The position numbers and the translations under genes are program-made. From positions 806,001-870,000 of the forward strand of contig NZ_AP028934.1 in assembly GCF_036323475.1 (NCBI RefSeq): a stretch of 64,000 nucleotides of DNA, read 5' to 3'. The stretch is from Solobacterium moorei. Its GTDB lineage: Bacteria; Bacillota_I; Bacilli_A; Erysipelotrichales; Erysipelotrichaceae. Under the pieces are notes generated by a model. That model was given only the letters and a program-made list of their open reading frames with translations. It ran no database searches and was not told the DNA's origin. Below, in pieces: positions 1-64,000 of this stretch (the first letter of the stretch is position 1; each line of letters begins with the position of its first letter).

Positions 1-1
1 T

Positions 2-535
2 ATCGGACATCGCATTAAGCAACTACGAATCAAGAATGATCTAACGCTGGAAGAATTAGCCTCAAGAACAGAACTTACGAAGGGCTTTTTGTCACAGTTA
101 GAGCGTAACTTAACATCGCCATCCATTCAGACACTAGCAGATATTGCGGAAGCTCTTGGGGTTGATATGTCACGCTTTTTTGCAGAAGAGCATGAAGAAA
201 AGATTGTCTTTACGCCAGAGGATGTGTTCATTGATGAACAGGATGGTGTGACAACACATTGGATTGTTCCAAATGCACAGAAGAATAATATGGAACCAAT
301 CATCCTACAACTTCAACCTGGTGCTCGTTCAAAACAAATTGAACCGCATCAAGGAGAAGAGTTTGGATATGTATTAAGTGGACGTATTTATCTCGTAAGA
401 GAGGGATACAAAAAAGGCGCTGTGGTAAGACGAGGGGATACATTCTATATCCGTGGGGACGTAGCGCACTATTTAGAAAATCGTGGTAAACAATCAGCAG
501 AAGTGCTTTGGATTAGCACGCCACCAGAATTTTAG
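2..535 (+). CDS. XRE-family regulator with C-terminal cupin domain (5' end outside window)
   Basis: The reading frame is open from base 2 to a TAG at 533-535, so the start lies before the window. The first ~60 residues form a Cro/CI-type helix-turn-helix ([22 protein letters not shown], then [15 protein letters not shown]). The rest is a cupin beta-barrel ([25 protein letters not shown]). HTH-cupin regulators beside potABCD usually control polyamine transport, and this gene ends 13 bases before potA, so it probably belongs to the same operon and senses a polyamine or related ligand; that role is inference. Confidence 0.9.
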
Positions 536-548
536 AGGGAGAATAGAC

Positions 549-2117
549 ATGGCAAAGAAATTGATTGAAGTAAAAAATGTTGTAAAAACTTTTGACAACC
601 AAGTCGTATTAAAGGGAATCTCATTAGATATTTATGAAAATGAGTTCGTAACGCTACTTGGACCGTCTGGTTGTGGTAAGACAACGCTCTTACGTATTAT
701 CGCGGGCTTTATTGAACCAACAGAAGGTCATGTCATCATGGATGGTGAGGATATCGCTCGCATTCCTGCATACAAGCGTGATGTAAATACAGTGTTCCAA
801 CATTATGCATTGTTCCCACACTTAGATGTATATGATAATATTGCGTTTGGTTTAAAGATTAAGAAGCAGCCAAAGGATATCATCGACCAGAAAGTACGTC
901 GTATGATTTCTCTTGTGGGTCTAGAAGGATTTGAACACCGTGATGTTACAATGATGTCAGGTGGACAACAACAGCGTGTAGCGATTGCGCGTGCGCTTGT
1001 AAATGAACCAAAGGTTCTATTATTAGATGAATCCTTGAGTGCGTTAGATAAGAATCTACGTAAGGAAATGCAGCTTGAATTAAAGGAAATTCAGCGTGAG
1101 GTAGGTATTACATTTATTTTTGTTACACACGATCAAGAAGAAGCTCTAACGATGTCTGACAAGATTGTTATCTTAAAGGATGGTGTCATCGAGCAGGTTG
1201 GTTCACCAACAGAAGTTTACAACGAACCAATTAATCAATACTGTGCACGTTTCATCGGTGACTCGAATATTATTGATGGTGTAATGAAGAAGGATAATCT
1301 TGTTAACTTTGATGATGTAGATTACAAGTGTGTAGACTATGGCTTTAGTGAGAATGAACCAGTCGATATTGTAATTCGTCCTGAGGATATCGATATCGTT
1401 GCTAGAAACCGTGGCTTGTTAAATGGTGAAGTAAAGTCTGTATTATTTAAGGGTGTTCACTATGAAGTGATTGTAGAAACATCATCTGGTACATCCAAGA
1501 CTGTTACCATGCACGTAACTGGAGAACATGATGTTATCAATAAAGAAGCGAAGGAACGTATTAGTGCATCTTCCTTTACGATGGACCTTGAAGACGTTGA
1601 TCAATTAACAGACTCTGAAGTTATCGCTCGTGCAAATGCGCAAGCATGGACAGATGAGGGTGAGGATGTTTCCTTAACACATGTAGAATATGATGTGAAG
1701 AAGGAAATTGGCACATATTCATGTACATTCGGTACAGGTGCAGGCACAAAGATTACGGTTAAGATCAATGTAGTAAAACCAACAGCGGTCGAAGATGTAG
1801 ATAATGAAGAAGGTATCCAGGCGTTCGATTTCTATCGTACAGTTGATGAAATCAAGGAATCTGTAGCGCTAGATACAGACTTAATTCGTTGGGCTGATGC
1901 ATATGCCTGGAATATTGAAGATGATTCTCGTGTTGAAATCTGGGATGTGAAGTATGACTTTGATGATGAAAACATCACAGAAGGTGATTACCAGATTACA
2001 TTCTCTACACAGGGTCGTGAGTTAAAGATTGAAACAACAGATAAGATTGAAGCGGGTGAAAGAATTGGATTAAAGTGGAATCCTGAAGATATCCACGTTA
2101 TGAGAAAGATGGGTTAA
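549..2117 (+). CDS. potA: Spermidine/putrescine ABC transporter ATPase PotA with enlarged TOBE region
   Basis: Cytoplasmic ATPase of the PotABCD polyamine importer. Walker [10 protein letters not shown] at residues 38-46, signature MSGGQ at 136-140, Walker B VLLLDE near 156-161, and the H-loop THD near 193. The start at ATG 549 follows a GAGGGAGAA ribosome site. The family is usually near 350-380 residues; this protein has 522. The TOBE fold begins near residue 272 and resumes at about 490 ([16 protein letters not shown]), with roughly 150 acidic residues between. That insert holds two similar units (about 339-408 and 424-490), each with an aspartate-rich start, an A-x-AW core and a G-x-Y strand. 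Its function is unknown. Confidence 0.96.
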
Positions 2118-2123
2118 TGTGCG

Positions 2124-2909
2124 ATGAAGTCATTTAATAAATTAATCTATCCGTATTTTGTATGGATGATGATTATGATTGTCATACCGATGTTTATGAT
2201 TGTCATGTATGCAATGACAGTAAAAGGTAATTCTGTTTTAACACTTCAATTTACATTCGATAACTTCACACGTTTCTTCAATGATACGATTTTCCCTAGT
2301 GTTTTATGGTGTAGCTTAAAGATGGCTTTCGTTACGACGGCAATTTGTATTCTTGTAGGCTATCCAACTGCATATATCATGGCAAAGTTAAAGAGCGGTT
2401 CACAAGCGATTATAGTGTTACTCATTACACTACCTATGTGGATTAACATGCTTGTACGTACGTATGCATGGAAGGGTATTTTAGGCTGGTTGGGCTTCAG
2501 TAGTGAAATCAGAGTATATATCGGTATGGTATACAACTTCTTACCATTTATGATTCTACAGATTTATACGGCTCTTTCTAAGATTGATAAGAATTTATTG
2601 ATTGCCGCAAGCGACTTAGGTGCGGATAATAAGCAGACATTCTTGCGTGTTACATTACCGCTTTCTTTAAGTGGTGTTGTAAGTGGTATTACTTTGGTAT
2701 TCTTGCCAGCAGTATCAAGCTTTTTCATTCCTAAGCTACTTGGCGGTGGTCAGTACGTATTGATTGGTAACTTGATTGAAGATTACTTCATCAAGACTGG
2801 TGACTGGAACTTTGGCTCTGCAATCAGTTTGATTATGGCAATCATCATCTTGATTTCGATGTATATCACAAAGAAATTAGATAAAGAACCAGCAGAGGAG
2901 GCAGACTAA
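2124..2909 (+). CDS. potB: Spermidine/putrescine ABC transporter permease PotB
   Basis: Integral membrane permease of 261 residues with about six transmembrane segments. The MetI-type cytoplasmic loop that contacts PotA is visible as AASDLGADNKQTFLRVTLPLSLSG cut short here to its EAA-like core AASDLGA. It starts 7 bases after potA and its TAA overlaps the ATG of potC, so the pair is translationally coupled. Confidence 0.95.
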   Translation: MKSFNKLIYPYFVWMMIMIVIPMFMIVMYAMTVKGNSVLTLQFTFDNFTRFFNDTIFPSVLWCSLKMAFVTTAICILVGYPTAYIMAKLKSGSQAIIVLLITLPMWINMLVRTYAWKGILGWLGFSSEIRVYIGMVYNFLPFMILQIYTALSKIDKNLLIAASDLGADNKQTFLRVTLPLSLSGVVSGITLVFLPAVSSFFIPKLLGGGQYVLIGNLIEDYFIKTGDWNFGSAISLIMAIIILISMYITKKLDKEPAEEAD

Positions 2910-3724
2910 TGGAAAAGAAAAATTCTATTTTTGGGAAGTTATATCTTGCCCTCATCATGGCATTCTTCTACTTGCCAATTCTCTATGTAGTATTCTTTAG
3001 TTTTAACCGTTCTAAATCACTGACTCGCTTTACTGGTTTCTCATTACGTTGGTATGAGAATATGTTCAATAATCGTTCTATCTTAGAGGCAATCTATTAC
3101 ACGGTTTTGTGTGCGGTACTTGCGACATTGATCTCTACACTCATTGGAACAATCACAGCAATTGGTCTTTCCAAATCTAAGCGTATTACACGTGAGTTAT
3201 TCCAACAGGTAAATAACTTGCCAATGTTAAACCCAGAAATCGTTACTGCGATTGGCTTAATGTTGTTCTTTACATCATTAAGAATTCAAACTGGATTTAC
3301 TACGATGTTATTAGCACATATTGCTTTCTGTACACCATATGTAATCCTATCAGTATTACCGCGTTTACGTCGTATTGATAAGAACATGGCAGAGGCTGCG
3401 TTAGACTTAGGCTGTACACCATGGCAAGCGATGTGGAAGGTTATCATCCCACAGATTAAGGGTGGTATTATTGCGGGTGCACTTGTGGCATTCTCAATGT
3501 CCTTCGATGACTTTGTTATATCCATGTTTACGACAGGACCTGGTGTCTCCAATATCTCTATCTATGTATATGCAAACGTAAAACGTGTTAACCCAACAAT
3601 TAATGCGTTAAGTGCGATTATTGTTTATGTCATCACAGTTGTACTCATTGTTGTAAATGTTGTACCTATGATCAATGAAAGAAGAAAGGCAAAGTTAAAT
3701 GCGCAAATTACAGAATCTAACTAA
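2909..3724 (+). CDS. potC: Spermidine/putrescine ABC transporter permease PotC
   Basis: Second permease, 271 residues, about six transmembrane helices, EAA loop EAALDLGCTPWQAMW. The ATG shares a base with the potB stop, and the 3' end overlaps potD by 26 bases. Order and overlaps are those of a normal potABCD operon. Confidence 0.95.
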   Translation: MEKKNSIFGKLYLALIMAFFYLPILYVVFFSFNRSKSLTRFTGFSLRWYENMFNNRSILEAIYYTVLCAVLATLISTLIGTITAIGLSKSKRITRELFQQVNNLPMLNPEIVTAIGLMLFFTSLRIQTGFTTMLLAHIAFCTPYVILSVLPRLRRIDKNMAEAALDLGCTPWQAMWKVIIPQIKGGIIAGALVAFSMSFDDFVISMFTTGPGVSNISIYVYANVKRVNPTINALSAIIVYVITVVLIVVNVVPMINERRKAKLNAQITESN

Positions 3725-4808
3725 ATTAGTATTATGCGCTGCACTTGTAGCTCCACTTGTTGGTTGTGGTGGAGATGACGAAAGTGCAGTAAAGCAAGTT
3801 GGCGACGCAAAAGAAATGTTTGGCTGTAACGTTATCAATGTATTCAACGCTGGAGAATATATCGGTGATCGAGTGATTTCCGACTTTGAAACAATGTATA
3901 ATGCAAAAGTTAACTACGATCTATTTGAATCTAATGAGATGATGTATACAAAGTTACTTGGTGGCTCATCCTATGATGTGCTTGTGCCTAGTGACTATAT
4001 GATCGAACAGTTACTAGCTGAGAAGATGTTACAACCACTGGATAAAAAATCTTATGAAAATCTTGGCTTACTCAATCCATCTGTTGTAGAGTCCCAAAAG
4101 GGATTTGACCCAACTCTTGAATATTCTGTACCATATTTCTGGGGCAATGTTGGTCTTGTTTACAATAAAACAACAGTTGATGAAAAGGATATTGAAGAGG
4201 AAGGTTGGAACATTCTCAAAGATCCTAAGTATAAGGGGAGAATCTTCTTCTACGATTCACAGCGTGATGGCTTCATGATTGCGTTCAAGGCACTTGGTTA
4301 TTCCATGAATACAAATGACCCGAAGGAAATTCAGGAAGCGTATGAATGGCTATCAGAGATGAATGCAACGATGGAACCTGCATATGTTACAGATGAAGTC
4401 ATCGATGGCATGATAAACGCGGAAAAAGATATCGCTGTAATGTATTCGGGAGATGCTACAAACGTTCTTACAGAAAATATGGATATGAGCTGGGTAGCCC
4501 CTAAACAAGGCACAAACATTTGGATTGACGCAATGGTTATTCCAAAGAACAGTAACTGTCCAGGACTTGCCAATAAGTTTATTGATTACATCATCAGTGA
4601 AAGTGTTCAGACACAGAACTCAGAGTGGGTTGGATATACACCAGTTGATTTAAGTGTTCAAGAAGAACTTGCAGGACCAGATGGTGAATTCTTTGAAAAT
4701 CCAGCATACGTTCCACGTACAGGATATAAATTAGATGAAACATTCCATTTCGATGAGCAGCTCAAGGCAAAACTCTCTGACTTGTGGAATAAGGTCAAAG
4801 TACAGTAA
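3699..4808 (+). CDS. potD: Polyamine-binding lipoprotein PotD
   Basis: Extracellular substrate-binding protein, 369 residues. The N-terminus is a lipoprotein signal with a lipobox ending LVGC at about residue 23, so it should be anchored to the outer face of the membrane. The body matches PotD/PotF-type periplasmic-binding folds (SSYDVLVPSDYMIEQL, VPYFWGNVGLVYN). The start overlaps potC, with GAAAGG upstream as ribosome site. It closes the operon. Confidence 0.95.
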   Translation: MRKLQNLTKLVLCAALVAPLVGCGGDDESAVKQVGDAKEMFGCNVINVFNAGEYIGDRVISDFETMYNAKVNYDLFESNEMMYTKLLGGSSYDVLVPSDYMIEQLLAEKMLQPLDKKSYENLGLLNPSVVESQKGFDPTLEYSVPYFWGNVGLVYNKTTVDEKDIEEEGWNILKDPKYKGRIFFYDSQRDGFMIAFKALGYSMNTNDPKEIQEAYEWLSEMNATMEPAYVTDEVIDGMINAEKDIAVMYSGDATNVLTENMDMSWVAPKQGTNIWIDAMVIPKNSNCPGLANKFIDYIISESVQTQNSEWVGYTPVDLSVQEELAGPDGEFFENPAYVPRTGYKLDETFHFDEQLKAKLSDLWNKVKVQ

Positions 4809-4873
4809 TCGCTCACTTTCAAAAAATTACAAAAAATATCTGTAAACTAGAAATAAAAAGTGATATACTTCTA

Positions 4874-4902
4874 TTGCATTCAGTGAATGCTTTCAGTATA
4901 AT
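4874..4902 (+). promoter_or_regulatory. Promoter of the tRNA-Cys/tRNA-Leu pair
   Basis: TTGCAT at 4874-4879 and TATAAT at 4897-4902 are separated by 17 bases and lie about 28 bases before the first tRNA. Confidence 0.7.
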
Positions 4903-4930
4903 AATAAAGCGCTGTAATTTTACAGGGCTT

Positions 4931-5004
4931 GGTTCCTTAGCCAAGTGGTAAGGCAGCAGACTGCAACTCTGCGAGCGCCGGTCCGACTCCGGCAGGAACC
5001 TCCA
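4931..5004 (+). tRNA. tRNA-Cys (GCA)
   Basis: Cloverleaf with acceptor GGTTCCT/AGGAACC, anticodon stem GCAGA/TCTGC and loop carrying GCA. The 3' CCA is encoded (5002-5004). Confidence 0.96.
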
Positions 5005-5005
5005 C

Positions 5006-5092
5006 GGAGATGTGGCGGAATCGGCAGACGCAACGGACTTAAAATCCGTTGTCTGAAAGGACGTATGGGTTCAAGTCCCATCATCTCCACCA
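5006..5092 (+). tRNA. tRNA-Leu (TAA)
   Basis: Acceptor GGAGATG/CATCTCC, long variable arm typical of leucine tRNAs, anticodon TAA in stem ACGGA/TCCGT, encoded CCA. It starts 2 bases after tRNA-Cys, so both are one transcript. Confidence 0.96.
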
Positions 5093-5102
5093 TCAAAAAA
5101 TG

Positions 5103-5123
5103 CTTACTTCGGTAAGTTTTTTT
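5103..5123 (+). terminator. Terminator of the tRNA pair
   Basis: CTTAC-TTCG-GTAAG hairpin followed by seven T. Flanking A and T runs could let it serve the converging gene at 5162 as well. Confidence 0.8.
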
Positions 5124-5161
5124 ATGTGTATACGATGCTAAAAGAAAAGTGATGGTGTCCA

Positions 5162-5512
5162 TCACATAAAACGAGGTAATACGATACAGAGAAGAATTAG
5201 TACAATACTTGCGAATAGTGGGGTATTGTGACGTTGACTTCTTTCTAAGAGGATGCGCTGGCGATAATCTGCATAGGTTGGATCTAAGTCCTTACTTCTT
5301 TGGAATTCAAGAGAGGAGAAATCACCCTTGAGCCACGCTTGTCTAAATGTTCCGACAAAGAATAGAACGGCTGTTAAAATTCCGAGACTGTTTAAAAAGC
5401 CAAAACGAAATGGTTGTATGACGATGCCAACAATCACAGAAAGCAGTATCACAATTCCAACATAAATCCATACTTTGATATCCCTAAATGGGAGAATTAA
5501 TTTTTTTAACAT
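5162..5512 (-). CDS. Small membrane protein of unknown function
   Basis: 116 residues. Hydrophobic segments at about 13-33, 40-58 and 96-114 suggest three membrane spans, with a charged loop between (FQRSKDLDPTYADYRQRILLE). It might belong to a DUF3899-like group, but I do not recognise it with confidence. It converges on the tRNA pair and diverges from sepF. Confidence 0.6.
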   Translation of the reverse strand: MLKKLILPFRDIKVWIYVGIVILLSVIVGIVIQPFRFGFLNSLGILTAVLFFVGTFRQAWLKGDFSSLEFQRSKDLDPTYADYRQRILLERSQRHNTPLFASIVLILLCIVLPRFM

Positions 5513-5617
5513 GGTTACATTTTAACCGATATTTTAAACATGACAATATCCTTGATTATGATTTGTTGAAAATGTGTACTTATTTACAGAAATACGATGT
5601 AAACCGCATGGATAGCG

Positions 5618-5646
5618 TTGTTTATCATTTTTAGGAATGATATAAT
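5618..5646 (+). promoter_or_regulatory. Promoter of the sepF operon
   Basis: TTGTTT at 5618-5623, 17-base spacer, TATAAT at 5641-5646, about 27 bases before the sepF start. Confidence 0.65.
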
Positions 5647-5672
5647 AAGAATCATAAAAAGGGAGATTGTAT

Positions 5673-6080
5673 ATGGTATTCAACAAGATTAAAGAGTTCG
5701 TCGCACCAGTAGATGAAGACGAAGATGAAGGTGAAGAATTACAATTCACAGGAAGAGAGGTACAACCAGTGAGTACTTACGAGTCAAAACAAACAAATTT
5801 GAATAACATTTCTAAAAATACACAAATGGTAATGTTCGAGCCAAGAAGTTTCGAACAAGCTGAGGAGATTGCACGTCACTTAAAACAAACACGTGGCTGC
5901 ATTATCAACTTACACCGTTTACAAAGAGAATATGCACAGCGCACAATTGATTTCTTATCTGGTGTTGTATTTGCGTTAGATGGGACAATTCAGAAGGTTG
6001 GTCATAATGTTATCTTCTGTGCTCCAAGAAATGTTGGTGTTGAAGGGAATATCTCGCTTGATAAGGGTGAAGATGAATAA
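5673..6080 (+). CDS. sepF: Cell division protein SepF
   Basis: 135-residue FtsZ-associated division protein. The acidic linker (residues ~12-25) is followed by the SepF fold with FEPRSFEQAEEIARHLK and IDFLSGVVFALDGTIQKVG. The amphipathic N-terminus (VFNKIKEFV) fits the membrane-targeting helix of the family. ATG 5673 follows GGGAG; the nearby TTG 5667 is less likely. It overlaps ylmH by 8 bases, and sepF-ylmH-divIVA-ileS is a conserved order in Firmicutes division clusters. Confidence 0.93.
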   Translation: MVFNKIKEFVAPVDEDEDEGEELQFTGREVQPVSTYESKQTNLNNISKNTQMVMFEPRSFEQAEEIARHLKQTRGCIINLHRLQREYAQRTIDFLSGVVFALDGTIQKVGHNVIFCAPRNVGVEGNISLDKGEDE

Positions 6081-6813
6081 TCTAGGGAATTACGATTCTC
6101 TGATTGCACATTTGTACGACTTAAAAGAAAAGAGTGAACGTTGGCATAAGAGTGTTTGTTCTGCATTCTTAACGGAAGAAGAACAAGCTATCATTCAAAA
6201 GATATTCACTCCATCACGCTTTGTCCGCTATGATGGCGGATATGATGATGCACGTAAAAAGAAAGTCATCTTTCTCTATGATGAGAAGGATGGCTTTTCA
6301 GATATTGTATGCATGAAGGCTAAAATTGATCAGCGTTTCCGTACAATAGGGCATCGTGATGTATATGGAGCTATCATGAATTTACAGATAGATAAGAGTA
6401 GTTTTGGAGATTTCTGGATTGAGAAAGATGCGATTTACCTCTATACATCAGAGCAGATGGTTGATTTTATCAAAGATTACTTGATTCGTATCAATCAGTT
6501 AACGGTATCATTTGAAAAGATTGATGAGCATCCAAAGCAGGAGTTTAAAACCAAAGAGATTTCCCTAGTTGTGGCAAGTGAAAGAGCGGATGCGTTGGTG
6601 GCTGCTTTAACCCATTCTAGTCGTAGCGATGCGAAGGATTTAATACGCAAAGGATACGTGCAGGTGAATCATATCGAACTTGAAGAGCCTGATAAAATAT
6701 GCAATAATGGGAGTGTTATTTCTATACGTGGAACAGGTAGATTTACCTTTTTGGGATTTAGTCGTAAGACACGTACAGGGAGAATCGTTGCAGAATTTCT
6801 GCAGAATATATAA
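6073..6813 (+). CDS. ylmH: YlmH-like S4-domain RNA-binding protein
   Basis: 246 residues, start ATG 6073 inside the end of sepF with AAGGGTGA upstream. The C-terminal S4 domain (about residues 165-230: RADALVAALTHSSRSDAKDLI, KGYVQVNH) is preceded by the YlmH N-terminal module. YlmH proteins bind the ribosome and act in rescue of stalled large subunits in some Firmicutes; the division-cluster position is conserved. Confidence 0.9.
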   Translation: MNNLGNYDSLIAHLYDLKEKSERWHKSVCSAFLTEEEQAIIQKIFTPSRFVRYDGGYDDARKKKVIFLYDEKDGFSDIVCMKAKIDQRFRTIGHRDVYGAIMNLQIDKSSFGDFWIEKDAIYLYTSEQMVDFIKDYLIRINQLTVSFEKIDEHPKQEFKTKEISLVVASERADALVAALTHSSRSDAKDLIRKGYVQVNHIELEEPDKICNNGSVISIRGTGRFTFLGFSRKTRTGRIVAEFLQNI

Positions 6814-6824
6814 GAGGAGAGAAC

Positions 6825-7307
6825 ATGACGACACGAAGACCGACATTTCGCATCATGAAAAATGGCTATGATCGGTTTGCGGTTGATGATGTGATGGAGC
6901 AATATGCTGCGCAGGTTGCCTTCCTACAAAGAAAGTTGGAACTTTACCAAGAACAGATGGTTGAGACAACGGAGAAGCTGGAGGAATTACAGACACGCTA
7001 CAATGAGATTGAGCGTGCGGTAGATGTGCGGAAAGATGCGGCCGACAGTATTACCAGATTATCTTTGCAGGAAGCTAACGATGTAATGGCGAAAGCACAG
7101 AATAACGCTGATGAGATTGTCAAAGAAGCTTTATCCGTTGCGCGTTCCATATTGCTGGATCTATCGCAATTGTATACTGAAGCTGGTGAGGTCAAAAGTG
7201 ATCTTAGCCAACAACTAACCGATTTACAAAAGAGTTTAGATAACTTTAAACTTCCAAAGCTACCAGATATGGATTGGTTGGAAGAATCTGATAAAGAATT
7301 GCATTGA
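6825..7307 (+). CDS. divIVA: DivIVA-domain protein
   Basis: 160 residues. N-terminal DivIVA membrane-curvature motif (FRIMKNGYDRFAVDDVMEQY) and two coiled-coil stretches (about 28-65 and 80-150). It recruits division or polar growth factors. Preceded by AGGAGAG and followed by the ileS leader. Confidence 0.92.
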   Translation: MTTRRPTFRIMKNGYDRFAVDDVMEQYAAQVAFLQRKLELYQEQMVETTEKLEELQTRYNEIERAVDVRKDAADSITRLSLQEANDVMAKAQNNADEIVKEALSVARSILLDLSQLYTEAGEVKSDLSQQLTDLQKSLDNFKLPKLPDMDWLEESDKELH

Positions 7308-7510
7308 TCAGGACATGCTTTAACAGAAGTGGATTGATAAGAGAGTTCGTGTATGCTGAAAACGAACATGAAGCCTGTTAATAGAATCACCTGTGAGCAA
7401 TCGTACATTCTGCGTTAAAGAAAAGTAATGAGTGTATGACAGCGATGTCATAAACTAAGGTGGTACCGCGTTTAGACGTCCTTAGATTTTTGAGGACGTT
7501 TTTATTTTTA
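7308..7510 (+). promoter_or_regulatory. T-box leader of ileS
   Basis: The conserved T-box segment AAGGTGGTACCGCG is at 7457-7470. It precedes a terminator stem ACGTCCT (7476-7482) / AGGACGT (7493-7499) with a T run to about 7510. An ATC triplet at 7386-7388 fits an isoleucine specifier codon. Uncharged tRNA-Ile would favour antitermination and ileS expression. Confidence 0.93.
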
Positions 7511-7527
7511 TAAAAGAGGAGGGTCAT

Positions 7528-10260
7528 ATGGACTACAAAGATACGCTAAATATGCCAAATACAGATTTTGAGATGCGTGGTAATCTTGCACAGAAAGAAC
7601 CGGGTATTTTAAAGAATTGGCAACAAGACAACTATTATCAAAGCTTACTAAAACATCACAAGGGACAGAAGGCATTTATCTTGCATGATGGTCCTCCATA
7701 CGCAAATGGAAACCTGCATGCAGGTACAGCCATGAACCGTACAATCAAGGACTTCATTATTCGTAGTCATGCGATGTCTGGCTACTATACACCATTCTTT
7801 CCAGGATGGGATACACATGGATTACCAATTGAAAACGCAATCCAGAAGTTGGGTGTTGATCGTAAGGCATTGTCTGCTGCGGAATTTAGACGTAAGTGTG
7901 AAGAATATGCACACCAGCAGATTGCACAGCAGATGGAAACAGAAAAGCGTTTGGGTCAAATTGCGGATTATGAACATCCATATATCACACTGAAGAAGGA
8001 ATTTGAAGCTCGTCAGATTCAGTCTTTTGCAACGATGGCTTTAAATGGAATGATCTTCCAAGGATTAAAACCTGTTTATTGGTCACCATACAACGAGACA
8101 GCGGTTGCGGATTCTGAAATTATCTATAAGGATGTTAAGGATGCGACAATCTACCTTAAATTCCCAATTGCTGATGGTAAGGGTGTATTAGGTGCAGATG
8201 ATAACTTTGTAATTTGGACAACAACACCTTGGACAATTCCATCAAACATGGCAGTGTCCGTTCATCCAGATCTTGAGTATGCATTAGTAAAGACAAGCGC
8301 TGGCAACCTCATCGTGCTTGCAAAGTTCGTTGACCGCTTACTTGAAAAATTTAATCTTGAAAATCTTGGTATCTTAAAGACATTTACAGGTAAGGAAATT
8401 GAAGGTGCTACATATCACCATGTTGTATTAGACAAGGAATGTCCATGTCTTTTAGGTACACACGTTACAGATGAAGATGGTACTGGTGTTGTACATACAG
8501 CTGGTGGTCACGGTATGGATGACTATCTTGTATGTATGAAGAATGGAATGCCACCAATCTGTACAGTTGATGAACGCGGTTATATGAATGCAGAGGCAGG
8601 TTCTTACCAGGGAATGTTCTTTGAGGATTGTTCAAAGGCTATCATCCATGACATGAGTGAAAAGGGCTACTTACTACAAGTTGAGAATATTACCCACTCA
8701 TATCCACATGATGATCGCTTAAAGAAAAAGGTTATCTTCCGTGCAGTAAAGCAGTGGTTCTGTTCTATCGAAAGGGTACGTGAAAAGGCATTGGATGAAA
8801 TCAACAACCACGTCAAGTGGCATAATTCCTTTGGTCAAAAGCGTATGAATAATATGATTGCGGATCGTGGTGACTGGTGTATCTCAAGACAGCGTTTATG
8901 GGGTGTTCCAATTCCAATTATCTATTGTGAAGATAATTCACCAATCATGGAGAAGGAAGTCTTTGATCATATCGCAGAACTTATGAATGAGTATGGTTCA
9001 AATGTTTGGTTTGAAAGAGAAGCCAAAGACTTACTACCAGAAGGTTATACAAATGAAAAATCACCAAATGGTGAATTCCGTAAGGAAACAGATATCATGG
9101 ACGTATGGTTCGATTCTGGTTCAAGCTGGAACGAATTGATTGCTCGTGGTGATGGTTATCCATGTGATTTATACTTTGAAGGTTCTGACCAATATCGTGG
9201 TTGGTTCAACTCTTCACTCATTGTTTCAACGGCAGTTAATGGTACAGCTCCATACAAGGAAGTTTTATCGCATGGTTATGTTGTAGACTCAAAGGGTGAA
9301 AAGATGTCTAAGTCTGTTGGAAATGTTGTAAATCCAATGGATATCATCAACCAGAATGGTGCCGATGTATTCCGTCTTTGGGCAATGTCCTCTGACTTTA
9401 AGGAAGACTTAAAGCTAGGTCCAAGCAATATCAAGCAGGTTTCTGATCAGTATCGTAAGATTCGTAATACATTCCGTTTCTTACTAGGTAATGTAAATGG
9501 AGAAGATTTCAATCCATCAACAGACATGGTTGCCTTTGAAGATCTTGAACGTGTTGACCAACAGGTTCTTGTATTACTCAATGATTTGGTAGCAGATGTA
9601 CGTAAGGATGTATTAGAATACAACTACTTGTCCGCAAACAAGCATTTGATGTACTTCATGGTTAATATCTTATCTTCTTACTACTGTGATTTTACAAAGG
9701 ATATCTTATACGTAAGTGCGAAGGGTGATCACCGTAGAAGACAAGTACAGTCTGTATACTGGAACTGTGCAGATGCACTTGTAAAACTTTGGGCTCCATT
9801 CTTAGCGTTTACTGCTGAAGAAATCTGGACACATTTCTCACATCTTGGTGCAAACTCCGTACATTACGAAGAGTTTCCAGAAGTGAAGGAATATGCAGAA
9901 GCTGAAATATTACGTGATGAAATCAAACGTCTATTAGAAGTTCGTGCCCTTGTCACAAAGGCAAATGAAGAAGCACGTAATGAAAAGTTGATTGCATCTA
10001 GCCAAGAGGCGAAGATTCTTCTTACACTTCCAAAGGAAGAGAAGGAACTTGTGGAGAAAAACTTAGGTGCTGCAGTAGCACAATGGTTAATTGTTTCACA
10101 GGTTGAACTTGTAGAAGGTGAAACGGCTGTGAAGGTTGAAAAGGCTAGTGGTCAGAAGTGTCCACGTTGTTGGAATTATGATGAACATGTGGATGAAAAT
10201 GGACTGTGTCCACGATGCCATGCTGTTATGGAAGGCTATAAACTCATTCATCAAAATTAA
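7528..10260 (+). CDS. ileS: Isoleucyl-tRNA synthetase
   Basis: 910 residues, class I synthetase charging tRNA-Ile. HIGH-type motif in PPYANGNLHAG (about 55-65), editing domain with TTTPWTIPSN (about 232), KMSKS near residues 592-596, and a C-terminal zinc finger of two CPRC pairs near 885-905. Length is normal. AGAGGAGGG upstream fixes ATG 7528. Controlled by the preceding T-box. Confidence 0.98.
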   Translation: MDYKDTLNMPNTDFEMRGNLAQKEPGILKNWQQDNYYQSLLKHHKGQKAFILHDGPPYANGNLHAGTAMNRTIKDFIIRSHAMSGYYTPFFPGWDTHGLPIENAIQKLGVDRKALSAAEFRRKCEEYAHQQIAQQMETEKRLGQIADYEHPYITLKKEFEARQIQSFATMALNGMIFQGLKPVYWSPYNETAVADSEIIYKDVKDATIYLKFPIADGKGVLGADDNFVIWTTTPWTIPSNMAVSVHPDLEYALVKTSAGNLIVLAKFVDRLLEKFNLENLGILKTFTGKEIEGATYHHVVLDKECPCLLGTHVTDEDGTGVVHTAGGHGMDDYLVCMKNGMPPICTVDERGYMNAEAGSYQGMFFEDCSKAIIHDMSEKGYLLQVENITHSYPHDDRLKKKVIFRAVKQWFCSIERVREKALDEINNHVKWHNSFGQKRMNNMIADRGDWCISRQRLWGVPIPIIYCEDNSPIMEKEVFDHIAELMNEYGSNVWFEREAKDLLPEGYTNEKSPNGEFRKETDIMDVWFDSGSSWNELIARGDGYPCDLYFEGSDQYRGWFNSSLIVSTAVNGTAPYKEVLSHGYVVDSKGEKMSKSVGNVVNPMDIINQNGADVFRLWAMSSDFKEDLKLGPSNIKQVSDQYRKIRNTFRFLLGNVNGEDFNPSTDMVAFEDLERVDQQVLVLLNDLVADVRKDVLEYNYLSANKHLMYFMVNILSSYYCDFTKDILYVSAKGDHRRRQVQSVYWNCADALVKLWAPFLAFTAEEIWTHFSHLGANSVHYEEFPEVKEYAEAEILRDEIKRLLEVRALVTKANEEARNEKLIASSQEAKILLTLPKEEKELVEKNLGAAVAQWLIVSQVELVEGETAVKVEKASGQKCPRCWNYDEHVDENGLCPRCHAVMEGYKLIHQN

Positions 10261-10270
10261 ATACATAAAG

Positions 10271-10305
10271 CATGCATGTAGTGCTCTCTATATGCATGTT
10301 TTTTT
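10271..10305 (+). terminator. Terminator of ileS
   Basis: CATGCAT (10271-10277) pairs with ATGCATG (10292-10298), followed by seven T. Confidence 0.7.
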
Positions 10306-10316
10306 AGGTAAAAGAA

Positions 10317-10339
10317 AAGCGGCAGGTTACTGCCGCTGC
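10317..10339. repeat. Left copy of a 23-bp hairpin flanking the IS
   Basis: Contains GCGGCAG-GTTA-CTGCCGC. The same 23 bases recur at 12008-12030 just beyond the other IS end. The hairpin looks like a bidirectional terminator between convergent ileS and metK. Confidence 0.85.
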
Positions 10340-10343
10340 AGAG

Positions 10344-12002
10344 TGTTGACAAAGTGACATTTTAAACGATGTCACTTTTTATTTTGTCTGTAAACTTCAA
10401 TAATATTGACTTTCCAATAAGACAAAGTACTGATTTTGAGGTATTAAGCTTAAAAATGGATTTGCTTCCCATTTCCATCGTGCCATTCTTTCTAGATTAT
10501 GGCATGCAAAAATCATCGACGCTCTATGTCGATTTTTCTTTAACCCTCTTTCTCGTGTGAATCTCAAGCAATGATTCTCCTTATCCTCCGCAAATACTCT
10601 CTCGATTGTCTGTTTGCGTAATGGATATATTTCCTTCCATAATGGGGTATACCTTATCTCTTCTGCTGCTTCAAGATAGGGTGCCCATACATGTCTGGTT
10701 ATCACTTTTGTATTATTCTTGCTTTTGGTGCATTTATCTTTCAACGGACAGCTGGCACATATTAATGGATTACTCTTGTATTGCCTGTACCCTTGTCGGT
10801 TCACTGTTGTATATGTCAATGTTTGATTGTTTGGACATATATACCAGTCATAGTGTTCGTCATACACATATTCTCTTTTTGGGAAAAAGCCTTTCTTCGT
10901 CTGAGGTCTTTTATATGGAAGTATTGGCTGCTGATGATTATCTATTATCTCTTTGGCAATGGCTGGTGTTTTATATCCTGCATCTAAACATACATTTTTA
11001 ATTTGATCTCCAAATTTTCCCTGAAGATGTCTGTATGCACCAAAGAATGAAACACTGTCATGTATATTTCCAGGGACTGTATCAAAGCTCAATACGAATC
11101 CATGTTTATCACAGAATGTCTGCTGTTCATACGCAAAACATTCTTCATGTTCTCCTTTATGATAATTCCCGGATTCAGGATCAGTAGTACTTTGCTTTAC
11201 TCTTTTTGTTTTTACTATCTCTATTTCTTCTCCTGTTTCAGAATCAAAATCCAGTTCTGTTCTGTTTAATGAGTGAAATTCTTTTTTACCATCTAATGCT
11301 CTTTCTTGGTTTATTTCCTCAAGCAGGGAATCTTCAAAACATTTTTTTGTGATTTCTATTTCTGCATCTGTATGTTTTCTTTTATTTGCATTGGCTTTAA
11401 CGTGTGTTCCGTCTCCAAACACTGTTTCGAGATCAACAAATCCTGCATCCATAGCTTCCTTAAGTATTCTATTGAATATTTGTTCAAATATATCAGAATC
11501 TCCATATCTACGTATATAGTTCTGGCTCCAGGTAGAATAATTTGGAATACTCTCAAACATTTCATATCCTATAAACTATCTGTATGCCAGATTTACTTCT
11601 ATTTCCTTACAGGTTTTTCTCATACTGTTGATGCCAAAACAGAAGTTAATGAATATCATCTTAAATAAAACCACCGGATCAATGGATGGTCTTCCTTCAG
11701 AACTATACAGATCCTTTACCAGAGGATATATAAAGTTCCAGTCAACAGCTTCTTCAAGCTTTCTGACCATGTGATCTGGTGGTACTAAGTTATCAATAGT
11801 ATCAAATATTATACTGTCGTGTTTTATATTATTCCTGCATGTCATTGTCATGATAATCACTCTCCAATTCCCGTTATTATTATACCATGATTACTTTTTG
11901 CAAAATAAAAAGCAGAAGAATTACCGATTTTGGGAATTGGAGATCTTCTGCTTCTTTATTATACTTTATTTTTTGCTTTTTTTCCTTATTTGTTTGTCAA
12001 CA
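10344..12002 (-). mobile_element. IS1182-like insertion sequence
   Basis: About 1.66 kb bounded by terminal inverted repeats TGTTGACAAA (10344-10353) and TTTGTCAACA (11993-12002). It holds one transposase frame on the minus strand. It lies in the ileS/metK intergenic space, with a 23-bp hairpin duplicated on both sides. The few bases between each hairpin copy and the IS end differ, so no simple short target duplication is seen. Confidence 0.8.
10397..11860 (-). pseudogene. IS1182-family transposase with in-frame amber stop
   Basis: The N-terminal part (11860 to 11576, 94 residues) has the IS1182 pattern LVPPDHMVRKLEEAVDW and GRPSIDPVVLFKMIF. It ends at TAG (11578-11576) where relatives carry a tryptophan (AYR-W-F-GY). 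The frame continues in register (FIGYEMFESIPNYST) and stays open for 387 more residues from the next ATG at 11560. The downstream part has the DDE-type core (VFGDGTHVKANANKRK, VCLDAGYKT) and the cysteine-rich segment CASCPLKDKC. The element is probably inactive unless the stop is read through. Confidence 0.85.
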
Positions 12003-12007
12003 GGCTG

Positions 12008-12030
12008 AAGCGGCAGGTTACTGCCGCTGC
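12008..12030. repeat. Right copy of the 23-bp hairpin
   Basis: Identical to 10317-10339. It lies 7 bases before the metK stop codon and can act as the metK terminator. Confidence 0.85.
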
Positions 12031-12036
12031 TGTATG

Positions 12037-13131
12037 TTATAGTTCAATCTTCTTGAATTGTTCCCAAGGTAAGTAAGGCTTACCAAAGTGTCCATAGTTT
12101 GTTGTCTGTGTGTAGATAGGTCTTTCAAGATCTAATTCCTTGATCATGTTTTTAACAGAGAAGTTGAAGTTCTTCTTAACGATTTCTTCTAACTCTTCAT
12201 CACTATACTTAGAAGTATTGAAACTGTTAACGTTAATTGAGATTGGGTTAGGTTCACCAATCGCATATGCAAGCTCAATCTGGCACTTCTTTGCTAAACC
12301 GTTGGCTACGATGTTACGGCAAACGTAGCGTGCGTAGTAAGCAGCGGAACGGTCAACCTTAGTAGGGTCCTTAGATGAGAAGCATCCACCACCAATAGGT
12401 GCGTATCCACCGTATGTATCTACTACAATCTTACGTCCGGTTGTACCGGAGTCGCCCCAGCTACCACCAACAACGAAGGAACCGGATGGGTTGATGAAAA
12501 ACTTTGTATTTTCGTCAATGAGTTCAGGTTTTACAACCTTGTCGATAACTTCTTTACGGATTAGTTTCTTTAATTCTTCTTGTGTAATATCTTTACTGTG
12601 CTGTGTAGATACGACGATAGTTTCAATTCTCTTGAGTTCACCATCTTCATATTCTACAGTCACCTGTGTTTTTCCATCAGGTCCTAATAGTGTAGGGTTT
12701 TCACGACGAACCTGTTCAAGACACTTTGCAAGCATGTGTGCGCAGTCAATCGCAAATGGCATGTAAGATTTTGTTTCATCACTTGCAAAACCAAACATGA
12801 TACCTTGGTCACCAGCGCTATATTCTTGATGTCCTACAGCAGAGTTGATTTCTGCAGATTGTTTGTTTACCTTTAGAATGACGTTGTATTCTTCAGGGTA
12901 TCCAATATCCCTTAGAACTTTCTTTGCGATTTTTGCGTAGTCAATGACTGCAGTTGTACCAGCTTCACCATAGATAAAGATCGTATCATCCTTGATTGTA
13001 GCTTCAACAGCCATGTGTGCTTTTGAATCTTGTGCTAACGCCGCATCCAAGATAGAATCTGCAATCAAATCACAGATTTTATCTGGATGACCACTTGTGA
13101 CTGATTCGGATGAGAAATAATACTTTGACAT
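12037..13131 (-). CDS. metK: S-adenosylmethionine synthetase
   Basis: Makes SAM from methionine and ATP. 364 residues, slightly short for the family. Motifs: N-terminal FSSESVTSGHPDK, GDQGIMFGFA, and SGSFVVGGSWGDSGTTGRKI. The signature usually read as GGGAFSGKDPTKVDRS is GGGCFSSKDPTKVDRS here, with both changes next to the active-site lysine. AAGGAGG 8 bases upstream fixes the start. Expression is probably set by the leader at 13140-13297. Confidence 0.97.
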   Translation of the reverse strand: MSKYYFSSESVTSGHPDKICDLIADSILDAALAQDSKAHMAVEATIKDDTIFIYGEAGTTAVIDYAKIAKKVLRDIGYPEEYNVILKVNKQSAEINSAVGHQEYSAGDQGIMFGFASDETKSYMPFAIDCAHMLAKCLEQVRRENPTLLGPDGKTQVTVEYEDGELKRIETIVVSTQHSKDITQEELKKLIRKEVIDKVVKPELIDENTKFFINPSGSFVVGGSWGDSGTTGRKIVVDTYGGYAPIGGGCFSSKDPTKVDRSAAYYARYVCRNIVANGLAKKCQIELAYAIGEPNPISINVNSFNTSKYSDEELEEIVKKNFNFSVKNMIKELDLERPIYTQTTNYGHFGKPYLPWEQFKKIEL

Positions 13132-13139
13132 AATAAAAA

Positions 13140-13297
13140 CCTCCTTCGTTTTGTCTTTTTCATGCGACAGATGAAAGAGGATATATTACTCATTTAACTC
13201 TTTCCTTATCGATGTCAGCAGTACCACCTTGCTGGAAGCAGTAGGTTGGTGTGAGGTTATTGAGCTGACTCTCTACCTCAGTTCTTGATAAAAGACG
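13140..13297 (-). promoter_or_regulatory. Candidate SAM-responsive leader (compact SAM-I-superfamily variant) of metK
   Basis: On the minus strand the leader reads TTTTATCAAGAAC ... GATAAGG, giving an outer stem with the SAM-I hallmark ATCAAGA. An inner stem TGAGG/CCTCA follows, then CACC...GGTG enclosing the CAAGGTG segment. The inner loop GTCAGC can pair with downstream GCTGAC as a pseudoknot. No separate P4 hairpin is seen. Downstream, CCTCTTT (13174-13180) can pair either with GGAAAGAG (13198-13205), which overlaps the outer stem, or with the ribosome site AAGGAGG (13140-13146). This suggests translational shut-off when SAM is bound. The fold was read by eye. Confidence 0.65.
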
Positions 13298-13302
13298 TTA
13301 TT

Positions 13303-13331
13303 ATTAAAACACTAGAAAGAATGCTTGTCAA
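13303..13331 (-). promoter_or_regulatory. metK promoter
   Basis: On the minus strand TTGACA (13331-13326), 17 bases, TTTAAT (13308-13303). The start point would fall just before the candidate SAM leader. Confidence 0.6.
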
Positions 13332-13393
13332 TTGATATGTTCATGTTCAAAGACAATCTAAAACTGGTATAATCAATATGGAGGTTTTTGCGT

Positions 13394-14536
13394 ATGAAAT
13401 GGTCTAAATTAAAAGAAGAAACAATTGAAAATATCAAAGCATTTTCAATTTCAGGCATTCTTGTTGTAGCGTTTTACACGCTGATTAATAATGTTGAGCC
13501 TTTATATGGTGTTTTCCAGGCAATCTTTGTGGCGCTTTCACCATTTATTTATGGAATTGGAATTGCTTTCCTATTGAATCCACTGCGAAAAATTATTGAG
13601 TATAGTTGGTTAGGAAAGACAAAACTAAACCCACGTACAAAGAAAATTATCGCTTCCTTTGGAGCGTTATTTATTGGGATTATCATGTTGTTTGTATTCT
13701 TCTCCATTCTCATTCCACAGATGATTTCTTCCATCCAAACCTTCATATCCTCCTTTGAAGGATATGTAGATTCTGCTCGTAATTTCTTTGAGTCTAATAA
13801 CTTCTTCAGTGATGATTTACTGAAGACTCTAAATCCTGTCATCGATAAAGGTGTCAGTATGTTAGGGGATTGGGTATCCAATATTGCAAGTAGTTTGAAC
13901 GCCATCTTAATGTACAGTGTGATTTTTGCTAAGAGTGTGATGAACTTCTTGATTGGTATGATTATCGCATTATATATTCTTCTAGATGAGATAAATCTCA
14001 AACGTCAAATTAAGAAGGTATTGTACGCACTTCTTCCAGAGAAGACGACAAAGAGTATCTTAAGAACGACTCGTTTAACTATCAATACATTCAATAGTTT
14101 TGTTGCGGGTAAAGCAGTAGACTCGTTGATTATTGGAATTCTCTGCTATATTATCCTGTCATTTATGAAGATGCCATATACACCACTAATCAGTGTTGTG
14201 GTTGGTGTTACAAATATGATTCCTGTATTTGGTCCATTCTTAGGAGCGGTTCCAAGTATTCTGATTCTATTATTAGTTGATCCATTTAAGGCATTGGAAT
14301 TTTCAATCTTTGTTCTAATCCTACAACAGGTAGACGGTAATATTATTGGTCCACGTATTCTGGGTGGTGCGGTCGGCTTACCAACGTTATATGTGATGTT
14401 CGCCATTATTATTGGTGGTGCCTTATTCGGTATCGTTGGTATGTTTATCGGTGTACCGGTCTTCTCAGTTATCTTTGTATTAGTAAGCGAGTTTATCCAT
14501 CGCCAATTGGATAGGAAAAATATCACAGTACAATAA
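13394..14536 (+). CDS. AI-2E family transporter (PerM/YtvI-like)
   Basis: 380 residues with about eight membrane spans and the family's conserved C-terminal region (VDSLIIGILCYIILSFMKMPY, GPFLGAVPS, GPRILGGAVGLPTLYVM). Members export varied small solutes, so no substrate is assigned. GGAGG at 13380-13384 supports ATG 13394 over the upstream TTG. Confidence 0.9.
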   Translation: MKWSKLKEETIENIKAFSISGILVVAFYTLINNVEPLYGVFQAIFVALSPFIYGIGIAFLLNPLRKIIEYSWLGKTKLNPRTKKIIASFGALFIGIIMLFVFFSILIPQMISSIQTFISSFEGYVDSARNFFESNNFFSDDLLKTLNPVIDKGVSMLGDWVSNIASSLNAILMYSVIFAKSVMNFLIGMIIALYILLDEINLKRQIKKVLYALLPEKTTKSILRTTRLTINTFNSFVAGKAVDSLIIGILCYIILSFMKMPYTPLISVVVGVTNMIPVFGPFLGAVPSILILLLVDPFKALEFSIFVLILQQVDGNIIGPRILGGAVGLPTLYVMFAIIIGGALFGIVGMFIGVPVFSVIFVLVSEFIHRQLDRKNITVQ

Positions 14537-14589
14537 AAACTGCAGTGTTTACTCATCTTAAATAAAGGAAGAGTGCCATGCAGTTTTTT
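14536..14589. terminator. Bidirectional terminator between the AI-2E gene and glnN
   Basis: AAAAACTGCA (from about 14536) pairs with TGCAGTTTTTT (to 14589), with an inner ACTC/GAGT pairing. It fits both convergent genes. Confidence 0.65.
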
Positions 14590-14594
14590 CTAGT

Positions 14595-16688
14595 TTATAT
14601 ATTGAATAAGATATCTTCGTAAGATGGTAATTTGTAGAATTCTCTAGCTGCGATTTGTTCGTATGCATCTACGGATGCTCTTAGTTTTTCCATAAGAGGA
14701 TTGATTTTGTAGTAGATGTTCTGACCAATTTCAAACGTATTGCCAATCGCAGTCACTTTTTGCCAAGCCTCTTCCAACTTTTGGATTGCTTGGTATGTTT
14801 GGTCAACCAAGGAGGATAGTGCCTTTATATGATTATGAATGAACTTTGGCGTATTCTTGCCACTTGTATTGATAGTGTCATTATAGAACTTAAGTTCTGC
14901 GATTTGGGCTGGAAGAATATCTTTGCGTGCCATCTCAATCATTGTACGAACTTCGATACCCATGATTTTTTCATATTGTTCCTGCAGGATGATACGATTA
15001 GCGGCTAGTTCTTTTTCGGAATAGATGTTTAGGGAAGTGAAGAGGTTAATTACAGAAGGGTCGTTGAGAACTTCAGTTGATTCGATAAAACTCTTTACAT
15101 TTGGCAAGCCTCTACGCTTAGCTTCCTTTTCCCATTCTTCGCTATACCCATCCCCGGAGAAGAGAATTCTCTTGTGCTTTTCAATTAAGTTACGGCAGAT
15201 TGTTAATGCCTTTTCACGGATGTCTTGGATGTACTTGATGCCTTCAAGTTCATCCGCAATCTGATTGAGAGATTCTGCCATAATAGCGTTAAGTACAGTA
15301 TTTGAGAAAGATGCACTCATAGATGAGCCGAGCATTCTAAATTCGAACTTATTACCGGTAAAGGCAAGAGGAGATGTACGGTTACGGTCAGTATTATCGT
15401 GAGGAATATAAGATAAACCTGTCACAGGATTAAAGGCAATCTTCTCTTCTTGTGTAATTGGTTTCTTACTATTCTTTGTATAAATATCGTAGAGGATACT
15501 TTCGATATAACTTCCAAGATAAATTGAAATGATTGCTGGAGGTGCTTCACTAGCACCTAAACGATGATCATTACCTGTACAGGATGCACTTAATCGAAGT
15601 AAAAGAGGGTAGGTATCAATTGCACGAATAAATGCACAGACAAATAATAAGAAGCGGATATTTTCGGCTGGCTTATCACCTGGAGAGAATAGGTTTTGTC
15701 CATCATCTGTGATGATGGAGTAGTTATCATGTTTACCTGAACCATTGATACCTTGGAATGGTTTTTCGTGTAAGAGACATGCAAAACCATGTTTCTTAGC
15801 TGTCTCGCGGAGAATATCCATAATGAGGTGGTTTTGGTCAACTGCCACATTACCATTTGTAAAGATGGGTGCTAGTTCAAATTGCCCTGGGGCAACCTCG
15901 TTATGTTCTGTTTTGGCATAGATACCTAACTTCCAAAGTTCTTGATTGGCTTCCTTCATAAAGGCTGCCACACGTGGTGGAATTGCGCCAAAGTAATGAT
16001 CATCTAGTTCCTGTGTTTTAGGAGATGGTGCACCAAATAAAGTGCGACCGGTAAAACGTAAGTCTAAGCGACGGTCAAAGTATTTACGGTCAATGAGGAA
16101 GTATTCCTGTTCAAGGCCTACGGAAATATCACAGCTCTTTACATCTTTATCGCCAAGGATATTAACAACGCGTGTTGCGGCTTTGCTGAGGGCTTCTAAA
16201 GACTTTAATAGAGGATCTTTCTTATCTAAGGCTTCACCACTATAAGATACAAAGACAGTAGGGATACAGAGGATGTTATCGCGGATGAATACCGGACTCT
16301 TTACATCCCAATATGTATATCCGCGTGCTTCAAATGTTGTACGTAAACCACCGTTAGGAAAGCTCGAGGCATCTGGCTCACCTTTGATAAGCATCTTTCC
16401 AGAGAAGCGAGCAAAAGGCTCTCCATTCATATCTGGTTCTAAGAAACTATCATGTTTTTCAGCTGTACCACCAGTCATTGGCTGGAACCAATGCGTAAAG
16501 TGAGTAGCACCGTTATTAAGTGCCCAAAGTTTCATCGCGTGTGCGATTGCATCTGCGGTTGTACGGTCTAGCATTTCTTCATTTGCGACTGTTTTCTTCC
16601 AAGAAAGATAGACAGGACGAGGTAGGCGACTCTTCATCTCTTTTTCGCCAAATACTTTAGAACCAAAATCTTTAAATAGGTCTTCCAT
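14595..16688 (-). CDS. glnN: Glutamine synthetase type III
   Basis: Converts glutamate and ammonia to glutamine. 697 residues, the length of GSIII rather than the ~440 of GSI. Motifs: LEQEYFLIDRKYF, HNEVAPGQFELAP, NGSGKHDNYS and LRLSASCTGNDHRLGA. AAAGGAG precedes the ATG. The upstream region is very AT-rich and contains a 13-bp inverted repeat (16763-16812). Confidence 0.97.
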   Translation of the reverse strand: MEDLFKDFGSKVFGEKEMKSRLPRPVYLSWKKTVANEEMLDRTTADAIAHAMKLWALNNGATHFTHWFQPMTGGTAEKHDSFLEPDMNGEPFARFSGKMLIKGEPDASSFPNGGLRTTFEARGYTYWDVKSPVFIRDNILCIPTVFVSYSGEALDKKDPLLKSLEALSKAATRVVNILGDKDVKSCDISVGLEQEYFLIDRKYFDRRLDLRFTGRTLFGAPSPKTQELDDHYFGAIPPRVAAFMKEANQELWKLGIYAKTEHNEVAPGQFELAPIFTNGNVAVDQNHLIMDILRETAKKHGFACLLHEKPFQGINGSGKHDNYSIITDDGQNLFSPGDKPAENIRFLLFVCAFIRAIDTYPLLLRLSASCTGNDHRLGASEAPPAIISIYLGSYIESILYDIYTKNSKKPITQEEKIAFNPVTGLSYIPHDNTDRNRTSPLAFTGNKFEFRMLGSSMSASFSNTVLNAIMAESLNQIADELEGIKYIQDIREKALTICRNLIEKHKRILFSGDGYSEEWEKEAKRRGLPNVKSFIESTEVLNDPSVINLFTSLNIYSEKELAANRIILQEQYEKIMGIEVRTMIEMARKDILPAQIAELKFYNDTINTSGKNTPKFIHNHIKALSSLVDQTYQAIQKLEEAWQKVTAIGNTFEIGQNIYYKINPLMEKLRASVDAYEQIAAREFYKLPSYEDILFNI

Positions 16689-16762
16689 AGCATCTCCTTT
16701 TTAGTTATGAAAAATTTATAACGTTTTGAAGGATGTTTCAATATAAAATTTAGAATTTTATA

Positions 16763-16812
16763 TCATTTCTATAAATTTTCTTTCGATTTCTTTGGAATTT
16801 TTATAGAAATGA
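16763..16812. repeat. 13-bp inverted repeat upstream of glnN
   Basis: TCATTTCTATAAA (16763-16775) and TTTATAGAAATGA (16800-16812) are perfect complements around a 24-base spacer. It has no T run, so it is more likely an operator or leader structure than a terminator. Confidence 0.5.
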
Positions 16813-16833
16813 CAGAAAACACGAAAATAAAAT

Positions 16834-16862
16834 AAAAAATGCAGAAAATTTTTCTACATTTT
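16834..16862 (-). terminator. Terminator of the NifU-like gene
   Basis: On the minus strand AATGTAGAAAA pairs with TTTTCTGCATT, followed by a T-rich run. It overlaps the stop codon. Confidence 0.6.
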
Positions 16863-17190
16863 AATAATATGGGTTAAATTCGTTGAAATCATTTGTCTCT
16901 AACAAACGAACATCATGTACTTCTGGTACTTCATCTAATAAGATAGCTTTAATACCATCGTTTAATGTGGAATCCATTACCATACACCCATTACATGCGC
17001 CTGTCATTGTTACTGTAACAACGCCATCAGCGTATCCCACTAAGAAGACATCACCGCCATCTGCTTGGATATATGGGCGAATCTTGTCCAACGTATGTTG
17101 AATGCGCTGTAACAGGTCCTTACGAACCGGATCAGTTTCTAGGGCAATTAGATCCGCACTGCTTTCAGAATAGAAATCTGTGTCACTCAT
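16861..17190 (-). CDS. NifU C-terminal-domain Fe-S scaffold protein
   Basis: 109 residues. The conserved core (about 27-95) has IRPYIQADGGDVFLVGY and the cluster-binding CNGC pair followed by TLNDGIK. It would carry nascent Fe-S clusters. The start at 17190 follows GGAAAGAGGCGG. It lies 17 bases downstream of the DUF212 gene, so the two may be cotranscribed. Confidence 0.88.
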   Translation of the reverse strand: MSDTDFYSESSADLIALETDPVRKDLLQRIQHTLDKIRPYIQADGGDVFLVGYADGVVTVTMTGACNGCMVMDSTLNDGIKAILLDEVPEVHDVRLLETNDFNEFNPYY

Positions 17191-17207
17191 TACTACCGCC
17201 TCTTTCC

Positions 17208-17678
17208 TTACTTTACAAGATAGAAAATGTACGCAACGATTAGTCCCCAAATAATACCGCCAACAACCTCGACCCAACGATGCCCAAGTACAGGTTTTAG
17301 CTTTGTTTTATAGATGGAGCTTTCAAATACGTGAGGATATCTCTCTTGTAAATCCTTGACTAATTGTTGCGTAACTTTGATGTTTTGTCCACTATAATAC
17401 CTCACATTTGCGGCATCATAGATAACAATAATGGCTAAGACAACGGTAATCGCAAATAGGGTTGAACTAAAACGCTCACGGAAGCCAACCGCTAGAGCAA
17501 GGGCAGAAACCATTGCACTATGCGAACTTGGAAAGCCACCACAAGCGACGGTTAAATTCCATTCCCAATCGTGTTCAGGCTCGACAATAAATGCACAAAT
17601 TGGTTTTAAAAGCTGTGCACTGATGGCCGCAAATATAGCACAAAATATAATATGTATCGTATTCAATGAAATTAACAT
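17208..17678 (-). CDS. Divergent PAP2-family (DUF212) membrane protein
   Basis: 156 residues. The phosphatase-like motifs GGFPSSHSAMVSALA (about 47-61), YDAANVRYYSGQ (about 87-98) and GHRWVEVVGG (about 131-140) match the DUF212 group. Three or four membrane spans. The substrate is not established. Confidence 0.88.
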   Translation of the reverse strand: MLISLNTIHIIFCAIFAAISAQLLKPICAFIVEPEHDWEWNLTVACGGFPSSHSAMVSALALAVGFRERFSSTLFAITVVLAIIVIYDAANVRYYSGQNIKVTQQLVKDLQERYPHVFESSIYKTKLKPVLGHRWVEVVGGIIWGLIVAYIFYLVK

Positions 17679-17754
17679 AATAAGCCTCTAGATAAAGTAT
17701 AGCACACATCTTTTCTTGAGTGTGCTATACTTAAGGACGATTGGAAATGCTAAA

Positions 17755-18123
17755 ATGATATACAAACCAGGACAGATTGTAGAAGGAAAAATAACAGGGA
17801 TTCAACCCTATGGTGCATTTGTAGCGCTGGAACATCATGTGAGTGGACTGATTCACATTTCTGAAATTAGCGATGGATTTGTGAAAGACATTTCAAAGTT
17901 TGTTACGGTTGGAGATGTTGTAAAGTTAAAAGTCTTGGAATGCGATGATAAGAGCAGTCATGTCAAGCTATCATTGAAAGCACTTCAGAAAACACACTCG
18001 AGAAATAGACGTAAACCGATGGGTCATAAACCAAGTTTACCGAACATGAAAATGGGTTTTCAGACAATCGCAAATGCTATGAGTGAATGGATTAAAGAGG
18101 CGAAGGAGACTATTTTAAAATGA
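17755..18123 (+). CDS. S1-domain RNA-binding protein (general stress protein 13-like)
   Basis: 122 residues with one S1 domain (about 1-72: GQIVEGKITGIQPYGAFVAL, SGLIHISEISDGFV) and a basic tail. Related YugI/CvfD proteins associate with ribosomes. The exact start is uncertain; ATG 17755 is preceded only by a weak TTGGA. The TGA overlaps the start of pgi. Confidence 0.85.
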   Translation: MIYKPGQIVEGKITGIQPYGAFVALEHHVSGLIHISEISDGFVKDISKFVTVGDVVKLKVLECDDKSSHVKLSLKALQKTHSRNRRKPMGHKPSLPNMKMGFQTIANAMSEWIKEAKETILK

Positions 18124-19400
18124 TGAAGTTAAATACATCACACGCTTTACTCAAGGAAAGTATTGAAAGCTATCAAGAAAAAGTTAATGAACTACACAAA
18201 GTAATTTTTGAAAGAACTGGTGCCGGCAACGACTTTATGGGATGGGTTGATTGGGCTGAAACATATGATAAGGCTGAATTTGAGCGCATCTTACAGGTTG
18301 CAGAGAAGGTAAAGGATAAAGCTGAAGTATTACTTGTATGTGGTATTGGTGGATCTTACTTAGGTGCACGTGCCGCAATCGAAATGATTCAAGGTTTATA
18401 TTCAGGAAATAAGACCGAAGTTATTTTTGTAGGTAATACGTTCTCATCTACATATATCGCACAAGTGTTAAAGCACATTCAAGATAAGAGCGTTGTTATG
18501 AACGTTATCTCTAAGTCTGGTACAACAACTGAAACTGCACTTGCTTTCCGTGTATTACGTGAATTCATGGAAAACAAATATGGCAAGGAAGAATGTAAGG
18601 AACGTATCATCGCTACTACAGATAAAGCACGTGGTACGCTAAAGGCATTAGCTGATAAAGAAGGCTACGAAACATTCGTTATCCCTGATGATATCGGTGG
18701 TAGATACTCTGTGATTACACCAGTAGGTTTAGTACCACTTGCAATCATGGGTGTAGATATCAAGAAAATCATGGCTGGTCTTTACGATGCATATAAAGAA
18801 TTAAATACAGCAGATCTTTCTAAGAACCCTGCATATCAATATGCTGTATGCAGACGTATCCTACAGAACCAAGGCTATGATGTAGAAATGTTTGTTGCAT
18901 ATGAACCACAGCTTGCAATGCTAGCAGAATGGTGGAAGCAGTTATTAGGTGAATCTGAAGGTAAGGATGGTAAGGGTATCTTGCCAGATAGCGCAAACTT
19001 CTCGACAGATTTACATAGTTTAGGACAGTTTATCCAAGAAGGTAAGAAGGTTCTATTCGAGACAATCCTAGAAGTAGAAAATCCTACAGAAGATCTACTT
19101 ATACCAACAGATGCAGAAAATAGCGATCAGATGAACTACCTCGCTGGTAAGTCATATGATTGGGTCAATAAGATGGCTTGTCTTGGCACAATAGAAGCTC
19201 ACGAGGTAACTGGTGGAGTTCCTAACTTAATCATCTCTATTCCGGATATGAAGGAATACTCATTCGGTTATCTCTGTTACTTCTTCTTCATCGCTACTGC
19301 GATGACTTGCTATATGATTGATATCAACCCATTCAATCAGCCAGGTGTAGAAATCTACAAGAAGAATATGTTCCGCTTATTAGGTAAGCCTACTAAGTAA
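18120..19400 (+). CDS. pgi: Glucose-6-phosphate isomerase
   Basis: Interconverts glucose-6-phosphate and fructose-6-phosphate. 426 residues, normal for the bacterial short form. GIGGSYLGARAA (about 75-86), SKSGTTTETALAFR (about 130-143) and the C-terminal GGVPN segment are present. Start overlaps the S1 gene stop by the ATGA arrangement, indicating coupling. Confidence 0.97.
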   Translation: MMKLNTSHALLKESIESYQEKVNELHKVIFERTGAGNDFMGWVDWAETYDKAEFERILQVAEKVKDKAEVLLVCGIGGSYLGARAAIEMIQGLYSGNKTEVIFVGNTFSSTYIAQVLKHIQDKSVVMNVISKSGTTTETALAFRVLREFMENKYGKEECKERIIATTDKARGTLKALADKEGYETFVIPDDIGGRYSVITPVGLVPLAIMGVDIKKIMAGLYDAYKELNTADLSKNPAYQYAVCRRILQNQGYDVEMFVAYEPQLAMLAEWWKQLLGESEGKDGKGILPDSANFSTDLHSLGQFIQEGKKVLFETILEVENPTEDLLIPTDAENSDQMNYLAGKSYDWVNKMACLGTIEAHEVTGGVPNLIISIPDMKEYSFGYLCYFFFIATAMTCYMIDINPFNQPGVEIYKKNMFRLLGKPTK

Positions 19401-19458
19401 GTCTTTAAGAGGAAGAAATTCCTCTTTTGCTTTTATGGATAGAAAGGATGGTGTATGT

Positions 19459-20823
19459 ATGTCTACAGTGAATCAAGAGGCACATTATCGTCGCATGACA
19501 CAAGATTCAATACCTCATTTAATTACACAATTAGCAATCCCGACGATTATATCGATGCTTGTAACGAGTATTTATAATATGGCAGATACTTATTTTGTAG
19601 GTACAATCAGTACCTCAGCAAGTGGTGCGACTGGTATCGTATTTAGTTTGATGTCCATTCTACAGGCCTTTGGATTTATGTTTGGACATGGTGCAGGTGC
19701 GAATATCTCACAACAATTGGGCTCAAAGAATGTAGAGAAGGCTAGAATATACGCCTCAACAAGTTTCTTTCTTTCTATTTTTGTTGGTGCGGTCGTGATG
19801 GTAATTGGACTTATCTTTATGGATCCAATGATGCGTTTGATGGGTAGTACAGATACTATTCTTCCTTACGCAAGAATATATGCCTTCTATATCTTACTTG
19901 CAGGCATGGCGATGACGTCGAGTTGTGTGTTAAACAATATTTTGCGTTATGAAGGGAAAGCCTTTTATGCGATGATTGGTCTAACACTTGGTGGTGTCTT
20001 GAATATCTTTGGTGATTATATCTTAGTCCGTATATTTCATATGGGTATTGCTGGTGCAGGTCTTAGTACAACAGTCTCACAATATATTAGTATGTTTGTA
20101 CTAGTATTACCTTATCTACAAGGCAAAACACAAAGTCGTTTACAACCAAAATATGTATCATGCAAGCCTAAAATTTTGAATCGTATCTTTTCGACAGGAC
20201 TACCATCTCTGAGTCGACAAGGATTAAATTCACTTTCTACAATGGTATTAAATACTACATCTGCGATGTATGGTGATGCGGCTGTTGCAGGCATTTCTAT
20301 CGCAACACGTATTGTGTCATTCTTATTCTGTGTTGCGCTTGGTATTGGTCAAGGATTCCAGCCTGTTAGTGCATTTAACTATGGAGCAAAAATATATAGT
20401 CGTGTAAAGAATGGTTTCTACTTTACACTCAAGAGTGGTACTGCATTGATGGTGATTCTTGCGGTAATTGCATTTACATTCTCAGGACAATTTGTTGCAC
20501 TATTTAGAGATGATCCTGATGTTATTGCAGTTGGTACAACGGCATTACGTTTCCAATGTGTATCATTAGTATTAATGCCGATGACGATGTATGGAAATAT
20601 GCTATTCCAGTCAATCTCATGTAGTGCTGTTGCGACATTTCTAGCAATGTTACGTAGTGGGCTCGTTCTAATTCCTGCTGTCATCATCTTGCATGCATGT
20701 TTTGGAATAACAGGTATTGAAGCGGCACAATCTGTAAGTGAGATTACGACAGCGATTATTTCGTTACCGTTTATTCTTTACCTATTTAAAACGTTTCCAG
20801 AAGATGGAAGAGATATCATATAA
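19459..20823 (+). CDS. MATE family efflux transporter
   Basis: 454 residues, about twelve membrane spans. MATE features include PTIISMLVTSIYNMADTYFVG near residues 25-45 and a pseudo-repeat in the second half. It likely exports drugs or metabolites using an ion gradient. Start chosen at ATG 19459 after GAAAGGATGG. Confidence 0.92.
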   Translation: MSTVNQEAHYRRMTQDSIPHLITQLAIPTIISMLVTSIYNMADTYFVGTISTSASGATGIVFSLMSILQAFGFMFGHGAGANISQQLGSKNVEKARIYASTSFFLSIFVGAVVMVIGLIFMDPMMRLMGSTDTILPYARIYAFYILLAGMAMTSSCVLNNILRYEGKAFYAMIGLTLGGVLNIFGDYILVRIFHMGIAGAGLSTTVSQYISMFVLVLPYLQGKTQSRLQPKYVSCKPKILNRIFSTGLPSLSRQGLNSLSTMVLNTTSAMYGDAAVAGISIATRIVSFLFCVALGIGQGFQPVSAFNYGAKIYSRVKNGFYFTLKSGTALMVILAVIAFTFSGQFVALFRDDPDVIAVGTTALRFQCVSLVLMPMTMYGNMLFQSISCSAVATFLAMLRSGLVLIPAVIILHACFGITGIEAAQSVSEITTAIISLPFILYLFKTFPEDGRDII

Positions 20824-20847
20824 AAAGCGATGGGTTCATCGCTTTTT
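20822..20847. terminator. Bidirectional terminator between the MATE gene and apbE
   Basis: AAAAAGCGATG-GGTT-CATCGCTTTTT is a perfect 11-bp hairpin between the two convergent genes. Confidence 0.88.
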
Positions 20848-20851
20848 ATAT

Positions 20852-22006
20852 CTAATAAGTAATAATGTCTTTTAAGCCTTCGCTTGCTACAACGTAATAG
20901 CCGTTTGTTTCTTTACCATCACCTTGTTTCTTTGCTGGATCCATGACCCATACTGCATTTGCTTTTTTGCCAGTTGCTTTCTTGTAAGCTTCAAGTACTT
21001 TCTTTCCATCTTCGATGGAGAGTGTAAATAGTGTTGTACTTAAGCAATCAGCTACACCAGAATCTTCTGTGAAGATGGTGACACTACGGTAATGCGTAGC
21101 AGGATAATTTGTGGATGGATCAATAATGTGGTGATAACTATTACCATCTGTTGCGATATAGAAGCGCTCATAGTCTCCGCTTGTAACAAAGGAGAAGGAG
21201 CCTTTGGAAGAGATTAGCGCAAGACCATTCGGTAAAGCGCCTTCAGGATCGGCAATACCCACATTCCATGTATTTCCATCAGGTTTATCATTCACTGTAC
21301 GAATGTTTCTACCAACATTGAAGTAACCTGCTTGCATATGTTGACCTACTTCTTCAGCAACTAATTCGGTCGCATATCCTTTTGCAATACCACCAACATC
21401 GAATGACTGACATGGTTGTGTGATATATACTGTGCTTTCTTCATCGTTAATTACAACGTTATCCCAACCCTTACAACCTGCAGCTTGTGTAAGTTCTTCC
21501 TCTGGTGGAAGATTGCCAAGCTGTTTTTCGGCGTTGAGTTTAATACCTTCTTCACGATACTTATGCCAAACCTTAAGAAGGGCGCCCATGGTAATATCAA
21601 ATTCACCATTGGAATAATCGTAGAACGCTTTTGCCATATGCAACATGTCAATAATTGGCTTATCAACCTTGACTGGTTTGATACCAGCGTTATCATTGAC
21701 TGTCTTTAGGTTATTGATACCATCGTAGTCGTTATAAATATCAAATAATTGGTTGTAATAACGAAGTAGGATAGTGCTGTCCTTAAAATGAGTGGCTGCA
21801 GAATCTGTATTTGTTGTATATTCCATGTAACTATAGATTGTATCGAAACCTACATCAGAACTCACATTTTCATATTTGGCTAGGGTTTCACTGTTGTTTG
21901 AAGTGTTGTTAGAAGTGCTGTTTTTACTCTCTTTTGTTGTACAGCCAGCAAGTAGTGTACAAACGCTTAATGTGCTAACTAATAATTTTGTAATTTTTCT
22001 TTTCAT
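20852..22006 (-). CDS. apbE: FAD:protein FMN transferase, lipoprotein form
   Basis: 384 residues. Lipobox LLAGC near residue 22 places it on the outer membrane face. ApbE attaches FMN to threonine in S/T-GAT motifs of Rnf and Nqr subunits. DVGGIAKGYATELV and the C-terminal VADCLSTTLF motif are visible. A segment normally near NLGGN reads NVGRN. It is transcribed away from the rnf operon from a shared intergenic region, and its substrates are probably RnfD and RnfG. Confidence 0.93.
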   Translation of the reverse strand: MKRKITKLLVSTLSVCTLLAGCTTKESKNSTSNNTSNNSETLAKYENVSSDVGFDTIYSYMEYTTNTDSAATHFKDSTILLRYYNQLFDIYNDYDGINNLKTVNDNAGIKPVKVDKPIIDMLHMAKAFYDYSNGEFDITMGALLKVWHKYREEGIKLNAEKQLGNLPPEEELTQAAGCKGWDNVVINDEESTVYITQPCQSFDVGGIAKGYATELVAEEVGQHMQAGYFNVGRNIRTVNDKPDGNTWNVGIADPEGALPNGLALISSKGSFSFVTSGDYERFYIATDGNSYHHIIDPSTNYPATHYRSVTIFTEDSGVADCLSTTLFTLSIEDGKKVLEAYKKATGKKANAVWVMDPAKKQGDGKETNGYYVVASEGLKDIITY

Positions 22007-22032
22007 ATCTAAACTATATCATAAAAGCCATC

Positions 22033-22061
22033 TTACTGTTAATGTGGGAATATGTTATAAT
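22033..22061 (+). promoter_or_regulatory. Candidate rnf operon promoter
   Basis: TTACTG (22033-22038), 17 bases, TATAAT (22056-22061), 37 bases before the rnfC start. Confidence 0.5.
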
Positions 22062-22097
22062 TCTGAATGATTTCAAATGAGGAAAGGAAAGAAAATT

Positions 22098-23405
22098 ATG
22101 TCAATATTTACAGGACCAATGAAGCTTCATTTAAATGGACATAAGGATTGGACACTTCATAAAGAAGTATTGAAGTCTATCGATCCAGATGTTGTTTGGA
22201 TTCCACTTGTAAACGGTGCTGCCCCATGTCAACCACTTGTTCAAGTTGGAGATGAAGTTAAGATTGGACAAAAGATAGCAGAAAGAAATGATGCATTCTA
22301 TTTACCACTCTTTGCGTCTGTTTCAGGTACTGTTACAGGTATCGAAAAGTTCTTGGGTGCAGGTGGTACAATGATTGACCATTTACGTATTCAAAATGAT
22401 CACAAGCATACAGTAGAACGTGCGTTTGCGAAATTTGATTATGAAAAGGCTAGCTGGCAGGAATTACATGCATTCGCCAAGGATTCCGGTATGCTTGGTT
22501 TAGGTGGTGCTGGATTTCCGTCTTATGTAAAGTATAACAAGCCAGAGAATGTTGACCTCTTTATCGTTAATGCGGTTGAGTGTGAACCATTCTTAACATC
22601 AGATTATAAAAATATTGAAGAAAACATGGACTTACTCAAGATAGGTACACTTGCGTTCTTCAAGATGAGTAATGCAAAGGCTGGTTGTGTCGCAATCAAG
22701 GAAGATAAGAAGGAACAGATTGCCCAATTACAAGAAACCTTTAAGGGAACACCAATTGAGGTGCGTATCGTTCCTAACGTTTACCCAATGGGTTGGGAAA
22801 GAGCGCTTGTATACCAGTTAACAAAGAAGCGTTATGACAGATTGCCGATCGAAGCAGGTTGTATTGTTAACAACGCATCTACAGCGATTGCATTTGGTAA
22901 TGCGATTGTAAATGGTATGCCAGTTACACATAAGTACTTAACTGTATCCGGTGATGCGGTTAAGAATCCACAGAATGTATATGTTCCTGTTGGAACAAAG
23001 GTACATGAGATTATCGACGCTGTTGGTGGATATAAAGATGGTGTGGATGATGTAGTGTTACTCGCTGGTGGACCAATGATGGGCCGTGCAGTTCCTAACG
23101 ATCAATTCGTAGTAATGGCACAGAACAATGGTCTTACAATTCAGAAGTATGAAAAGCCAGATACAGTTGCTTGTTTACGTTGTGGACGTTGTACGGAAAC
23201 ATGTCCATCTGGATTACAACCAGTACGTATCGCTTCTGAACATAAGTCTGTAGACTATGATACATTAATGCGTTTGGATGTAATGAACTGTATTGAATGC
23301 GGTCTATGTACATATGTATGTCCATCTAAGATTGAAGTAACTGAGAATGTTAGACGTGCAAAGACATTTGTGCGTGCAAAACTAGCATCACAGGCAAAGA
23401 AATAG
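22098..23405 (+). CDS. rnfC: Rnf complex subunit RnfC
   Basis: 435-residue NADH-side subunit of the ion-translocating ferredoxin:NAD+ oxidoreductase. Glycine-rich LGLGGAGFPSYVK motif near 134-146 for NADH/flavin binding, and two 4Fe-4S motifs (CLRCGRCTETCP and CIECGLCTYVCP) near 365-410. GAGGAAAGG selects ATG 22098. First gene of the operon. Confidence 0.96.
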   Translation: MSIFTGPMKLHLNGHKDWTLHKEVLKSIDPDVVWIPLVNGAAPCQPLVQVGDEVKIGQKIAERNDAFYLPLFASVSGTVTGIEKFLGAGGTMIDHLRIQNDHKHTVERAFAKFDYEKASWQELHAFAKDSGMLGLGGAGFPSYVKYNKPENVDLFIVNAVECEPFLTSDYKNIEENMDLLKIGTLAFFKMSNAKAGCVAIKEDKKEQIAQLQETFKGTPIEVRIVPNVYPMGWERALVYQLTKKRYDRLPIEAGCIVNNASTAIAFGNAIVNGMPVTHKYLTVSGDAVKNPQNVYVPVGTKVHEIIDAVGGYKDGVDDVVLLAGGPMMGRAVPNDQFVVMAQNNGLTIQKYEKPDTVACLRCGRCTETCPSGLQPVRIASEHKSVDYDTLMRLDVMNCIECGLCTYVCPSKIEVTENVRRAKTFVRAKLASQAKK

Positions 23406-23417
23406 GAGGCAGGAAAA

Positions 23418-25214
23418 ATGAAATTTTCATATAAAGTAGCGCCTAACTATGCGGCTAAACAATCCACAACAGGTATTATGTTGGAACTTAGCTTAGCTTT
23501 GGTTGTTGTGACAGTTGCTTCTGCAATCTGGTATGGAATGACAGGCGGTGCTGAATTAGGTATTCGTGTTATTCTACTATCTATCGCTGCTGTAGTAACT
23601 GCATTGTGTACTGAAACATTGTACTTACTTGCAAGAAAGAAAAAGGACATCGCAAAAGAATTGTTACATTCCTATGGTTGGGTAACAGGTTTAATTATTC
23701 CATTAATTACAAGAATTAATGTTAGTTTCTACGCAATTATTATTGCGACTGCAATTGCAATCTTGTTTGGTAAGATGTTATTTGGTGGATTTGGTCAAAA
23801 CATTTTTAACCCAGCAGCATTTGCTGAGGCAATTATCATGAACTCATTTAGTGCAAGTGTTGCAGCTGATATTCAAACAGGTGCTACACCATTAGCAGCT
23901 ATGAAGTCGTATGGTTGGGTAGTTGATGGCAGTGCATTACAAAATGTATTAGGTCAATTTGGCAACTTATCCGGCATGTTCTTAGGAAACTATCAGAGTG
24001 CTATCGGTGGATCATGTGCATTATTATTAATTCTCGTGGCAGTATATCTCATTGCTAGACGTATTATTGACTATCGTTTAACAGTGACGTATATCGTAAC
24101 AGTATTCGTGGTATCTCTTATTGTTGGTTTGATGCATGGTGCAGGCATTGAATACGCAATCGTTAACGTATTAATGGGTGGGGTATTATTCGCTGGCGTG
24201 TTCATGTTAACAGACCCAGTTACTTCACCAGTATCAATCCCTGGTAGATATGTTTTTGCAGTAGGTGCCGCAGCTCTTACATTGATTATCCGATGGAAGT
24301 CTAACTTACCAGATGGTGCGTTATTCTCCATCTTGATTATGAATATGCTAACGCCTGCAATTGATCAGTTACTTGATGGAAGCCAGATTAAGGATGCAGC
24401 AAAGATTGCACGTAAGGCGGTTATCGCAATGTGTGTATTCTTAATAGCAGTTCTTCTTGTTGGATCAAGTTTAGTAGCAAAGACTCCAGCAGCTGCTGAA
24501 GAACCTAAGAAGGACGATAAGCCAGTGGAAACAGTAGCATTAAGTGCAGAAGACTATAGCGAAAATAACGCAGAGTGCACAGAAACAAGTAATGATGGTG
24601 CAACTGCAGTATATGCATGTAAGGCAAAGGGATTTGAAGGTGTTAACGAAGCTACAGTTACAATTGATGTAGCGAAGAAGACAGTTGTATCCATTGCGGT
24701 TATTAAGTTTAGTGATACGGAAGAGGTTGGTGATCAAGCTACTACAGAAGAACAACTTAAGAAATATGTTGGTGCAACTGCAGATAGTAAGATTGATTCA
24801 ACAACAGGAGCAACATTTACAAGTAAGTCACTACGTGCAATGATTGCGAAGGTATTAAAGTCTGCTTCCGCAGTAGCATTAGGTAAAGAAGATTTTAAAG
24901 AAAACAAAGCAGAATGTTCAGAAACAAGTAATGATGGCACAATCGCTGTCTATGCATGTAAGGCACATGGCTTTGAAGGTGTAAACGAAGCAACAGTTAC
25001 AGTAGATATAGCTAGCAAGTCCGTCAAGAGTATCGAAGTAACAAAGTTTAGCGATACAGAAGACGTAGGCGACCAAGCAACAAAAGCAGCTGAGTTAGAT
25101 AAGTACAAGGGAGTAACACTCGAAAGTAAAGTGGACTCTACAACAGGAGCAACATTTACAAGTACATCACTCAGAGCGATGATTACAACAGCCCTACAGG
25201 CTGCAACAAAGTAA
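23418..25214 (+). CDS. rnfD: RnfD fused to two C-terminal FMN-binding domains
   Basis: Residues 1 to about 355 form the membrane subunit RnfD, with about nine spans and the flavinylation motif TGATPLA near 156. RnfD normally ends there. Here a linker is followed by two FMN_bind-like domains (about 374-485 and 490-598). Each has a Cys-x(n)-Cys pair (AEC...YAC) and the motif DSTTGATFTS, a typical covalent FMN site. The two domains are roughly 70% alike, and the second is identical at the DNA level to the end of rnfG. AGGAGGC precedes the start. Confidence 0.93.
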   Translation: MKFSYKVAPNYAAKQSTTGIMLELSLALVVVTVASAIWYGMTGGAELGIRVILLSIAAVVTALCTETLYLLARKKKDIAKELLHSYGWVTGLIIPLITRINVSFYAIIIATAIAILFGKMLFGGFGQNIFNPAAFAEAIIMNSFSASVAADIQTGATPLAAMKSYGWVVDGSALQNVLGQFGNLSGMFLGNYQSAIGGSCALLLILVAVYLIARRIIDYRLTVTYIVTVFVVSLIVGLMHGAGIEYAIVNVLMGGVLFAGVFMLTDPVTSPVSIPGRYVFAVGAAALTLIIRWKSNLPDGALFSILIMNMLTPAIDQLLDGSQIKDAAKIARKAVIAMCVFLIAVLLVGSSLVAKTPAAAEEPKKDDKPVETVALSAEDYSENNAECTETSNDGATAVYACKAKGFEGVNEATVTIDVAKKTVVSIAVIKFSDTEEVGDQATTEEQLKKYVGATADSKIDSTTGATFTSKSLRAMIAKVLKSASAVALGKEDFKENKAECSETSNDGTIAVYACKAHGFEGVNEATVTVDIASKSVKSIEVTKFSDTEDVGDQATKAAELDKYKGVTLESKVDSTTGATFTSTSLRAMITTALQAATK

Positions 25215-25216
25215 GG
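24897..25216 (+). repeat. 320-bp direct repeat, copy 1 (end of rnfD)
   Basis: Base-for-base identical, by reading, to 25845-26164. It covers most of one FMN-binding domain, the stop codon and the next GG. The copies are 948 bp apart in the same orientation. Confidence 0.95.
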
Positions 25217-25226
25217 GGGTGCTCGT

Positions 25227-26162
25227 ATGAAAATTGATAAGACTTCAGGAGTATATAAAGCATGCATGCTTGGTATTCTCTGTGCTGTATGTGGAATTCT
25301 ACTATCAACAGTAAATGCGATTACCGCTCCTATTATTGAAGAAAACGCATTGGCATCTGTTAAGTCATCGCTTGAAATAATTTATCCAGGAGCAACATTT
25401 ACAGATGTTACAGAAGACAAGATTGGTCTTCTTGAATTAAAAGATGGTGAAGATACTCTCATCGATGGTATTTACAACGCTGAAGGTAAGGGAACGATCT
25501 TTACATTACATTCTACGGGTTATAACGCCGATGGATTTAAGTTTATGATTGCGTATAACAATGATGGCTCCATTGGTGGATATAGTGTGCTAGAACAAGC
25601 TGAAACAGCTGGTAAGGGTGATAAGGCATTTAAGGATCCATATGTAAGTGATGTATTAAAACTTACCTCTTCTGATACAATGCCACTCATCACTGGTGCA
25701 ACAATTACAACTACTGCAGTGGGGAAAGCGGTTGATCAAGCTAGACAAGTATTCAATAAGATGAATAACATCTCTTACGATGAAAATGCGACAGCTACAC
25801 CTGCTCCAAAAGCAGAGCCTGTTGAACTAGCAAAGGAAGACTTCAAAGAAAACAAAGCAGAATGTTCAGAAACAAGTAATGATGGCACAATCGCTGTCTA
25901 TGCATGTAAGGCACATGGCTTTGAAGGTGTAAACGAAGCAACAGTTACAGTAGATATAGCTAGCAAGTCCGTCAAGAGTATCGAAGTAACAAAGTTTAGC
26001 GATACAGAAGACGTAGGCGACCAAGCAACAAAAGCAGCTGAGTTAGATAAGTACAAGGGAGTAACACTCGAAAGTAAAGTGGACTCTACAACAGGAGCAA
26101 CATTTACAAGTACATCACTCAGAGCGATGATTACAACAGCCCTACAGGCTGCAACAAAGTAA
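25227..26162 (+). CDS. rnfG: RnfG with an extra C-terminal FMN-binding domain
   Basis: 311 residues. The N-terminal membrane anchor and first FMN domain (to about 175, flavinylation motif ITGATIT) are ordinary RnfG. A Thr/Pro/Ala linker (about 188-200) leads to a second FMN domain with DSTTGATFTS, identical to the RnfD terminal domain. Its linker and flanks differ from those of rnfD, so the repeat edges are sharp. Confidence 0.94.
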   Translation: MKIDKTSGVYKACMLGILCAVCGILLSTVNAITAPIIEENALASVKSSLEIIYPGATFTDVTEDKIGLLELKDGEDTLIDGIYNAEGKGTIFTLHSTGYNADGFKFMIAYNNDGSIGGYSVLEQAETAGKGDKAFKDPYVSDVLKLTSSDTMPLITGATITTTAVGKAVDQARQVFNKMNNISYDENATATPAPKAEPVELAKEDFKENKAECSETSNDGTIAVYACKAHGFEGVNEATVTVDIASKSVKSIEVTKFSDTEDVGDQATKAAELDKYKGVTLESKVDSTTGATFTSTSLRAMITTALQAATK

Positions 26163-26164
26163 GG
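25845..26164 (+). repeat. 320-bp direct repeat, copy 2 (end of rnfG)
   Basis: Identical to 24897-25216. Silent positions match as well, so the copies are recent or kept alike by gene conversion. Confidence 0.95.
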
Positions 26165-26172
26165 AGGAAGGT

Positions 26173-26835
26173 ATGAGCGAAAAGAAAATTAAAGGTCAAG
26201 GCTTCTTCTCTAGATTAGCAACAGAGAACCCAGTATTTGCAACTTACTTAGGTATCTGTTCAACATTAGCAATCACAACAAGCTTAAATAGTGCAATCGG
26301 TATGGGTGTTGCGGTAATTGTTGTATTAACTTTATCCAACATCTTAGTATCGTTAATTGCTCCAATCACGCCAGATGATATTCATATTCCAGTGTATATC
26401 GTTATTATTGCGACATTAGTTACTATCGTTTCGATGTTTATGCATGCATACACACCAAGTCTATTTACAGCTTTAGGTGCATTCTTAGACTTAGTTGTTG
26501 TAAATTGTATTATCTTAGGACGTGCCGAAGCATACGCATGCAAGCACACAGTGCTTGAATCAATCGTTGATGGATTACAACAGGGTTGTGCTTACACATT
26601 CGCACTTCTTGCAATGTCACTTATCAGACAGTTATTAGGTACTGGTGGGTTATCTTTCTCAAATCCATTTACAAACAACGTTGTATTTGCATTCAGAATT
26701 ATTCCAGAAGGATTTGAAATTCCAATGTTCACAGAGCAGTTTGGTGCATTTATCACATTTGCATGTTTAGCTGCTGGTGTAGCTACTTACAAGAACCATC
26801 TTGTAAAGCCAGCGAAGAAAGGAGCTGCTAAATAA
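26173..26835 (+). CDS. rnfE: Rnf complex subunit RnfE
   Basis: 220-residue membrane subunit with six predicted spans. It resembles RnfE/NqrD (NPVFATYLGICSTLAITTSL, VVNCIILGRAEAYA). The stop overlaps the rnfA start. Confidence 0.94.
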   Translation: MSEKKIKGQGFFSRLATENPVFATYLGICSTLAITTSLNSAIGMGVAVIVVLTLSNILVSLIAPITPDDIHIPVYIVIIATLVTIVSMFMHAYTPSLFTALGAFLDLVVVNCIILGRAEAYACKHTVLESIVDGLQQGCAYTFALLAMSLIRQLLGTGGLSFSNPFTNNVVFAFRIIPEGFEIPMFTEQFGAFITFACLAAGVATYKNHLVKPAKKGAAK

Positions 26836-27407
26836 TGAATTTATTTACACTCTTGATCAGTGGATTACTGATTAACAATATTATTCTTACAAAGTTCTTA
26901 GGTATGTGCCCATTTATGGGAGTATCTACAAAACTTGAATCTGCAGTAGGTATGGGTTTTGCTGTTATCTTTGTTATCTTCGGTGCATCCATTCTTGCAT
27001 GGGGACTTTATCACTTTATCTTGGTTCCATTTGAACTAGAGTTTATGGAACTAATCTGTTTCATCTTATTGATTGCAGCATTCGTTCAGTTCGTTGAACT
27101 GTTCGTTAAAAAGTTCTCACCAGAGCTTTATAAGTCATTAGGTATCTACTTACCACTCATTACAACAAACTGTGCAGTACTTTACGTAGCAATGGATAAC
27201 ATTACCCAGAAGTATACATTAGCACAAACGATGGTAAATTCTATTGCAGTACCTGCTGGCTTTATGATGATGCTAGTTATCTTTGCGACAATCCGCAAAC
27301 GTTTAAATCAGAACGATATTCCGAAGGCATTCCAGGGCAATCCTATCGCTTTCATCTGTGCAGCAATTATGGCAATTGCATTCTCTGCATTTGCTGGATT
27401 AGTATAA
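26835..27407 (+). CDS. rnfA: Rnf complex subunit RnfA
   Basis: 190-residue membrane subunit with six spans and inverted topology relative to RnfE. LLINNIILTKFLGMCPFMGVS and LPLITTNCAVLYVA carry the conserved cysteines that hold the intramembrane Fe-S centre in the RnfA/RnfE pair. Confidence 0.95.
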   Translation: MNLFTLLISGLLINNIILTKFLGMCPFMGVSTKLESAVGMGFAVIFVIFGASILAWGLYHFILVPFELEFMELICFILLIAAFVQFVELFVKKFSPELYKSLGIYLPLITTNCAVLYVAMDNITQKYTLAQTMVNSIAVPAGFMMMLVIFATIRKRLNQNDIPKAFQGNPIAFICAAIMAIAFSAFAGLV

Positions 27408-27412
27408 GAGCC

Positions 27413-27598
27413 GTGCTTAGAATCGTTGTTGCGGCTTTATTAGCTGTAGGTTTCTTTGCCCTAAATGTATGGCTATTAAGGTTAAATCAGAAAACACCAA
27501 AGCCTGAAGGCTGCGAAGACCTAAAGGCAGAGTGTTCTGCATGTGGTATCAGCGAATGTTGTGTTCGCCAAGCACCACACAAAACAGAGGAGGAATAA
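27413..27598 (+). CDS. Small cysteine-rich membrane protein inside the rnf operon
   Basis: 61 residues from GTG 27413. Residues 1-20 form one membrane span; the tail has a cysteine cluster (CEDLKAECSACGISECC). It starts 5 bases after rnfA and its TAA shares a base with the rnfB ATG, so it is translated with the operon. I know no established family for it. It may bind metal or a cluster next to the short RnfB. Confidence 0.75.
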   Translation: MLRIVVAALLAVGFFALNVWLLRLNQKTPKPEGCEDLKAECSACGISECCVRQAPHKTEEE

Positions 27599-27885
27599 TG
27601 GTAGTAGCAATTTTAAAAGCTTTTGGCTTGATGTTAGTGTTAGGTGCTGTTTTAGGTGGTATACTGGCATTTGCTTCCGTTAAGTTCTATGTTAAGGAAG
27701 ACAATCGCAAGGAAGAGTTAACAGCCCTATTGCCTGGTTATAATTGCGGTGCTTGTGGTAATCCAGGCTGTGCTGCGATGGCTGTAAAGTTACTTGCTGG
27801 TGAATCACAAGTTGAACAGTGTAAACCAAGTAAGCCAGACCAAAGAGAAGCAATTAAAGCATATCTTGCTGAACATGTAGGTTAA
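27598..27885 (+). CDS. rnfB: Short RnfB lacking the ferredoxin domains
   Basis: 95 residues. N-terminal membrane span, then the first RnfB cluster motif (CGACGNPGCAAMA with a downstream Cys, EQCKPS). Typical RnfB has about 260 or more residues with two further 4Fe-4S ferredoxin modules that take electrons from ferredoxin. Here the frame ends cleanly with TAA and an operon terminator follows, with no ferredoxin-like remnant after it. AGAGGAGG precedes ATG 27598. Confidence 0.88.
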   Translation: MVVAILKAFGLMLVLGAVLGGILAFASVKFYVKEDNRKEELTALLPGYNCGACGNPGCAAMAVKLLAGESQVEQCKPSKPDQREAIKAYLAEHVG

Positions 27886-27888
27886 GAA

Positions 27889-27919
27889 AAATTCCTGAGC
27901 GTAAGCTTGGGAATTTTTT
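27889..27919 (+). terminator. Terminator of the rnf operon
   Basis: AAATTCCTGAGC / GCTTGGGAATTT stem of 12 pairs with a GTAA loop, followed by T. Confidence 0.88.
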
Positions 27920-27965
27920 GTGGAGAATACCATCAAATTACATATACAATCTTGAGGATAATTTG

Positions 27966-28679
27966 ATGAAAAAAGTAAAAAGAACAGGAATTTATGCATT
28001 AATACTATGTTTGTGGGCAGTTGGAAATATACTTGCTTTTCGCTACTATCTAGCAAAAACGATTAATCTAAAGACAACATATATCGCAAAGCATGATATT
28101 CCACCACGTACGCAGATTCAAACAGAAGACCTAACAACGATTCAAGTTCCCGAAAAATACATGCAGGCATATACTTGGAATGAGAAATCAGATATTGTTG
28201 GCAAGTATACAACGGTTCAAGGAATGATTCCAAAGGGATCAATGTTTTATAAAGATATGCTTTATAACGAAAAAGAAGTCCGTGATCTTGCGATTATAAA
28301 ACTTCAAGAGGGAATGACAATATTTACGTTAGAAACAAATGTATCTGCGCTAGGTAGTATAGAAGAGGGAATGTATGTGGATATTTATGTATCGATATCG
28401 CAAAAGAAAGATGTACCAATTACGGGAATTCTGATACGACATGCGGAGGTAATATCCATTAAAGATCACAAAGGGTTATCCCTCAAAGACGAACAATCTT
28501 CAAAGGTTCCATATTTCATCGAACTTGGAATCAATCAAAGTGATATTGATTATCTATCTCTAGCTTCTTCATTAGGGGAAGTAAGATTATTTCCATCTAA
28601 AAATTCTTACAAACCAGATAAGTCTACGTTAGAACTTGATTCTAAAGTGACAGAGTACTTAAAGTCTCTTCAACAGTAG
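27966..28679 (+). CDS. SAF-domain protein (CpaB/RcpC-like)
   Basis: 237 residues. N-terminal membrane helix (about 8-25), SAF domain (about 37-100: YIAKHDIPPRTQIQTEDLTT) and a CpaB-like second half. CpaB proteins serve in Tad pilus assembly, but no pilus gene is nearby, so the role is open. Start ATG 27966 follows GAGGAT. Confidence 0.75.
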   Translation: MKKVKRTGIYALILCLWAVGNILAFRYYLAKTINLKTTYIAKHDIPPRTQIQTEDLTTIQVPEKYMQAYTWNEKSDIVGKYTTVQGMIPKGSMFYKDMLYNEKEVRDLAIIKLQEGMTIFTLETNVSALGSIEEGMYVDIYVSISQKKDVPITGILIRHAEVISIKDHKGLSLKDEQSSKVPYFIELGINQSDIDYLSLASSLGEVRLFPSKNSYKPDKSTLELDSKVTEYLKSLQQ

Positions 28680-28685
28680 TAACTA

Positions 28686-28711
28686 AAAAATCCGTTGTTT
28701 AACGGATTTTT
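28686..28711. terminator. Bidirectional terminator
   Basis: AAAAATCCGTT-GTTT-AACGGATTTTT, a perfect 11-bp stem between the CpaB-like gene and the opposing tRNA-His. Confidence 0.88.
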
Positions 28712-28721
28712 CGCTACAAGG

Positions 28722-28796
28722 GGCGACTAATGGGACTCGAACCCATGAGTGCTGGAGCCACAATCCAGTGTGTTAACCAACTTCACCATAGCCGCC
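28722..28796 (-). tRNA. tRNA-His (GTG)
   Basis: On the minus strand: G-1, acceptor GCGGCTA/TAGTCGC, C73, anticodon GTG in stem CTGGA/TCCAG. CCA is not encoded (CCT follows). Confidence 0.95.
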
Positions 28797-28880
28797 ATGT
28801 GCTAAAATATATTATCATATCCAAAAATAATAAACAACATATATTTTTAGTTATATTGCAAATAGAGGTATTATACATAC

Positions 28881-29567
28881 ATGAGACAAATAAATATCGG
28901 TGGTGAGCTACGAAATTTCGTGGTTGAACACAAGCGAAATAAGAGAATGTATTTACGTGTCAAGGATGATGGAACATTATTCGTTACCTGCCCACGCTAT
29001 GTCAGTGAGCAGGAAATTCTGTCCTTTATCTTTGAAAAGGAAGAATGGATCTTAAAAGTTAGTAAAAAAGAAAGAAAAAAGAATCGTTATCTTTTGGATG
29101 GCACTAACCGTAAAGAAGCGTGTTGGTTAGGTAAGGTATATCCAGTGGAATTTATTATTTCAAAACAGTGCTTTATGGCAGTGGAGGATGATCGTATCGT
29201 ATTCTATTTACCAGAGATTCGAGATGATATCATCCGAGATATTTTCTATCGCACAGGAAACTTACAACTGAAACTGATGGTGGAAGAAAGACGGAAAGAA
29301 TGGGATGATCATATCTGTCTTGCGAATTATCGAAATCTTCCGCGTATTACACTAAAATACATGACGAGTAGATGGGGATCCTATTCACCGATGACACATC
29401 ACATTAGTTTATCATCAAGACTCATCCATTTTCCGGTTGTATGTTTAGGTTATGTTTTATTACATGAGTATGCACATATCCTAGAAGGGAACCATTCGAA
29501 ACGTTTTTATGATATCATCAGAATATATATGCCTGAATATAAGGAATACAGTGATTTATTGAAGTGA
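28881..29567 (+). CDS. YgjP-like M48-type metallopeptidase
   Basis: 228 residues. The zinc-binding HEYAH sits near 196-200 in LLHEYAHILEGNHSKRFY, followed by the third ligand region. MTSRWGSYSPMTHHISLSSRL is the conserved stretch before it. The substrate is unknown. It overlaps or abuts the following mscS gene. Confidence 0.9.
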   Translation: MRQINIGGELRNFVVEHKRNKRMYLRVKDDGTLFVTCPRYVSEQEILSFIFEKEEWILKVSKKERKKNRYLLDGTNRKEACWLGKVYPVEFIISKQCFMAVEDDRIVFYLPEIRDDIIRDIFYRTGNLQLKLMVEERRKEWDDHICLANYRNLPRITLKYMTSRWGSYSPMTHHISLSSRLIHFPVVCLGYVLLHEYAHILEGNHSKRFYDIIRIYMPEYKEYSDLLK

Positions 29568-29572
29568 GGTTA

Positions 29573-30442
29573 ATGATGGGAAACATTGTAAAAGAAAACA
29601 GTGTGTTTTTATTTGGAAATACAATTTTTGAAAATGGAGCTGTAGGCTTTATCATTACATTTTTAATTACAGTGATTATCGCAAAGATTTTTACGACGAT
29701 ATTGGAAAAGTTAGTTGATCATGCGATGAAGAAAGATGCTAGAGCTAGTATGCCATTTAAGTATCTTCTGAAGATATTACGTACAGTGATTTATGTTATC
29801 GCAACATTTGCTATCTTGATGAATGTGAAGCCTTTACAAAGTGTTTCTACAGCGATACTAGGTGCGACAAGTGTTATGACAGTTGTTGTCGGTTTAGCTG
29901 CACAGGAAACGTTTGGTAACTTTATAGCAGGTTTCTTTATTGTTATCTACCAACCGTTCCATGTAGGAGATATGGTTAATCTTCCAGAGAAGAATATCTC
30001 TGGTACAGTGATTGAAATCACATTTCGTCATACGATTCTAAATACGATTGAGAATACAAAGATTATTGTGCCAAATAGTACAATGAATTCCGCAATCGTA
30101 GAAGATAAAGCATTTGGACAGAAGACATATATTCGCTACTTAGTTTTATCGGTTGCGTATAATACGGATATCGATAAACTGGAGAGAGTGATTACTGATG
30201 TTGTAGTAAATACGGATGGTGTTATTGATACTAGAAGTGCAGAAGCAAAAGAAAAGAATTTACCAATCAATATTACTGTAAATGAGTTTTTAGATAGCGG
30301 TATTCAGATTCGTTTCCCATTTACAACAAAGTCACTTGGTAAGAGTGTAGAGACTGCATCAAAGATTCGTAAGGCTTTACTAGTTGCGTTTAGAGAGAAT
30401 GGAATTGAAATTCCATATACAAAGATTCAGATTCTTAAATAG
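29573..30442 (+). CDS. mscS: Small-conductance mechanosensitive channel (MscS family)
   Basis: 289 residues. Three membrane spans (about 18-38, 65-83, 90-118), the pore-lining and beta-domain signature GLAAQETFGNFIAGFFIVIY near 104-123, then the cytoplasmic cage domain. It protects against osmotic downshock. Start at ATG 29573 after GAGG. Confidence 0.93.
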   Translation: MMGNIVKENSVFLFGNTIFENGAVGFIITFLITVIIAKIFTTILEKLVDHAMKKDARASMPFKYLLKILRTVIYVIATFAILMNVKPLQSVSTAILGATSVMTVVVGLAAQETFGNFIAGFFIVIYQPFHVGDMVNLPEKNISGTVIEITFRHTILNTIENTKIIVPNSTMNSAIVEDKAFGQKTYIRYLVLSVAYNTDIDKLERVITDVVVNTDGVIDTRSAEAKEKNLPINITVNEFLDSGIQIRFPFTTKSLGKSVETASKIRKALLVAFRENGIEIPYTKIQILK

Positions 30443-30445
30443 AGT

Positions 30446-30461
30446 ATGTAAACGTTTACAT
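30446..30461. promoter_or_regulatory. cre-like palindrome (candidate CcpA site)
   Basis: ATGTAAACGTTTACAT is a perfect 16-bp palindrome that fits the catabolite-response consensus TGNAANCGNWNNCA. It lies just after the mscS stop and about 50 bases before a promoter. Confidence 0.6.
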
Positions 30462-30510
30462 TATTTTTGTGAATTTATACGAAAAGTTGTTAAAAGATAA
30501 TCAAACGATA

Positions 30511-30538
30511 TTGCAGGGAAATAAAATTGCGGTATTAT
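30511..30538 (+). promoter_or_regulatory. Promoter of the short unit 30591-30716
   Basis: TTGCAG (30511-30516), 16 bases, TATTAT (30533-30538). Confidence 0.5.
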
Positions 30539-30590
30539 GTAGTTACAGGAACACGAAGTGTATTGATTAAGAGAATGGAGATGATGTAGC

Positions 30591-30701
30591 ATGACTACTA
30601 AGCATGTTCTTTTTGATATACAATATGAGATTGTACAAACCCCAGGCGGGGAGGTTTTTGACGGGTTCTCTGTAAACATGATTTTTAGGATGGACATATA
30701 A
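30591..30701 (+). CDS. Possible 36-residue protein
   Basis: ATG 30591 to TAA 30701, preceded by GGAG at 30577-30580. It has its own promoter-like sequence and terminator. The peptide begins MTTKHVLFDIQYEIVQ. No family is recognised; the transcript could also be noncoding. Confidence 0.4.
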   Translation: MTTKHVLFDIQYEIVQTPGGEVFDGFSVNMIFRMDI

Positions 30702-30716
30702 TGCCCATCCTTTTTT
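30688..30716 (+). terminator. Terminator of the short unit
   Basis: GGATGG (30688-30693) pairs with CCATCC (30705-30710), followed by six T. Confidence 0.8.
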
Positions 30717-30755
30717 GTAACTAATTTCTGATAATCATACAGGAGGAAAACGATT

Positions 30756-31424
30756 ATGGATCAGACAAATTTAGACTTTTTTGAAGCAGCAGCCAGTGGT
30801 GATTTTGCAAAGTTATGTGCACAGGTTTCTAAGGGTGCAAACGTCAACATCGCAAACGGTGATGGACGTACAGCATTAATGAGAAGTGCTAAACGTGGAT
30901 ACACGGAAATCGTACGTTTCTTATTAGACAATGGTGCAGATACAAGAGCTAGAGATAAGAATAATAAGACTGCTTTAATGGGTGCCGCTAAGAAGGGTCA
31001 CACAGACATTTGCCGTATGTTAATTCATGCTGGTGCAAATATTGATGCCCATGATAATAAGGGGAGAACAGCTTTGATGAGAGCTTCATTGCTTGGTCAT
31101 AGTGATACAGTGAAGTATTTAATTTCTAAGAACGCTGATGTAAATGCAGTAGACGAACAAGGACGTACAGCGTTAATGGAAGCAGTAAACGCATATAAGT
31201 TAGATGAAATTAAAGACTTAGTAGATAACGGTGCAGATATCAATAAGGCTGATAATAAGGGTTGTACAGCATTGATGCGCGCTGCGTATATTGGAATTCC
31301 TGAATTAGTGAAGTATCTGCTTGAAAAAGGTGCAGATAAGACAATGAAGGATTTTGATGGTAATTTAGCCATTCATTACGTACGTAAAGAATGCTTATCA
31401 GATTTGAAAGATATTTTAAAGTAG
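30756..31424 (+). CDS. Ankyrin-repeat protein
   Basis: 222 residues made almost entirely of six ankyrin repeats of about 33 residues (pattern DGRTALMRSAKRGYTEIVRFLLDNGAD and similar). No signal peptide, so it is likely cytoplasmic and a protein-binding scaffold. It lies 10 bases before an EF-G-like gene with AGGAGG between them, so the two are probably cotranscribed. Confidence 0.9.
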   Translation: MDQTNLDFFEAAASGDFAKLCAQVSKGANVNIANGDGRTALMRSAKRGYTEIVRFLLDNGADTRARDKNNKTALMGAAKKGHTDICRMLIHAGANIDAHDNKGRTALMRASLLGHSDTVKYLISKNADVNAVDEQGRTALMEAVNAYKLDEIKDLVDNGADINKADNKGCTALMRAAYIGIPELVKYLLEKGADKTMKDFDGNLAIHYVRKECLSDLKDILK

Positions 31425-31434
31425 GAGGCTGACA

Positions 31435-33504
31435 ATGAAAGACTATTTAGCAAATGAAGTAAGAAATGTAGTGGTGCTAGGACACTCTGGCGCCGGTAAG
31501 AGTTCTGTCATTGAAGCCTGCCTATATTTTACAAAGGCAATTGAACGTTATGGAAAGAATAACGATGGCACAACAGCACTGAATTATGATCCTGAAGAAG
31601 GTAAGCGTGGTACATCAGTATATTGCCATATCGCACCTGTAGAATGGAAAGATAAGAAGATCAACTTTATCGATACACCGGGTTATATGGACTATGCGGG
31701 TGAAGAAGCTACTGGTTTAATGATGGGTGATAATGCCTTGATAGTTGTAAATGCAAAAGAAGGAATCGAAGCTGGCACAGAACGTGCTTGGCGAGAAGCA
31801 GTTTCCAAACAAAGGATTCCTACAATCTTCTTCATCAATAAGATGGATGTAGAAAATGCAAACTTTGATACAGTATATACTAGTATTCGAGATAAGTTTG
31901 GCAAGTCCGTCATTCCATTTGAAGTGCCAATCGTAGAAAATGGTGTAGTTGTGGGTTCTGTAAATATCTTGCGTCGTAAAGCATGGTATTACAATGATCG
32001 CAATACAGCCAAGGAAGTACCATCTACTTTAATTGGTGAAGTAGAACGTTACTACAATGAAATCGCAGAAGCAATCGCAATGACTGATGATGAACTCATG
32101 GAGAAATTCTTCTCAGGTGAAACATTTGATGAACACGAATTAGCCAAGGGCTTACGTATTGGTGTACGTAATGGTGATATCCGTCCTGTATACTGCGGTA
32201 GTGCAGAAAACCAAACAGGGATTGAGCGTCTATTAGACTTAATTACAGAATACTTCCCAAGCTATGCAGAAAAAGGAAGAATCCAAGCTGAAACACTTAA
32301 GGGCGATACAATCGATATGGAAACAAACGAAAATGAAGCACTCAGCGCATTCGTATTCAAGACCATCGTCGACCCATTTGTAGGTAAGGTTTCTTACTTA
32401 AAGGTAATGAGTGGTGTTCTCAACAGTGATAGCCAAGTATATAACTCCAAGAAGGATGTAACGGAAAAGATTAACCAGATCTATGTTATCAATGGTAAGT
32501 ATCAGATTGGTGTAGGTAAGTTATTTACAGGTGATATCGGTGCAGTTGTTAAGTTACAGGCAACAGAAACAAACGATACACTATGTACACGTTCAAGAGT
32601 GATTAAATATCCAGATATCGAATATCCTCATCCAATGTTGGGATATGCAATTCATCCAAAGACAAAGGCAGATGAAGATAAGTTATCCAGTGGTATTCAT
32701 AACCTGATGTTAGAAGACCATACAATTAAACTAGTTAACAACGAAGAGACACACGAACAGGTACTCTATGGTGTAGGGGATCAACATATCGACTTAATTC
32801 TCTCTAAGCTAAAGAGTAAGTACAAGGTTGAAGTAACAACAGAAAAACCAACGGTACAGTATCGTGAGACAATCTCTGCGAAGGCTGAAGCACAGGGTAA
32901 GTATAAGAAACAAAATGGTGGTGCTGGTCAGTATGGTGATGTTTGGGTAAGATTTGAACCAACAGATTCTGATGACATGGTATTTGCAGAAGAAGTATTC
33001 GGTGGTGCAGTTCCTAAACAGTACTTCCCACCAGTTGAACAAGGTTTGCGTGACTGCATGAATAAGGGTGTTCTAGCAGGATATAAAGTAGTCGGTGTTA
33101 AGGCAACTCTGTATGATGGTTCCTATCACCCAGTAGACTCCAAGGAAGTAGCTTTCAAGGAAGCTGCTAGACTTGCATACAACGCCGCAATGCCAAATGC
33201 GAAACCAGTTCTTCTAGAACCAATTGGTAAGGTTGTTGTGACTGCTCCAGAAGACTATACAGGAACACTTATGGGAGACTTTACAAAGCGTCGTGGAATT
33301 ATCTTGGATATGGATACTGATGAAGATAGTCTACAGGTTATTAGAGCAGAAGTTCCAATGGCAGAAATGCTAACATACGCAACAGAACTACGTTCAATGA
33401 CACAAGGTCGTGGATGTTACGAATTAGTATTTGATCGCTATGAAGCAGCACCTCATGATGTGGCACAGAAAGTCATAGACGCAAGAAAGAGCGAGAAAGA
33501 ATAA
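31435..33504 (+). CDS. EF-G-like translational GTPase
   Basis: 689 residues. G1 GHSGAGKS (16-23), G3 DTPG, G4 NKMD, G5 CGSA, then EF-G domains II-V (QKVIDARKSEKE at the end). Effector and switch regions differ from canonical FusA (GTSVY in place of the usual threonine loop), like the second EF-G-like paralogues of Firmicutes. It may be a specialised or regulatory EF-G and is probably not the main elongation factor. Confidence 0.88.
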   Translation: MKDYLANEVRNVVVLGHSGAGKSSVIEACLYFTKAIERYGKNNDGTTALNYDPEEGKRGTSVYCHIAPVEWKDKKINFIDTPGYMDYAGEEATGLMMGDNALIVVNAKEGIEAGTERAWREAVSKQRIPTIFFINKMDVENANFDTVYTSIRDKFGKSVIPFEVPIVENGVVVGSVNILRRKAWYYNDRNTAKEVPSTLIGEVERYYNEIAEAIAMTDDELMEKFFSGETFDEHELAKGLRIGVRNGDIRPVYCGSAENQTGIERLLDLITEYFPSYAEKGRIQAETLKGDTIDMETNENEALSAFVFKTIVDPFVGKVSYLKVMSGVLNSDSQVYNSKKDVTEKINQIYVINGKYQIGVGKLFTGDIGAVVKLQATETNDTLCTRSRVIKYPDIEYPHPMLGYAIHPKTKADEDKLSSGIHNLMLEDHTIKLVNNEETHEQVLYGVGDQHIDLILSKLKSKYKVEVTTEKPTVQYRETISAKAEAQGKYKKQNGGAGQYGDVWVRFEPTDSDDMVFAEEVFGGAVPKQYFPPVEQGLRDCMNKGVLAGYKVVGVKATLYDGSYHPVDSKEVAFKEAARLAYNAAMPNAKPVLLEPIGKVVVTAPEDYTGTLMGDFTKRRGIILDMDTDEDSLQVIRAEVPMAEMLTYATELRSMTQGRGCYELVFDRYEAAPHDVAQKVIDARKSEKE

Positions 33505-33510
33505 CTTTAT

Positions 33511-33621
33511 ATGAAGAAAGTTAATGTCGATATCTTTATTGCAGGATTATTTATCTCCGCTTTAATCGGCATAGTAACACTTCTTATCTTTCAAGATTTA
33601 TCATTCTCAGTATGTGCATAA
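33511..33621 (+). CDS. Possible 36-residue membrane peptide
   Basis: ATG 33511 to TAA 33621. One hydrophobic span (IFIAGLFISALIGIVTLLIF). It starts 6 bases after the EF-G-like gene, with only a weak GAGAAAG upstream. It could be a real small protein or the start of a gene cut by the neighbouring IS remnant. Confidence 0.35.
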   Translation: MKKVNVDIFIAGLFISALIGIVTLLIFQDLSFSVCA

Positions 33622-33684
33622 TCGCTTCAGCAATTCTGTATTCAACATGTTTATCTACATTACGAGGATAAAATTGTTAAATAG

Positions 33685-34260
33685 CTCGAGTGAAAAGTTA
33701 AATTCCACTTCTAAAGAATAAACAATAAAGTGGAAGTAAGTCATTCAGAAATAGTACTGGCAAGGATTGATAATCCAAGATGGTACTATTTTTAAGTTGA
33801 AAATGATTTTATTTTAGTTAGAATGAAGGTGAAGTAACAGAAAAATGAGCGCATGAAAGGTAGGCAGAATCTACTGTTCAAAAAATTTGTAAGAGTTGAT
33901 TCTACTTCGTTGTTTGGTGAAAGTTATATGCCGATCCTTCGTGTGTAATTGATTTTGAAACTTCTTGGTTATCTTCTTACTTTAGAAGATATGGTTTTAG
34001 AATTACTTCGTCTGGTGGGATTTCGGTAATTCCAAAATCATAGAGTTTCTTGGCCATTTCTTCGTTGTAGAAATGGAGCAGCTGTATGGATGATTTTCCG
34101 TGCAGCTTTTCTTTCTATCTAAATAAGATAAATATGAATTCTTTGTTAATATATGATTTTCCTTCACAGATACGAATGAATGGCACTTATATTGAATGAG
34201 AAGTGTAAGCTTAAGTTCAACTTTCATACCTTAGAAGTGGAATTTAACTTTTCACTTGAG
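33685..34260. mobile_element. Decayed insertion sequence with 32-bp inverted ends
   Basis: CTCGAGTGAAAAGTTAAATT... at 33685-33716 and its complement at 34229-34260 match at 30 of 32 positions. The ~576 bases between hold no intact transposase. A minus-strand remnant (about 34077-33977) reads FYNEEMAKKLYDFGITEI and PPDEVILKPYLLK before a stop, resembling the tail of some IS30-type transposases. The family is uncertain. Confidence 0.6.
33749..33793 (+). terminator. Terminator-like hairpin
   Basis: AAATAGTAC...GTACTATTT with an inner GGATT/AATCC pairing and a T run. It lies inside the IS remnant and may end read-through from the EF-G-like gene. Confidence 0.55.
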
Positions 34261-34321
34261 GCAAGTATATTTGACTTTCCGCTATTGCATTTTAAAAGGT
34301 AATCATATAGAATAATTGAGC

Positions 34322-34405
34322 GCCCCCGTGATGGAATTGGTAGACGTAGGGGACTCAAAATCCCCCGGTAGCGATACCGTGTCGGTTCGAGTCCGACCGG
34401 AGGCA
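34322..34405 (+). tRNA. tRNA-Leu (CAA)
   Basis: Acceptor GCCCCCG/CGGAGGC (one C-A mismatch), anticodon CAA in stem GGGGA/TCCCC, long variable arm, T-arm GTCGG/CCGAC. CCA is not encoded (CTA follows). Confidence 0.92.
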
Positions 34406-34412
34406 CTAAGAG

Positions 34413-34444
34413 ACGATTCGACATTTTGTTGGGTCGTTTTTTTT
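34413..34444 (+). terminator. Terminator of tRNA-Leu
   Basis: ACGATTCGAC / GTTGGGTCGT stem with G-T pairs, followed by eight or so T. Confidence 0.75.
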
Positions 34445-34516
34445 CTTTGAGAGTATATCAATTGCAATGCCATATATGGTTGATACAATATAACTAATCA
34501 AAGGAGAAAATTAATT

Positions 34517-35056
34517 ATGGGATTTTACGATTATTATGTAACTGATGCCAAAGGTAATCAGGTTTCTTTAAAAGAGTATGAAAATAAAGTGGTATTAGTA
34601 GTAAATACTGCTACTGCTTGTGGCTTTACACCACAGTATGAAGAGTTAGAAAAGCTTCATGAAAACTACAATGAACAAGGTTTAGAAATTCTTGATATTC
34701 CTTGTAACCAATTTGGTGGACAGGCACCTGGATCTGATGAAGAAATTCATGAGTTCTGTTCTTTACACTTCAATACAAGATTCCCACATATGCATAAGTC
34801 AGATGTTAATGGTGAAAATGAATTACCATTATACACATTCTTAAAGAGTGAAAAGGGCTTTGAAGGTTTTACAGGTGAAAAGGCAGACTTCATGAATGCT
34901 CACGTTGGTAACTTAGTTCCTAACTTTAGAGAAACTTCTGATATTAAGTGGAACTTCACAAAGTTTCTTGTTGACCGTAAGGGAAATGTAATAGCACGTT
35001 TTGAACCAACTGCTGATATGGCAGATGTAGAAAAAGTGATTAAAGAATTACTGTAA
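34517..35056 (+). CDS. Glutathione peroxidase-family thiol peroxidase
   Basis: 179 residues. Active-site motif NTATACGFTPQYEEL has Cys instead of selenocysteine, with downstream PCNQFGGQ and W-N-F-TKF. Cys-type bacterial Gpx proteins usually reduce peroxides with thioredoxin. AAAGGAG precedes the ATG. Confidence 0.95.
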   Translation: MGFYDYYVTDAKGNQVSLKEYENKVVLVVNTATACGFTPQYEELEKLHENYNEQGLEILDIPCNQFGGQAPGSDEEIHEFCSLHFNTRFPHMHKSDVNGENELPLYTFLKSEKGFEGFTGEKADFMNAHVGNLVPNFRETSDIKWNFTKFLVDRKGNVIARFEPTADMADVEKVIKELL

Positions 35057-35122
35057 TTTTTAGGGAGTTATTTCATCTTCTGTGAATATATACGTAGAAG
35101 GATATTCTATGGAGGACAGAAG

Positions 35123-35440
35123 ATGAATGATTTAAATGCAGTTGAAATTAAAGGGACAGTGATGTACGAACCAAGTGTTCGTAGTACAAAGAATGATTCC
35201 ACAATGTCAACATTCTCAGTTTGTGTAAAGCACAATGAACCAAGTAAAGCGAAGGATTATCTAAATGTAGTTGCGTGGGGAGATGTAGCGGATCAAGTTC
35301 GTGAAGAATTCCATGCGGGTACAAGAATCGGTATTAAAGGCCATCTTCGTAAGCAGTTTTATATGAAAGATGAAAATAAGAAGACCGTTGTGCAAATCGT
35401 TGCAGAGAAAATCTATCATCCAAAAGATGAAACTGAATAA
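35123..35440 (+). CDS. Single-stranded DNA-binding protein (short)
   Basis: 105 residues, one OB-fold (VEIKGTVMYEPSVRST, FSVCVKHN, DYLNVVAWGDVADQV, GIKGHLRKQFY). The acidic C-terminal tail of housekeeping SSB that recruits partners is absent (ends HPKDETE). It is likely an accessory SSB paralogue. Confidence 0.85.
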   Translation: MNDLNAVEIKGTVMYEPSVRSTKNDSTMSTFSVCVKHNEPSKAKDYLNVVAWGDVADQVREEFHAGTRIGIKGHLRKQFYMKDENKKTVVQIVAEKIYHPKDETE

Positions 35441-35447
35441 GTTGTAT

Positions 35448-35472
35448 AAAAGTGCGTTGAACACGCGCTTTT
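35448..35472 (+). terminator. Terminator of the SSB-like gene
   Basis: AAAAGTGCG-TTGAACA-CGCGCTTTT, 9 pairs with one G-T. Confidence 0.75.
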
Positions 35473-35511
35473 AATTTTGATATAATACGAACGGATTATA
35501 ACGAGGATGAT

Positions 35512-36159
35512 ATGAATCAATACATATTTATATTAGAAATAGTAGGTACCATTGCGTTTGCAATTTCGGGAGCACTAGTCGCAATGAAATCGAAGATGGA
35601 TTTCTTTGGCGTTGTGATTACCGGAGTCATTACCGCAACGTTTGGTGGAATTATGCGTGATATTGTTTTGGGTAGTGTACCACCAAGTGCATTCTCTAAC
35701 CCAGTGTATGTCGTTGTTGCGAGTGTCACGTCTGTAATCGTATTCTTATTTGCGTACTTCAATGTAAATACAAATAAGATTACGCAGAAAAATGCTTATA
35801 AGAATTTCTTGTTGATTGCGGATGCGATAGGATTAGGTGTATTTACTGCTGTTGGTGTGCGTGTGGCTTTTTTCCTGCATCCAACATCACATAGTTTCTT
35901 ACTCGTATTCTGTGGTGTATTAACAGGTGTTGGTGGAGGTTTATTCCGTGATATCTGTGTAAACCAATTGCCACAGATTTTTCACACGGATGTATATGCA
36001 ATCGCATCCATCATCGGGGCAATTCCATGCGCAATGTTAATGCATGCAGGTAATATCTCACTTGGTATCTGGGTGGGAATTGGTGTAACAATTTTAGTAA
36101 GAGCACTGGCTATTCTGCATAAATGGAGTTTACCAGTTGCTAAGAATATTCATGACTAA
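35512..36159 (+). CDS. TRIC-type (YicG/UPF0126) membrane channel protein
   Basis: 215 residues, seven membrane spans arranged as two similar halves: GVVITGVITATFGGIMRDIVLG and LVFCGVLTGVGGGLFRDICV. Bacterial TRIC homologues are trimeric monovalent-cation channels. The 3' end overlaps the convergent gene by 20 bases. Confidence 0.92.
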   Translation: MNQYIFILEIVGTIAFAISGALVAMKSKMDFFGVVITGVITATFGGIMRDIVLGSVPPSAFSNPVYVVVASVTSVIVFLFAYFNVNTNKITQKNAYKNFLLIADAIGLGVFTAVGVRVAFFLHPTSHSFLLVFCGVLTGVGGGLFRDICVNQLPQIFHTDVYAIASIIGAIPCAMLMHAGNISLGIWVGIGVTILVRALAILHKWSLPVAKNIHD

Positions 36160-36841
36160 CATACATGTAATCAATTGTATCAATTAAAAAAGTAGTGATA
36201 TGACGAATGACATTTAAGGCTTCTCTTAAAGCGTGATTCGTTTTTTGTTTTGCCCAAAGGATAATAGAGGGAAAACAATACTCACTAACATCAATTCCAT
36301 AGTAGAAACAAACACAATATAGAATACTTTTCATTTCCATTTCACTCGTACAATATTTAGGAAAACACGTACGAAGTAAATGGTAGATGTAGTGTTGTAA
36401 TGCATGTTTGATTTGTAGTGTCGTATCATCTTTGCTTGTTTGAAGGATAGAATCAATCTTCACCTTGTATAACATGGAAATTAGAATTCTGTATATCTGT
36501 TTTATATGTATATCAGTATGTGTTGAAATAAACTTTTTGCCAATTGTGTGTTCAATATCAAAGACAGAGCGTACTTGTTCACTGTTTGTATTATTTGGTA
36601 GTAGTGTAATAGCAGTGTAACCTCTACGGACGGTGCGATGATATGCTTGCCAAGCTTTATACGTTAATACAACTGTGGCGGTTGGGCATTGCGTAAATAT
36701 CAGGATGATATTTTCTATTGATTCTTCATGAAAGCAACTTAGTTGATTTAGAAACGTTAGATAATTTTCAGGATAAAAGATATTCGTTAAATTTTCTTGA
36801 ATCATATGTAGGAGTTGCTGTTTTGTTAACGATGTTTTCAT
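36140..36841 (-). CDS. ArdC-N-like ssDNA-binding-domain protein
   Basis: 233 residues from ATG 36841 (GAGG upstream). Residues about 50-85 (ATVVLTYKAWQAYHRTVRRGYTAI in part) resemble the ArdC N-terminal/DUF1738 domain common on plasmids. The zinc-peptidase half of ArdC is not evident. It is isolated in the chromosome, AT-rich and possibly acquired. Confidence 0.55.
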   Translation of the reverse strand: MKTSLTKQQLLHMIQENLTNIFYPENYLTFLNQLSCFHEESIENIILIFTQCPTATVVLTYKAWQAYHRTVRRGYTAITLLPNNTNSEQVRSVFDIEHTIGKKFISTHTDIHIKQIYRILISMLYKVKIDSILQTSKDDTTLQIKHALQHYIYHLLRTCFPKYCTSEMEMKSILYCVCFYYGIDVSEYCFPSIILWAKQKTNHALREALNVIRHITTFLIDTIDYMYVSHEYS

Positions 36842-36955
36842 AGTATACCTCAACTTCTATATACAGATGTATTATATGAACTCCTTGGTGTATTGATATC
36901 TACTTGTTTTCACTGAAAGCGTGATATAATAACAGCATCTAATGGAGGTACTTAA

Positions 36956-37213
36956 ATGGAACAATTAGAGTTTAAATTTGATACACAGTTGTTGATTGAT
37001 GGACATGATTTAGATGAAGATGTCATTAATGACTATATTACAGAGAATTTTAGAGGTGACTGCTTATTAGTTGTTGGCGATGATACTTTGATCAAGATTC
37101 ATTTCCATACAAATGAACCATGGAAGGTGCTTGAATACGCACAATCTATCGGTGATATCTACGATGTTGTTGTAGAGAATATGCAACGTCAAGAAGAAGG
37201 TTTAAAGGGATAA
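36956..37213 (+). CDS. Single-domain DAK-phosphatase/FakA C-terminal-like protein
   Basis: 85 residues. FDTQLLIDGHDLDEDVINDY and GDCLLVVGDDTLIKIHFHTN match the C-terminal domain of YloV/FakA-type Dak2 proteins. There is no kinase domain beside it, so it may be a stand-alone remnant or adaptor of fatty acid kinase. Promoter-like TATAAT near 36925 suggests own transcription. Confidence 0.75.
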   Translation: MEQLEFKFDTQLLIDGHDLDEDVINDYITENFRGDCLLVVGDDTLIKIHFHTNEPWKVLEYAQSIGDIYDVVVENMQRQEEGLKG

Positions 37214-37238
37214 AAAAACGAGGGTGCCCTCGTTTTTT
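37213..37238. terminator. Bidirectional terminator
   Basis: AAAAAACGAGGG-TG-CCCTCGTTTTTT, 12-bp perfect stem between convergent genes. Confidence 0.9.
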
Positions 37239-38700
37239 AATACCCATTTTCATAGAAGAATTGATCAACAGCTTCGGGATAATCTTCTAGATTCATATGC
37301 ATCTTAGAATGGTGTTCCACAAGCTTATCTGCGATGTGACCATGGAGCCATACGCCCATGCGTAGGCTAGTGAAGATATCACAATGATATGCAAGCAGTG
37401 CTGTTAGCATTCCAGTTAATAAATCACCGCTGCCAGCTTGTGCTAACGCTTCATTACCGGTTTGGTTAATATAACATTGTTCGTTTGGTGTAGCGATAAT
37501 CGTATGTGCGGATTTTAATACGATATATACTTTTAATTCCTTTGCGTATTTTAATGCATAGTGCAAAGGATTACGCATAACTTCTTCCTTTTCTAAATGG
37601 AATAAATCTGCGAACTCTCCAATATGTGGTGTTAAGATAATTGGTGATTTTGCAAAGCGTAATTTCCAAGTGTTATATCGCAACATGCGTATACCTTCCG
37701 CATCCAATATCAAAGGCGCATGACAGTTTTGAATCATCAGATCAAGACAAGCCTCTTTCTCGTACATCTGTGTAACACCACTGCCAAAGGCAGCCGCACT
37801 AACATGTTCAATTGTTGGGGTTAGCTGTTGTTCAATATTGTGTGCCGAGAATGGATGAAATACAGGTGTTGTATGCTTTGCGGAAACAATAGGGTAGATG
37901 CCATCAATACAGCCTACTTCAATGTATGGAAAACCAAGTGCCTTTGCGCCAGTAATATTTAGACTGATTGCTCCAGCCATTCCATAAGAACCACCGACAA
38001 GTAGAATCTTTCCACAACTTCCTTTATGTGCTGTTTCTTTGCGCTTTGTAAGATTTTGAAAGAACAAGGTTTGATTCATTTCCATAAAACTACTTTGTTT
38101 TGGATGTGGTATATCAAGAGAAACAAGTTCTAATTGATCAAATAGATGATGATACTTCTGTAGTATATGGAAAGGCTTATAACAGTCTAGTGCAAATGTG
38201 ACTGCAGAATGTAATGCGAAGGAATCATGCATGGCAGAATCACATTCTGCACCAGAGTTGATATCAATACTATAGATTGGCTTTTTCGCATTCTGTATCT
38301 GTTTGAATACTGCACGTATTTCATCCGTTAATTTACCATGATAACCAAAACCAAAGATGCCATCGATAATAACATCACAGTTTTTCAAGCATGTATCTAA
38401 AGAACTAAGTGGTTGAATGATGGAAGGTGGAACTTGTTTATAAAGCTTCATTGCATCAGAATTCTTTGGAAGTCCACTTACTAATATTAGATTGATATGG
38501 AATTGTTTTAAGTTGCTGATAAGCGCAAAAGAATCTGCACCATTATTACCGTTTCCAGACAATATTAAAATATTAGAATTAACTTCTAAATAAGGTAATA
38601 AATGTGTAGCTAATTTCTTGCCTACAAGATTGATTAATTCAAATGATGAAAGCCCAGATTTTTCTTCAATCTCGAGCATTTCTTTACGACTTACGATCAT
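37237..38700 (-). CDS. nnr: Bifunctional NAD(P)H-hydrate epimerase/dehydratase
   Basis: 487 residues. The N-terminal epimerase (YjeF_N; GNGNNGADSFAL near 49-60) is fused to the ADP-dependent dehydratase (carbohydrate-kinase fold; ILTPHIGEFADLF, QAGSGDLLTGMLTAL near 435-450). It repairs damaged NADH and NADPH. Length is normal for the fusion. Confidence 0.95.
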   Translation of the reverse strand: MIVSRKEMLEIEEKSGLSSFELINLVGKKLATHLLPYLEVNSNILILSGNGNNGADSFALISNLKQFHINLILVSGLPKNSDAMKLYKQVPPSIIQPLSSLDTCLKNCDVIIDGIFGFGYHGKLTDEIRAVFKQIQNAKKPIYSIDINSGAECDSAMHDSFALHSAVTFALDCYKPFHILQKYHHLFDQLELVSLDIPHPKQSSFMEMNQTLFFQNLTKRKETAHKGSCGKILLVGGSYGMAGAISLNITGAKALGFPYIEVGCIDGIYPIVSAKHTTPVFHPFSAHNIEQQLTPTIEHVSAAAFGSGVTQMYEKEACLDLMIQNCHAPLILDAEGIRMLRYNTWKLRFAKSPIILTPHIGEFADLFHLEKEEVMRNPLHYALKYAKELKVYIVLKSAHTIIATPNEQCYINQTGNEALAQAGSGDLLTGMLTALLAYHCDIFTSLRMGVWLHGHIADKLVEHHSKMHMNLEDYPEAVDQFFYENGY

Positions 38701-38814
38701 ATTTCGTATCCTTTACAACCATATATTAACACTTACAGAAATCTATTGTGAAAAATTATAATGAAATTGTGATATAATTCGCATAAGCAGTAGGAAAAAG
38801 GAGGATTTGCTAAC

Positions 38815-39318
38815 ATGCCAACAAAGAAAACTGTTAAAGAAGTAGCAGAAGAAGTAGTTGAAAAGAAGGCTACAAAGAAGAAGGCTGCACCAGCAAAGAA
38901 AGCTGAAAAGAAAGCTACAACTGCAAAGAAAGTAAAGAAGGAAGCACATGTAGCTAAGACTGTTAAGAAGGAAACTACAAAGAAGGTAGTTAAGAAGACA
39001 GTTAAAGCTAAGGTTGAAGATTTAGATTTAAAGACGGTTAAAGATTACGAAGATGCAATTAACTGGAAGAAGGGTGAAGCTAAGGCATTAGATTGGCTCT
39101 ATATTGAATTAAGTGCAGATGCATTATTAACTCAATTTGAAGCTGGTAAGGATAACCTTAAGACAGTTTGCCAAGCATTATATAACTGCATGCTTGAAGG
39201 TGACTATTATATCGTTGAACCAACAGAAGATAACTGTGCATTAGGTACGGTTGCTGTACGTTTCTATTGCGATAACTTAAGTCCAGAACGCAAGAAAGTC
39301 TCTGAAATCAATCAATAG
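38815..39318 (+). CDS. Lysine/alanine-rich protein with folded C-terminal domain
   Basis: 167 residues. Residues 1-66 are a low-complexity basic tail (KKATKKKAAPAKKAEKKATT type) like histone-H1-like and HU-tail proteins. The C-terminal ~100 residues (DYEDAINWKKGEAKALDWLYI) look globular but are not recognised. It may bind DNA or RNA. AAAGGAGG precedes the start. Confidence 0.7.
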   Translation: MPTKKTVKEVAEEVVEKKATKKKAAPAKKAEKKATTAKKVKKEAHVAKTVKKETTKKVVKKTVKAKVEDLDLKTVKDYEDAINWKKGEAKALDWLYIELSADALLTQFEAGKDNLKTVCQALYNCMLEGDYYIVEPTEDNCALGTVAVRFYCDNLSPERKKVSEINQ

Positions 39319-39321
39319 TAT

Positions 39322-39354
39322 AAAAAGCCGGATCATATGATTCGACTTTTATTT
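39322..39354. terminator. Terminator between convergent genes
   Basis: AAAAG-C-CGG-ATCAT pairs with ATGAT-TCG-A-CTTTT, with A and T runs on both sides. Confidence 0.75.
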
Positions 39355-39828
39355 TGTTAGAATATAGGCGTTGATCCAAAGGAATATAACTTCAGATAAA
39401 CCAGTAATCTTCATCTGTAAAATACAATCAAAGAAACAGAAAATACATACCACAAAAAACAATGTTCGATATTGAAAAAAAGGTGGTAAGTCTTTTATCA
39501 GGATTACATATAGAATAAGTGTACTATATGCAAATATTAGATGCATGTTTTTGATAAATGCTAATTCGATATAAGGAAATATGAGTGTGAGTACCGCACA
39601 AAGAAAGAATAAAACTCTTATATATTGATTGGTCGTATCCTTCGATTTCCAAAAAAGATATACGAGTGTAATCCCACATAGGACTAGGGGAAAGATACGA
39701 ATTTTGGGTTTAGAAAGTAAGATACTGATATTCGTTTCATATCCTGCATAGACAAGCCATAGTATCGTAAATATGAGTGGGATGATAGGGAATATCAAAT
39801 ACTGAATATACGTCTGCTTTCTGTTCAT
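39349..39828 (-). CDS. Membrane protein of unknown function
   Basis: 159 residues with about five hydrophobic spans (near 8-28, 45-60, 70-90, 92-110, 120-155). No family recognised. Confidence 0.6.
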   Translation of the reverse strand: MNRKQTYIQYLIFPIIPLIFTILWLVYAGYETNISILLSKPKIRIFPLVLCGITLVYLFWKSKDTTNQYIRVLFFLCAVLTLIFPYIELAFIKNMHLIFAYSTLILYVILIKDLPPFFQYRTLFFVVCIFCFFDCILQMKITGLSEVIFLWINAYILTK

Positions 39829-39890
39829 GTTGTTATTATAACAAACTTAGGTGCGATAAATTGGGCTAAACATGCTATAATTTTGTCATT

Positions 39891-40358
39891 ATGAAGAAGA
39901 AAGAAATATATATCTTGATCAGTATTATCTTGATTGCAGTATTAGGAATTATTGGTCTCAATATCGTTAAAAACAAAAAACAACCAGCAAAGAAGGATGA
40001 ATCGACTGCGGAAACAACCCCAACGCCTAGTACGGAACTGAACACTGACACAGATTCTCTTGGCGTTCCATCAGAGAAGCCTATTGGAATTTGGGTGGGC
40101 ATTGTACATCGTGGAAAAGTTGTACAATGGTTCGATTCAGGTATCGATGGAGAATATGTTGTTAAAGGTAATGTAGGTGAAGTTCACGTTGAAGTAAAAG
40201 ATAAGAAGTGGCATGTACGTGAGGTGGATTGCCCTAATCAACTATGTGTAAAAATGGGTTGGGCAGATGAAAATAGTATTATCCCAATTACTTGTCTTCC
40301 AAACGATGTCTTTATTGGATCTGCAAATCTATTATCTGAGTATATAGGTGTGAAATGA
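39891..40358 (+). CDS. NusG domain II-containing membrane-anchored protein
   Basis: 155 residues. N-terminal membrane helix (6-24), Thr/Pro/Glu-rich linker (30-60), then the NusG_II domain with CPNQLCVKMGW and PITCLPN. Such proteins are encoded next to Gx transporters, ApbE or FMN-binding proteins in many Firmicutes. The next gene overlaps by 4 bases. Confidence 0.88.
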   Translation: MKKKEIYILISIILIAVLGIIGLNIVKNKKQPAKKDESTAETTPTPSTELNTDTDSLGVPSEKPIGIWVGIVHRGKVVQWFDSGIDGEYVVKGNVGEVHVEVKDKKWHVREVDCPNQLCVKMGWADENSIIPITCLPNDVFIGSANLLSEYIGVK

Positions 40359-40864
40359 GTATAGCTAAAACGAAACGTTTTACAGTACTAGCACTATTGG
40401 CTGCTATTGCTATTACACTGAATATTTTAGAAACTACGATGATACCGCCATTAATGGGTGTCTTCCGTATTGGTCTAGCAAACATTATGGCCTTAGTTGC
40501 TTTACGTATGCTAGGTATTAAGGAGATGCTCATTGTAAATGCAATGCGTGTATTGATTGGCAATCTTTTGACTGGAACGATATTTGGAAGTGTATTCTGG
40601 ATTAGCTTCTCGGGTGTCGTATTATCAAGTTTGATACTAATTCTAATGGATTTATTAAAGTCTTCCTTGATGTTTACTTCAGTTATGAGTTCCATCGGAC
40701 ACTCATTAGGTCAGGTGTTAATCGTTACATTCTTCTATATGCAACCAGCGTTTATTGTTGTGTTACCATATTTCTTATTATTGTCTATTCCAACAGGTTT
40801 ATTGACTGGATTTGTGGCAACAATTGCTATCCAGCGTGTAAAGCCATTACGTAAGCAAGATTAA
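40355..40864 (+). CDS. Gx transporter family protein (heptaprenyl diphosphate synthase component I-like)
   Basis: 169 residues, about five membrane spans. The motif IPPLMGVFRIGLANIMALVAL and GNLLTGTIFG are typical. It is probably the membrane component of a vitamin or cofactor importer. The serine integrase gene ends inside its last codons on the other strand, marking the left edge of the mobile element. Confidence 0.88.
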   Translation: MSIAKTKRFTVLALLAAIAITLNILETTMIPPLMGVFRIGLANIMALVALRMLGIKEMLIVNAMRVLIGNLLTGTIFGSVFWISFSGVVLSSLILILMDLLKSSLMFTSVMSSIGHSLGQVLIVTFFYMQPAFIVVLPYFLLLSIPTGLLTGFVATIAIQRVKPLRKQD

Positions 40865-40876
40865 GTTCTTGCTTTT
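40853..40876. terminator. Terminator at the chromosome/element junction
   Basis: AAGCAAG-ATTAAGTT-CTTGCTT followed by TT. It covers the ends of both the Gx transporter and integrase genes. Confidence 0.7.
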
Positions 40877-42390
40877 AATTTGTTATATATAAGAAAAAAA
40901 TCATGCGTGTATGCATGACCTATATCCACTGTAAGCAGCAGGCTCGACATATCTAAAATCGAACTATCAATACGTTTCGTTCCTTTGATTAAATTAGTTC
41001 CTATGTCAATATATCCATCATCATAGAGATATACTGCATTCAGGAATGTATCAATCAGTTTTTCTTTGTAGTCATAGTTACCATTATCTGCTTTTAAAGT
41101 ATCAATCCAAAACAGAAATTCATCACGTTCAATTATTGGTGGTTTAGAAAACTTCAACTGCTCAATGGCAGTATGAAGCTGTTGTTTCTGTTCTTCTAAC
41201 TCTTCCATACGTGATTGTGTTGTTTCAGTTATGATTCCCATTTCAATCGCTTTTACCATGTTTTTCAAAGATTTATTTACACCGTTTAAACGATCTTGTA
41301 ATACACGTAATTCAGTATCGTCATTTTGTTGTTTCTTTTGATACTCCATGAAACTATCGGCGAGTTTATTTATATAGTCTATATCATTTAATTGGCTTAT
41401 GAGTTCTGCAACAACAATATTTTCTATCCAATCTTTTTTAGCACGTTTCTTATCACACTTGTGCTTGTTTGCTTTGATACATCGATAATAGTGATATTTC
41501 TTTCCAGTCTTGCTAACACCATATTCACCAGTCATAGGACTTCCGCAATGACCGCAGAATAATTTACCGGTTAATAGGTAACGTGTATCACGTGAGCGTG
41601 CCGGTGCTTTCTTGTGCCTATTTTTAATTTCTTGTGCTAATGCAAAAGTATCTTTATCTATTATTGCTGGCATCCCATCTGGTACTACATAATCTAAAAA
41701 TTTATACGTACCTATGTATTTTTCGTTTCCTATAATGTTCTTTAGAGAACATTTATTCCATGGGTTATTTCTGCTATTCAAGATACCATCGTTATTTAAA
41801 CCTTTGATAATCTCTTGGATTGATTTACCACTTGTATATTCGTTGAATATCCTACGTACTACTGTAGCTTCGGTTTCGTTGATGATGTAATGGTCATCTT
41901 CACTTCTTCCATATCCGAAGATTTTTCTTCCGAGCGTTTTTAGCTGCAAGGCACTTTCTCTGTTACCACGTTTTACATTTTCTGATAAATTGGCACTGTA
42001 GTATTCCGCCATGCTTTCCATCAAGCCTTCCATGATAATGCCTTCTGCACTATCAGATATGTTCTCCATGGCACTGTATATCTTTACGCCATTCTTCTTC
42101 AAACGAGCACGATATATCGCACTATCATAGCGGTTACGTGCAAAACGATCCAGCTTCCATACGATGATAGCCTTAAAACGTTTGCTTTCACTATCTTTAA
42201 TCATCTTCTGAAATGATGGTCGATTGTCGGATGTACCAGTTTTAGCTTCATCAATGTATTCATTGATTATTTCAAAACCATGATTTTCTGCATATCTCTT
42301 ACAATCTCTTAACTGCCCAGTAATAGATTCTTCACGTTGTCCAGATGAAGAGAATCGTGCATATACAACTGCTGGTATAAGATCTTTCAT
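40861..42390 (-). CDS. int: Large serine recombinase (integrase)
   Basis: 509 residues. Resolvase domain with catalytic Ser14 in YARFSSSGQ and the arginines of KLDRFARNR. Recombinase domain (about 165-275), zinc ribbon CGHCGSPMTGEYG with a second Cys pair at CIKANKHKC, coiled coil about 340-400. It catalyses integration and excision of the element. The gene is next to the left junction, as usual for such prophages. Its own stop lies within 4 bases of the host gene stop. Confidence 0.95.
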   Translation of the reverse strand: MKDLIPAVVYARFSSSGQREESITGQLRDCKRYAENHGFEIINEYIDEAKTGTSDNRPSFQKMIKDSESKRFKAIIVWKLDRFARNRYDSAIYRARLKKNGVKIYSAMENISDSAEGIIMEGLMESMAEYYSANLSENVKRGNRESALQLKTLGRKIFGYGRSEDDHYIINETEATVVRRIFNEYTSGKSIQEIIKGLNNDGILNSRNNPWNKCSLKNIIGNEKYIGTYKFLDYVVPDGMPAIIDKDTFALAQEIKNRHKKAPARSRDTRYLLTGKLFCGHCGSPMTGEYGVSKTGKKYHYYRCIKANKHKCDKKRAKKDWIENIVVAELISQLNDIDYINKLADSFMEYQKKQQNDDTELRVLQDRLNGVNKSLKNMVKAIEMGIITETTQSRMEELEEQKQQLHTAIEQLKFSKPPIIERDEFLFWIDTLKADNGNYDYKEKLIDTFLNAVYLYDDGYIDIGTNLIKGTKRIDSSILDMSSLLLTVDIGHAYTHDFFLIYNKLKART

Positions 42391-42422
42391 TTATTTAAGC
42401 TCCTTTCTTGTTTCGAGTAATT

Positions 42423-42641
42423 TTGACTATTTTTGAGTAACAACTGTATAAATTCTCTTATTTTTGATTAGATAAAATAAAAATAGGTACTTATAATGTT
42501 AAAAATCGCATATTTTGACACTTTAAAATCGTTTCAAATATTTGTGCAAACTTGAGTAATGTGTGCTAAAACCAAGTACAGTAAAAGCACTTGAACGTGA
42601 GTTTACTGCCGTCCGACTGTTCGCTGCAGTCGGATTTTTTT
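42423..42641 (+). ncRNA. Possible short transcript between integrase and repressor
   Basis: TTGACT (42423-42428), 18 bases, TATAAA (42447-42452), then no convincing ORF, then hairpin TCCGACTG/CAGTCGGA (42612-42634) with seven T. This orientation opposes both flanking genes and the 3' end touches the repressor stop codon. A regulatory RNA is possible; phage attachment sequences may also lie here. Confidence 0.3.
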
Positions 42642-43494
42642 ATTTGTCTATTTCATCCCTACGGTCGTTTATTACAAAAGCAAGCTTGCCAATACATTTA
42701 AACGTTTCTACATTTGCAATAATAGGGCTATATGAAGGGTTTTCAGGTAGAAGGATAATTTGTCCATTTGTCATAGAAAGACGCTTACAAGTGGCTATAT
42801 TATCGTCCACACAGAAGCAGCCAATCATACCGTTAGTTACTGATGATGTTTTCTCGAAAATAACTAAATCACCATCATTTATGTTCGCATTTATCATCGA
42901 GTCGCCATGTGCATATTGTGCGAAGTACTCTTTACTAGAACTGAACATTTCAGCTGGAAGGGAAACATAGTCGATAATGTTATCATCGACAAAACCACCA
43001 GTGCCACAGGAAATAACTTCATAAAGAGCAATTTTGCGAATAAGTTTATCAATAGTATTCTTTATAAAAGTATTAATAGATAATGTATGATTTTTGATAG
43101 CATTTTTATACGTTGATAATAAATCGCCAACAAAAAATGAATTTACAGTTTCACCGTCCTTTTTGATTAAAAAATAATCATCGTCATAGTTTTCACAAGA
43201 TAATCTATATCCATTTTCAAAAAGAAAATCACTAATATTGTCTAAATCATTGTCACGTTCAAGGATAATTGGATCTTCATAATTATCGTCTTCCCACCCC
43301 ATAAGATATTGCGGAGTAGTGTGTAGTGCAATTGCTAAAGGCGCAATTATTCCAACAGGCAGATTTTCAATTTCGCCTTTTTCATATCGATAGATAGTTG
43401 CGCGGTCTTTGCCAATTTTATTTCCTAAGTCCTCAGGAGATAACTTCAATTCGATTCGTCTTTTTCTAATTCGTTCTCCAACAGTGCTCATCAT
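42640..43494 (-). CDS. LexA/CI-like prophage repressor
   Basis: 284 residues. N-terminal HTH (about 5-60: LSPEDLGNKIGKDRATIYRYE) and C-terminal S24 peptidase domain. Self-cleavage would occur at Cys-Gly in SCGTGGF; the catalytic serine is in HGDSMINANI and the lysine in ATCKRLS. It keeps the prophage silent and is inactivated by the SOS response. Its promoter overlaps an operator at 43532-43545. Confidence 0.92.
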   Translation of the reverse strand: MMSTVGERIRKRRIELKLSPEDLGNKIGKDRATIYRYEKGEIENLPVGIIAPLAIALHTTPQYLMGWEDDNYEDPIILERDNDLDNISDFLFENGYRLSCENYDDDYFLIKKDGETVNSFFVGDLLSTYKNAIKNHTLSINTFIKNTIDKLIRKIALYEVISCGTGGFVDDNIIDYVSLPAEMFSSSKEYFAQYAHGDSMINANINDGDLVIFEKTSSVTNGMIGCFCVDDNIATCKRLSMTNGQIILLPENPSYSPIIANVETFKCIGKLAFVINDRRDEIDK

Positions 43495-43516
43495 TTTTCC
43501 CTCTTAAATTAATTTC

Positions 43517-43635
43517 ATTATATATTCATAGTCGCATATTTGCAATGTTAATAAAAAATTTTATCGCAAATCTGCAAAAAATGTATTGACAATATTTTTG
43601 AAAGGGGCTATATTTTGAATGTCGCAGATGTGCGA
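43517..43635. promoter_or_regulatory. Divergent lysis-lysogeny control region with three operators
   Basis: Operators TCGCATATTTGCAA (43532-43545), TCGCAAATCTGCAA (43564-43577) and TCGCAGATGTGCGA (43622-43635) share TCGCANATNTGCRA. Leftward promoter: TTGCAA (43545-43540), 17 bases, TATAAT (43522-43517). Rightward promoter: TTGACA (43586-43591), 17 bases, TATATT (43609-43614). Each promoter is covered or flanked by operators. Confidence 0.88.
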
Positions 43636-43654
43636 AATTAGAAAGGAGGATATC

Positions 43655-43885
43655 ATGGTTGATGTAAAAAAATTAAAGGAAGAGATGGCTTTACATAAAA
43701 TAACTGTTGATGAACTTGCAAATCAAATAGGTATAGATAGAACTACGCTATATAGAAGATTCTCTAATGATGGCGATACCTTTACGGTTAAAGAAGTTAA
43801 TTCTATTTCTAAAATTCTAAAGCTTTCAAGTAATAAATCACAAGCAATTTTTTTTGGCGCGAATGTCGCAGATGTGCGAAATTAG
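43655..43885 (+). CDS. Cro-like HTH protein
   Basis: 76 residues from ATG 43655 after AAAGGAGG. HTH about 16-45 (ITVDELANQIGIDRTTLYRR). First gene of the rightward early operon, opposing the repressor. Its last codons contain a fourth operator. Confidence 0.85.
   Translation: MVDVKKLKEEMALHKITVDELANQIGIDRTTLYRRFSNDGDTFTVKEVNSISKILKLSSNKSQAIFFGANVADVRN
43866..43879. promoter_or_regulatory. Fourth operator copy within the Cro-like gene
   Basis: TCGCAGATGTGCGA, identical to the copy at 43622-43635. The match extends to a 30-base block (43618-43647 and 43862-43891) that includes the following ribosome site. Confidence 0.75.
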
Positions 43886-43898
43886 AAAGGATGGGCAC

Positions 43899-44063
43899 AT
43901 GGACAAAGCAACAGAAACAAAAAAGAGTTCCACTATCGCAATTAGTGAAACTCAAGTTACCACAACTATTTCCGACAACACAAAAACGCAAAAATTAGTT
44001 ATGAAAAGCGATGGTTTACACATTATTGGCCAATCTTTGAGAAATCAAAGTGAAAGCCAGTAG
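43899..44063 (+). CDS. Small prophage protein, unknown
   Basis: 54 residues, start ATG 43899 after GAAAGGATGG. Ser/Thr-rich middle (TIAISETQVTTTISDNTKTQ). No family recognised. Confidence 0.55.
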   Translation: MDKATETKKSSTIAISETQVTTTISDNTKTQKLVMKSDGLHIIGQSLRNQSESQ

Positions 44064-44117
44064 AACCATCAAAAATAATCGGGCAATTCAATTATAGGAG
44101 GTTAGAAAGGAAAAGAC

Positions 44118-44834
44118 ATGAATGAACTATTAAAAATTAACACAACAGATTCAGAACGCATAACAGTATCAGCAAGAGATTTGCATGAAGCACTAGAAGT
44201 TAAAACACAATTCAAAGATTGGTTTCCACGAATGTGTGAATACGGCTTTGAAGATGGAAAAGACTTTTGCTCATTTTTGAGCGAAAGCACAGGAGGAAGA
44301 CCGTCACAAGATGCACAAATCACAGTAGATATGGCGAAAGAAATCGCAATGCTACAGCGCACAGAAAAAGGCAAGGAAGTAAGAAAGTATTTTATCCAAG
44401 TCGAAAAAGAATGGAATAGTCCTGAAAAAGTCATGGCTAGAGCGTTAGAGATTGCACGTAAGACAATCGCTACACTGGAAATCGAAAACAAGGAAATGAA
44501 GCCTAAAGCCTTATTTGCTGATGCAGTAGCGACAGCTGATACATCAATACTAATTGGCGATTTAGCAAAACTGATCAAGCAGAATGGACGTGACATTGGT
44601 CAAAAGCGTTTGTTTGAGTGGCTAAGAAGTCACGATTATCTCATTAAGGGCGGAAACAGTAAGAACATGCCAACTCAAAGATCTATGGAACTAAAGTTGT
44701 TTGAGGTCAAAGAACGTACCATTAACAATCCTGATGGTAGTGTACGCATTACTAAAACAACTAAGGTTACTGGCAAAGGGCAAGTGTACTTCATCAACAA
44801 GGTTTTACAAGAGTATGGCAATCAAAAAAACTGA
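44118..44834 (+). CDS. AntA-type phage antirepressor
   Basis: 238 residues. AntA/AntB domain (about 12-75: SARDLHEALEVKTQFKDWF) and a C-terminal KilAC-type domain (NGRDIGQKRLFEWLRSHDYL). Such proteins counter phage repressors. Overlaps the next small gene by 20 bases. Confidence 0.92.
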   Translation: MNELLKINTTDSERITVSARDLHEALEVKTQFKDWFPRMCEYGFEDGKDFCSFLSESTGGRPSQDAQITVDMAKEIAMLQRTEKGKEVRKYFIQVEKEWNSPEKVMARALEIARKTIATLEIENKEMKPKALFADAVATADTSILIGDLAKLIKQNGRDIGQKRLFEWLRSHDYLIKGGNSKNMPTQRSMELKLFEVKERTINNPDGSVRITKTTKVTGKGQVYFINKVLQEYGNQKN

Positions 44835-44976
44835 TTTGCAATCACTCAACTTCCTTGCACTCAAAGCAATAACTGAAATGAAAAAGAATCCAGAGTACAA
44901 GGCACGATTTGAAGAGTGGAAAAAGAAAAAAGCACAAGCCGATTTGAAGGGCAGCAAGTGCTCAAGTGATGATTAA
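44815..44976 (+). CDS. Small charged prophage protein
   Basis: 53 residues, MAIKKTDLQSLNFLALKAIT then a lysine-rich helix. Starts inside the antirepressor gene. Unknown function. Confidence 0.55.
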   Translation: MAIKKTDLQSLNFLALKAITEMKKNPEYKARFEEWKKKKAQADLKGSKCSSDD

Positions 44977-45018
44977 ATTCATCACTTCCATTTTAACAGA
45001 AAAGGAAGGTAAAAGAAA

Positions 45019-45270
45019 ATGATTAAATTAAACGCAAAAGGCGATCATGTAGAGGTAGCAATTAGCGGATCTTCCGCTGATATTGCAAGAGAACTGCACG
45101 CCTTACTTAACACCATTAAAAATAGTGAAGCTATGCAAGTCGCTTTAATGGTTGCACTCACAGTAGATGCTATATCCGAAGAAGAACACAAAGAAAACAC
45201 CGATGGAATGAGCGAAATGCTAAAGAGAGTATTCGGAAAGGGAAATAATAATGAAAACTTCATGTCTTAG
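45019..45270 (+). CDS. Small prophage protein, unknown
   Basis: 83 residues, preceded by AAGGAAGG. Contains IARELHALLNTIKNSEAMQVAL. Overlaps the next ORF by 20 bases. Unknown function. Confidence 0.65.
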   Translation: MIKLNAKGDHVEVAISGSSADIARELHALLNTIKNSEAMQVALMVALTVDAISEEEHKENTDGMSEMLKRVFGKGNNNENFMS

Positions 45271-45358
45271 TGAAAGCCTATTCAAGGTTGCCTTATTCGG
45301 TATGTACGCATATATGGCTGTAGTAGTGTTCTTACATGTTGTAGGAATCGATTTATAG
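45251..45358 (+). CDS. 35-residue membrane peptide
   Basis: ATG 45251 with GGGAAATAATA upstream, stop 45358. One span (VALFGMYAYMAVVVFLHVVGI). Sits tightly between two translated genes, which supports expression. Confidence 0.5.
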   Translation: MKTSCLSESLFKVALFGMYAYMAVVVFLHVVGIDL

Positions 45359-45369
45359 GAGAAGAAAGA

Positions 45370-46428
45370 ATGAAAGGATATAAAGTTTTTAATTCAGATT
45401 GGACATGCAGAGATTTCCAATACGAAGTTGGAAATAGTTATGAAATGGATGAACTTCCTATATGTTGTGATACAGGTTTCCATTTCTGCGTAAATTTAGC
45501 AGATTGCTTCAATTATTACACTTTCAATCCCCAAAATAAGGTGGCTGAAATCGAAGCATATGGTGAAGTTGATACCGATGATAATAGCAAATACTGTACA
45601 AATAAAATAAAAATTGTTCGTGAACTATCTTGGGAAGAAGTTTTACGAATGGTAAATACAGGAAAAGATAATACAGGACTAAAGAACAGTGGTAACCGTA
45701 ACAGTGGTGACTGCAACAGTGGTAACTGTAACAGTGGTGACTGGAACAGTGGTAACTGCAACAGTGGTAACTGCAACAGTGGTAACCGTAACAGTGGTGA
45801 CTGGAACAGTGGTAACCGTAACAGTGGTGACTGCAACAGTGGTAACTGCAACAGTGGTAACCGTAACAGTGGTGACTGGAACAGTGGTAACCGTAACAGT
45901 GGTAACTGTAACAGTGGTAACCGTAACAGTGGTAACTGCAACAGTGGTAACTGCAACAGTGGTAACTGCAACAGTGGTAACCGTAACAGTGGTAACTGTA
46001 ACAGTGGTAACCGTAACAGTGGTGACTGCAACAGTGGTAACTGTAACAGTGGTGACTGGAACAAATGCTCTTTTTCAAATGGTATTTTCAATACTATTCC
46101 GCCAAAAATTTATATGTTTAATAAACCAACGAATTTTACATATCATAATTGGCTTGGTTCACTAGCAAAATTAATCATGAACAGTTATCCAAAAGATAGA
46201 TTAGTTTGGATATATGAAAATGATATGTCAAAAGAAGAAAAAGAAAAGAACCCATTGTATAAAACAACAGGTGGATACTTAAAATTTGAGAAAGCAAAAG
46301 AACAGGCTCAAGAATGGTGGGATGGTTTGCCTGATCGAAAAAAAGAAGCAATTATGACTCTACCTAATTTTGACGCAAATATCTTTAAAGAAATTACAGG
46401 AATTGATGTAAGAAAGGAAAAACAATAA
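45370..46428 (+). CDS. Phage protein with 25 N-S-G pentapeptide repeats
   Basis: 352 residues. The N-terminal ~100 residues (KGYKVFNSDWTCRDFQYEVG, FHFCVNLADCFNYY) resemble DUF7666-type phage domains. Residues 106-230 are 25 uninterrupted NSG(N/D)(C/W/R) units. The tail (about 235-352) is non-repetitive and Lys/Glu-rich. Such pentapeptides should stack as a right-handed beta-helix; whether it mimics DNA, as Qnr-type pentapeptide proteins do, is not known. Confidence 0.8.
   Translation: MKGYKVFNSDWTCRDFQYEVGNSYEMDELPICCDTGFHFCVNLADCFNYYTFNPQNKVAEIEAYGEVDTDDNSKYCTNKIKIVRELSWEEVLRMVNTGKDNTGLKNSGNRNSGDCNSGNCNSGDWNSGNCNSGNCNSGNRNSGDWNSGNRNSGDCNSGNCNSGNRNSGDWNSGNRNSGNCNSGNRNSGNCNSGNCNSGNCNSGNRNSGNCNSGNRNSGDCNSGNCNSGDWNKCSFSNGIFNTIPPKIYMFNKPTNFTYHNWLGSLAKLIMNSYPKDRLVWIYENDMSKEEKEKNPLYKTTGGYLKFEKAKEQAQEWWDGLPDRKKEAIMTLPNFDANIFKEITGIDVRKEKQ
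45685..46059 (+). repeat. 15-bp tandem repeat array (25 units)
   Basis: Unit AACAGTGGTAACTGC with variation almost only in codons 4 and 5 (AAC/GAC; TGC/TGT/TGG/CGT). The near-uniform AACAGTGGT part indicates recent expansion. Confidence 0.95.
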
Positions 46429-46649
46429 TGAATAAATTAAAAGGTTTATCCGTTACGTTTGATTTGGGTAACGGAAATAGGTTAATCGTATCAAACCAAG
46501 TTAGTAAACACTTTATGCTAACTATCGGATCTATTGATAAAGGTTTTACAACAGTAACATTACCAAAAGAACAATTCATGCAAGCAGTTATCGTTCTTGC
46601 AAATGAAATGCACATCGAAAAGGGGGAAGGAGAAGAAACAAATGAATGA
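46428..46649 (+). CDS. Small prophage protein, unknown
   Basis: 73 residues, its ATG overlaps the previous stop (TAATG). Contains VTFDLGNGNRLIVSNQVSKH and a C-terminal EKGEGEE. Overlaps the ATPase gene start. Confidence 0.6.
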   Translation: MNKLKGLSVTFDLGNGNRLIVSNQVSKHFMLTIGSIDKGFTTVTLPKEQFMQAVIVLANEMHIEKGEGEETNE

Positions 46650-48006
46650 ACAAGATACATTGTTTATGGATGCATCCATGCATGCAAATGAACAGCAAGA
46701 ATCAATCAAAATCAACAGCCTTGAACTAGAAAACGTAAAGCGTGTTAAGGCAGTCAAATTAGAGCCTACAAAGAACGGTTTAACAGTGGTTGGGGGAAAG
46801 AACAACCAAGGGAAAACAAGCGTGCTAGACGCTATTGCGTGGGCTTTAGGTGGTGCAAAATACAAGCCATCGCAAGCACAACGTGAAGGAAGCCTAGTTG
46901 AGCCACAATTACATATTGAATTATCAAATGGGATGGTGGTTGAACGCTTAGGCAAGAATGGAACATTGAAGGTTACAGATCCAAGTGGGCAAAAAGGTAA
47001 CCAATCATTACTAGATAGTTTTATTTCTCAATTTGCATTGGACTTACCAAAGTTCATGGAAGCCGATAAAAATACTAAAGCAAAGATTTTATTACAAATC
47101 ATTGGTGTAGGTGACAAATTATCAACACTTGATAAGCAGGAATCTGAATTGTATAACCGAAGAACTGAAATCGGTCGTATTGCCGACCAAAAGAAGAAGT
47201 ATGCTGATGAAATGGTTCAATGGGATGGAGTTCCAGAAGATATCGTAAGTGCAGCTGAACTCATCCAACAACAACAAGAAATTCTTGCACGCAACGGAAG
47301 AAACCAAGAACTACGCAATCAAGCAAAGAGTCTTGAAGCACAGAAAACATTGCTAGAACAACGTATCGAAGAAGCACAAAAGACGTTGAATACAATGCAT
47401 GAGCAAATGGCAGAATTACAAGACAAACTTGTCATTGCGAATACAAACGCAAAAGACTTACAAGATGAATCTACTGCTGAATTAGAAGAAAGCATTGCAA
47501 ACATCGATTCTACAAATGCTAAGGTACGTGACAACCTAAACAAGCAACGTGCCCAAGAAGAAGCTGACGAGTACAAACGTCAATACGGAGATCTAACAAC
47601 AAAGATTGAAGATATCCGTAAGTCACGCATGGAACTTCTAAACGGAGTTGAAATGCCATTGCAAGATTTATCAGTACAAGACGGAGAACTTATTTATAAA
47701 GGTCAAAAGTGGGATAACATGTCCGGTTCAGACCAGTTGAAAGTTGCAACTGCCATTGTACGTAAGACCAATCCAAAATGTGGTTTTGTCTTATTAGATA
47801 AGTTAGAACAAATGGACATTGATACGATGAATGAATTTGGTAAGTGGTTGCAAGATAACAACTTACAAGCAATTGCTACACGAGTATCAACAGGTGATGA
47901 ATGTTCAATTTTTATCGAAGATGGCTATTCGGTTGATAAAGAAGGTAATAAGACCGCTGACACATTCGAAAAGCCAGCAGAAGCAAATAAGAAGGAGTGG
48001 TTTTAA
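46642..48006 (+). CDS. SMC/Rad50-like phage ATPase
   Basis: 454 residues from ATG 46642. Walker A GGKNNQGKTS (about 49-58), coiled coil about 175-330, ABC-type signature MSGSDQLKVA and Walker B GFVLLDKLEQMD (about 375-400). RecF/SbcC-like architecture, in the place where phages keep recombination ATPases. Its stop overlaps the next start. Confidence 0.88.
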   Translation: MNEQDTLFMDASMHANEQQESIKINSLELENVKRVKAVKLEPTKNGLTVVGGKNNQGKTSVLDAIAWALGGAKYKPSQAQREGSLVEPQLHIELSNGMVVERLGKNGTLKVTDPSGQKGNQSLLDSFISQFALDLPKFMEADKNTKAKILLQIIGVGDKLSTLDKQESELYNRRTEIGRIADQKKKYADEMVQWDGVPEDIVSAAELIQQQQEILARNGRNQELRNQAKSLEAQKTLLEQRIEEAQKTLNTMHEQMAELQDKLVIANTNAKDLQDESTAELEESIANIDSTNAKVRDNLNKQRAQEEADEYKRQYGDLTTKIEDIRKSRMELLNGVEMPLQDLSVQDGELIYKGQKWDNMSGSDQLKVATAIVRKTNPKCGFVLLDKLEQMDIDTMNEFGKWLQDNNLQAIATRVSTGDECSIFIEDGYSVDKEGNKTADTFEKPAEANKKEWF

Positions 48007-49094
48007 TGGGTAAATATTCAGTGAACAAAGGTATTCAATTTGGAAAGGGAATCAAGACACTTATTTATGGTGTTGAAGGTGTTGGAAAATCAACACTAGC
48101 AAGTAAGTTTCCTAAGCCTATTTTCCTAGATACAGAAGGTAGCACGGACAAATATAACTTCGTTGAACGCTATCCAAAGCCTACAAGCATTGCAATGCTT
48201 GTTGATGAATGCAATGACATCGTTGCAAACGGAGAATATCAAACAATTGTTATTGATACCTTCGATAAGATTGAACAAATGATCAGCGAAGAATTATGCA
48301 ACGCAAACAACAAACAATCATTAGAAGAATTTGGTTACGGTGCCGGTTATTCGGAACTTGATGAACGAGTTGGAAAGCTGCTTAATTTCTTCCAAGACAT
48401 TATTGAAAAGGGAATAAATGTAACAATTCTTGCACATGCAAGAACAAAGAACTTCGATAGTCCATTAGGCGATGGAAGTTACACACGTTATGAGTTGAAA
48501 CTCGGTGCAAAGACAACACAACGTACTGCTTCATTCCTAAAAGAATGGGCTGATATGATTCTATTCTGCAATTACAAAGTACAGGTCATTGAAAACAAGG
48601 ATAAGAAGAAACATGGCTATGGTGGCGAACGTTGTATGTATACAACGCACTCACCTGCTTATGACGCTAAAAATCGTTTCGGTTTAGACAATGAACTACC
48701 ATTGGACTTCAAAGCGATTGAACACATCTTTAAGATGAATCAATCTCAAAGCAAGAATGAGCAACCGATTGAAGTGAATTTGAAACCAATTAGTGAAGAA
48801 AAAATTGCTATTGAGCCTAAACCAACAGAATTGAATGTGGAAACAATTTATCAACCAACAGCGTATACGGAAGATGAATTAAAGCAAATGTCGCTATTAC
48901 CAAAAGCGTTAGTTGATTTGATGAAGGCTGACAATGTTAAGCCATCAGAAATCATGGATTTTACGGTATCAAAGGGAATCGTTACAAGAAATACACCACT
49001 AAAAAATTATCCAGATGGTTATTTTGATTTCCTAACAACCAAGTGGAATGAGCCGCTTAACTACATCAAAACTCAAAGAGAGTTGCCATATTAA
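48006..49094 (+). CDS. Sak4-like RecA-fold ATPase (phage nucleotide-binding protein)
   Basis: 362 residues. Walker A YGVEGVGKSTLA (about 23-34), Walker B QTIVIDTFDK. The pattern matches AAA_24/Sak4 single-strand annealing ATPases. The C-terminal region (260-362) is a linker plus small domain. Start at ATG 48006 is coupled to the SMC-like gene. Confidence 0.88.
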   Translation: MGKYSVNKGIQFGKGIKTLIYGVEGVGKSTLASKFPKPIFLDTEGSTDKYNFVERYPKPTSIAMLVDECNDIVANGEYQTIVIDTFDKIEQMISEELCNANNKQSLEEFGYGAGYSELDERVGKLLNFFQDIIEKGINVTILAHARTKNFDSPLGDGSYTRYELKLGAKTTQRTASFLKEWADMILFCNYKVQVIENKDKKKHGYGGERCMYTTHSPAYDAKNRFGLDNELPLDFKAIEHIFKMNQSQSKNEQPIEVNLKPISEEKIAIEPKPTELNVETIYQPTAYTEDELKQMSLLPKALVDLMKADNVKPSEIMDFTVSKGIVTRNTPLKNYPDGYFDFLTTKWNEPLNYIKTQRELPY

Positions 49095-49118
49095 AAACAG
49101 AAAAGGGAGAAAAATAAA

Positions 49119-49568
49119 ATGAGTGAATTAAATACAACAAATACATACGAAGGTGCTTTAGATTGGAACAGTGAAATCGAAGAAACATATTTAGACTTAC
49201 CAGACGGCACTTACGACTTTACAGTCGTTGATTTAGAGCGTGGACATTATGAGCCTAAACCAACAAGCAAGATTAAGGAACAATGTCCACAAGTGAAAAT
49301 AAATGTTGAAATCAAAGATCCTAATAGCGACCAAGTAGTAAAGGTAAATTCATTACTTATCTTACATACACGTACAAAAGGCTTACTATGCAACTTCTTT
49401 AGAAGTATCGGTGTAATGAAGAAGGGCGAATCATTAAAGATGGATTGGAACGTTATTGGTAAGACAGGGAAGTTGAAGCTATCTCATAACGATAAGAACT
49501 ATATGCAAATTGAAAAGTTCTTATCCCCAGAAGAAACAACCACTCAAACAAAAACTAGTTGGTTTTAA
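49119..49568 (+). CDS. DUF669 phage protein
   Basis: 149 residues: LDLPDGTYDFTVVDLERGHYE and a C-terminal SPEETTTQTKTSWF. DUF669 proteins accompany Sak4-like proteins and helicases and are thought to bind ssDNA. Preceded by AAGGGAG. Confidence 0.85.
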   Translation: MSELNTTNTYEGALDWNSEIEETYLDLPDGTYDFTVVDLERGHYEPKPTSKIKEQCPQVKINVEIKDPNSDQVVKVNSLLILHTRTKGLLCNFFRSIGVMKKGESLKMDWNVIGKTGKLKLSHNDKNYMQIEKFLSPEETTTQTKTSWF

Positions 49569-51187
49569 TGTCTGAAATCAAATTAAGAGATTATCAAGAA
49601 GAAGCAGTAGATTCCATATTTAACGAATGGCAGAAAGGAAACAGTCGCACCTTGTTGGTATTACCAACAGGGTGCGGTTAATATGGAAAAACTATTGTTT
49701 TCTCAAAAGTGATAGAACGTTGCGTTGAAAATGGTGAGCGTGTATTAGTGCTTGCACATAGAAGTGAGTTATTAGATCAGGCAAGCGACAAGCTGCAAAA
49801 AACAACTGGCTTACAAACTGCACTGGAAAAAGCACAAAGCACATCCGTAGGAACATGGAATCGAGTGGTAGTTGCTAGTGTTCAAACATTACAACAAGAG
49901 AAACGTTTATCACAATTTAGTAAAGATTATTTTGACACCATCGTTATCGATGAAGCACATCACAGTGTAACTGGTGGCTATCAAACAATTATCAAGCACT
50001 TTGATAAAGCAAAGATACTTGGGGTTACCGCAACTGCTGATAGAGCAGATAACAGAAAACTTGGAGAAGTATTCCAATCCGTTGCTTATGAATACTCATT
50101 AGCAACTGCAATACGTAAAGGGTACTTGTCTAAAATCATAGTACAAACAATTCCGCTAGAAATTGATTTAAAGGGAATTGAAGTACAAGCAGGTGATTAT
50201 AGTGCAAGTAGCGTAGGAACTGCATTAGACCCTTATTTAGACCAGATTGCAGACAAGATGATGGAATATTGCAATGGAAGAAAAACGCTTGTATTCTTGC
50301 CACTTATAGCAACTAGCAAGAAGTTTACACAATTACTATTACAACGTGGTTTTAAGGCACATGAAGTCAATGGGCAAAGTGAAGATAGAGAAGAAACAAA
50401 AGAGAAGTTTGCTAAGGGTGAATATGATGTTATCTGCAACTCTATGCTATGGACCGAAGGCTTTGATGAGCCATCCATTGATTGTGTAATCATGCTAAGA
50501 CCCACAAAGGTTAGAAGTTTATATGCACAAGCAATAGGTAGGGGAACAAGATTATATCCTGACAAAAAAGAGTTGCTTGTATTGGACTTCTTATGGCTGA
50601 CTGACAGATTAGATTTATGCAGACCCGCAAACATTATTTGTAGAAATCAAGATGTTGCTAAGAAGATGACAGACAACATCAACGAGAGTGGTGAATTAGC
50701 AGATTTATTAGAAGCTGAAATGCAAGCCGAAAAGGATGTAATTGCTGAACGTGAAGAAGCACTTGCTAGAGAACTTGAAGCAATGCGAAAGAAGAAATCA
50801 AGACTTGTAGATCCATTGCAATATGAAATGAGCATACAAGATGAAGATTTAATCAATTATATTCCACAATTAGGTTGGGAATGCATGCCGCCTACAGAAA
50901 AGCAAATAAAGACTTTAAGTGATTATGGAATATCATTCGACATGATTGAAACACAAGGTAAAGCAAACTTATTACTTAACAAGATTGCAAATAGAAGAAG
51001 TGCGGGATTGAGTTCACCAAAACAAATCAGACTATTAGAAAGATATGGTTTCAAACATGTAGGCATGTGGACTTTGAATGATGCGGATAAGATAATTAGT
51101 CGCTTAGCATACAGTGGATGGAGAGTTCCACAAGGACTTAATCCATCAACATACCTACCAAGTTCTTTAGAAGGACAATCATTATGA
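49568..51187 (+). pseudogene. Superfamily 2 DNA helicase interrupted inside Walker A
   Basis: ATG 49568 opens a frame RDYQEEAVDSIFNEWQ... that reaches LVLPTGCG and stops at TAA 49679-49681. The next codons are TAT GGA, then KTIVFSKV continues in the same frame. Relatives read PTGCGKT, so nine bases (TAATATGGA) appear inserted. The rest is intact to 51187: DEAHH motif II, VTATADR motif III, QAIGRGTRL motif VI. A shorter product from GTG 49709 would lack Walker A and could not hydrolyse ATP normally. Confidence 0.85.
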
Positions 51188-51399
51188 GAAGAGAAGAAAG
51201 GATAAAACGTGAAATAAATTCCCAATTCTACAGATTACGCATGATTGATGATGCAATCACAGGCACTATGACAAAATTTGATAAAGTGCAAGAACCATAT
51301 TTGCATGCAATCATGCGTCTTTGTTTTGAAAGGGGAAAACTCTATCAATTATTTGAAAGAGAAATAAACGAAAGAAAAATGCAAAATGAACGCACATGA
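51184..51399 (+). CDS. Small prophage protein, unknown
   Basis: 71 residues, highly charged (RREERIKREINSQFYRLRMID). ATG overlaps the helicase stop; overlaps the next gene by 14 bases. Confidence 0.6.
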   Translation: MRREERIKREINSQFYRLRMIDDAITGTMTKFDKVQEPYLHAIMRLCFERGKLYQLFEREINERKMQNERT

Positions 51400-51649
51400 A
51401 TATATACGCAAAACAGACGTTTTGAAGCTGATTCAAGATTACATGAAGAATGTTCCACATTCACATCTAGTGTGCCTTCAAACGCTTGAAGAAAAGCTCT
51501 ACAAGGTATCTCCAGTGAAAGTTTCAGAGATAGTTGAACATCTTGAACGTGAGAACTTAGGATTGCATGCAAAGAATGATAATTTGGAACGAAAGCTGCA
51601 ATACAAACTAGACCACTATACAGATGACAATAAGGTGAGTGATAGATGA
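51386..51649 (+). CDS. Small coiled-coil prophage protein
   Basis: 87 residues. The C-terminal half (IVEHLERENLGLHAKNDNLE) is a likely coiled coil. Function unknown. Confidence 0.6.
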   Translation: MNAHEYIRKTDVLKLIQDYMKNVPHSHLVCLQTLEEKLYKVSPVKVSEIVEHLERENLGLHAKNDNLERKLQYKLDHYTDDNKVSDR

Positions 51650-52239
51650 TGGGATATAGAGAAAATAAAATTTTTACAACTATCGGTGCTTCAAATCATT
51701 CTGAAAAAGAAAGACATAAAGATGATTATTATGCAACTGACCCTAAAGCGGTTGAACTACTTTTAGAAAATGAAACATTCAATCATTCAATTTGGGAATG
51801 TGCTTGCGGTGAAGGTCATATTGCAAAAGTCTTAGAGAGCAATGGCTACCATGTTGTATCTACAGATTTAATTGATCGTGGATATGGTGTAGGTGGAATC
51901 GATTTCTTAAAACAAACAAAAAATATGCGTGGAAATACAGGAGATATCATTACCAATCCACCTTACAAATTGGCTCTGGAGTTCACTCAACATGCATTAG
52001 AGATTGTTGAAGAAGGCAACAAAGTTGCAATGTTCTTGAAGCTGACATTTTTGGAAGGACAAAAGAGAAAACAATTCTTCTTAAAATATCCACCTAAACG
52101 AATATATGTATTCAGTAAAAGAATCACATGTGCTATGAATGGTGAATTTGAAAACTATCCATCAAGTGCCATTGCTTATGCATGGTTTGTTTGGGAAAAA
52201 GGCTACAAAGGAAAGCCTACAATAGATTGGATAAATTGA
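51646..52239 (+). CDS. DNA N6-adenine methyltransferase
   Basis: 197 residues. Catalytic NPPY (ITNPPYKLALEF, about 104-115) and a SAM-binding ECACGEGHIAKVLESNGY motif (about 49-66). The small size and HKDDYYATDPKAVELLL start match phage-type DNA methylases. It may protect phage DNA from host restriction. Confidence 0.9.
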   Translation: MMGYRENKIFTTIGASNHSEKERHKDDYYATDPKAVELLLENETFNHSIWECACGEGHIAKVLESNGYHVVSTDLIDRGYGVGGIDFLKQTKNMRGNTGDIITNPPYKLALEFTQHALEIVEEGNKVAMFLKLTFLEGQKRKQFFLKYPPKRIYVFSKRITCAMNGEFENYPSSAIAYAWFVWEKGYKGKPTIDWIN

Positions 52240-52242
52240 TAT

Positions 52243-53535
52243 ATGGAACTAACATTCATCGACTTATTCGCAGGTGTAGGAATGGCACGCATGGGGATGG
52301 AACAAGCCGGCTTTGAATGTGTATATACATGTGAATTTGATAAACATAAGAGAAAGGAATATGAAATCATACATGGAAATATACCAGAAGGATGCGACAT
52401 TAGAGATGTACGAGCAGCTGACATTCCAAGATGTGATGTTTGGTTCTTCGGAGCACCCTGCCAAGACTTCTCACTCGCAGGACTTAGAAAAGGACTGGGG
52501 GGGGATAGATCCAGCCTTGTCGGTGAAGTCTTTAGGCTCATCGAAGAAAAAGCAGAAGATAAACCTGAATGGCTGGTCTATGAAAACGTTAAGGGAATGT
52601 TATCAAGCAACTACGGATACGACTTCTTATCCATACTTCTTGCAATGGATGGATTGGGGTATGACGTTGAATGGCAGGTGCTTAACACAAAAAATTTTGG
52701 AATCCCGCAGAATAGGGAAAGAGTGTACACTATCGGACATCTTAGAACCAGTGGTAGCAAGCAAATACTACCTATCACCGGCTCAAATGGTAAAGATTGT
52801 ATCCCAAAAGTTATTGGCGGGATAGGTGAAAAGGACAGTAACAATAATAAGCAATGGAAGCAGCAGAATAGGATATACGATAATAACATCTCAATTTCTG
52901 TTACTACAAAGTTTCAACCTTTTTACTTAGATAATAATTTTAGAATACGAAAACTCACACCGAAAGAGTGTATGCGACTTCAAGGCGTGCCAGACGAATA
53001 CACGGATAAACTAATTCAAGCTGGTATATCAGATAGTCAAATCTACAAAGCAGCTGGTGATGGGTTATCAGTACCAATAGCAAAAGAAATAGGAAAAATG
53101 ATAAGGAAGAATTTAATGGGAATGAGTGTTCAACTCAACCAAGAATACATCAAGAATTTAACAAAAGAAGTCGTAAAACAAGGAATGATTGAAACTTTAG
53201 GGAATGAAAATCTAGTCGGTGCAATCATTAGCGAAATAATGAATAAAAAAGTTAATGAAAATGGGGTAGTTAGTTCATACCGTGGAGAGAACAAATATTC
53301 TCTACTTGAATATTTAGTAAACAAAGAATTGAAAGAGCAAGTTGTTGAAATTGCAAAAGAAACGATAGAAGAAAAAAAGCCTGTAATTCGCGAAGCAATA
53401 AAAAAGGAAATGCAGAAGAAAGCAACTATGGACAAATTTGTATCTGCATTTTATTCGAGCATTATTGATAATTTGTCTAACTCATATCGCACGAAAATTA
53501 ACGTAAACATTGAAAACGAAAAGGAGCAATATTAA
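52243..53535 (+). CDS. C5-cytosine DNA methyltransferase with C-terminal extension
   Basis: 430 residues. Motif I FIDLFAGVGMARMGME, motif IV GAPCQDFSLAG with the catalytic Cys, motif VI ENVKG, motif VIII FGIPQNRERVYTIG, motifs IX-X RKLTPKECMRLQG and AAGDGLSVPIAKEIG. The enzyme ends at about 290. The last ~140 residues (SVQLNQEYIKNLTKEVVKQG...) form a helical, charged domain that looks like a separate phage protein fused on. Confidence 0.93.
   Translation: MELTFIDLFAGVGMARMGMEQAGFECVYTCEFDKHKRKEYEIIHGNIPEGCDIRDVRAADIPRCDVWFFGAPCQDFSLAGLRKGLGGDRSSLVGEVFRLIEEKAEDKPEWLVYENVKGMLSSNYGYDFLSILLAMDGLGYDVEWQVLNTKNFGIPQNRERVYTIGHLRTSGSKQILPITGSNGKDCIPKVIGGIGEKDSNNNKQWKQQNRIYDNNISISVTTKFQPFYLDNNFRIRKLTPKECMRLQGVPDEYTDKLIQAGISDSQIYKAAGDGLSVPIAKEIGKMIRKNLMGMSVQLNQEYIKNLTKEVVKQGMIETLGNENLVGAIISEIMNKKVNENGVVSSYRGENKYSLLEYLVNKELKEQVVEIAKETIEEKKPVIREAIKKEMQKKATMDKFVSAFYSSIIDNLSNSYRTKINVNIENEKEQY
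52361..52825 (+). CDS. Second open frame overprinted on the cytosine methyltransferase
   Basis: The +1-shifted frame is open from at least 52313 to 52825. A start at ATG 52361 follows AGAAAGGA closely; ATG 52373 has better spacing. The product ends in ECTLSDILEPVVASKYYLSP. I recall stand-alone phage proteins with a TLS(Q/D)IL...KYYLS motif, so the frame may be real. It could also be a by-product of the conserved RERVYT codons of motif VIII. Confidence 0.35.
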   Translation: MKSYMEIYQKDATLEMYEQLTFQDVMFGSSEHPAKTSHSQDLEKDWGGIDPALSVKSLGSSKKKQKINLNGWSMKTLRECYQATTDTTSYPYFLQWMDWGMTLNGRCLTQKILESRRIGKECTLSDILEPVVASKYYLSPAQMVKIVSQKLLAG

Positions 53536-53540
53536 AACTT

Positions 53541-53930
53541 ATGAAGAAAATAATTAAAGCACTAGCATTAGTAACACTATTAACTACAACAGGATGTACC
53601 CAAGCAGATACTGTAAGACACAATATCACAGAGAACGCAGACAGTTTTAGTATCACAAGAAGAATCACTGTATTTAACACACGTACTGACAAAGTGTTAA
53701 TGCAGATGACAGGTGTAATGAGTATCAAAACAGATAAAGACACAAAGGAATTGAATGTACTGGTAAAAGATGGTGAAACATACTACAAGCATTTAATCTA
53801 TCTAAACGATGACACAACATACGTTATGGAAGATATCGGCGGTGCTGATGTATCACGTTCAGCATACGAAATTCATTTCTTACCAGAAGTATTACAAAGC
53901 GGACTATTAGATATAAAGGTGGATAAGTAA
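53541..53930 (+). CDS. Phage-encoded beta-sandwich lipoprotein
   Basis: 129 residues. Signal peptide with lipobox LTTTGC at about residues 14-19. The core (ITRRITVFNTRTDKVLMQMTG, KDGETYYKHLIYL, VMEDIGGADVSRSAYEI) matches a lipoprotein family common in Firmicutes phages, expressed with early genes. A superinfection-exclusion role is possible but unproven here. Confidence 0.82.
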   Translation: MKKIIKALALVTLLTTTGCTQADTVRHNITENADSFSITRRITVFNTRTDKVLMQMTGVMSIKTDKDTKELNVLVKDGETYYKHLIYLNDDTTYVMEDIGGADVSRSAYEIHFLPEVLQSGLLDIKVDK

Positions 53931-53931
53931 G

Positions 53932-54531
53932 ATGAGAAACAAAGACAAGTATGATTTAAGACGGTTGGACATAATAGATTGCAAACGTTCGTCAATACTA
54001 GACAGCCATATTAATTCTATTGAAATTGAGTACGATGGAATATTGGTTCGCAGAATTACATATGCAACTGCAAGTGGCTTAAAAAAATTATGGAATGGCT
54101 TGAGGAAGAATACTATGAAAAATAAAGAAAAATATGATTTGAACACGTTAAAAATTAAGTGGACACCACAGACATTTAAGAAAAGACTTTTTACAATAAA
54201 ACTCAAATCTGATGAACGCACTATTTTTTCAAAGGAAATGACACCAACAGAAACTGGTACAAATGCATATAATGCATGGTTAGAACAAGAGTATAAACCA
54301 CCAATTCTTGATGATGTTGAAAAGGCTTATTTATCAGCTGTCATCAAGCCGTTTAGAAAAGATGTTGAATGTATTGAGAAAATTGAATGTTATTCTGGCG
54401 AAAAAGAATACATATATATCACGATGAAAAAAGATTATGACTATTGCGAACTTCCGGCCTTTGAAAAAGGAACTATGTATAAAGGCATGGAAGTGAATAA
54501 GGCATACACCTTAGAGGAGTTGGGGCTATGA
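53932..54531 (+). CDS. Phage protein with internal N-terminal duplication
   Basis: 199 residues. The start (RNKDKYDLRRLDI) recurs at about 62-75 (KNKEKYDLNTLKI), so the gene may be two small genes fused in frame. WLEQEYKPPILDDVEKAYL and KKDYDYCELPAFEKGTMYKG match phage proteins often seen in early regions. Function unknown. Confidence 0.7.
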   Translation: MRNKDKYDLRRLDIIDCKRSSILDSHINSIEIEYDGILVRRITYATASGLKKLWNGLRKNTMKNKEKYDLNTLKIKWTPQTFKKRLFTIKLKSDERTIFSKEMTPTETGTNAYNAWLEQEYKPPILDDVEKAYLSAVIKPFRKDVECIEKIECYSGEKEYIYITMKKDYDYCELPAFEKGTMYKGMEVNKAYTLEELGL

Positions 54532-54839
54532 AGATCTATATCGTACATGAAAATGGCGGTGAATACGAAGATGAATGGGATACCATCTTGGGAGCATTTA
54601 CCACTTTAGAAAAGGCACAAGAATTAAGGGATAGAAAGAAAAAAGAGAATGATGAATACTTTAAAAAAGTAGAACTTGCATGCAGGGTACAAGATGAAGA
54701 GATAACACTTGAACAATCAGGGCTAAGTAAAGAAGAGTATGAAATCTATCTTGAAGGGGATTTTGATGACTACGTGAATTACTACATTACTCAAATTACT
54801 TTAGATAAAGAAGATAGAGAGAAAGGAATGAATTTGTAA
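54528..54839 (+). CDS. Small acidic prophage protein
   Basis: 103 residues; starts within the previous stop (ATGA overlap). Opens KIYIVHENGGEYEDEWDTIL, a pattern seen in phage proteins of unknown role. Confidence 0.65.
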   Translation: MKIYIVHENGGEYEDEWDTILGAFTTLEKAQELRDRKKKENDEYFKKVELACRVQDEEITLEQSGLSKEEYEIYLEGDFDDYVNYYITQITLDKEDREKGMNL

Positions 54840-54840
54840 T

Positions 54841-55083
54841 ATGAAATACAGAAAGAAACCAGTAATTGTGGAAGCAATTAAATACAACAAGGAGCATATC
54901 GGAAAAGCGTTAAGTTTCTGCGGAGTATTAGATTATAACCCACATGATAATGAATATTACGTCAAAACATTAGAGGGGCATATGAAAGTTACTGATGGTG
55001 ATTACATCATCAAAGGTGTACAGGGTGAGTTCTATCCATGCAAGCCTGATATTTTTGAACAGACGTATGAGGTGATCAAATGA
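54841..55083 (+). CDS. Conserved small phage protein
   Basis: 80 residues. MKYRKKPVIVEAIKYN at the start and GDYIIKGVQGEFYPCKPDIF near the end are hallmarks of a very common phage protein of unknown function. Confidence 0.8.
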   Translation: MKYRKKPVIVEAIKYNKEHIGKALSFCGVLDYNPHDNEYYVKTLEGHMKVTDGDYIIKGVQGEFYPCKPDIFEQTYEVIK

Positions 55084-55364
55084 ATAAATATCAAGAAGCA
55101 TTGCTGAACATTCGATATTATTATGCACAATCGCAAAAATATAAAAAATTGCAAAAGTATAATGCAATACGACAATTAGAAACCTTACAGGAACTTGTGG
55201 ACAGGGCTACACCGAAGGAACCAATTATAGAATCACAAGATTATGGTTATTCTTACTGCTATTGTCCTACGTGTGATGCGAATGTTGGAATAGAAACACA
55301 TTTATACACACACAATAAATATTGTCATTATTGCGGCCAAGCATTGGATTGGAGTGAAGAATGA
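55080..55364 (+). CDS. Phage protein with zinc-ribbon-like C-terminus
   Basis: 94 residues, ATGA overlap with the previous gene. Two Cys pairs (CYCPTCDAN and CHYCGQALDW) suggest a zinc ribbon at residues ~55-90. Common in phage early operons. Confidence 0.75.
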   Translation: MNKYQEALLNIRYYYAQSQKYKKLQKYNAIRQLETLQELVDRATPKEPIIESQDYGYSYCYCPTCDANVGIETHLYTHNKYCHYCGQALDWSEE

Positions 55365-55627
55365 TGAAATCAAGTGATATAGAGAAAAGTAAAAAAATTC
55401 TTAATGAAATAAACTTCTTGGAACGTGAAATTAAAGTAATGAATCACGCAAAAGAAAATAAGTTGTCCGTTACAATTTCATATGAAAGTAAATCTATATG
55501 GTTTGAAAGAGATGTTTCTCAAAAAGTGCTTGATGTAGTTTTGAAAGAATACAACATCAAGATAGAAGAGCACATCAAAAAGTTAGCGGAACTAGGGGTT
55601 GAGTACGTGGATGATGGTGTAAAATGA
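55361..55627 (+). CDS. Small coiled-coil prophage protein
   Basis: 88 residues, two charged helices (EKSKKILNEINFLEREIKV and DVVLKEYNIKIEEHIKKLAE). ATGA overlaps on both sides. Unknown. Confidence 0.6.
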   Translation: MMKSSDIEKSKKILNEINFLEREIKVMNHAKENKLSVTISYESKSIWFERDVSQKVLDVVLKEYNIKIEEHIKKLAELGVEYVDDGVK

Positions 55628-56028
55628 TTGGACTAATAATCATACTAAACATACTTCTGGTTGTAGGTTTTCTAATAACTGGGTTTGAAGTATACAAAAT
55701 AAAAGAAAGGGATAGCAATAATGATATGGAAAATAATAACAGTAATAATAATTTGGCTAGTTTTTTTAGGGATATGTCTGGTATTCAATCGTGCATGTCA
55801 CAAGAAGAACAAGTAAATCATCCTAATCATTACAATCAAGGACAGTTTGAATGCATTGCAGTAATGGAAAGCATTTACGGAATCAAAGCTACAATGAATT
55901 TTTGCTTGCTATGTGCATTCAAATACATCTGGAGAACAAACGATAAGGATGGTATTCAAGATATTGATAAGGCAATTTGGTATTTGCAGAAATACAAAGA
56001 GCTGCAAGGAAGAAGTCAAAAACAATGA
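55624..56028 (+). CDS. DUF3310 protein read through from an upstream membrane segment
   Basis: 134 residues. Residues 58-134 (MSQEEQVNHPNHYN, FKYIWRTNDKDGIQDIDKAIWYL) are a DUF3310 domain, which usually stands alone. Residues 1-57 add a membrane helix and an Asn-rich stretch. An internal ATG at 55795 matches the usual DUF3310 start, so either a fusion or two in-frame products is possible. Confidence 0.75.
   Translation: MIGLIIILNILLVVGFLITGFEVYKIKERDSNNDMENNNSNNNLASFFRDMSGIQSCMSQEEQVNHPNHYNQGQFECIAVMESIYGIKATMNFCLLCAFKYIWRTNDKDGIQDIDKAIWYLQKYKELQGRSQKQ
55721..55816 (+). CDS. Nested 31-residue membrane peptide
   Basis: ATG 55721 lies 8 bases after GAAAGGGA, the best ribosome site in this stretch. 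The product (MIWKIITVIIIWLVFLGICL and a basic tail) is a single-span peptide in a different frame from the DUF3310 ORF. It resembles short membrane proteins of phage early regions. Confidence 0.45.
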   Translation: MIWKIITVIIIWLVFLGICLVFNRACHKKNK

Positions 56029-56258
56029 TTGTAGTTTATGAAGATTCAATCGGCAAGGAGAATAAAGTGATGCCAGAGAGTTATGTGAAACTTGATGATG
56101 TATTAAAAATCATCAAGTTAGAACGTTCATTCAATCAACTTGTGATGAAGAAGAACAAGAACAATAAGAAAATCGTTTATGCATGTCAAGCAAAGCAAAG
56201 CATGATCGATTTAATCACGCAACAAATCATTACTTTAAAAACAACAAAGATACATTGA
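56025..56258 (+). CDS. Small prophage protein, unknown
   Basis: 77 residues, ATGA overlap with the DUF3310 stop. Basic, helical (LDDVLKIIKLERSFNQLV). No family recognised. Confidence 0.55.
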   Translation: MIVVYEDSIGKENKVMPESYVKLDDVLKIIKLERSFNQLVMKKNKNNKKIVYACQAKQSMIDLITQQIITLKTTKIH

Positions 56259-56273
56259 GAAAGGAGTTAAACA

Positions 56274-56435
56274 ATGATTTTCGCAGTAGTTAGTTTATTT
56301 ATCCTTGCCTTTGTACAAATGCTTGCACTTGGACAGTTACAAGAAAGAGTTGTAAACCTAGAAAAAGTAGTGCTTGCATTATCAATGGTTACAAAGATGG
56401 ATAAATTCAAAAAAGGTTTAAAGGACAAACAATAA
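56274..56435 (+). CDS. 53-residue membrane protein
   Basis: ATG 56274 after AAAGGAG; the TAA shares a base with the next ATG. One span (IFAVVSLFILAFVQMLAL), then a basic helix. Tight coupling supports expression. Confidence 0.6.
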   Translation: MIFAVVSLFILAFVQMLALGQLQERVVNLEKVVLALSMVTKMDKFKKGLKDKQ

Positions 56436-58537
56436 TGGCAGATATTGAAGAAATCAAAGAAGCCTTGCAATACATTGATCCAGTACGTTTAGATTATTCT
56501 GAATGGCTACAAATCGGTATGGCAATAAAAGATGCTGGAGCAACATGCGACATATGGGATACGTGGTCCAGAAGAGATAGTGCAAGATATGTGCAAGGTG
56601 AGACTTGGAACAAGTGGGTAAGTTTCCAAGATTCTGGAATAACAGAAAAAACACTGTTCAAAATGGCCGTAGACAACGGCTACAAAAACAGTTGTGATTA
56701 TGGTGGACACGCATTAAATTGGAATGATGAGATTTACGATGTTGATTATGTTGTTGATAGATCATGGCTTGAAAGAGACGATATCAAGTTCCCTAATAAG
56801 AACACATGGCAACCAATTAAAGAGATAGAAACGTATTTAACAACATTATTCAACAATGATGATCATGTTGGATATTGTGTAAAATCACGTGAGTTAGAAA
56901 ATGGAAAGATGATTCCATACGATAGTGGAAATTACAGTCGTACATGTGGGCAACTTTTAGAAGAATTACACAAGACAAAAAACATTGGTACTACATTCGG
57001 TGATTACAACAAAAAAGGTGGTGCATGGATCAGATTCAATCCATTAGATGGTACAGGTGTAAAGGATAAAAACGTATCGGAATATCGTTATGCACTCATT
57101 GAAAGTGACAACATGGATATCGGTGTACAAAGTGCATTACTTCGCAAATTGGAATTACCAATTGCAGTCATGATGTACAGTGGTAACAAATCAATCCATG
57201 CAATTGTAAGAGTAGACGCACTTAACGAAATTCAATACAAGAAACGTGTTGATTATTTATATGGTATTTGCAAAAAGAATGGCTTTGATTTAGATAAGGC
57301 AAATAAAAACCCTAGTCGATTATCACGTTTCCCTGGTTTTGAGAGAAATGGAAATTATCAATTTATCATTGACACAAACATTGGTAAAGGCTCTTGGGAA
57401 GAATGGGAAGAATATATCGAAGATATTTCAGACAATTTACCAGAGTTTGAGAACCTTGAAAGGCTATTACAAAACCCACCACAATTAGCAGATGAGTTAA
57501 TAGAAGGTGTGCTTAGAACAGGTCATAAAATGCTTATCAGTGGTGCTAGTAAAACCAGTAAGTCATTCATGCTGATTGAGTTAGCGTATGCAATCGCAGA
57601 AGGTATGAATTGGATGGGTAAACGTTGTAAGCAAGGCAAAGTCTTATACGTCAATTTAGAAGTCGATAGAGCGTCATGTATCAACCGTATCAGTGAAGTG
57701 TATAAAGCGTTTGAGATGAGTGTAGGAAACCACGCTAATAATATTGATATTTGGAATTTACGCGGACACGCTACAACGATGGAGAAGCTTGCACCTAAAC
57801 TCATTAGACGATGTGAGAAACAAGGCTACATTGCAGTCATCATAGATCCTATTTACAAGGTAATGAATGGTGATGAAAACAAAGCCGGCGATATGGCTGC
57901 ATTCTGCAACCAGTTTGACGCTATCGCCAATGCTTTAAATTGCAGTGTTATTTATTGTCATCACTTCTCAAAGGGATTCCAAGGTGGTAAGAAGTCCATT
58001 GATAGAGCAAGCGGTTCCGGTGTATTCGCACGTGATCCAGACGCTATTCTTACAGTAACAGAGTTGGATGTACCAGAAAGTCTAGTGGAAACCAACGGAA
58101 TACCACTTAGAATCGAGTACACTTTAAGAGAATTTAAACCATTAGAGCCGACTGATGTTTGGAACAGATACCCAATTCATTATGTGGATTATGACGGAAT
58201 TTTAAGCGAATACGAACCAGAAAGTGCAGCTTTATTCAACCAAAAAAACATCTCAAGTTTTAATGCAAAACGTCAAAATTCAACCATCGTTAAATTAGAA
58301 AGTGCATATCAAACACTTGTAGAAAAGGTGGAAAATGGTGAAGTTGAATATATTAAATTGCCTGAAATGGCAAAGTTATATGGTGGTGCATATTCTGAAA
58401 AAGCTAATAGAAATAAGTTTAAAAAGCTTTTAAGTAAGAATGGATTCGATATAATCGACCACGGTATAAATGGCGAAAAAGGAAGTTTAGCAAGCGAAGT
58501 TATCAAAGTTGACGATGATGACGACGACGTATGGTGA
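56435..58537 (+). CDS. Phage primase-helicase (PriCT_2 plus RepA-like ATPase)
   Basis: 700 residues. N-terminal PriCT_2-like domain (EIKEALQYIDPVRLDYSEWL, 5-24), a primase-like region (about 100-330: YRYALIESDNMDIG, VMMYSGNKSIHAIVRVD), and a RecA-fold helicase with SGASKTSKSFM (about 368-378) and IAVIIDPIY. It should prime and unwind at the phage origin, and it sits directly before the iteron-like region. Confidence 0.9.
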   Translation: MADIEEIKEALQYIDPVRLDYSEWLQIGMAIKDAGATCDIWDTWSRRDSARYVQGETWNKWVSFQDSGITEKTLFKMAVDNGYKNSCDYGGHALNWNDEIYDVDYVVDRSWLERDDIKFPNKNTWQPIKEIETYLTTLFNNDDHVGYCVKSRELENGKMIPYDSGNYSRTCGQLLEELHKTKNIGTTFGDYNKKGGAWIRFNPLDGTGVKDKNVSEYRYALIESDNMDIGVQSALLRKLELPIAVMMYSGNKSIHAIVRVDALNEIQYKKRVDYLYGICKKNGFDLDKANKNPSRLSRFPGFERNGNYQFIIDTNIGKGSWEEWEEYIEDISDNLPEFENLERLLQNPPQLADELIEGVLRTGHKMLISGASKTSKSFMLIELAYAIAEGMNWMGKRCKQGKVLYVNLEVDRASCINRISEVYKAFEMSVGNHANNIDIWNLRGHATTMEKLAPKLIRRCEKQGYIAVIIDPIYKVMNGDENKAGDMAAFCNQFDAIANALNCSVIYCHHFSKGFQGGKKSIDRASGSGVFARDPDAILTVTELDVPESLVETNGIPLRIEYTLREFKPLEPTDVWNRYPIHYVDYDGILSEYEPESAALFNQKNISSFNAKRQNSTIVKLESAYQTLVEKVENGEVEYIKLPEMAKLYGGAYSEKANRNKFKKLLSKNGFDIIDHGINGEKGSLASEVIKVDDDDDDVW

Positions 58538-58548
58538 TAGTTAAATAC

Positions 58549-58775
58549 GGTAGGTATTACAGGGTAAGGAAACAAAAAAAATCCCTACAGGTACATAAGT
58601 GTTTTATGGTAGGTATTACATGGTTTCCTTACCGTTCATACCTACGGGTAAGTATTACGACAATTTCTCGTATTCCCCATGGCGGTAGTATTACGCTTAT
58701 AATATACGTCACTATGTTCCTACCCCTACGTGCGGATGTTGTACCCTAAACTCTGTACGGTTTAACTTACCGTAC
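58549..58775 (+). other. Candidate replication origin with iteron-like repeats
   Basis: The 359-base gap after the primase-helicase gene has four direct copies of GGTA(G/A)GTATTAC at 58549-58560, 58608-58619, 58647-58658 and, one base shorter, 58684-58694. An 11-bp inverted repeat GGTAAGGAAAC (58563-58573)/GTTTCCTTACC (58623-58633) spans them. A GTACGGT/ACCGTAC hairpin (58755-58775) and an AT-rich tract to 58896 follow. Confidence 0.6.
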
Positions 58776-58896
58776 AAGAGTAAAGGGGAACAACAACTGT
58801 CGCGTCGAGATACTTGATACTGAATTTTATTAAAAGTGTAAAAATTAAAATAATTCACAAATTAAAATTTTTGATGAAAGGACAGAAAAAAGTTTT

Positions 58897-59409
58897 ATGA
58901 TTAAAAAAGAGAGTGGTACAAAGTTTCATAAGTCTTTCTTCATGGCAATGAAACGTGTACCGACTTCGACTGCTCAAGAAAAAAAGTTTAATACAAAAAC
59001 TGGAGCGGTGTATTTGGACGAAAGAGCAGCTAAAGCCAAAAAGTCTTTGGATGATGCTTTGTCTAAATTTGATAAGTTTATCCCAGTTAAGTTTGATGTG
59101 CCTACAACAGAACAAATCGAAAGATTAAAAACGTTGGATGACAAAATCGAAACGAAGGTACATCGTGGATTGCAAGGTGCAGTTAAGTTAAAGACTATCT
59201 GGTGCTTTCCAGAAGGTGACAACAAAGAACAGAAGGATGGTATGCCTAAAACAACCAAGCCTGATACCGATAACTTAATCAAGCAACTAAAAGACGTGAT
59301 GGCAAATCGTGGATGGTTCAACAAAGGTGACCAACAGGTGGTTGATGAACAGACCGTCAAGATCCATTCAAAGACTACAGGGATATTCGTGGATATCTCT
59401 GAAATTTGA
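58897..59409 (+). CDS. RusA-family Holliday junction resolvase
   Basis: 170 residues. The core KPDTDNLIKQLKDVMANRGWFN and DQQVVDEQTVKIHS (about 125-160) is the RusA signature with its catalytic aspartates. It resolves phage recombination intermediates. AAAGGA lies 16 bases upstream, so the start is not certain. Confidence 0.9.
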   Translation: MIKKESGTKFHKSFFMAMKRVPTSTAQEKKFNTKTGAVYLDERAAKAKKSLDDALSKFDKFIPVKFDVPTTEQIERLKTLDDKIETKVHRGLQGAVKLKTIWCFPEGDNKEQKDGMPKTTKPDTDNLIKQLKDVMANRGWFNKGDQQVVDEQTVKIHSKTTGIFVDISEI

Positions 59410-59429
59410 CAGAAAGGAAAAATATAAAC

Positions 59430-59669
59430 ATGTGTAAAGTTTTAACTCAAGATAAATCAAGATTGATAGATGTTTCCAATACCGATATTTACATCGAACA
59501 GAAAGATAAACATATCTTCAATGTCTGTGTTTACAGATATACTCGTTCCCTAGTGTTGGGTACTTACACTACAGAAGAATATGCAAAGTTTGTTTTGGAT
59601 TTATTGGGCGATAACCTTGGTAGAGAAAAATACTTCAAAATGCCAGAAAGTAGCGATTCACCAGAATAG
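59430..59669 (+). CDS. Small phage protein, unknown
   Basis: 79 residues from ATG 59430 after AAAGGA. The start MCKVLTQDKSRLIDV and LGTYTTEEYAKFVLDLL resemble small phage proteins of unknown role. Confidence 0.65.
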   Translation: MCKVLTQDKSRLIDVSNTDIYIEQKDKHIFNVCVYRYTRSLVLGTYTTEEYAKFVLDLLGDNLGREKYFKMPESSDSPE

Positions 59670-59689
59670 TTGCTCTACTAAAGGTGCTG

Positions 59690-59779
59690 ATGTTTGATTT
59701 AAGGGCAACAGTAAAGCGATATAAGCGTTTCTTTGAACAGGATGATAAAATACTTGTCCGAAATGAAGCATCGCTTTAA
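59690..59779 (+). CDS. Possible 29-residue phage peptide
   Basis: ATG 59690 to TAA 59779, AAGGTG upstream. Basic-aromatic sequence FDLRATVKRYKRFFEQDDKI. A degenerate relative of this stretch occurs at 60138-60261. Confidence 0.45.
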   Translation: MFDLRATVKRYKRFFEQDDKILVRNEASL

Positions 59780-59819
59780 ATCGCTTACCTTATAGCCTAA
59801 AACGAAAGGAGAATTATTC

Positions 59820-60137
59820 ATGGCTTTAGAAATTAAACAAAGACAACCTAAAGACCTTCCAGAATGTATTGACTGCCAAGATGGCTATTACATCTGGTAC
59901 GACCTATACAGTTACTGTATTTCAAGAATCAGAAAGGAACGCAGAGAAGATATTGCATGGCACTCTTCTTTGGAAAGTGCAGTATTTCATGTAATCAAAC
60001 TTAAAGAACAAGAGAATATTCAAACTCTTGGTATGCAATCTCTAGCGGATAGAGTGAAGGCCCTTGAAATAGAACGACATAAACTAGCAGAAACGTTGGC
60101 TTTACAATTTGTAAAGAAGAATAAGGCTGAAAATTAA
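59820..60137 (+). CDS. Small phage protein, unknown
   Basis: 105 residues after AAAGGAG. DGYYIWYDLYSYCISRIRKE and a C-terminal coiled helix. A DUF5405-like relation is possible but not supported enough to assign. Confidence 0.65.
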   Translation: MALEIKQRQPKDLPECIDCQDGYYIWYDLYSYCISRIRKERREDIAWHSSLESAVFHVIKLKEQENIQTLGMQSLADRVKALEIERHKLAETLALQFVKKNKAEN

Positions 60138-60261
60138 ATTTAAGGCATGAAGTATGATGTTTATTTCTGTTTCTTGATGATGAACGGTAAAATACTCATT
60201 CTGTGATAGAAAACGATTTAAACACGTACCTTGTACCCTTATATCGTAGAAAGGAAAAATT
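60138..60261 (+). repeat. Degenerate second copy of the 59690-59819 leader
   Basis: Shares in order TTTAAGG, GTTTCTT, GATGA, GTAAAATACT, GATTTAAA-like, and TACCTT before the ribosome site with 59690-59819. The peptide frame is broken by stops here, but DLR...FLDDE...KIL fragments remain readable. Confidence 0.5.
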
Positions 60262-60549
60262 ATGTTTTTTGATGATTATAAAAAATTACAAGTGGATTTA
60301 AACGAAATCCCAGATAACAAATTCGTTTCAACTCGTAAAACTTTACCGGATACAAAGGCTTGCTTTATTATCTTTCGTAAGAAAAATAGTGAAAGGAAAT
60401 CTCTCGCTTTATACTATCCTGATACTAACAGTTGGCTCTCTTATCCTTCCCAATCCAACCAGTATGATGATGTTGTTGCTTTCGCCAAAATACCATATTG
60501 CCACAAAGGAGAAGTACAAGATCTAATCAACTTGTACGATATGGCGTAG
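60262..60549 (+). CDS. Small phage protein, unknown
   Basis: 95 residues after GAAAGGA. Basic/aromatic (CFIIFRKKNSERKSLALYYP). Its stop overlaps the next start (TAGTG). Unknown. Confidence 0.6.
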   Translation: MFFDDYKKLQVDLNEIPDNKFVSTRKTLPDTKACFIIFRKKNSERKSLALYYPDTNSWLSYPSQSNQYDDVVAFAKIPYCHKGEVQDLINLYDMA

Positions 60550-61199
60550 TGACTTTCCAAAAGGGTATTATTCCAAAACAGAAAAATCAATTTGGCAAGG
60601 ATGGTTATACCCATAGGGGGAGAGCTGCTAAAAATTACATTATGAAAAAGATTGATGCAGAACTAGAAAGCAGGGGCATGAAAGAAATCTCAAAAACTAA
60701 AGGTGGAGAAAATCTTAAACTTGCACAGAAAGATAAAGAACTAAACGCAGCTGTTTCCGCAGTTCTTAACAATTATCTGGATTTACTGGATAAAACACCA
60801 ATCCAAACTCCAGAAGAATGTGCAGAAAGATTGAGAAAATTTTTTGAAGGATGTGCAGAACGTGGTCAACTGGCAACCATTGAATCAATGGCACTTGAGT
60901 TAGGGATGACTAACCAGCAAATGAACGATTGGATTAATAATCAAACAAAGGGCGAAGTGGTTTCCTTAATGTTACAAAAGGCTAAGCAGATCATAGCTGC
61001 ACAGGATGCAGAACTGGCTTTGCGTAATCGGATCAATTCAATTCTGTATATTTTTAGATCCAAGAACTTCTATGGGATGGTGGATAAGAGAGAGATTATC
61101 AACAATAGACCAGAGAATGAGCTGGATAAGAAATCAAAGGCAGAACTGGAAGATAGATACGCAGATATTATCGATATCGATTCAGAAAATGAAGAATAA
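60549..61199 (+). CDS. Terminase small subunit-like protein
   Basis: 216 residues if started at GTG 60549; ATG 60642 is an alternative, and neither has a clear ribosome site. An HTH-like region (IESMALELGMTNQQMNDWIN) and the tail NRINSILYIFRSKNFYGMVDKREI fit phage DNA-packaging small subunits. It is the last gene of the rightward operon, with no large terminase after it. Confidence 0.6.
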   Translation: MTFQKGIIPKQKNQFGKDGYTHRGRAAKNYIMKKIDAELESRGMKEISKTKGGENLKLAQKDKELNAAVSAVLNNYLDLLDKTPIQTPEECAERLRKFFEGCAERGQLATIESMALELGMTNQQMNDWINNQTKGEVVSLMLQKAKQIIAAQDAELALRNRINSILYIFRSKNFYGMVDKREIINNRPENELDKKSKAELEDRYADIIDIDSENEE

Positions 61200-61225
61200 A
61201 AATCGCAGAAAGGGCAGAAAGTCGC

Positions 61226-61252
61226 AGAACGGACTATTTCTGTTCTTTTTTT
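61226..61252 (+). terminator. Terminator of the rightward early operon
   Basis: AGAAC (61226-61230) / GTTCT (61242-61246) stem followed by six or seven T. Confidence 0.65.
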
Positions 61253-61322
61253 ATTCTACTTTCATCTGGAAATTTTCAATTATGAAAACTATATGTGTAT
61301 GTTGATTGTATATTGTTTCTGT

Positions 61323-61430
61323 GGCACTCTGTATAGTGCTTATTTAAAGCGATTTAATAACGGATGATATAATTATCATCCAGATATAAAAGGCTCTAAA
61401 ACACGCTAAAAACGGCACTGTATGAAGTGC
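61323..61430. other. Intermodule region with three hairpins
   Basis: GGCACT-CTGTAT-AGTGC near 61323-61339 and GGCACT-GTATGA-AGTGCC near 61412-61430 are similar. Between them is GGATGATA-TAAT-TATCATCC (61362-61381). No gene fits here. This is the seam between the rightward phage operon and the leftward module. Confidence 0.5.
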
Positions 61431-61446
61431 CTTAAAATTAAGATAT

Positions 61447-61475
61447 TAAAAAACCTACTAGTGACCTAGTAGGTT
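61447..61475 (-). terminator. Terminator of the leftward module
   Basis: AACCTACTAG-GTCA-CTAGTAGGTT on the minus strand, 10 perfect pairs, followed by T. It overlaps the end of the FtsK-like gene. Confidence 0.85.
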
Positions 61476-62156
61476 AGTTATAAAGCTGTGTTTTTGATTT
61501 TCTTCACATCGTGCTTTTATTTCTGAATCGGTGTAGTAGCGTGCTTTTATTAGTGTTTCTTCTCCGCTATCGTCTTGGTAAATTCCGTGATATAGCGGTG
61601 GTGTTCTGTCTGGGTAATGCTCTAAGATGATACGATATTGCATTTTTGACTTGCAACGAAAACAAAGGCGAGCACTATTTGATTTGATAGCGTTTGAAAC
61701 GTATTTCACGATAGGGTATTGAGTAGATAGTATCAAGTGAATATTGCACGCACGACCTAGCGAGGCTATGCGTTCGATTGTTTGCATTAGTTTTTTATTC
61801 TGTTCGATTAGTTCGCTGAACTCATCAATAACCAGTAATATAGGAATTTCATTACTCTTACGTTGTTCTAATTTATCCATCTTTTTATAACGTGATTCCA
61901 TCAAATCATAAATATTCTGTATCACGTTTTCAGCTTCTTCAATTGTTTTAGCGATTGGTAAAATTAAATTGCTGATATTCTTATAAAAAGATAACTCCAC
62001 ACGTTTTGGATCTACTAACGCCAGTTTATACCCTTGTTCCATTGCTGATAAGATTAAAGCGTGAAGTGCTACACTTTTGCCACTTCCTGAACTTCCAGCG
62101 ATAAGTAAATGAGTATTAATTTGTAAATTTTGATTATCATTAATTTGTAAAAACAT
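61458..62156 (-). CDS. FtsK/SpoIIIE-like DNA-translocase ATPase core
   Basis: 232 residues. Walker A GSSGSGKSVALHALI (about 22-36), KLALVDPKRVELSFY, Walker B ILLVIDEFSEL (about 107-117) and ILSTQYP. No membrane or gamma domain, so it is just the motor. Compact FtsK proteins like this occur on plasmids and integrative elements and move DNA in transfer or replication. Confidence 0.88.
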   Translation of the reverse strand: MFLQINDNQNLQINTHLLIAGSSGSGKSVALHALILSAMEQGYKLALVDPKRVELSFYKNISNLILPIAKTIEEAENVIQNIYDLMESRYKKMDKLEQRKSNEIPILLVIDEFSELIEQNKKLMQTIERIASLGRACNIHLILSTQYPIVKYVSNAIKSNSARLCFRCKSKMQYRIILEHYPDRTPPLYHGIYQDDSGEETLIKARYYTDSEIKARCEENQKHSFITNLLGH

Positions 62157-62194
62157 TGTAATTTATTCCTTCCATAAAAGGCGGTTTAACCGCC

Positions 62195-62674
62195 TTATTC
62201 TTCATCTTCCTTCAATGTAAATGTTCCTTTTTCGCCTTCGTCATAGTCGATAACATCGATTTCCGTTTCGTCATACCATTCTGTGCCATCGTATAATTGA
62301 ATTTGATGATAATAACCGACTTCATCGAGTATATATTCCATAATCTTTGAATAAGGCGGATTTACTTTTTCAACCGCTTTATCCAGTATTTCACAATATA
62401 TTTCGTTTTCGTCTGTATCTTCGTTATGTTCGGCGATTTCTTCGGCTTGCTTTCTTAAAGCTGCAACGTCAATCTTTCCAAAGTCGATACATGCTGTTTG
62501 ATATATATCAAATTCCTTCATATATCTATCTTGGTATGTTCTGGTTTCGTTTAATAAGTCCATAACTGCACTTGATCCAAAAGCATAGGCCACTTTATCA
62601 AATACTTTAATTTTCTGTGTATCTCTTGCTGTGAATTTAATTCCTTCGATTGTTCTTGTGTTTGTGTTTGTCAT
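62195..62674 (-). CDS. Acidic plasmid-like protein, unknown
   Basis: 159 residues, many Asp/Glu in the second half. Starts TNTNTRTIEGIKFTARDTQK. Lies upstream of the FtsK-like gene in the same direction. No family recognised. Confidence 0.65.
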   Translation of the reverse strand: MTNTNTRTIEGIKFTARDTQKIKVFDKVAYAFGSSAVMDLLNETRTYQDRYMKEFDIYQTACIDFGKIDVAALRKQAEEIAEHNEDTDENEIYCEILDKAVEKVNPPYSKIMEYILDEVGYYHQIQLYDGTEWYDETEIDVIDYDEGEKGTFTLKEDEE

Positions 62675-62693
62675 GTTATTTTTTTCTCTCTTT

Positions 62694-63026
62694 CTATTTC
62701 TTGATTACCTTCAATTTCCAATTTGCTTTTATGAATAACTTAACTGTTTCGTTTAGCAATTCGTCTTTTGTATAATTTGATAACTTTTCTCTATCAACTT
62801 GAGGACCTGAATAATTGCGAGTAATTAAATAGTAGATTGTTGGATTGTACTTGCCTGATTCGTTACCTTTTGGATCTCTTACATAGGTTTGAATCGAACC
62901 GCTTGCATGTTGTTCAATTTGCAACGTTTCTCCCTTTTTATTTTGTTTTGTGCATTTATACCATTTAACTGCTCCGGTTGAATAGTGTAATTCTTCTAAG
63001 TATTGTAAATAATATAATTTTTTCAT
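62694..63026 (-). CDS. Basic plasmid-like protein, unknown
   Basis: 110 residues, lysine-rich (KKLYYLQYLEELHYSTGAVK; tail WKLKVIKK). Same leftward operon. No family recognised. Confidence 0.65.
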   Translation of the reverse strand: MKKLYYLQYLEELHYSTGAVKWYKCTKQNKKGETLQIEQHASGSIQTYVRDPKGNESGKYNPTIYYLITRNYSGPQVDREKLSNYTKDELLNETVKLFIKANWKLKVIKK

Positions 63027-63052
63027 GTGTTTATCTCTCTCTTTCTTATCCT

Positions 63053-63286
63053 TTATAAGTTTTCAAATTCTGCTTTATTCAATCCGCAAAATGCTTTGAT
63101 GTGCTTTCCTGTTGTTGCGGTAAAACCAAACCATAATCGTTTTAGTTCTCCGTTCGGACTTCTTGAAATAATCGGTGTGTTGTAACTGTATAATGTTTCT
63201 GTTCCATCGTTCTCGATTCTTACTAATGCTTTGCCATAAAAACTTTTTTGGTTTTGTGTTGGTTTTAATTCGTAAATCTTAGACAT
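63053..63286 (-). CDS. DUF8033-like small protein
   Basis: 77 residues: YELKPTQNQKSFYGKALVRI, SYNTPIISRSPNGELKRLW, FTATTGKHI. This pattern is common in plasmid and phage small proteins, often first in a replication or transfer operon. AAAGGAG precedes it. Confidence 0.72.
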   Translation of the reverse strand: MSKIYELKPTQNQKSFYGKALVRIENDGTETLYSYNTPIISRSPNGELKRLWFGFTATTGKHIKAFCGLNKAEFENL

Positions 63287-63687
63287 GTTTCTTTTCTCCT
63301 TTTGCCTTACTGGCTACCTTTTTATTACATATATATAATAACACATATATATAATAATTAAATACATTTATGTAATTATTTTATAAAATTTATAGAATTT
63401 TTTTATTATTTATATGTAATTATGAAAACTTTTTCATACTGTAATTTTTATGTGCATATAAAAAACAACATGAGATAATCACGTCTAATATATTGCGTTT
63501 GTGGTTTGCTCTGTAAATTGTGATTGTGTTCTAACGTTCAGCGATTGCATGCGTTTGGCGTTCTGATGTCTAACGATAGCGATGGAAGGTGAAGGGTACA
63601 CCCCACCCCCTGCACAGGATCAGTTCAAGGGCGGGTTAACCCCATATCCACCCAAAAAATTTTAAAAATGTTTATTACAAATATGTA
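63287..63687. other. Divergent control region with AT-rich and GC-rich blocks
   Basis: Two direct copies of ACATATATATAATA lie near 63327-63360 in a very AT-rich tract. A contrasting C/G-rich island (about 63595-63655) contains the palindrome GGGTTAACCC (63633-63642). No gene is supported. An origin, transfer or partition site is possible. Confidence 0.4.
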
Positions 63688-63716
63688 TTGACAATAAAAA
63701 AAGCACTGCTATTATA
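63688..63716 (+). promoter_or_regulatory. Promoter of the rightward HTH gene
   Basis: TTGACA (63688-63693), 17 bases, ATTATA (63711-63716). Confidence 0.65.
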
Positions 63717-63744
63717 TAAGTGTAATTGCAGGGAGAAATTAAAT

Positions 63745-64000
63745 ATGAAAATGACAGAACAGGAAATGATTATCAAAGGTTTAAATGTTCGTGGTTGGTC
63801 GCAGACTGAATTAGCAAAGAGAATGGGTATGAAGGGACAGACAAATATTGCCAGATACATCTACCAAAGTAAGAACATCGGAGTAAAGAATTTTGTATCA
63901 ATCATGAACGCTATGGGATATGAAGTTATCGTCAAGGATAAGATGGCTAGTGAGAAGAATAGTGAAGAATGGCTTTTAAGTGGGAAGGAAAATGAGAAAG
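63745..64000 (+). CDS. HTH regulator (3' end outside window)
   Basis: Open from ATG 63745, preceded by GGGAGA, to the window end. The HTH is RGWSQTELAKRMGMKGQTNI, followed by NIGVKNFVSIMNAMGYEVIV. It diverges from the FtsK module and is a candidate for its regulator. Confidence 0.8.
   Translation, partial: MKMTEQEMIIKGLNVRGWSQTELAKRMGMKGQTNIARYIYQSKNIGVKNFVSIMNAMGYEVIVKDKMASEKNSEEWLLSGKENEK

Follow-up and report, generated by a model that had tools for sequence, protein, structure and literature searches.

The window analyzed here, a stretch of 64,000 nucleotides from Solobacterium moorei (contig NZ_AP028934.1), contains an rnf operon on the forward strand. Pfam searches identified rnfC (22077-23405), rnfE (26173-26835) and rnfA (26835-27407), and between rnfC and rnfE lie rnfD (23418-25214, 598 aa) and rnfG (25227-26162, 311 aa), so that the Rnf subunit genes C, D, G, E and A are all present. 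The operon is adjoined on the reverse strand by apbE (20852-22006), encoding a flavin transferase. Downstream of rnfA is a short rnfB (27598-27885, 95 aa), whose product comprises a TM helix and a PF04060 Fe-S domain and has no Fer4 domains. It keeps the FdI part of C. tetanomorphum RnfB, whereas the two-cluster ferredoxin part is missing, and the same short form (approximately 70-98 aa from the matched start) was found in all 51 genus loci that were measured. Between rnfA and rnfB (27413-27598), we also observed a 61-aa ORF with one TM helix and conserved cysteines (like CENLxPDCxACGIxDC), which is present in the eight relatives inspected as well and has no Pfam or NCBIfam match; its product is possibly a small Fe-S subunit. 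Promoter and terminator scans gave no more matches than expected by chance.

RnfD consists of an NQR2_RnfD core (residues 6-321), an extra hydrophobic helix (residues 335-353, encoded at 24420-24476) and two C-terminal FMN_bind domains, hereafter called tails: a diverged first copy (24534-24872) and a last one (24873-25211). RnfG has a TM anchor, an ordinary FMN_bind core (25458-25742, with the motif TGATIT at 25692-25709) and one extra FMN_bind tail (25821-26159). The 310-aa RnfD of C. tetanomorphum aligned with residues 5-317 of the window RnfD only; in that protein ten helices are arranged in two five-helix halves, with both termini cytoplasmic (PMC9588780). The extra helix is strongly hydrophobic, has a counterpart in 98 of 99 relatives, including RnfD proteins that lack tails, and, as an eleventh helix, would place the tails outside the membrane, on the side of RnfG. 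Its assignment is based on hydropathy and on the C. tetanomorphum alignment because the AlphaFold model of the full RnfD was poor (pLDDT 57).

The identity of the tails was examined by domain, fold and motif. FMN_bind (PF04205) was found by Pfam in both rnfD and rnfG and matched 12/12 aligned tails, and the last tail scored 34.8 bits against a gathering cut-off of 22. The AlphaFold model of the tail (pLDDT 78.5) contains four strands and a C-terminal helix. While a phmmer search of the tails against PDB found nothing, a Foldseek search of PDB did, and its top 17 matches were all RnfG or NqrC chains (best TM 0.65 to the query, E 1.4e-3), although the E-values were modest. All three tails in the window carry TGATFT (24804-24821, 25143-25160 and 26091-26108) at the site where FMN is attached in RnfG, and the flavinylation motif S/TGA(S/T)x(T/S) or a close variant was present in 153 of 167 tails. 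All 12 aligned tails have cysteines at tail residues 15 and 29, but this does not hold for the wider set, where 76/167 tails have two cysteines; a disulfide or a redox pair is possible. The genome holds 16 FMN_bind matches, and three other proteins that were checked (L001, L003 and L008) pair FMN_bind with FAD_binding_2, suggesting the presence of several external flavin-linked reductases.

The initial annotation had claimed that the 3' ends of rnfD and rnfG are identical over 320 bp through their stop codons, including silent sites, that the flanks differ, and that a third, diverged copy lies earlier in rnfD. All of this is borne out by exact comparison. Copy A (24897-25216, forward strand), at the end of rnfD, equals copy B (25845-26164, forward strand), at the end of rnfG, with an offset of 948 bp. 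The repeat starts on a codon boundary in both genes, covers nearly the whole last tail, the TAA stop codon and the following GG, and the sequences differ on either side of it. The third copy corresponds to the first RnfD tail and is 73% identical in register (71% at the nucleotide and 72% at the amino acid level by codon alignment). All 52 fourfold-degenerate sites in the 320-bp tract agree between copies A and B. On the other hand, 41-47% of the fourfold sites of rnfC, rnfD, rnfE and rnfA differ between the window and the nearest species (G037), and had the two copies been diverging since the split from that species, the chance of agreement at every site would be approximately 2e-13. A genome-wide search revealed no further DNA copy of the repeat. 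A mobile element was also considered as its source and ruled out, as there is no other genomic DNA copy and the edges show no element-like features.

To place the repeat in an evolutionary context, the tails were compared across relatives. Within the genus, RnfD has 0-3 tails and RnfG 0-4, and in the sampled other genera of the family the numbers are 1-3 and 0-2, respectively. Judged from these sequences, the tail layout is old and labile, with tails on RnfD, and often on RnfG, throughout the family; the query of a class-wide search was too divergent to decide how far RnfD tails extend beyond it. Thus, recent domain spread, which had been suggested at first, is not supported as the main event: the tails are old, and what is recent is the identity between the RnfD and RnfG copies. 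In G039, G018 and G016, RnfG (L098, L099 and L096) reaches approximately 750 aa because four FMN_bind tails follow its single core in tandem.

The same identity was observed in other lineages. The last RnfD and RnfG tails are 100% identical in G067, 99% in G011 (2 differences in 291), 96% in G034, 95% in G153, which belongs to another genus, and 90% in G012, giving within-genome values of 90-100% in six sampled lineages with the window species included. Silent sites follow the same pattern, with identity at 56/56 fourfold sites in G067 and 45/45 in G011. Between species, however, these homogenized tails differ by approximately 27-41%. The cleanest case is provided by G067 and G012, which share a layout of two RnfD tails and one RnfG tail: the identity of the last tails is 100% inside G067 and 90% inside G012, but only 71-73% between the two. 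Many genomes hold unconverted pairs with 48-70% identity, and homogenization is therefore intermittent. Among 20 genomes with a choice of tails, the closest RnfD/RnfG pair was last-with-last in 15 (8.6 expected). In five genomes (G000, G067, G012, G011 and G034) the tract opens close to where the last domain begins, continues past the stop codon and ends in the Shine-Dalgarno sequence.

In the phylogenetic tree of the tails, RnfD tails pair with RnfG tails by genome and not by gene, whereas upstream tails stay orthologous (e.g., the first RnfD tails of G067, G055, G012 and G058), and the ordinary RnfG core domains form a clade separate from the tails. A joint RnfG alignment was left unused because it had mis-aligned cores onto the tail. 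A clade of RnfD tails was rejected by the AU test (p-AU 7e-39), although the size of the likelihood difference is to be read loosely given an alignment of only 112 columns. The homogenized genomes occupy separate places on the tree of the RnfD core, RnfE and RnfA. In G037, G058 and G055, the contig ends within the last RnfD tail and the rnfG core is absent from the assembly; such breaks are a mark of an unresolved near-identical repeat and suggest that these genomes are homogenized as well.

Considering these data, it is very probable that the terminal FMN_bind domains of RnfD and RnfG evolve in concert, being repeatedly homogenized by recombination. The earlier claim of active gene conversion, or of an equivalent recombination process, is thus well supported by identity within genomes together with divergence between them. 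For S. moorei itself, the event would be one read from the comparison across species rather than from a series of strains. An improbable alternative is that the last domain was copied to the other gene once, recently and in the window lineage only, with no ongoing conversion. Silent-site identity would fit any event that postdates the divergence from the nearest species, and the variation in tail number among genomes (0-3 on RnfD and 0-4 on RnfG) indicates that gains and losses do happen. However, the identity of the terminal pair is seen again in no fewer than five other genomes, and G067 and G012, despite their common layout, were homogenized separately, which would require repeated re-duplication at one place. 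It should be mentioned that the outcome would look similar if, in every lineage, one gene end had been replaced by a newly made duplicate of the other.

Two other readings are far less plausible. The identical repeat might have been produced in silico, by duplication of a stretch during assembly or by polishing, which can equalize near-identical repeats. This is hard to reconcile with two in-frame copies separated by approximately 630 bp of unique rnfG sequence in a genome assembled as one contig of 2,615,268 bp, or with the presence of the same pair in G011, another single-contig genome, where it retains two differences, and in G067, where it is perfect; a small number of real differences between the copies could nevertheless have been lost in short-read polishing. 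The explanation to which we give the least weight of all is that selection alone keeps the tails identical, through a common partner or mutual binding. The tails do sit on two subunits of one complex and have the same motif, but selection at the protein level does not hold 52/52 fourfold sites identical, and the sharp ends of the tract in the linker and in the Shine-Dalgarno sequence would be left unexplained.

Concerted evolution of the two terminal domains could proceed as follows. The last domains of RnfD and RnfG are direct repeats with a spacing of 948 bp, and RecA-type recombination between them most likely copies one gene end over the other. The route, which we infer, would be either non-reciprocal conversion or an unequal exchange that duplicates rnfG and is followed by collapse (amplification-collapse). 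The tract typically extends over the domain and its stop codon into the ribosome-binding site. Each of the two genes is directly followed by another Rnf gene that has a ribosome site of its own, so both genes and the operon would come through an exchange of this kind intact. A rather doubtful extension is that the domain, stop codon and Shine-Dalgarno sequence form an exchangeable cassette and that selection keeps the outermost flavin domains of RnfD and RnfG identical, e.g., for docking the same external acceptor.

The initial annotation had also proposed that the repeat could cause deletion of rnfG. A simple deletion between the repeats would indeed remove rnfG and keep rnfD, so the event is possible in principle, but no such loss was observed: rnfG is kept in 50/50 loci of the genus whose rnfD and rnfE share a contig, and outside the genus it was found in 40/40 loci that were read. 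The lack of such deletions among relatives therefore points to selection against them. In addition, short-read assemblies break at the repeat and can lose rnfG, and annotations of a missing rnfG in this group may be artefacts.

With regard to function, the balance of evidence leans slightly toward the tails being extra carriers of covalent FMN outside the membrane that give Rnf a second outlet, in which case they would serve in electron transfer linking the Rnf core to extracellular acceptors. Loading by ApbE, which would attach FMN to the tails, and electron transfer through them are predicted from motif and fold. The FMN_bind/FAD_binding_2 proteins, at least three in number and resembling fumarate-reductase-like enzymes in this pairing, could be partners or acceptors of the tails. 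The data point to a family-wide variant of Rnf whose RnfD and RnfG subunits would both reach out of the cell with flavin arms, a possible route to external acceptors. The locus also provides a clear natural example, repeated across species, of concerted evolution at the level of a domain, the partners being two distinct subunits of the same energy-conserving complex.

FMN_bind, Rnf and RnfG with multiple flavins are already known, as is the concerted evolution of genes in prokaryotes. No account of gene conversion in Rnf turned up in literature searches, and neither FMN_bind tails on RnfD nor homogenization of a terminal domain between two subunits was found in the open-access literature, which is weak evidence for novelty. 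The system of C. tetanomorphum (7zc6; PMC9588780) has in common with the present one the rnfC-D-G-E-A-B gene set and the RnfG and RnfD cores; here, in contrast, RnfD is extended by one more helix and a pair of tails, RnfG bears one tail, and RnfB lacks FdII and FdIII. Meheust et al. (2021, PMC8238504) proposed that multi-flavinylated RnfG offers Rnf a second outlet, to acceptors beyond the cytosol. That study and ours have in common an RnfG encoded in an Rnf cluster and carrying several FMN_bind domains, whereas RnfD tails preceded by an additional TM helix, and homogenization of RnfD and RnfG tails, do not appear in its passages on Rnf, RnfD and RnfG. Wang and Chen (2018, PMC6053082) reported that concerted evolution is recurrent and long-lasting among prokaryotes, with paralogues in energy complexes being closer within a genome than to their orthologues. 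The likeness lies in the within-genome similarity of paralogues in genes of energy complexes. However, that study, whose main text does not contain the word Rnf, deals with whole paralogous genes, whereas here one terminal domain is homogenized between two otherwise unrelated subunits encoded next to each other in the operon.

Follow-up and report, generated by a model that had tools for sequence, protein, structure and literature searches.

The Rnf operon of Solobacterium moorei encodes a minimal RnfB of 95 residues, made up of a membrane helix and a single [4Fe-4S] domain, and directly ahead of it a 61-residue Cys-rich membrane protein. Both recur across the class to which the organism belongs. 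We consider it probable that ferredoxin docks on this minimal RnfB and that the 61-residue protein is an Fe–S or metal accessory. This reading builds on direct observations of anatomy, conservation, a single lineage, a basic sequence signature and co-occurrence. In the 64,000-nt stretch of DNA analysed (the window), the operon occupies positions 22107–27885 of the + strand in the order rnfC-rnfD-rnfG-rnfE-rnfA-[61-residue ORF]-rnfB, with these features:

20852–22006, − strand: apbE, FAD:protein FMN transferase (PF02424, E = 4.2e-59)
22107–23405, + strand: rnfC, 432 residues (TIGR01945, 356 bits, over cut-off)
23418–25214, + strand: rnfD, 598 residues (PF03116, E = 7.7e-68; PF04205 in two stretches)
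25227–26162, + strand: rnfG, 311 residues, two FMN_bind domains (PF04205 in two stretches)
26173–26835, + strand: rnfE, 220 residues (PF02508, E = 2.1e-54)
26835–27407, + strand: rnfA, 190 residues (TIGR01943, 244.6 bits, over cut-off)
27413–27598, + strand: 61-residue single-TM Cys-rich protein, GTG start (family A1; dN/dS)
27598–27885, + strand: rnfB, 95 residues, ATG start (PF04060; PDB alignment; C75-K76-P-S-K79)
27886–27920, + strand: terminator-like hairpin AAAAATTCC...GGAATTTTTT (read from the letters)

All six Rnf core families are matched within this single operon (Pfam, NCBIfam), and by its core subunits the locus is Rnf. Among the NCBIfam models, RnfC and RnfA score above the rnf-model cut-offs and RnfE above that of the RsxE model; RnfD, RnfG and RnfB score below the cut-offs of their own models. 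The five subunits other than RnfB are intact. RnfC has an FMN/NADH domain and two CxxCxxCxxxC [4Fe-4S] motifs, and the two FMN_bind domains of RnfD are C-terminal. The apbE gene, upstream on the other strand, is expected to serve flavinylation of RnfD and RnfG. Within the operon, the end of rnfD (24873–25172) and the end of rnfG (25821–26120) form a 300-nt direct repeat, 97% identical, that encodes an FMN_bind domain, and a third copy (24534–24833, 73%) precedes the one at the rnfD end; these repeats reflect recent duplication or gene conversion between adjacent genes.

RnfB ends after its first cluster motif, as the sequence-only reading of this DNA had stated. Its sole Pfam match is PF04060 (E = 1.1e-12, residues 45–77), with no Fer4 domain, and it consists of one hydrophobic N-terminal helix (residues 1–19) followed by one FdI [4Fe-4S] domain with cluster cysteines 50, 53, 58 and 75. 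The same reading had seen no ferredoxin-like remnant ahead of the terminator, and the letters and ORFs of the window indeed hold no ferredoxin-like frame between the rnfB stop and the hairpin, which begins a few bases 3′ of that stop and is missing from the list of the automatic scan. RnfB aligns to residues 2–77 of 9eri_B (chain of 333 residues), 7–87 of 8ahx_B (174 residues) and 14–67 of 7zc6_B (274 residues), the last being the Clostridium tetanomorphum Rnf structure, as given in the available text of its report (PMC9588780). An AlphaFold model built from a six-row alignment reached a mean pLDDT of 71, and a Foldseek comparison of this model with the PDB returned nothing at E below 0.001. 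The cluster motif does not vary across alignment A3, and the gene is under purifying selection (dN 0.09, dS 1.75) relative to its nearest relative, L002, an Erysipelotrichaceae MAG whose RnfB is 86% identical.

Among characterized complexes, those of C. tetanomorphum and Acetobacterium woodii share the same six core subunits, and the window RnfB corresponds in alignment to the N-terminal, FdI-bearing portion of solved RnfBs; the RnfBs of these two organisms continue into further cluster domains, for five or six clusters, in the accessible portions of the papers describing them (PMC12174285, PMC9588780, PMC7414866). A close likeness is to Thermotoga maritima, whose RnfB also comprises a TM segment and one predicted [4Fe-4S] domain. 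According to the part of the primary report available to us, this protein has a mass of 10.56 kDa and one predicted cluster, the gene order is rnfCDGEAB, and the complex, once purified, transfers electrons from C. pasteurianum ferredoxin to NAD+ and transports 22Na+ (Kuhns 2020, PMC7414866). T. maritima belongs to a different phylum, and its ferredoxin:NAD+ activity and Na+ transport were demonstrated biochemically, in the same available text. The C. tetanomorphum paper, in its available sections, likewise describes the T. maritima RnfB as FdI only and portrays FdI as a mobile shuttle from the outer RnfB clusters to RnfA/E (PMC9588780); the same shuttle is described in the available text of a 2025 review (PMC12174285).

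This published T. maritima record, as far as its available text goes, indicates that a one-cluster RnfB suffices for ferredoxin entry, and because that Rnf is active without ferredoxin-like modules, such modules are not strictly defining for Rnf. The earlier idea that ferredoxin entry is missing thus finds no support: an Rnf with a one-cluster RnfB oxidizes ferredoxin in T. maritima in the available account, and the S. moorei genome encodes both a donor and a carrier. These are pyruvate:ferredoxin oxidoreductase (PFOR; TIGR02176, 1166 bits, over the equivalog cut-off) and a soluble 59-residue 2[4Fe-4S] ferredoxin with a net charge of −5; a group A [FeFe] hydrogenase is also present. The suggestion of a ‘separate ferredoxin module’ stands only in the sense of this ordinary soluble ferredoxin, for which the lone domain of RnfB is the probable docking site. 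The stand-alone polyferredoxin proposed earlier as a search target was not found among the genome’s matches to Fer4_7, the one Fer4 family searched. Those matches are RnfC, PFOR, the 59-residue ferredoxin, the [FeFe] hydrogenase, a YjjW-type activase, a NapH-like protein and a GltD-like protein. Compensating clusters in RnfC were considered and rejected, since its cluster motifs number two, the same as in operons with long RnfB. As a separate observation, the gene for the NapH-like membrane 4Fe-4S protein adjoins one for a TlpA/ResA-like thiol-disulfide protein (L214, 5619–7475).

In the mechanism that we favour, RnfB would act as a membrane anchor carrying FdI as a mobile shuttle to the [2Fe-2S] cluster between RnfA and RnfE. 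Ferredoxin reduced by PFOR would in this organism dock directly on FdI, which would make a C-terminal relay of further clusters unneeded, and docking would probably involve the basic residues K76 and K79 beside the fourth cluster cysteine. From there, electrons would follow the usual route through RnfA/E to the RnfG FMN, the RnfD flavins, the RnfC clusters and FMN and finally NAD+.

The proposed docking residues belong to a signature, C-[K/R]-P-x-[K/R], that starts at the fourth cluster cysteine (C4) of terminal FdI domains and reads C75-K76-P-S-K79 in the window. Among unique short RnfB domains, K or R occupies C4+4 in 78 of 97 and C4+1 in 93 of 97, a count in which, for one or more of the four exceptions, the program that picked C4 took the wrong cysteine, and which does not represent 93 independent events, as the short domains form one clade and inherited the signature. 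The corresponding counts in other (internal) FdI domains, mostly CPVGG or CxPGG at C4, are 0/28 and 0/28, where three of the 28, judged by letters, are the first domains of tandem RnfBs. These tandem proteins, found in group f9 (L137, L146, L199), carry two PF04060 domains with a Lys-rich linker between them; K/R at C4+1 is confined to their terminal domain, which reads CRPL. The net charge of the FdI domain as a whole is nearly equal in the two sets (−2.0 for short versus −2.8 for others). Because soluble ferredoxin is acidic, as is the genome’s own, we infer that the basic residues at C4 form a ferredoxin-docking patch, against which weigh this near-equal charge and the origin of the short domains in a single clade.

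We turn now to the 61-residue ORF, described in the sequence-only reading as a Cys-rich membrane protein translationally coupled to rnfB; that description holds. Its stop codon shares one base with the start codon of rnfB (TAATG), with GAGGAGG ahead. The protein has one hydrophobic helix and then cysteines 34, 41, 44, 49 and 50, of which four are conserved, giving a CxxCxxxxC core with one upstream Cys. The ORF is a real gene, because it is under purifying selection (dN 0.13, dS 0.55 over 61 codons against L002) and because four-Cys homologues are conserved at the same position in many families. Profile A1, from 27 sequences, has six invariant positions (T28, P29, C34, C41, C44 and C49). The family comprises 111 unique members, 95 of them rnf-linked; within the latter, 83 have four Cys, 11 have three, lacking the first of the four, and one has neither pattern. 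The protein has no Pfam or NCBIfam match at E 0.1, and its profile has no match to PDB sequences; its AlphaFold model, from a six-row alignment, has a mean pLDDT of 68 with a low-confidence tail.

Several lines of evidence tie this family to Rnf. First, A1 was found in 178 of the 395 genomes sampled at class level; of the 178, 175 belong to the 213 genomes with PF04060 and three to the 182 without (complete presence lists; Fisher p about 6e-69, with phylogeny uncorrected). Second, in annotated operons, which were hand-picked for breadth and not random, the small gene adjoins rnfB in 27 of 36 with short or tandem RnfB and was not found there in the other nine. Third, the small protein tracks Rnf even where it is encoded elsewhere: in group f22, rnfB directly follows rnfA, and the small gene lies between phosphoglucomutase-like and uracil-DNA-glycosylase-like genes (named by eye). 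By contrast, only two of 26 operons with longer RnfB have a TM+Cys ORF, that at L213 being probably no gene and that at L224 plausible. The small gene is absent between rnfA and rnfB at the long-RnfB Clostridia loci L172 and L229–L231, and the small protein is absent, among the matches listed, from three class-sample genomes with long RnfB. The plausible case is a 62-residue ORF directly 3′ of rnfA in Persicobacter psychrovividus (Bacteroidota; L224, 6359–6547), with the tail KCSGCQCKGDC, in an rnf operon with full-length RnfB.

As for its role, iron handling or Fe–S assembly appears likeliest, because the family profile resembles that of FeoB-associated Cys-rich membrane proteins (PF12669). 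An hhalign comparison gave a probability of 94 and a score of 39.4, above all of 100 tail shuffles (mean 20.8, maximum 30.2); whole-alignment shuffles had a mean of 9.8, with one outlier, 134.3, above the real match. The PF12669 model itself does not match the window protein and matches two of 27 family members when E values up to 10 are admitted, the lower being 0.0068. The two families share a length of about 60 residues, one N-terminal TM segment and a short Cys-rich tail; they differ in Cys spacing, and none of the genomic contexts seen for the small gene is a feo locus. In the available text of one report, the motif of PF12669 peptides is associated with iron binding, with their function unproven (PMC8749426). 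A second resemblance is to NqrM (DUF539, PF04400), the maturation factor for the NQR [2Fe-2S] centre, which is also a single-TM protein with a Cys-rich tail and whose gene accompanies those of a homologous pump, but its Cys spacing differs and its profile similarity is not significant. Homology to NqrM was rejected, the score of 19.5 being no higher than those of tail shuffles (mean 17.2, maximum 25.6). On our preferred reading, the 61-residue protein would be a membrane-anchored metal- or Fe–S-binding accessory that most likely loads or protects the Fe–S centres of Rnf, as NqrM does for NQR, and not a substitute for the lost modules.

The most serious alternative is that the small protein is a seventh subunit with an Fe–S cluster or other metal, relaying electrons from ferredoxin to FdI in place of the missing RnfB modules. 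Such a subunit would explain the position of its gene between rnfA and rnfB, overlapping the latter, the retention of four Cys in most linked members and the distribution over operons (27 of 36 with short or tandem RnfB, plausible in 1 of 26 with longer RnfB, and absent from the three long-RnfB genomes above, among the matches listed). It fits less well with the loss of the first cysteine in 11 of 95 linked members, with the placement of the gene beside unrelated housekeeping genes in several groups, or with extra copies at copper loci, where the gene lies by copper P-type ATPase or copper-chaperone-like genes (named by eye) in G188 and G219 (L134 near 6769–6960; L143 near 5708–5851). T. maritima Rnf, moreover, works with a one-cluster RnfB in the available account, a comparison that concerns RnfB only and not the small gene. 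The dispersed loci, the incompletely conserved fourth ligand and the putative iron-binding kin favour metal handling or Fe–S assembly, and we regard a seventh subunit as unlikely. Near-absence of the gene from long-RnfB operons nevertheless counts against the accessory reading in so far as it would also be expected of a protein whose role is linked to the absent modules; because the gene is restricted to short-RnfB Rnf, the protein may still be a redox relay.

A quite improbable alternative is that this Rnf works without ferredoxin, taking electrons from NADH at RnfC and delivering them, by way of the additional FMN_bind domains of RnfD and RnfG, to extracytosolic acceptors, with RnfB vestigial. 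The two FMN_bind domains in each of these window proteins would suit such a route, as would the RnfG-like proteins of 459–1424 residues in several relatives, and the available text of one paper proposes that multi-flavinylated RNF feeds alternative extracytosolic acceptors (PMC8238504). However, a vestigial RnfB sits poorly with an invariant cluster motif, RnfG and RnfD are of ordinary size in many short-RnfB operons, and PFOR and ferredoxin are present in the genome. The very large or extra RnfG-like proteins, seen in short-RnfB operons at L210, L004, L006, L003, L201 and L206, are possibly multi-flavin extracytosolic electron branches.

The short RnfB is shared by an entire group of bacteria from the gut and the environment. 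The sequence-only reading had named full-length RnfB in related genomes as the sign of a local truncation; the best RnfB match is instead the short form in 31 of 35 same-genus genomes (52–68% identity), the exceptions being two with long RnfB (G004, G031) and two with distant hydrogenase-like matches only. In the class-level sample, the 150 listed PF04060 matches include 126 frames of up to 160 residues, 8 of 161–210, 3 of 265–292 and 13 longer, where frames of 380–660 residues were excluded from RnfB counts (two checked were [FeFe]-hydrogenase-like, the others excluded by length). In a phylum sample of 195 genomes, PF04060 was found in 63, every match within the same class, and all 92 rows divide into 66 of up to 160 residues, none of 161–330 and 26 longer. 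The length survey called for earlier finds the short form recurring: annotated operons have a short (89–127 residues) or tandem (184–192 residues) RnfB in 17 family-level groups, and a long RnfB (260–284 residues) in group f2 (eight loci) and group f1 (two loci).

In a tree of RnfA and RnfE (52 rows, rooted on four NQR rows, leaving out L190 for its split rnfA and L211 and L218, which have no rnfE), all 35 short or tandem operons fall into one group (96/89), which includes a single long-RnfB locus, L007; operons of the same order with long RnfB are grouped apart from these (100/99). Because long RnfB characterizes the other branches of RNF in the sample, the simplest reading of the tree is that RnfB was shortened by one ancestral loss. 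A locally decayed rnfB, through recent truncation or frameshift, has a negligible probability: some members of the order do have full-length RnfB, but these sit on another Rnf lineage in the tree, the short gene is under purifying selection and conserved in 17 family-level groups, and the genome survey and tree rule out local truncation.

We tentatively propose that these operons represent a distinct Rnf type, which may have arisen through one ancestral loss of the relay, a basic docking signature and recruitment of a Cys-rich metalloprotein, either a relay or an Fe–S insertion factor. Already described in the cited literature, as far as its available text goes, is the short RnfB of one organism, T. 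maritima; new are the clade-wide minimal RnfB, the basic signature of terminal FdI domains, the tandem-FdI RnfB of group f9 and the small Rnf-associated family. Literature searches confined to papers outside subscription gave no description of this small protein family and no account of a short RnfB or the small gene in the class. A short RnfB in most Rnf-bearing members of the class implies that Rnf can do without the multi-cluster relay of this subunit and that ferredoxin can dock on FdI; the basic signature offers a way to probe by mutation the ferredoxin-binding site of Rnf. As a candidate novel component of Rnf, the small Cys-rich protein would either load or use Fe–S centres. Annotation rules that demand a full RnfB will label such operons incomplete. 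At one of the long-RnfB loci, L190 (G051), rnfA lies in two frames (8169–8742) in an otherwise complete operon, the result of a frameshift or an assembly error.
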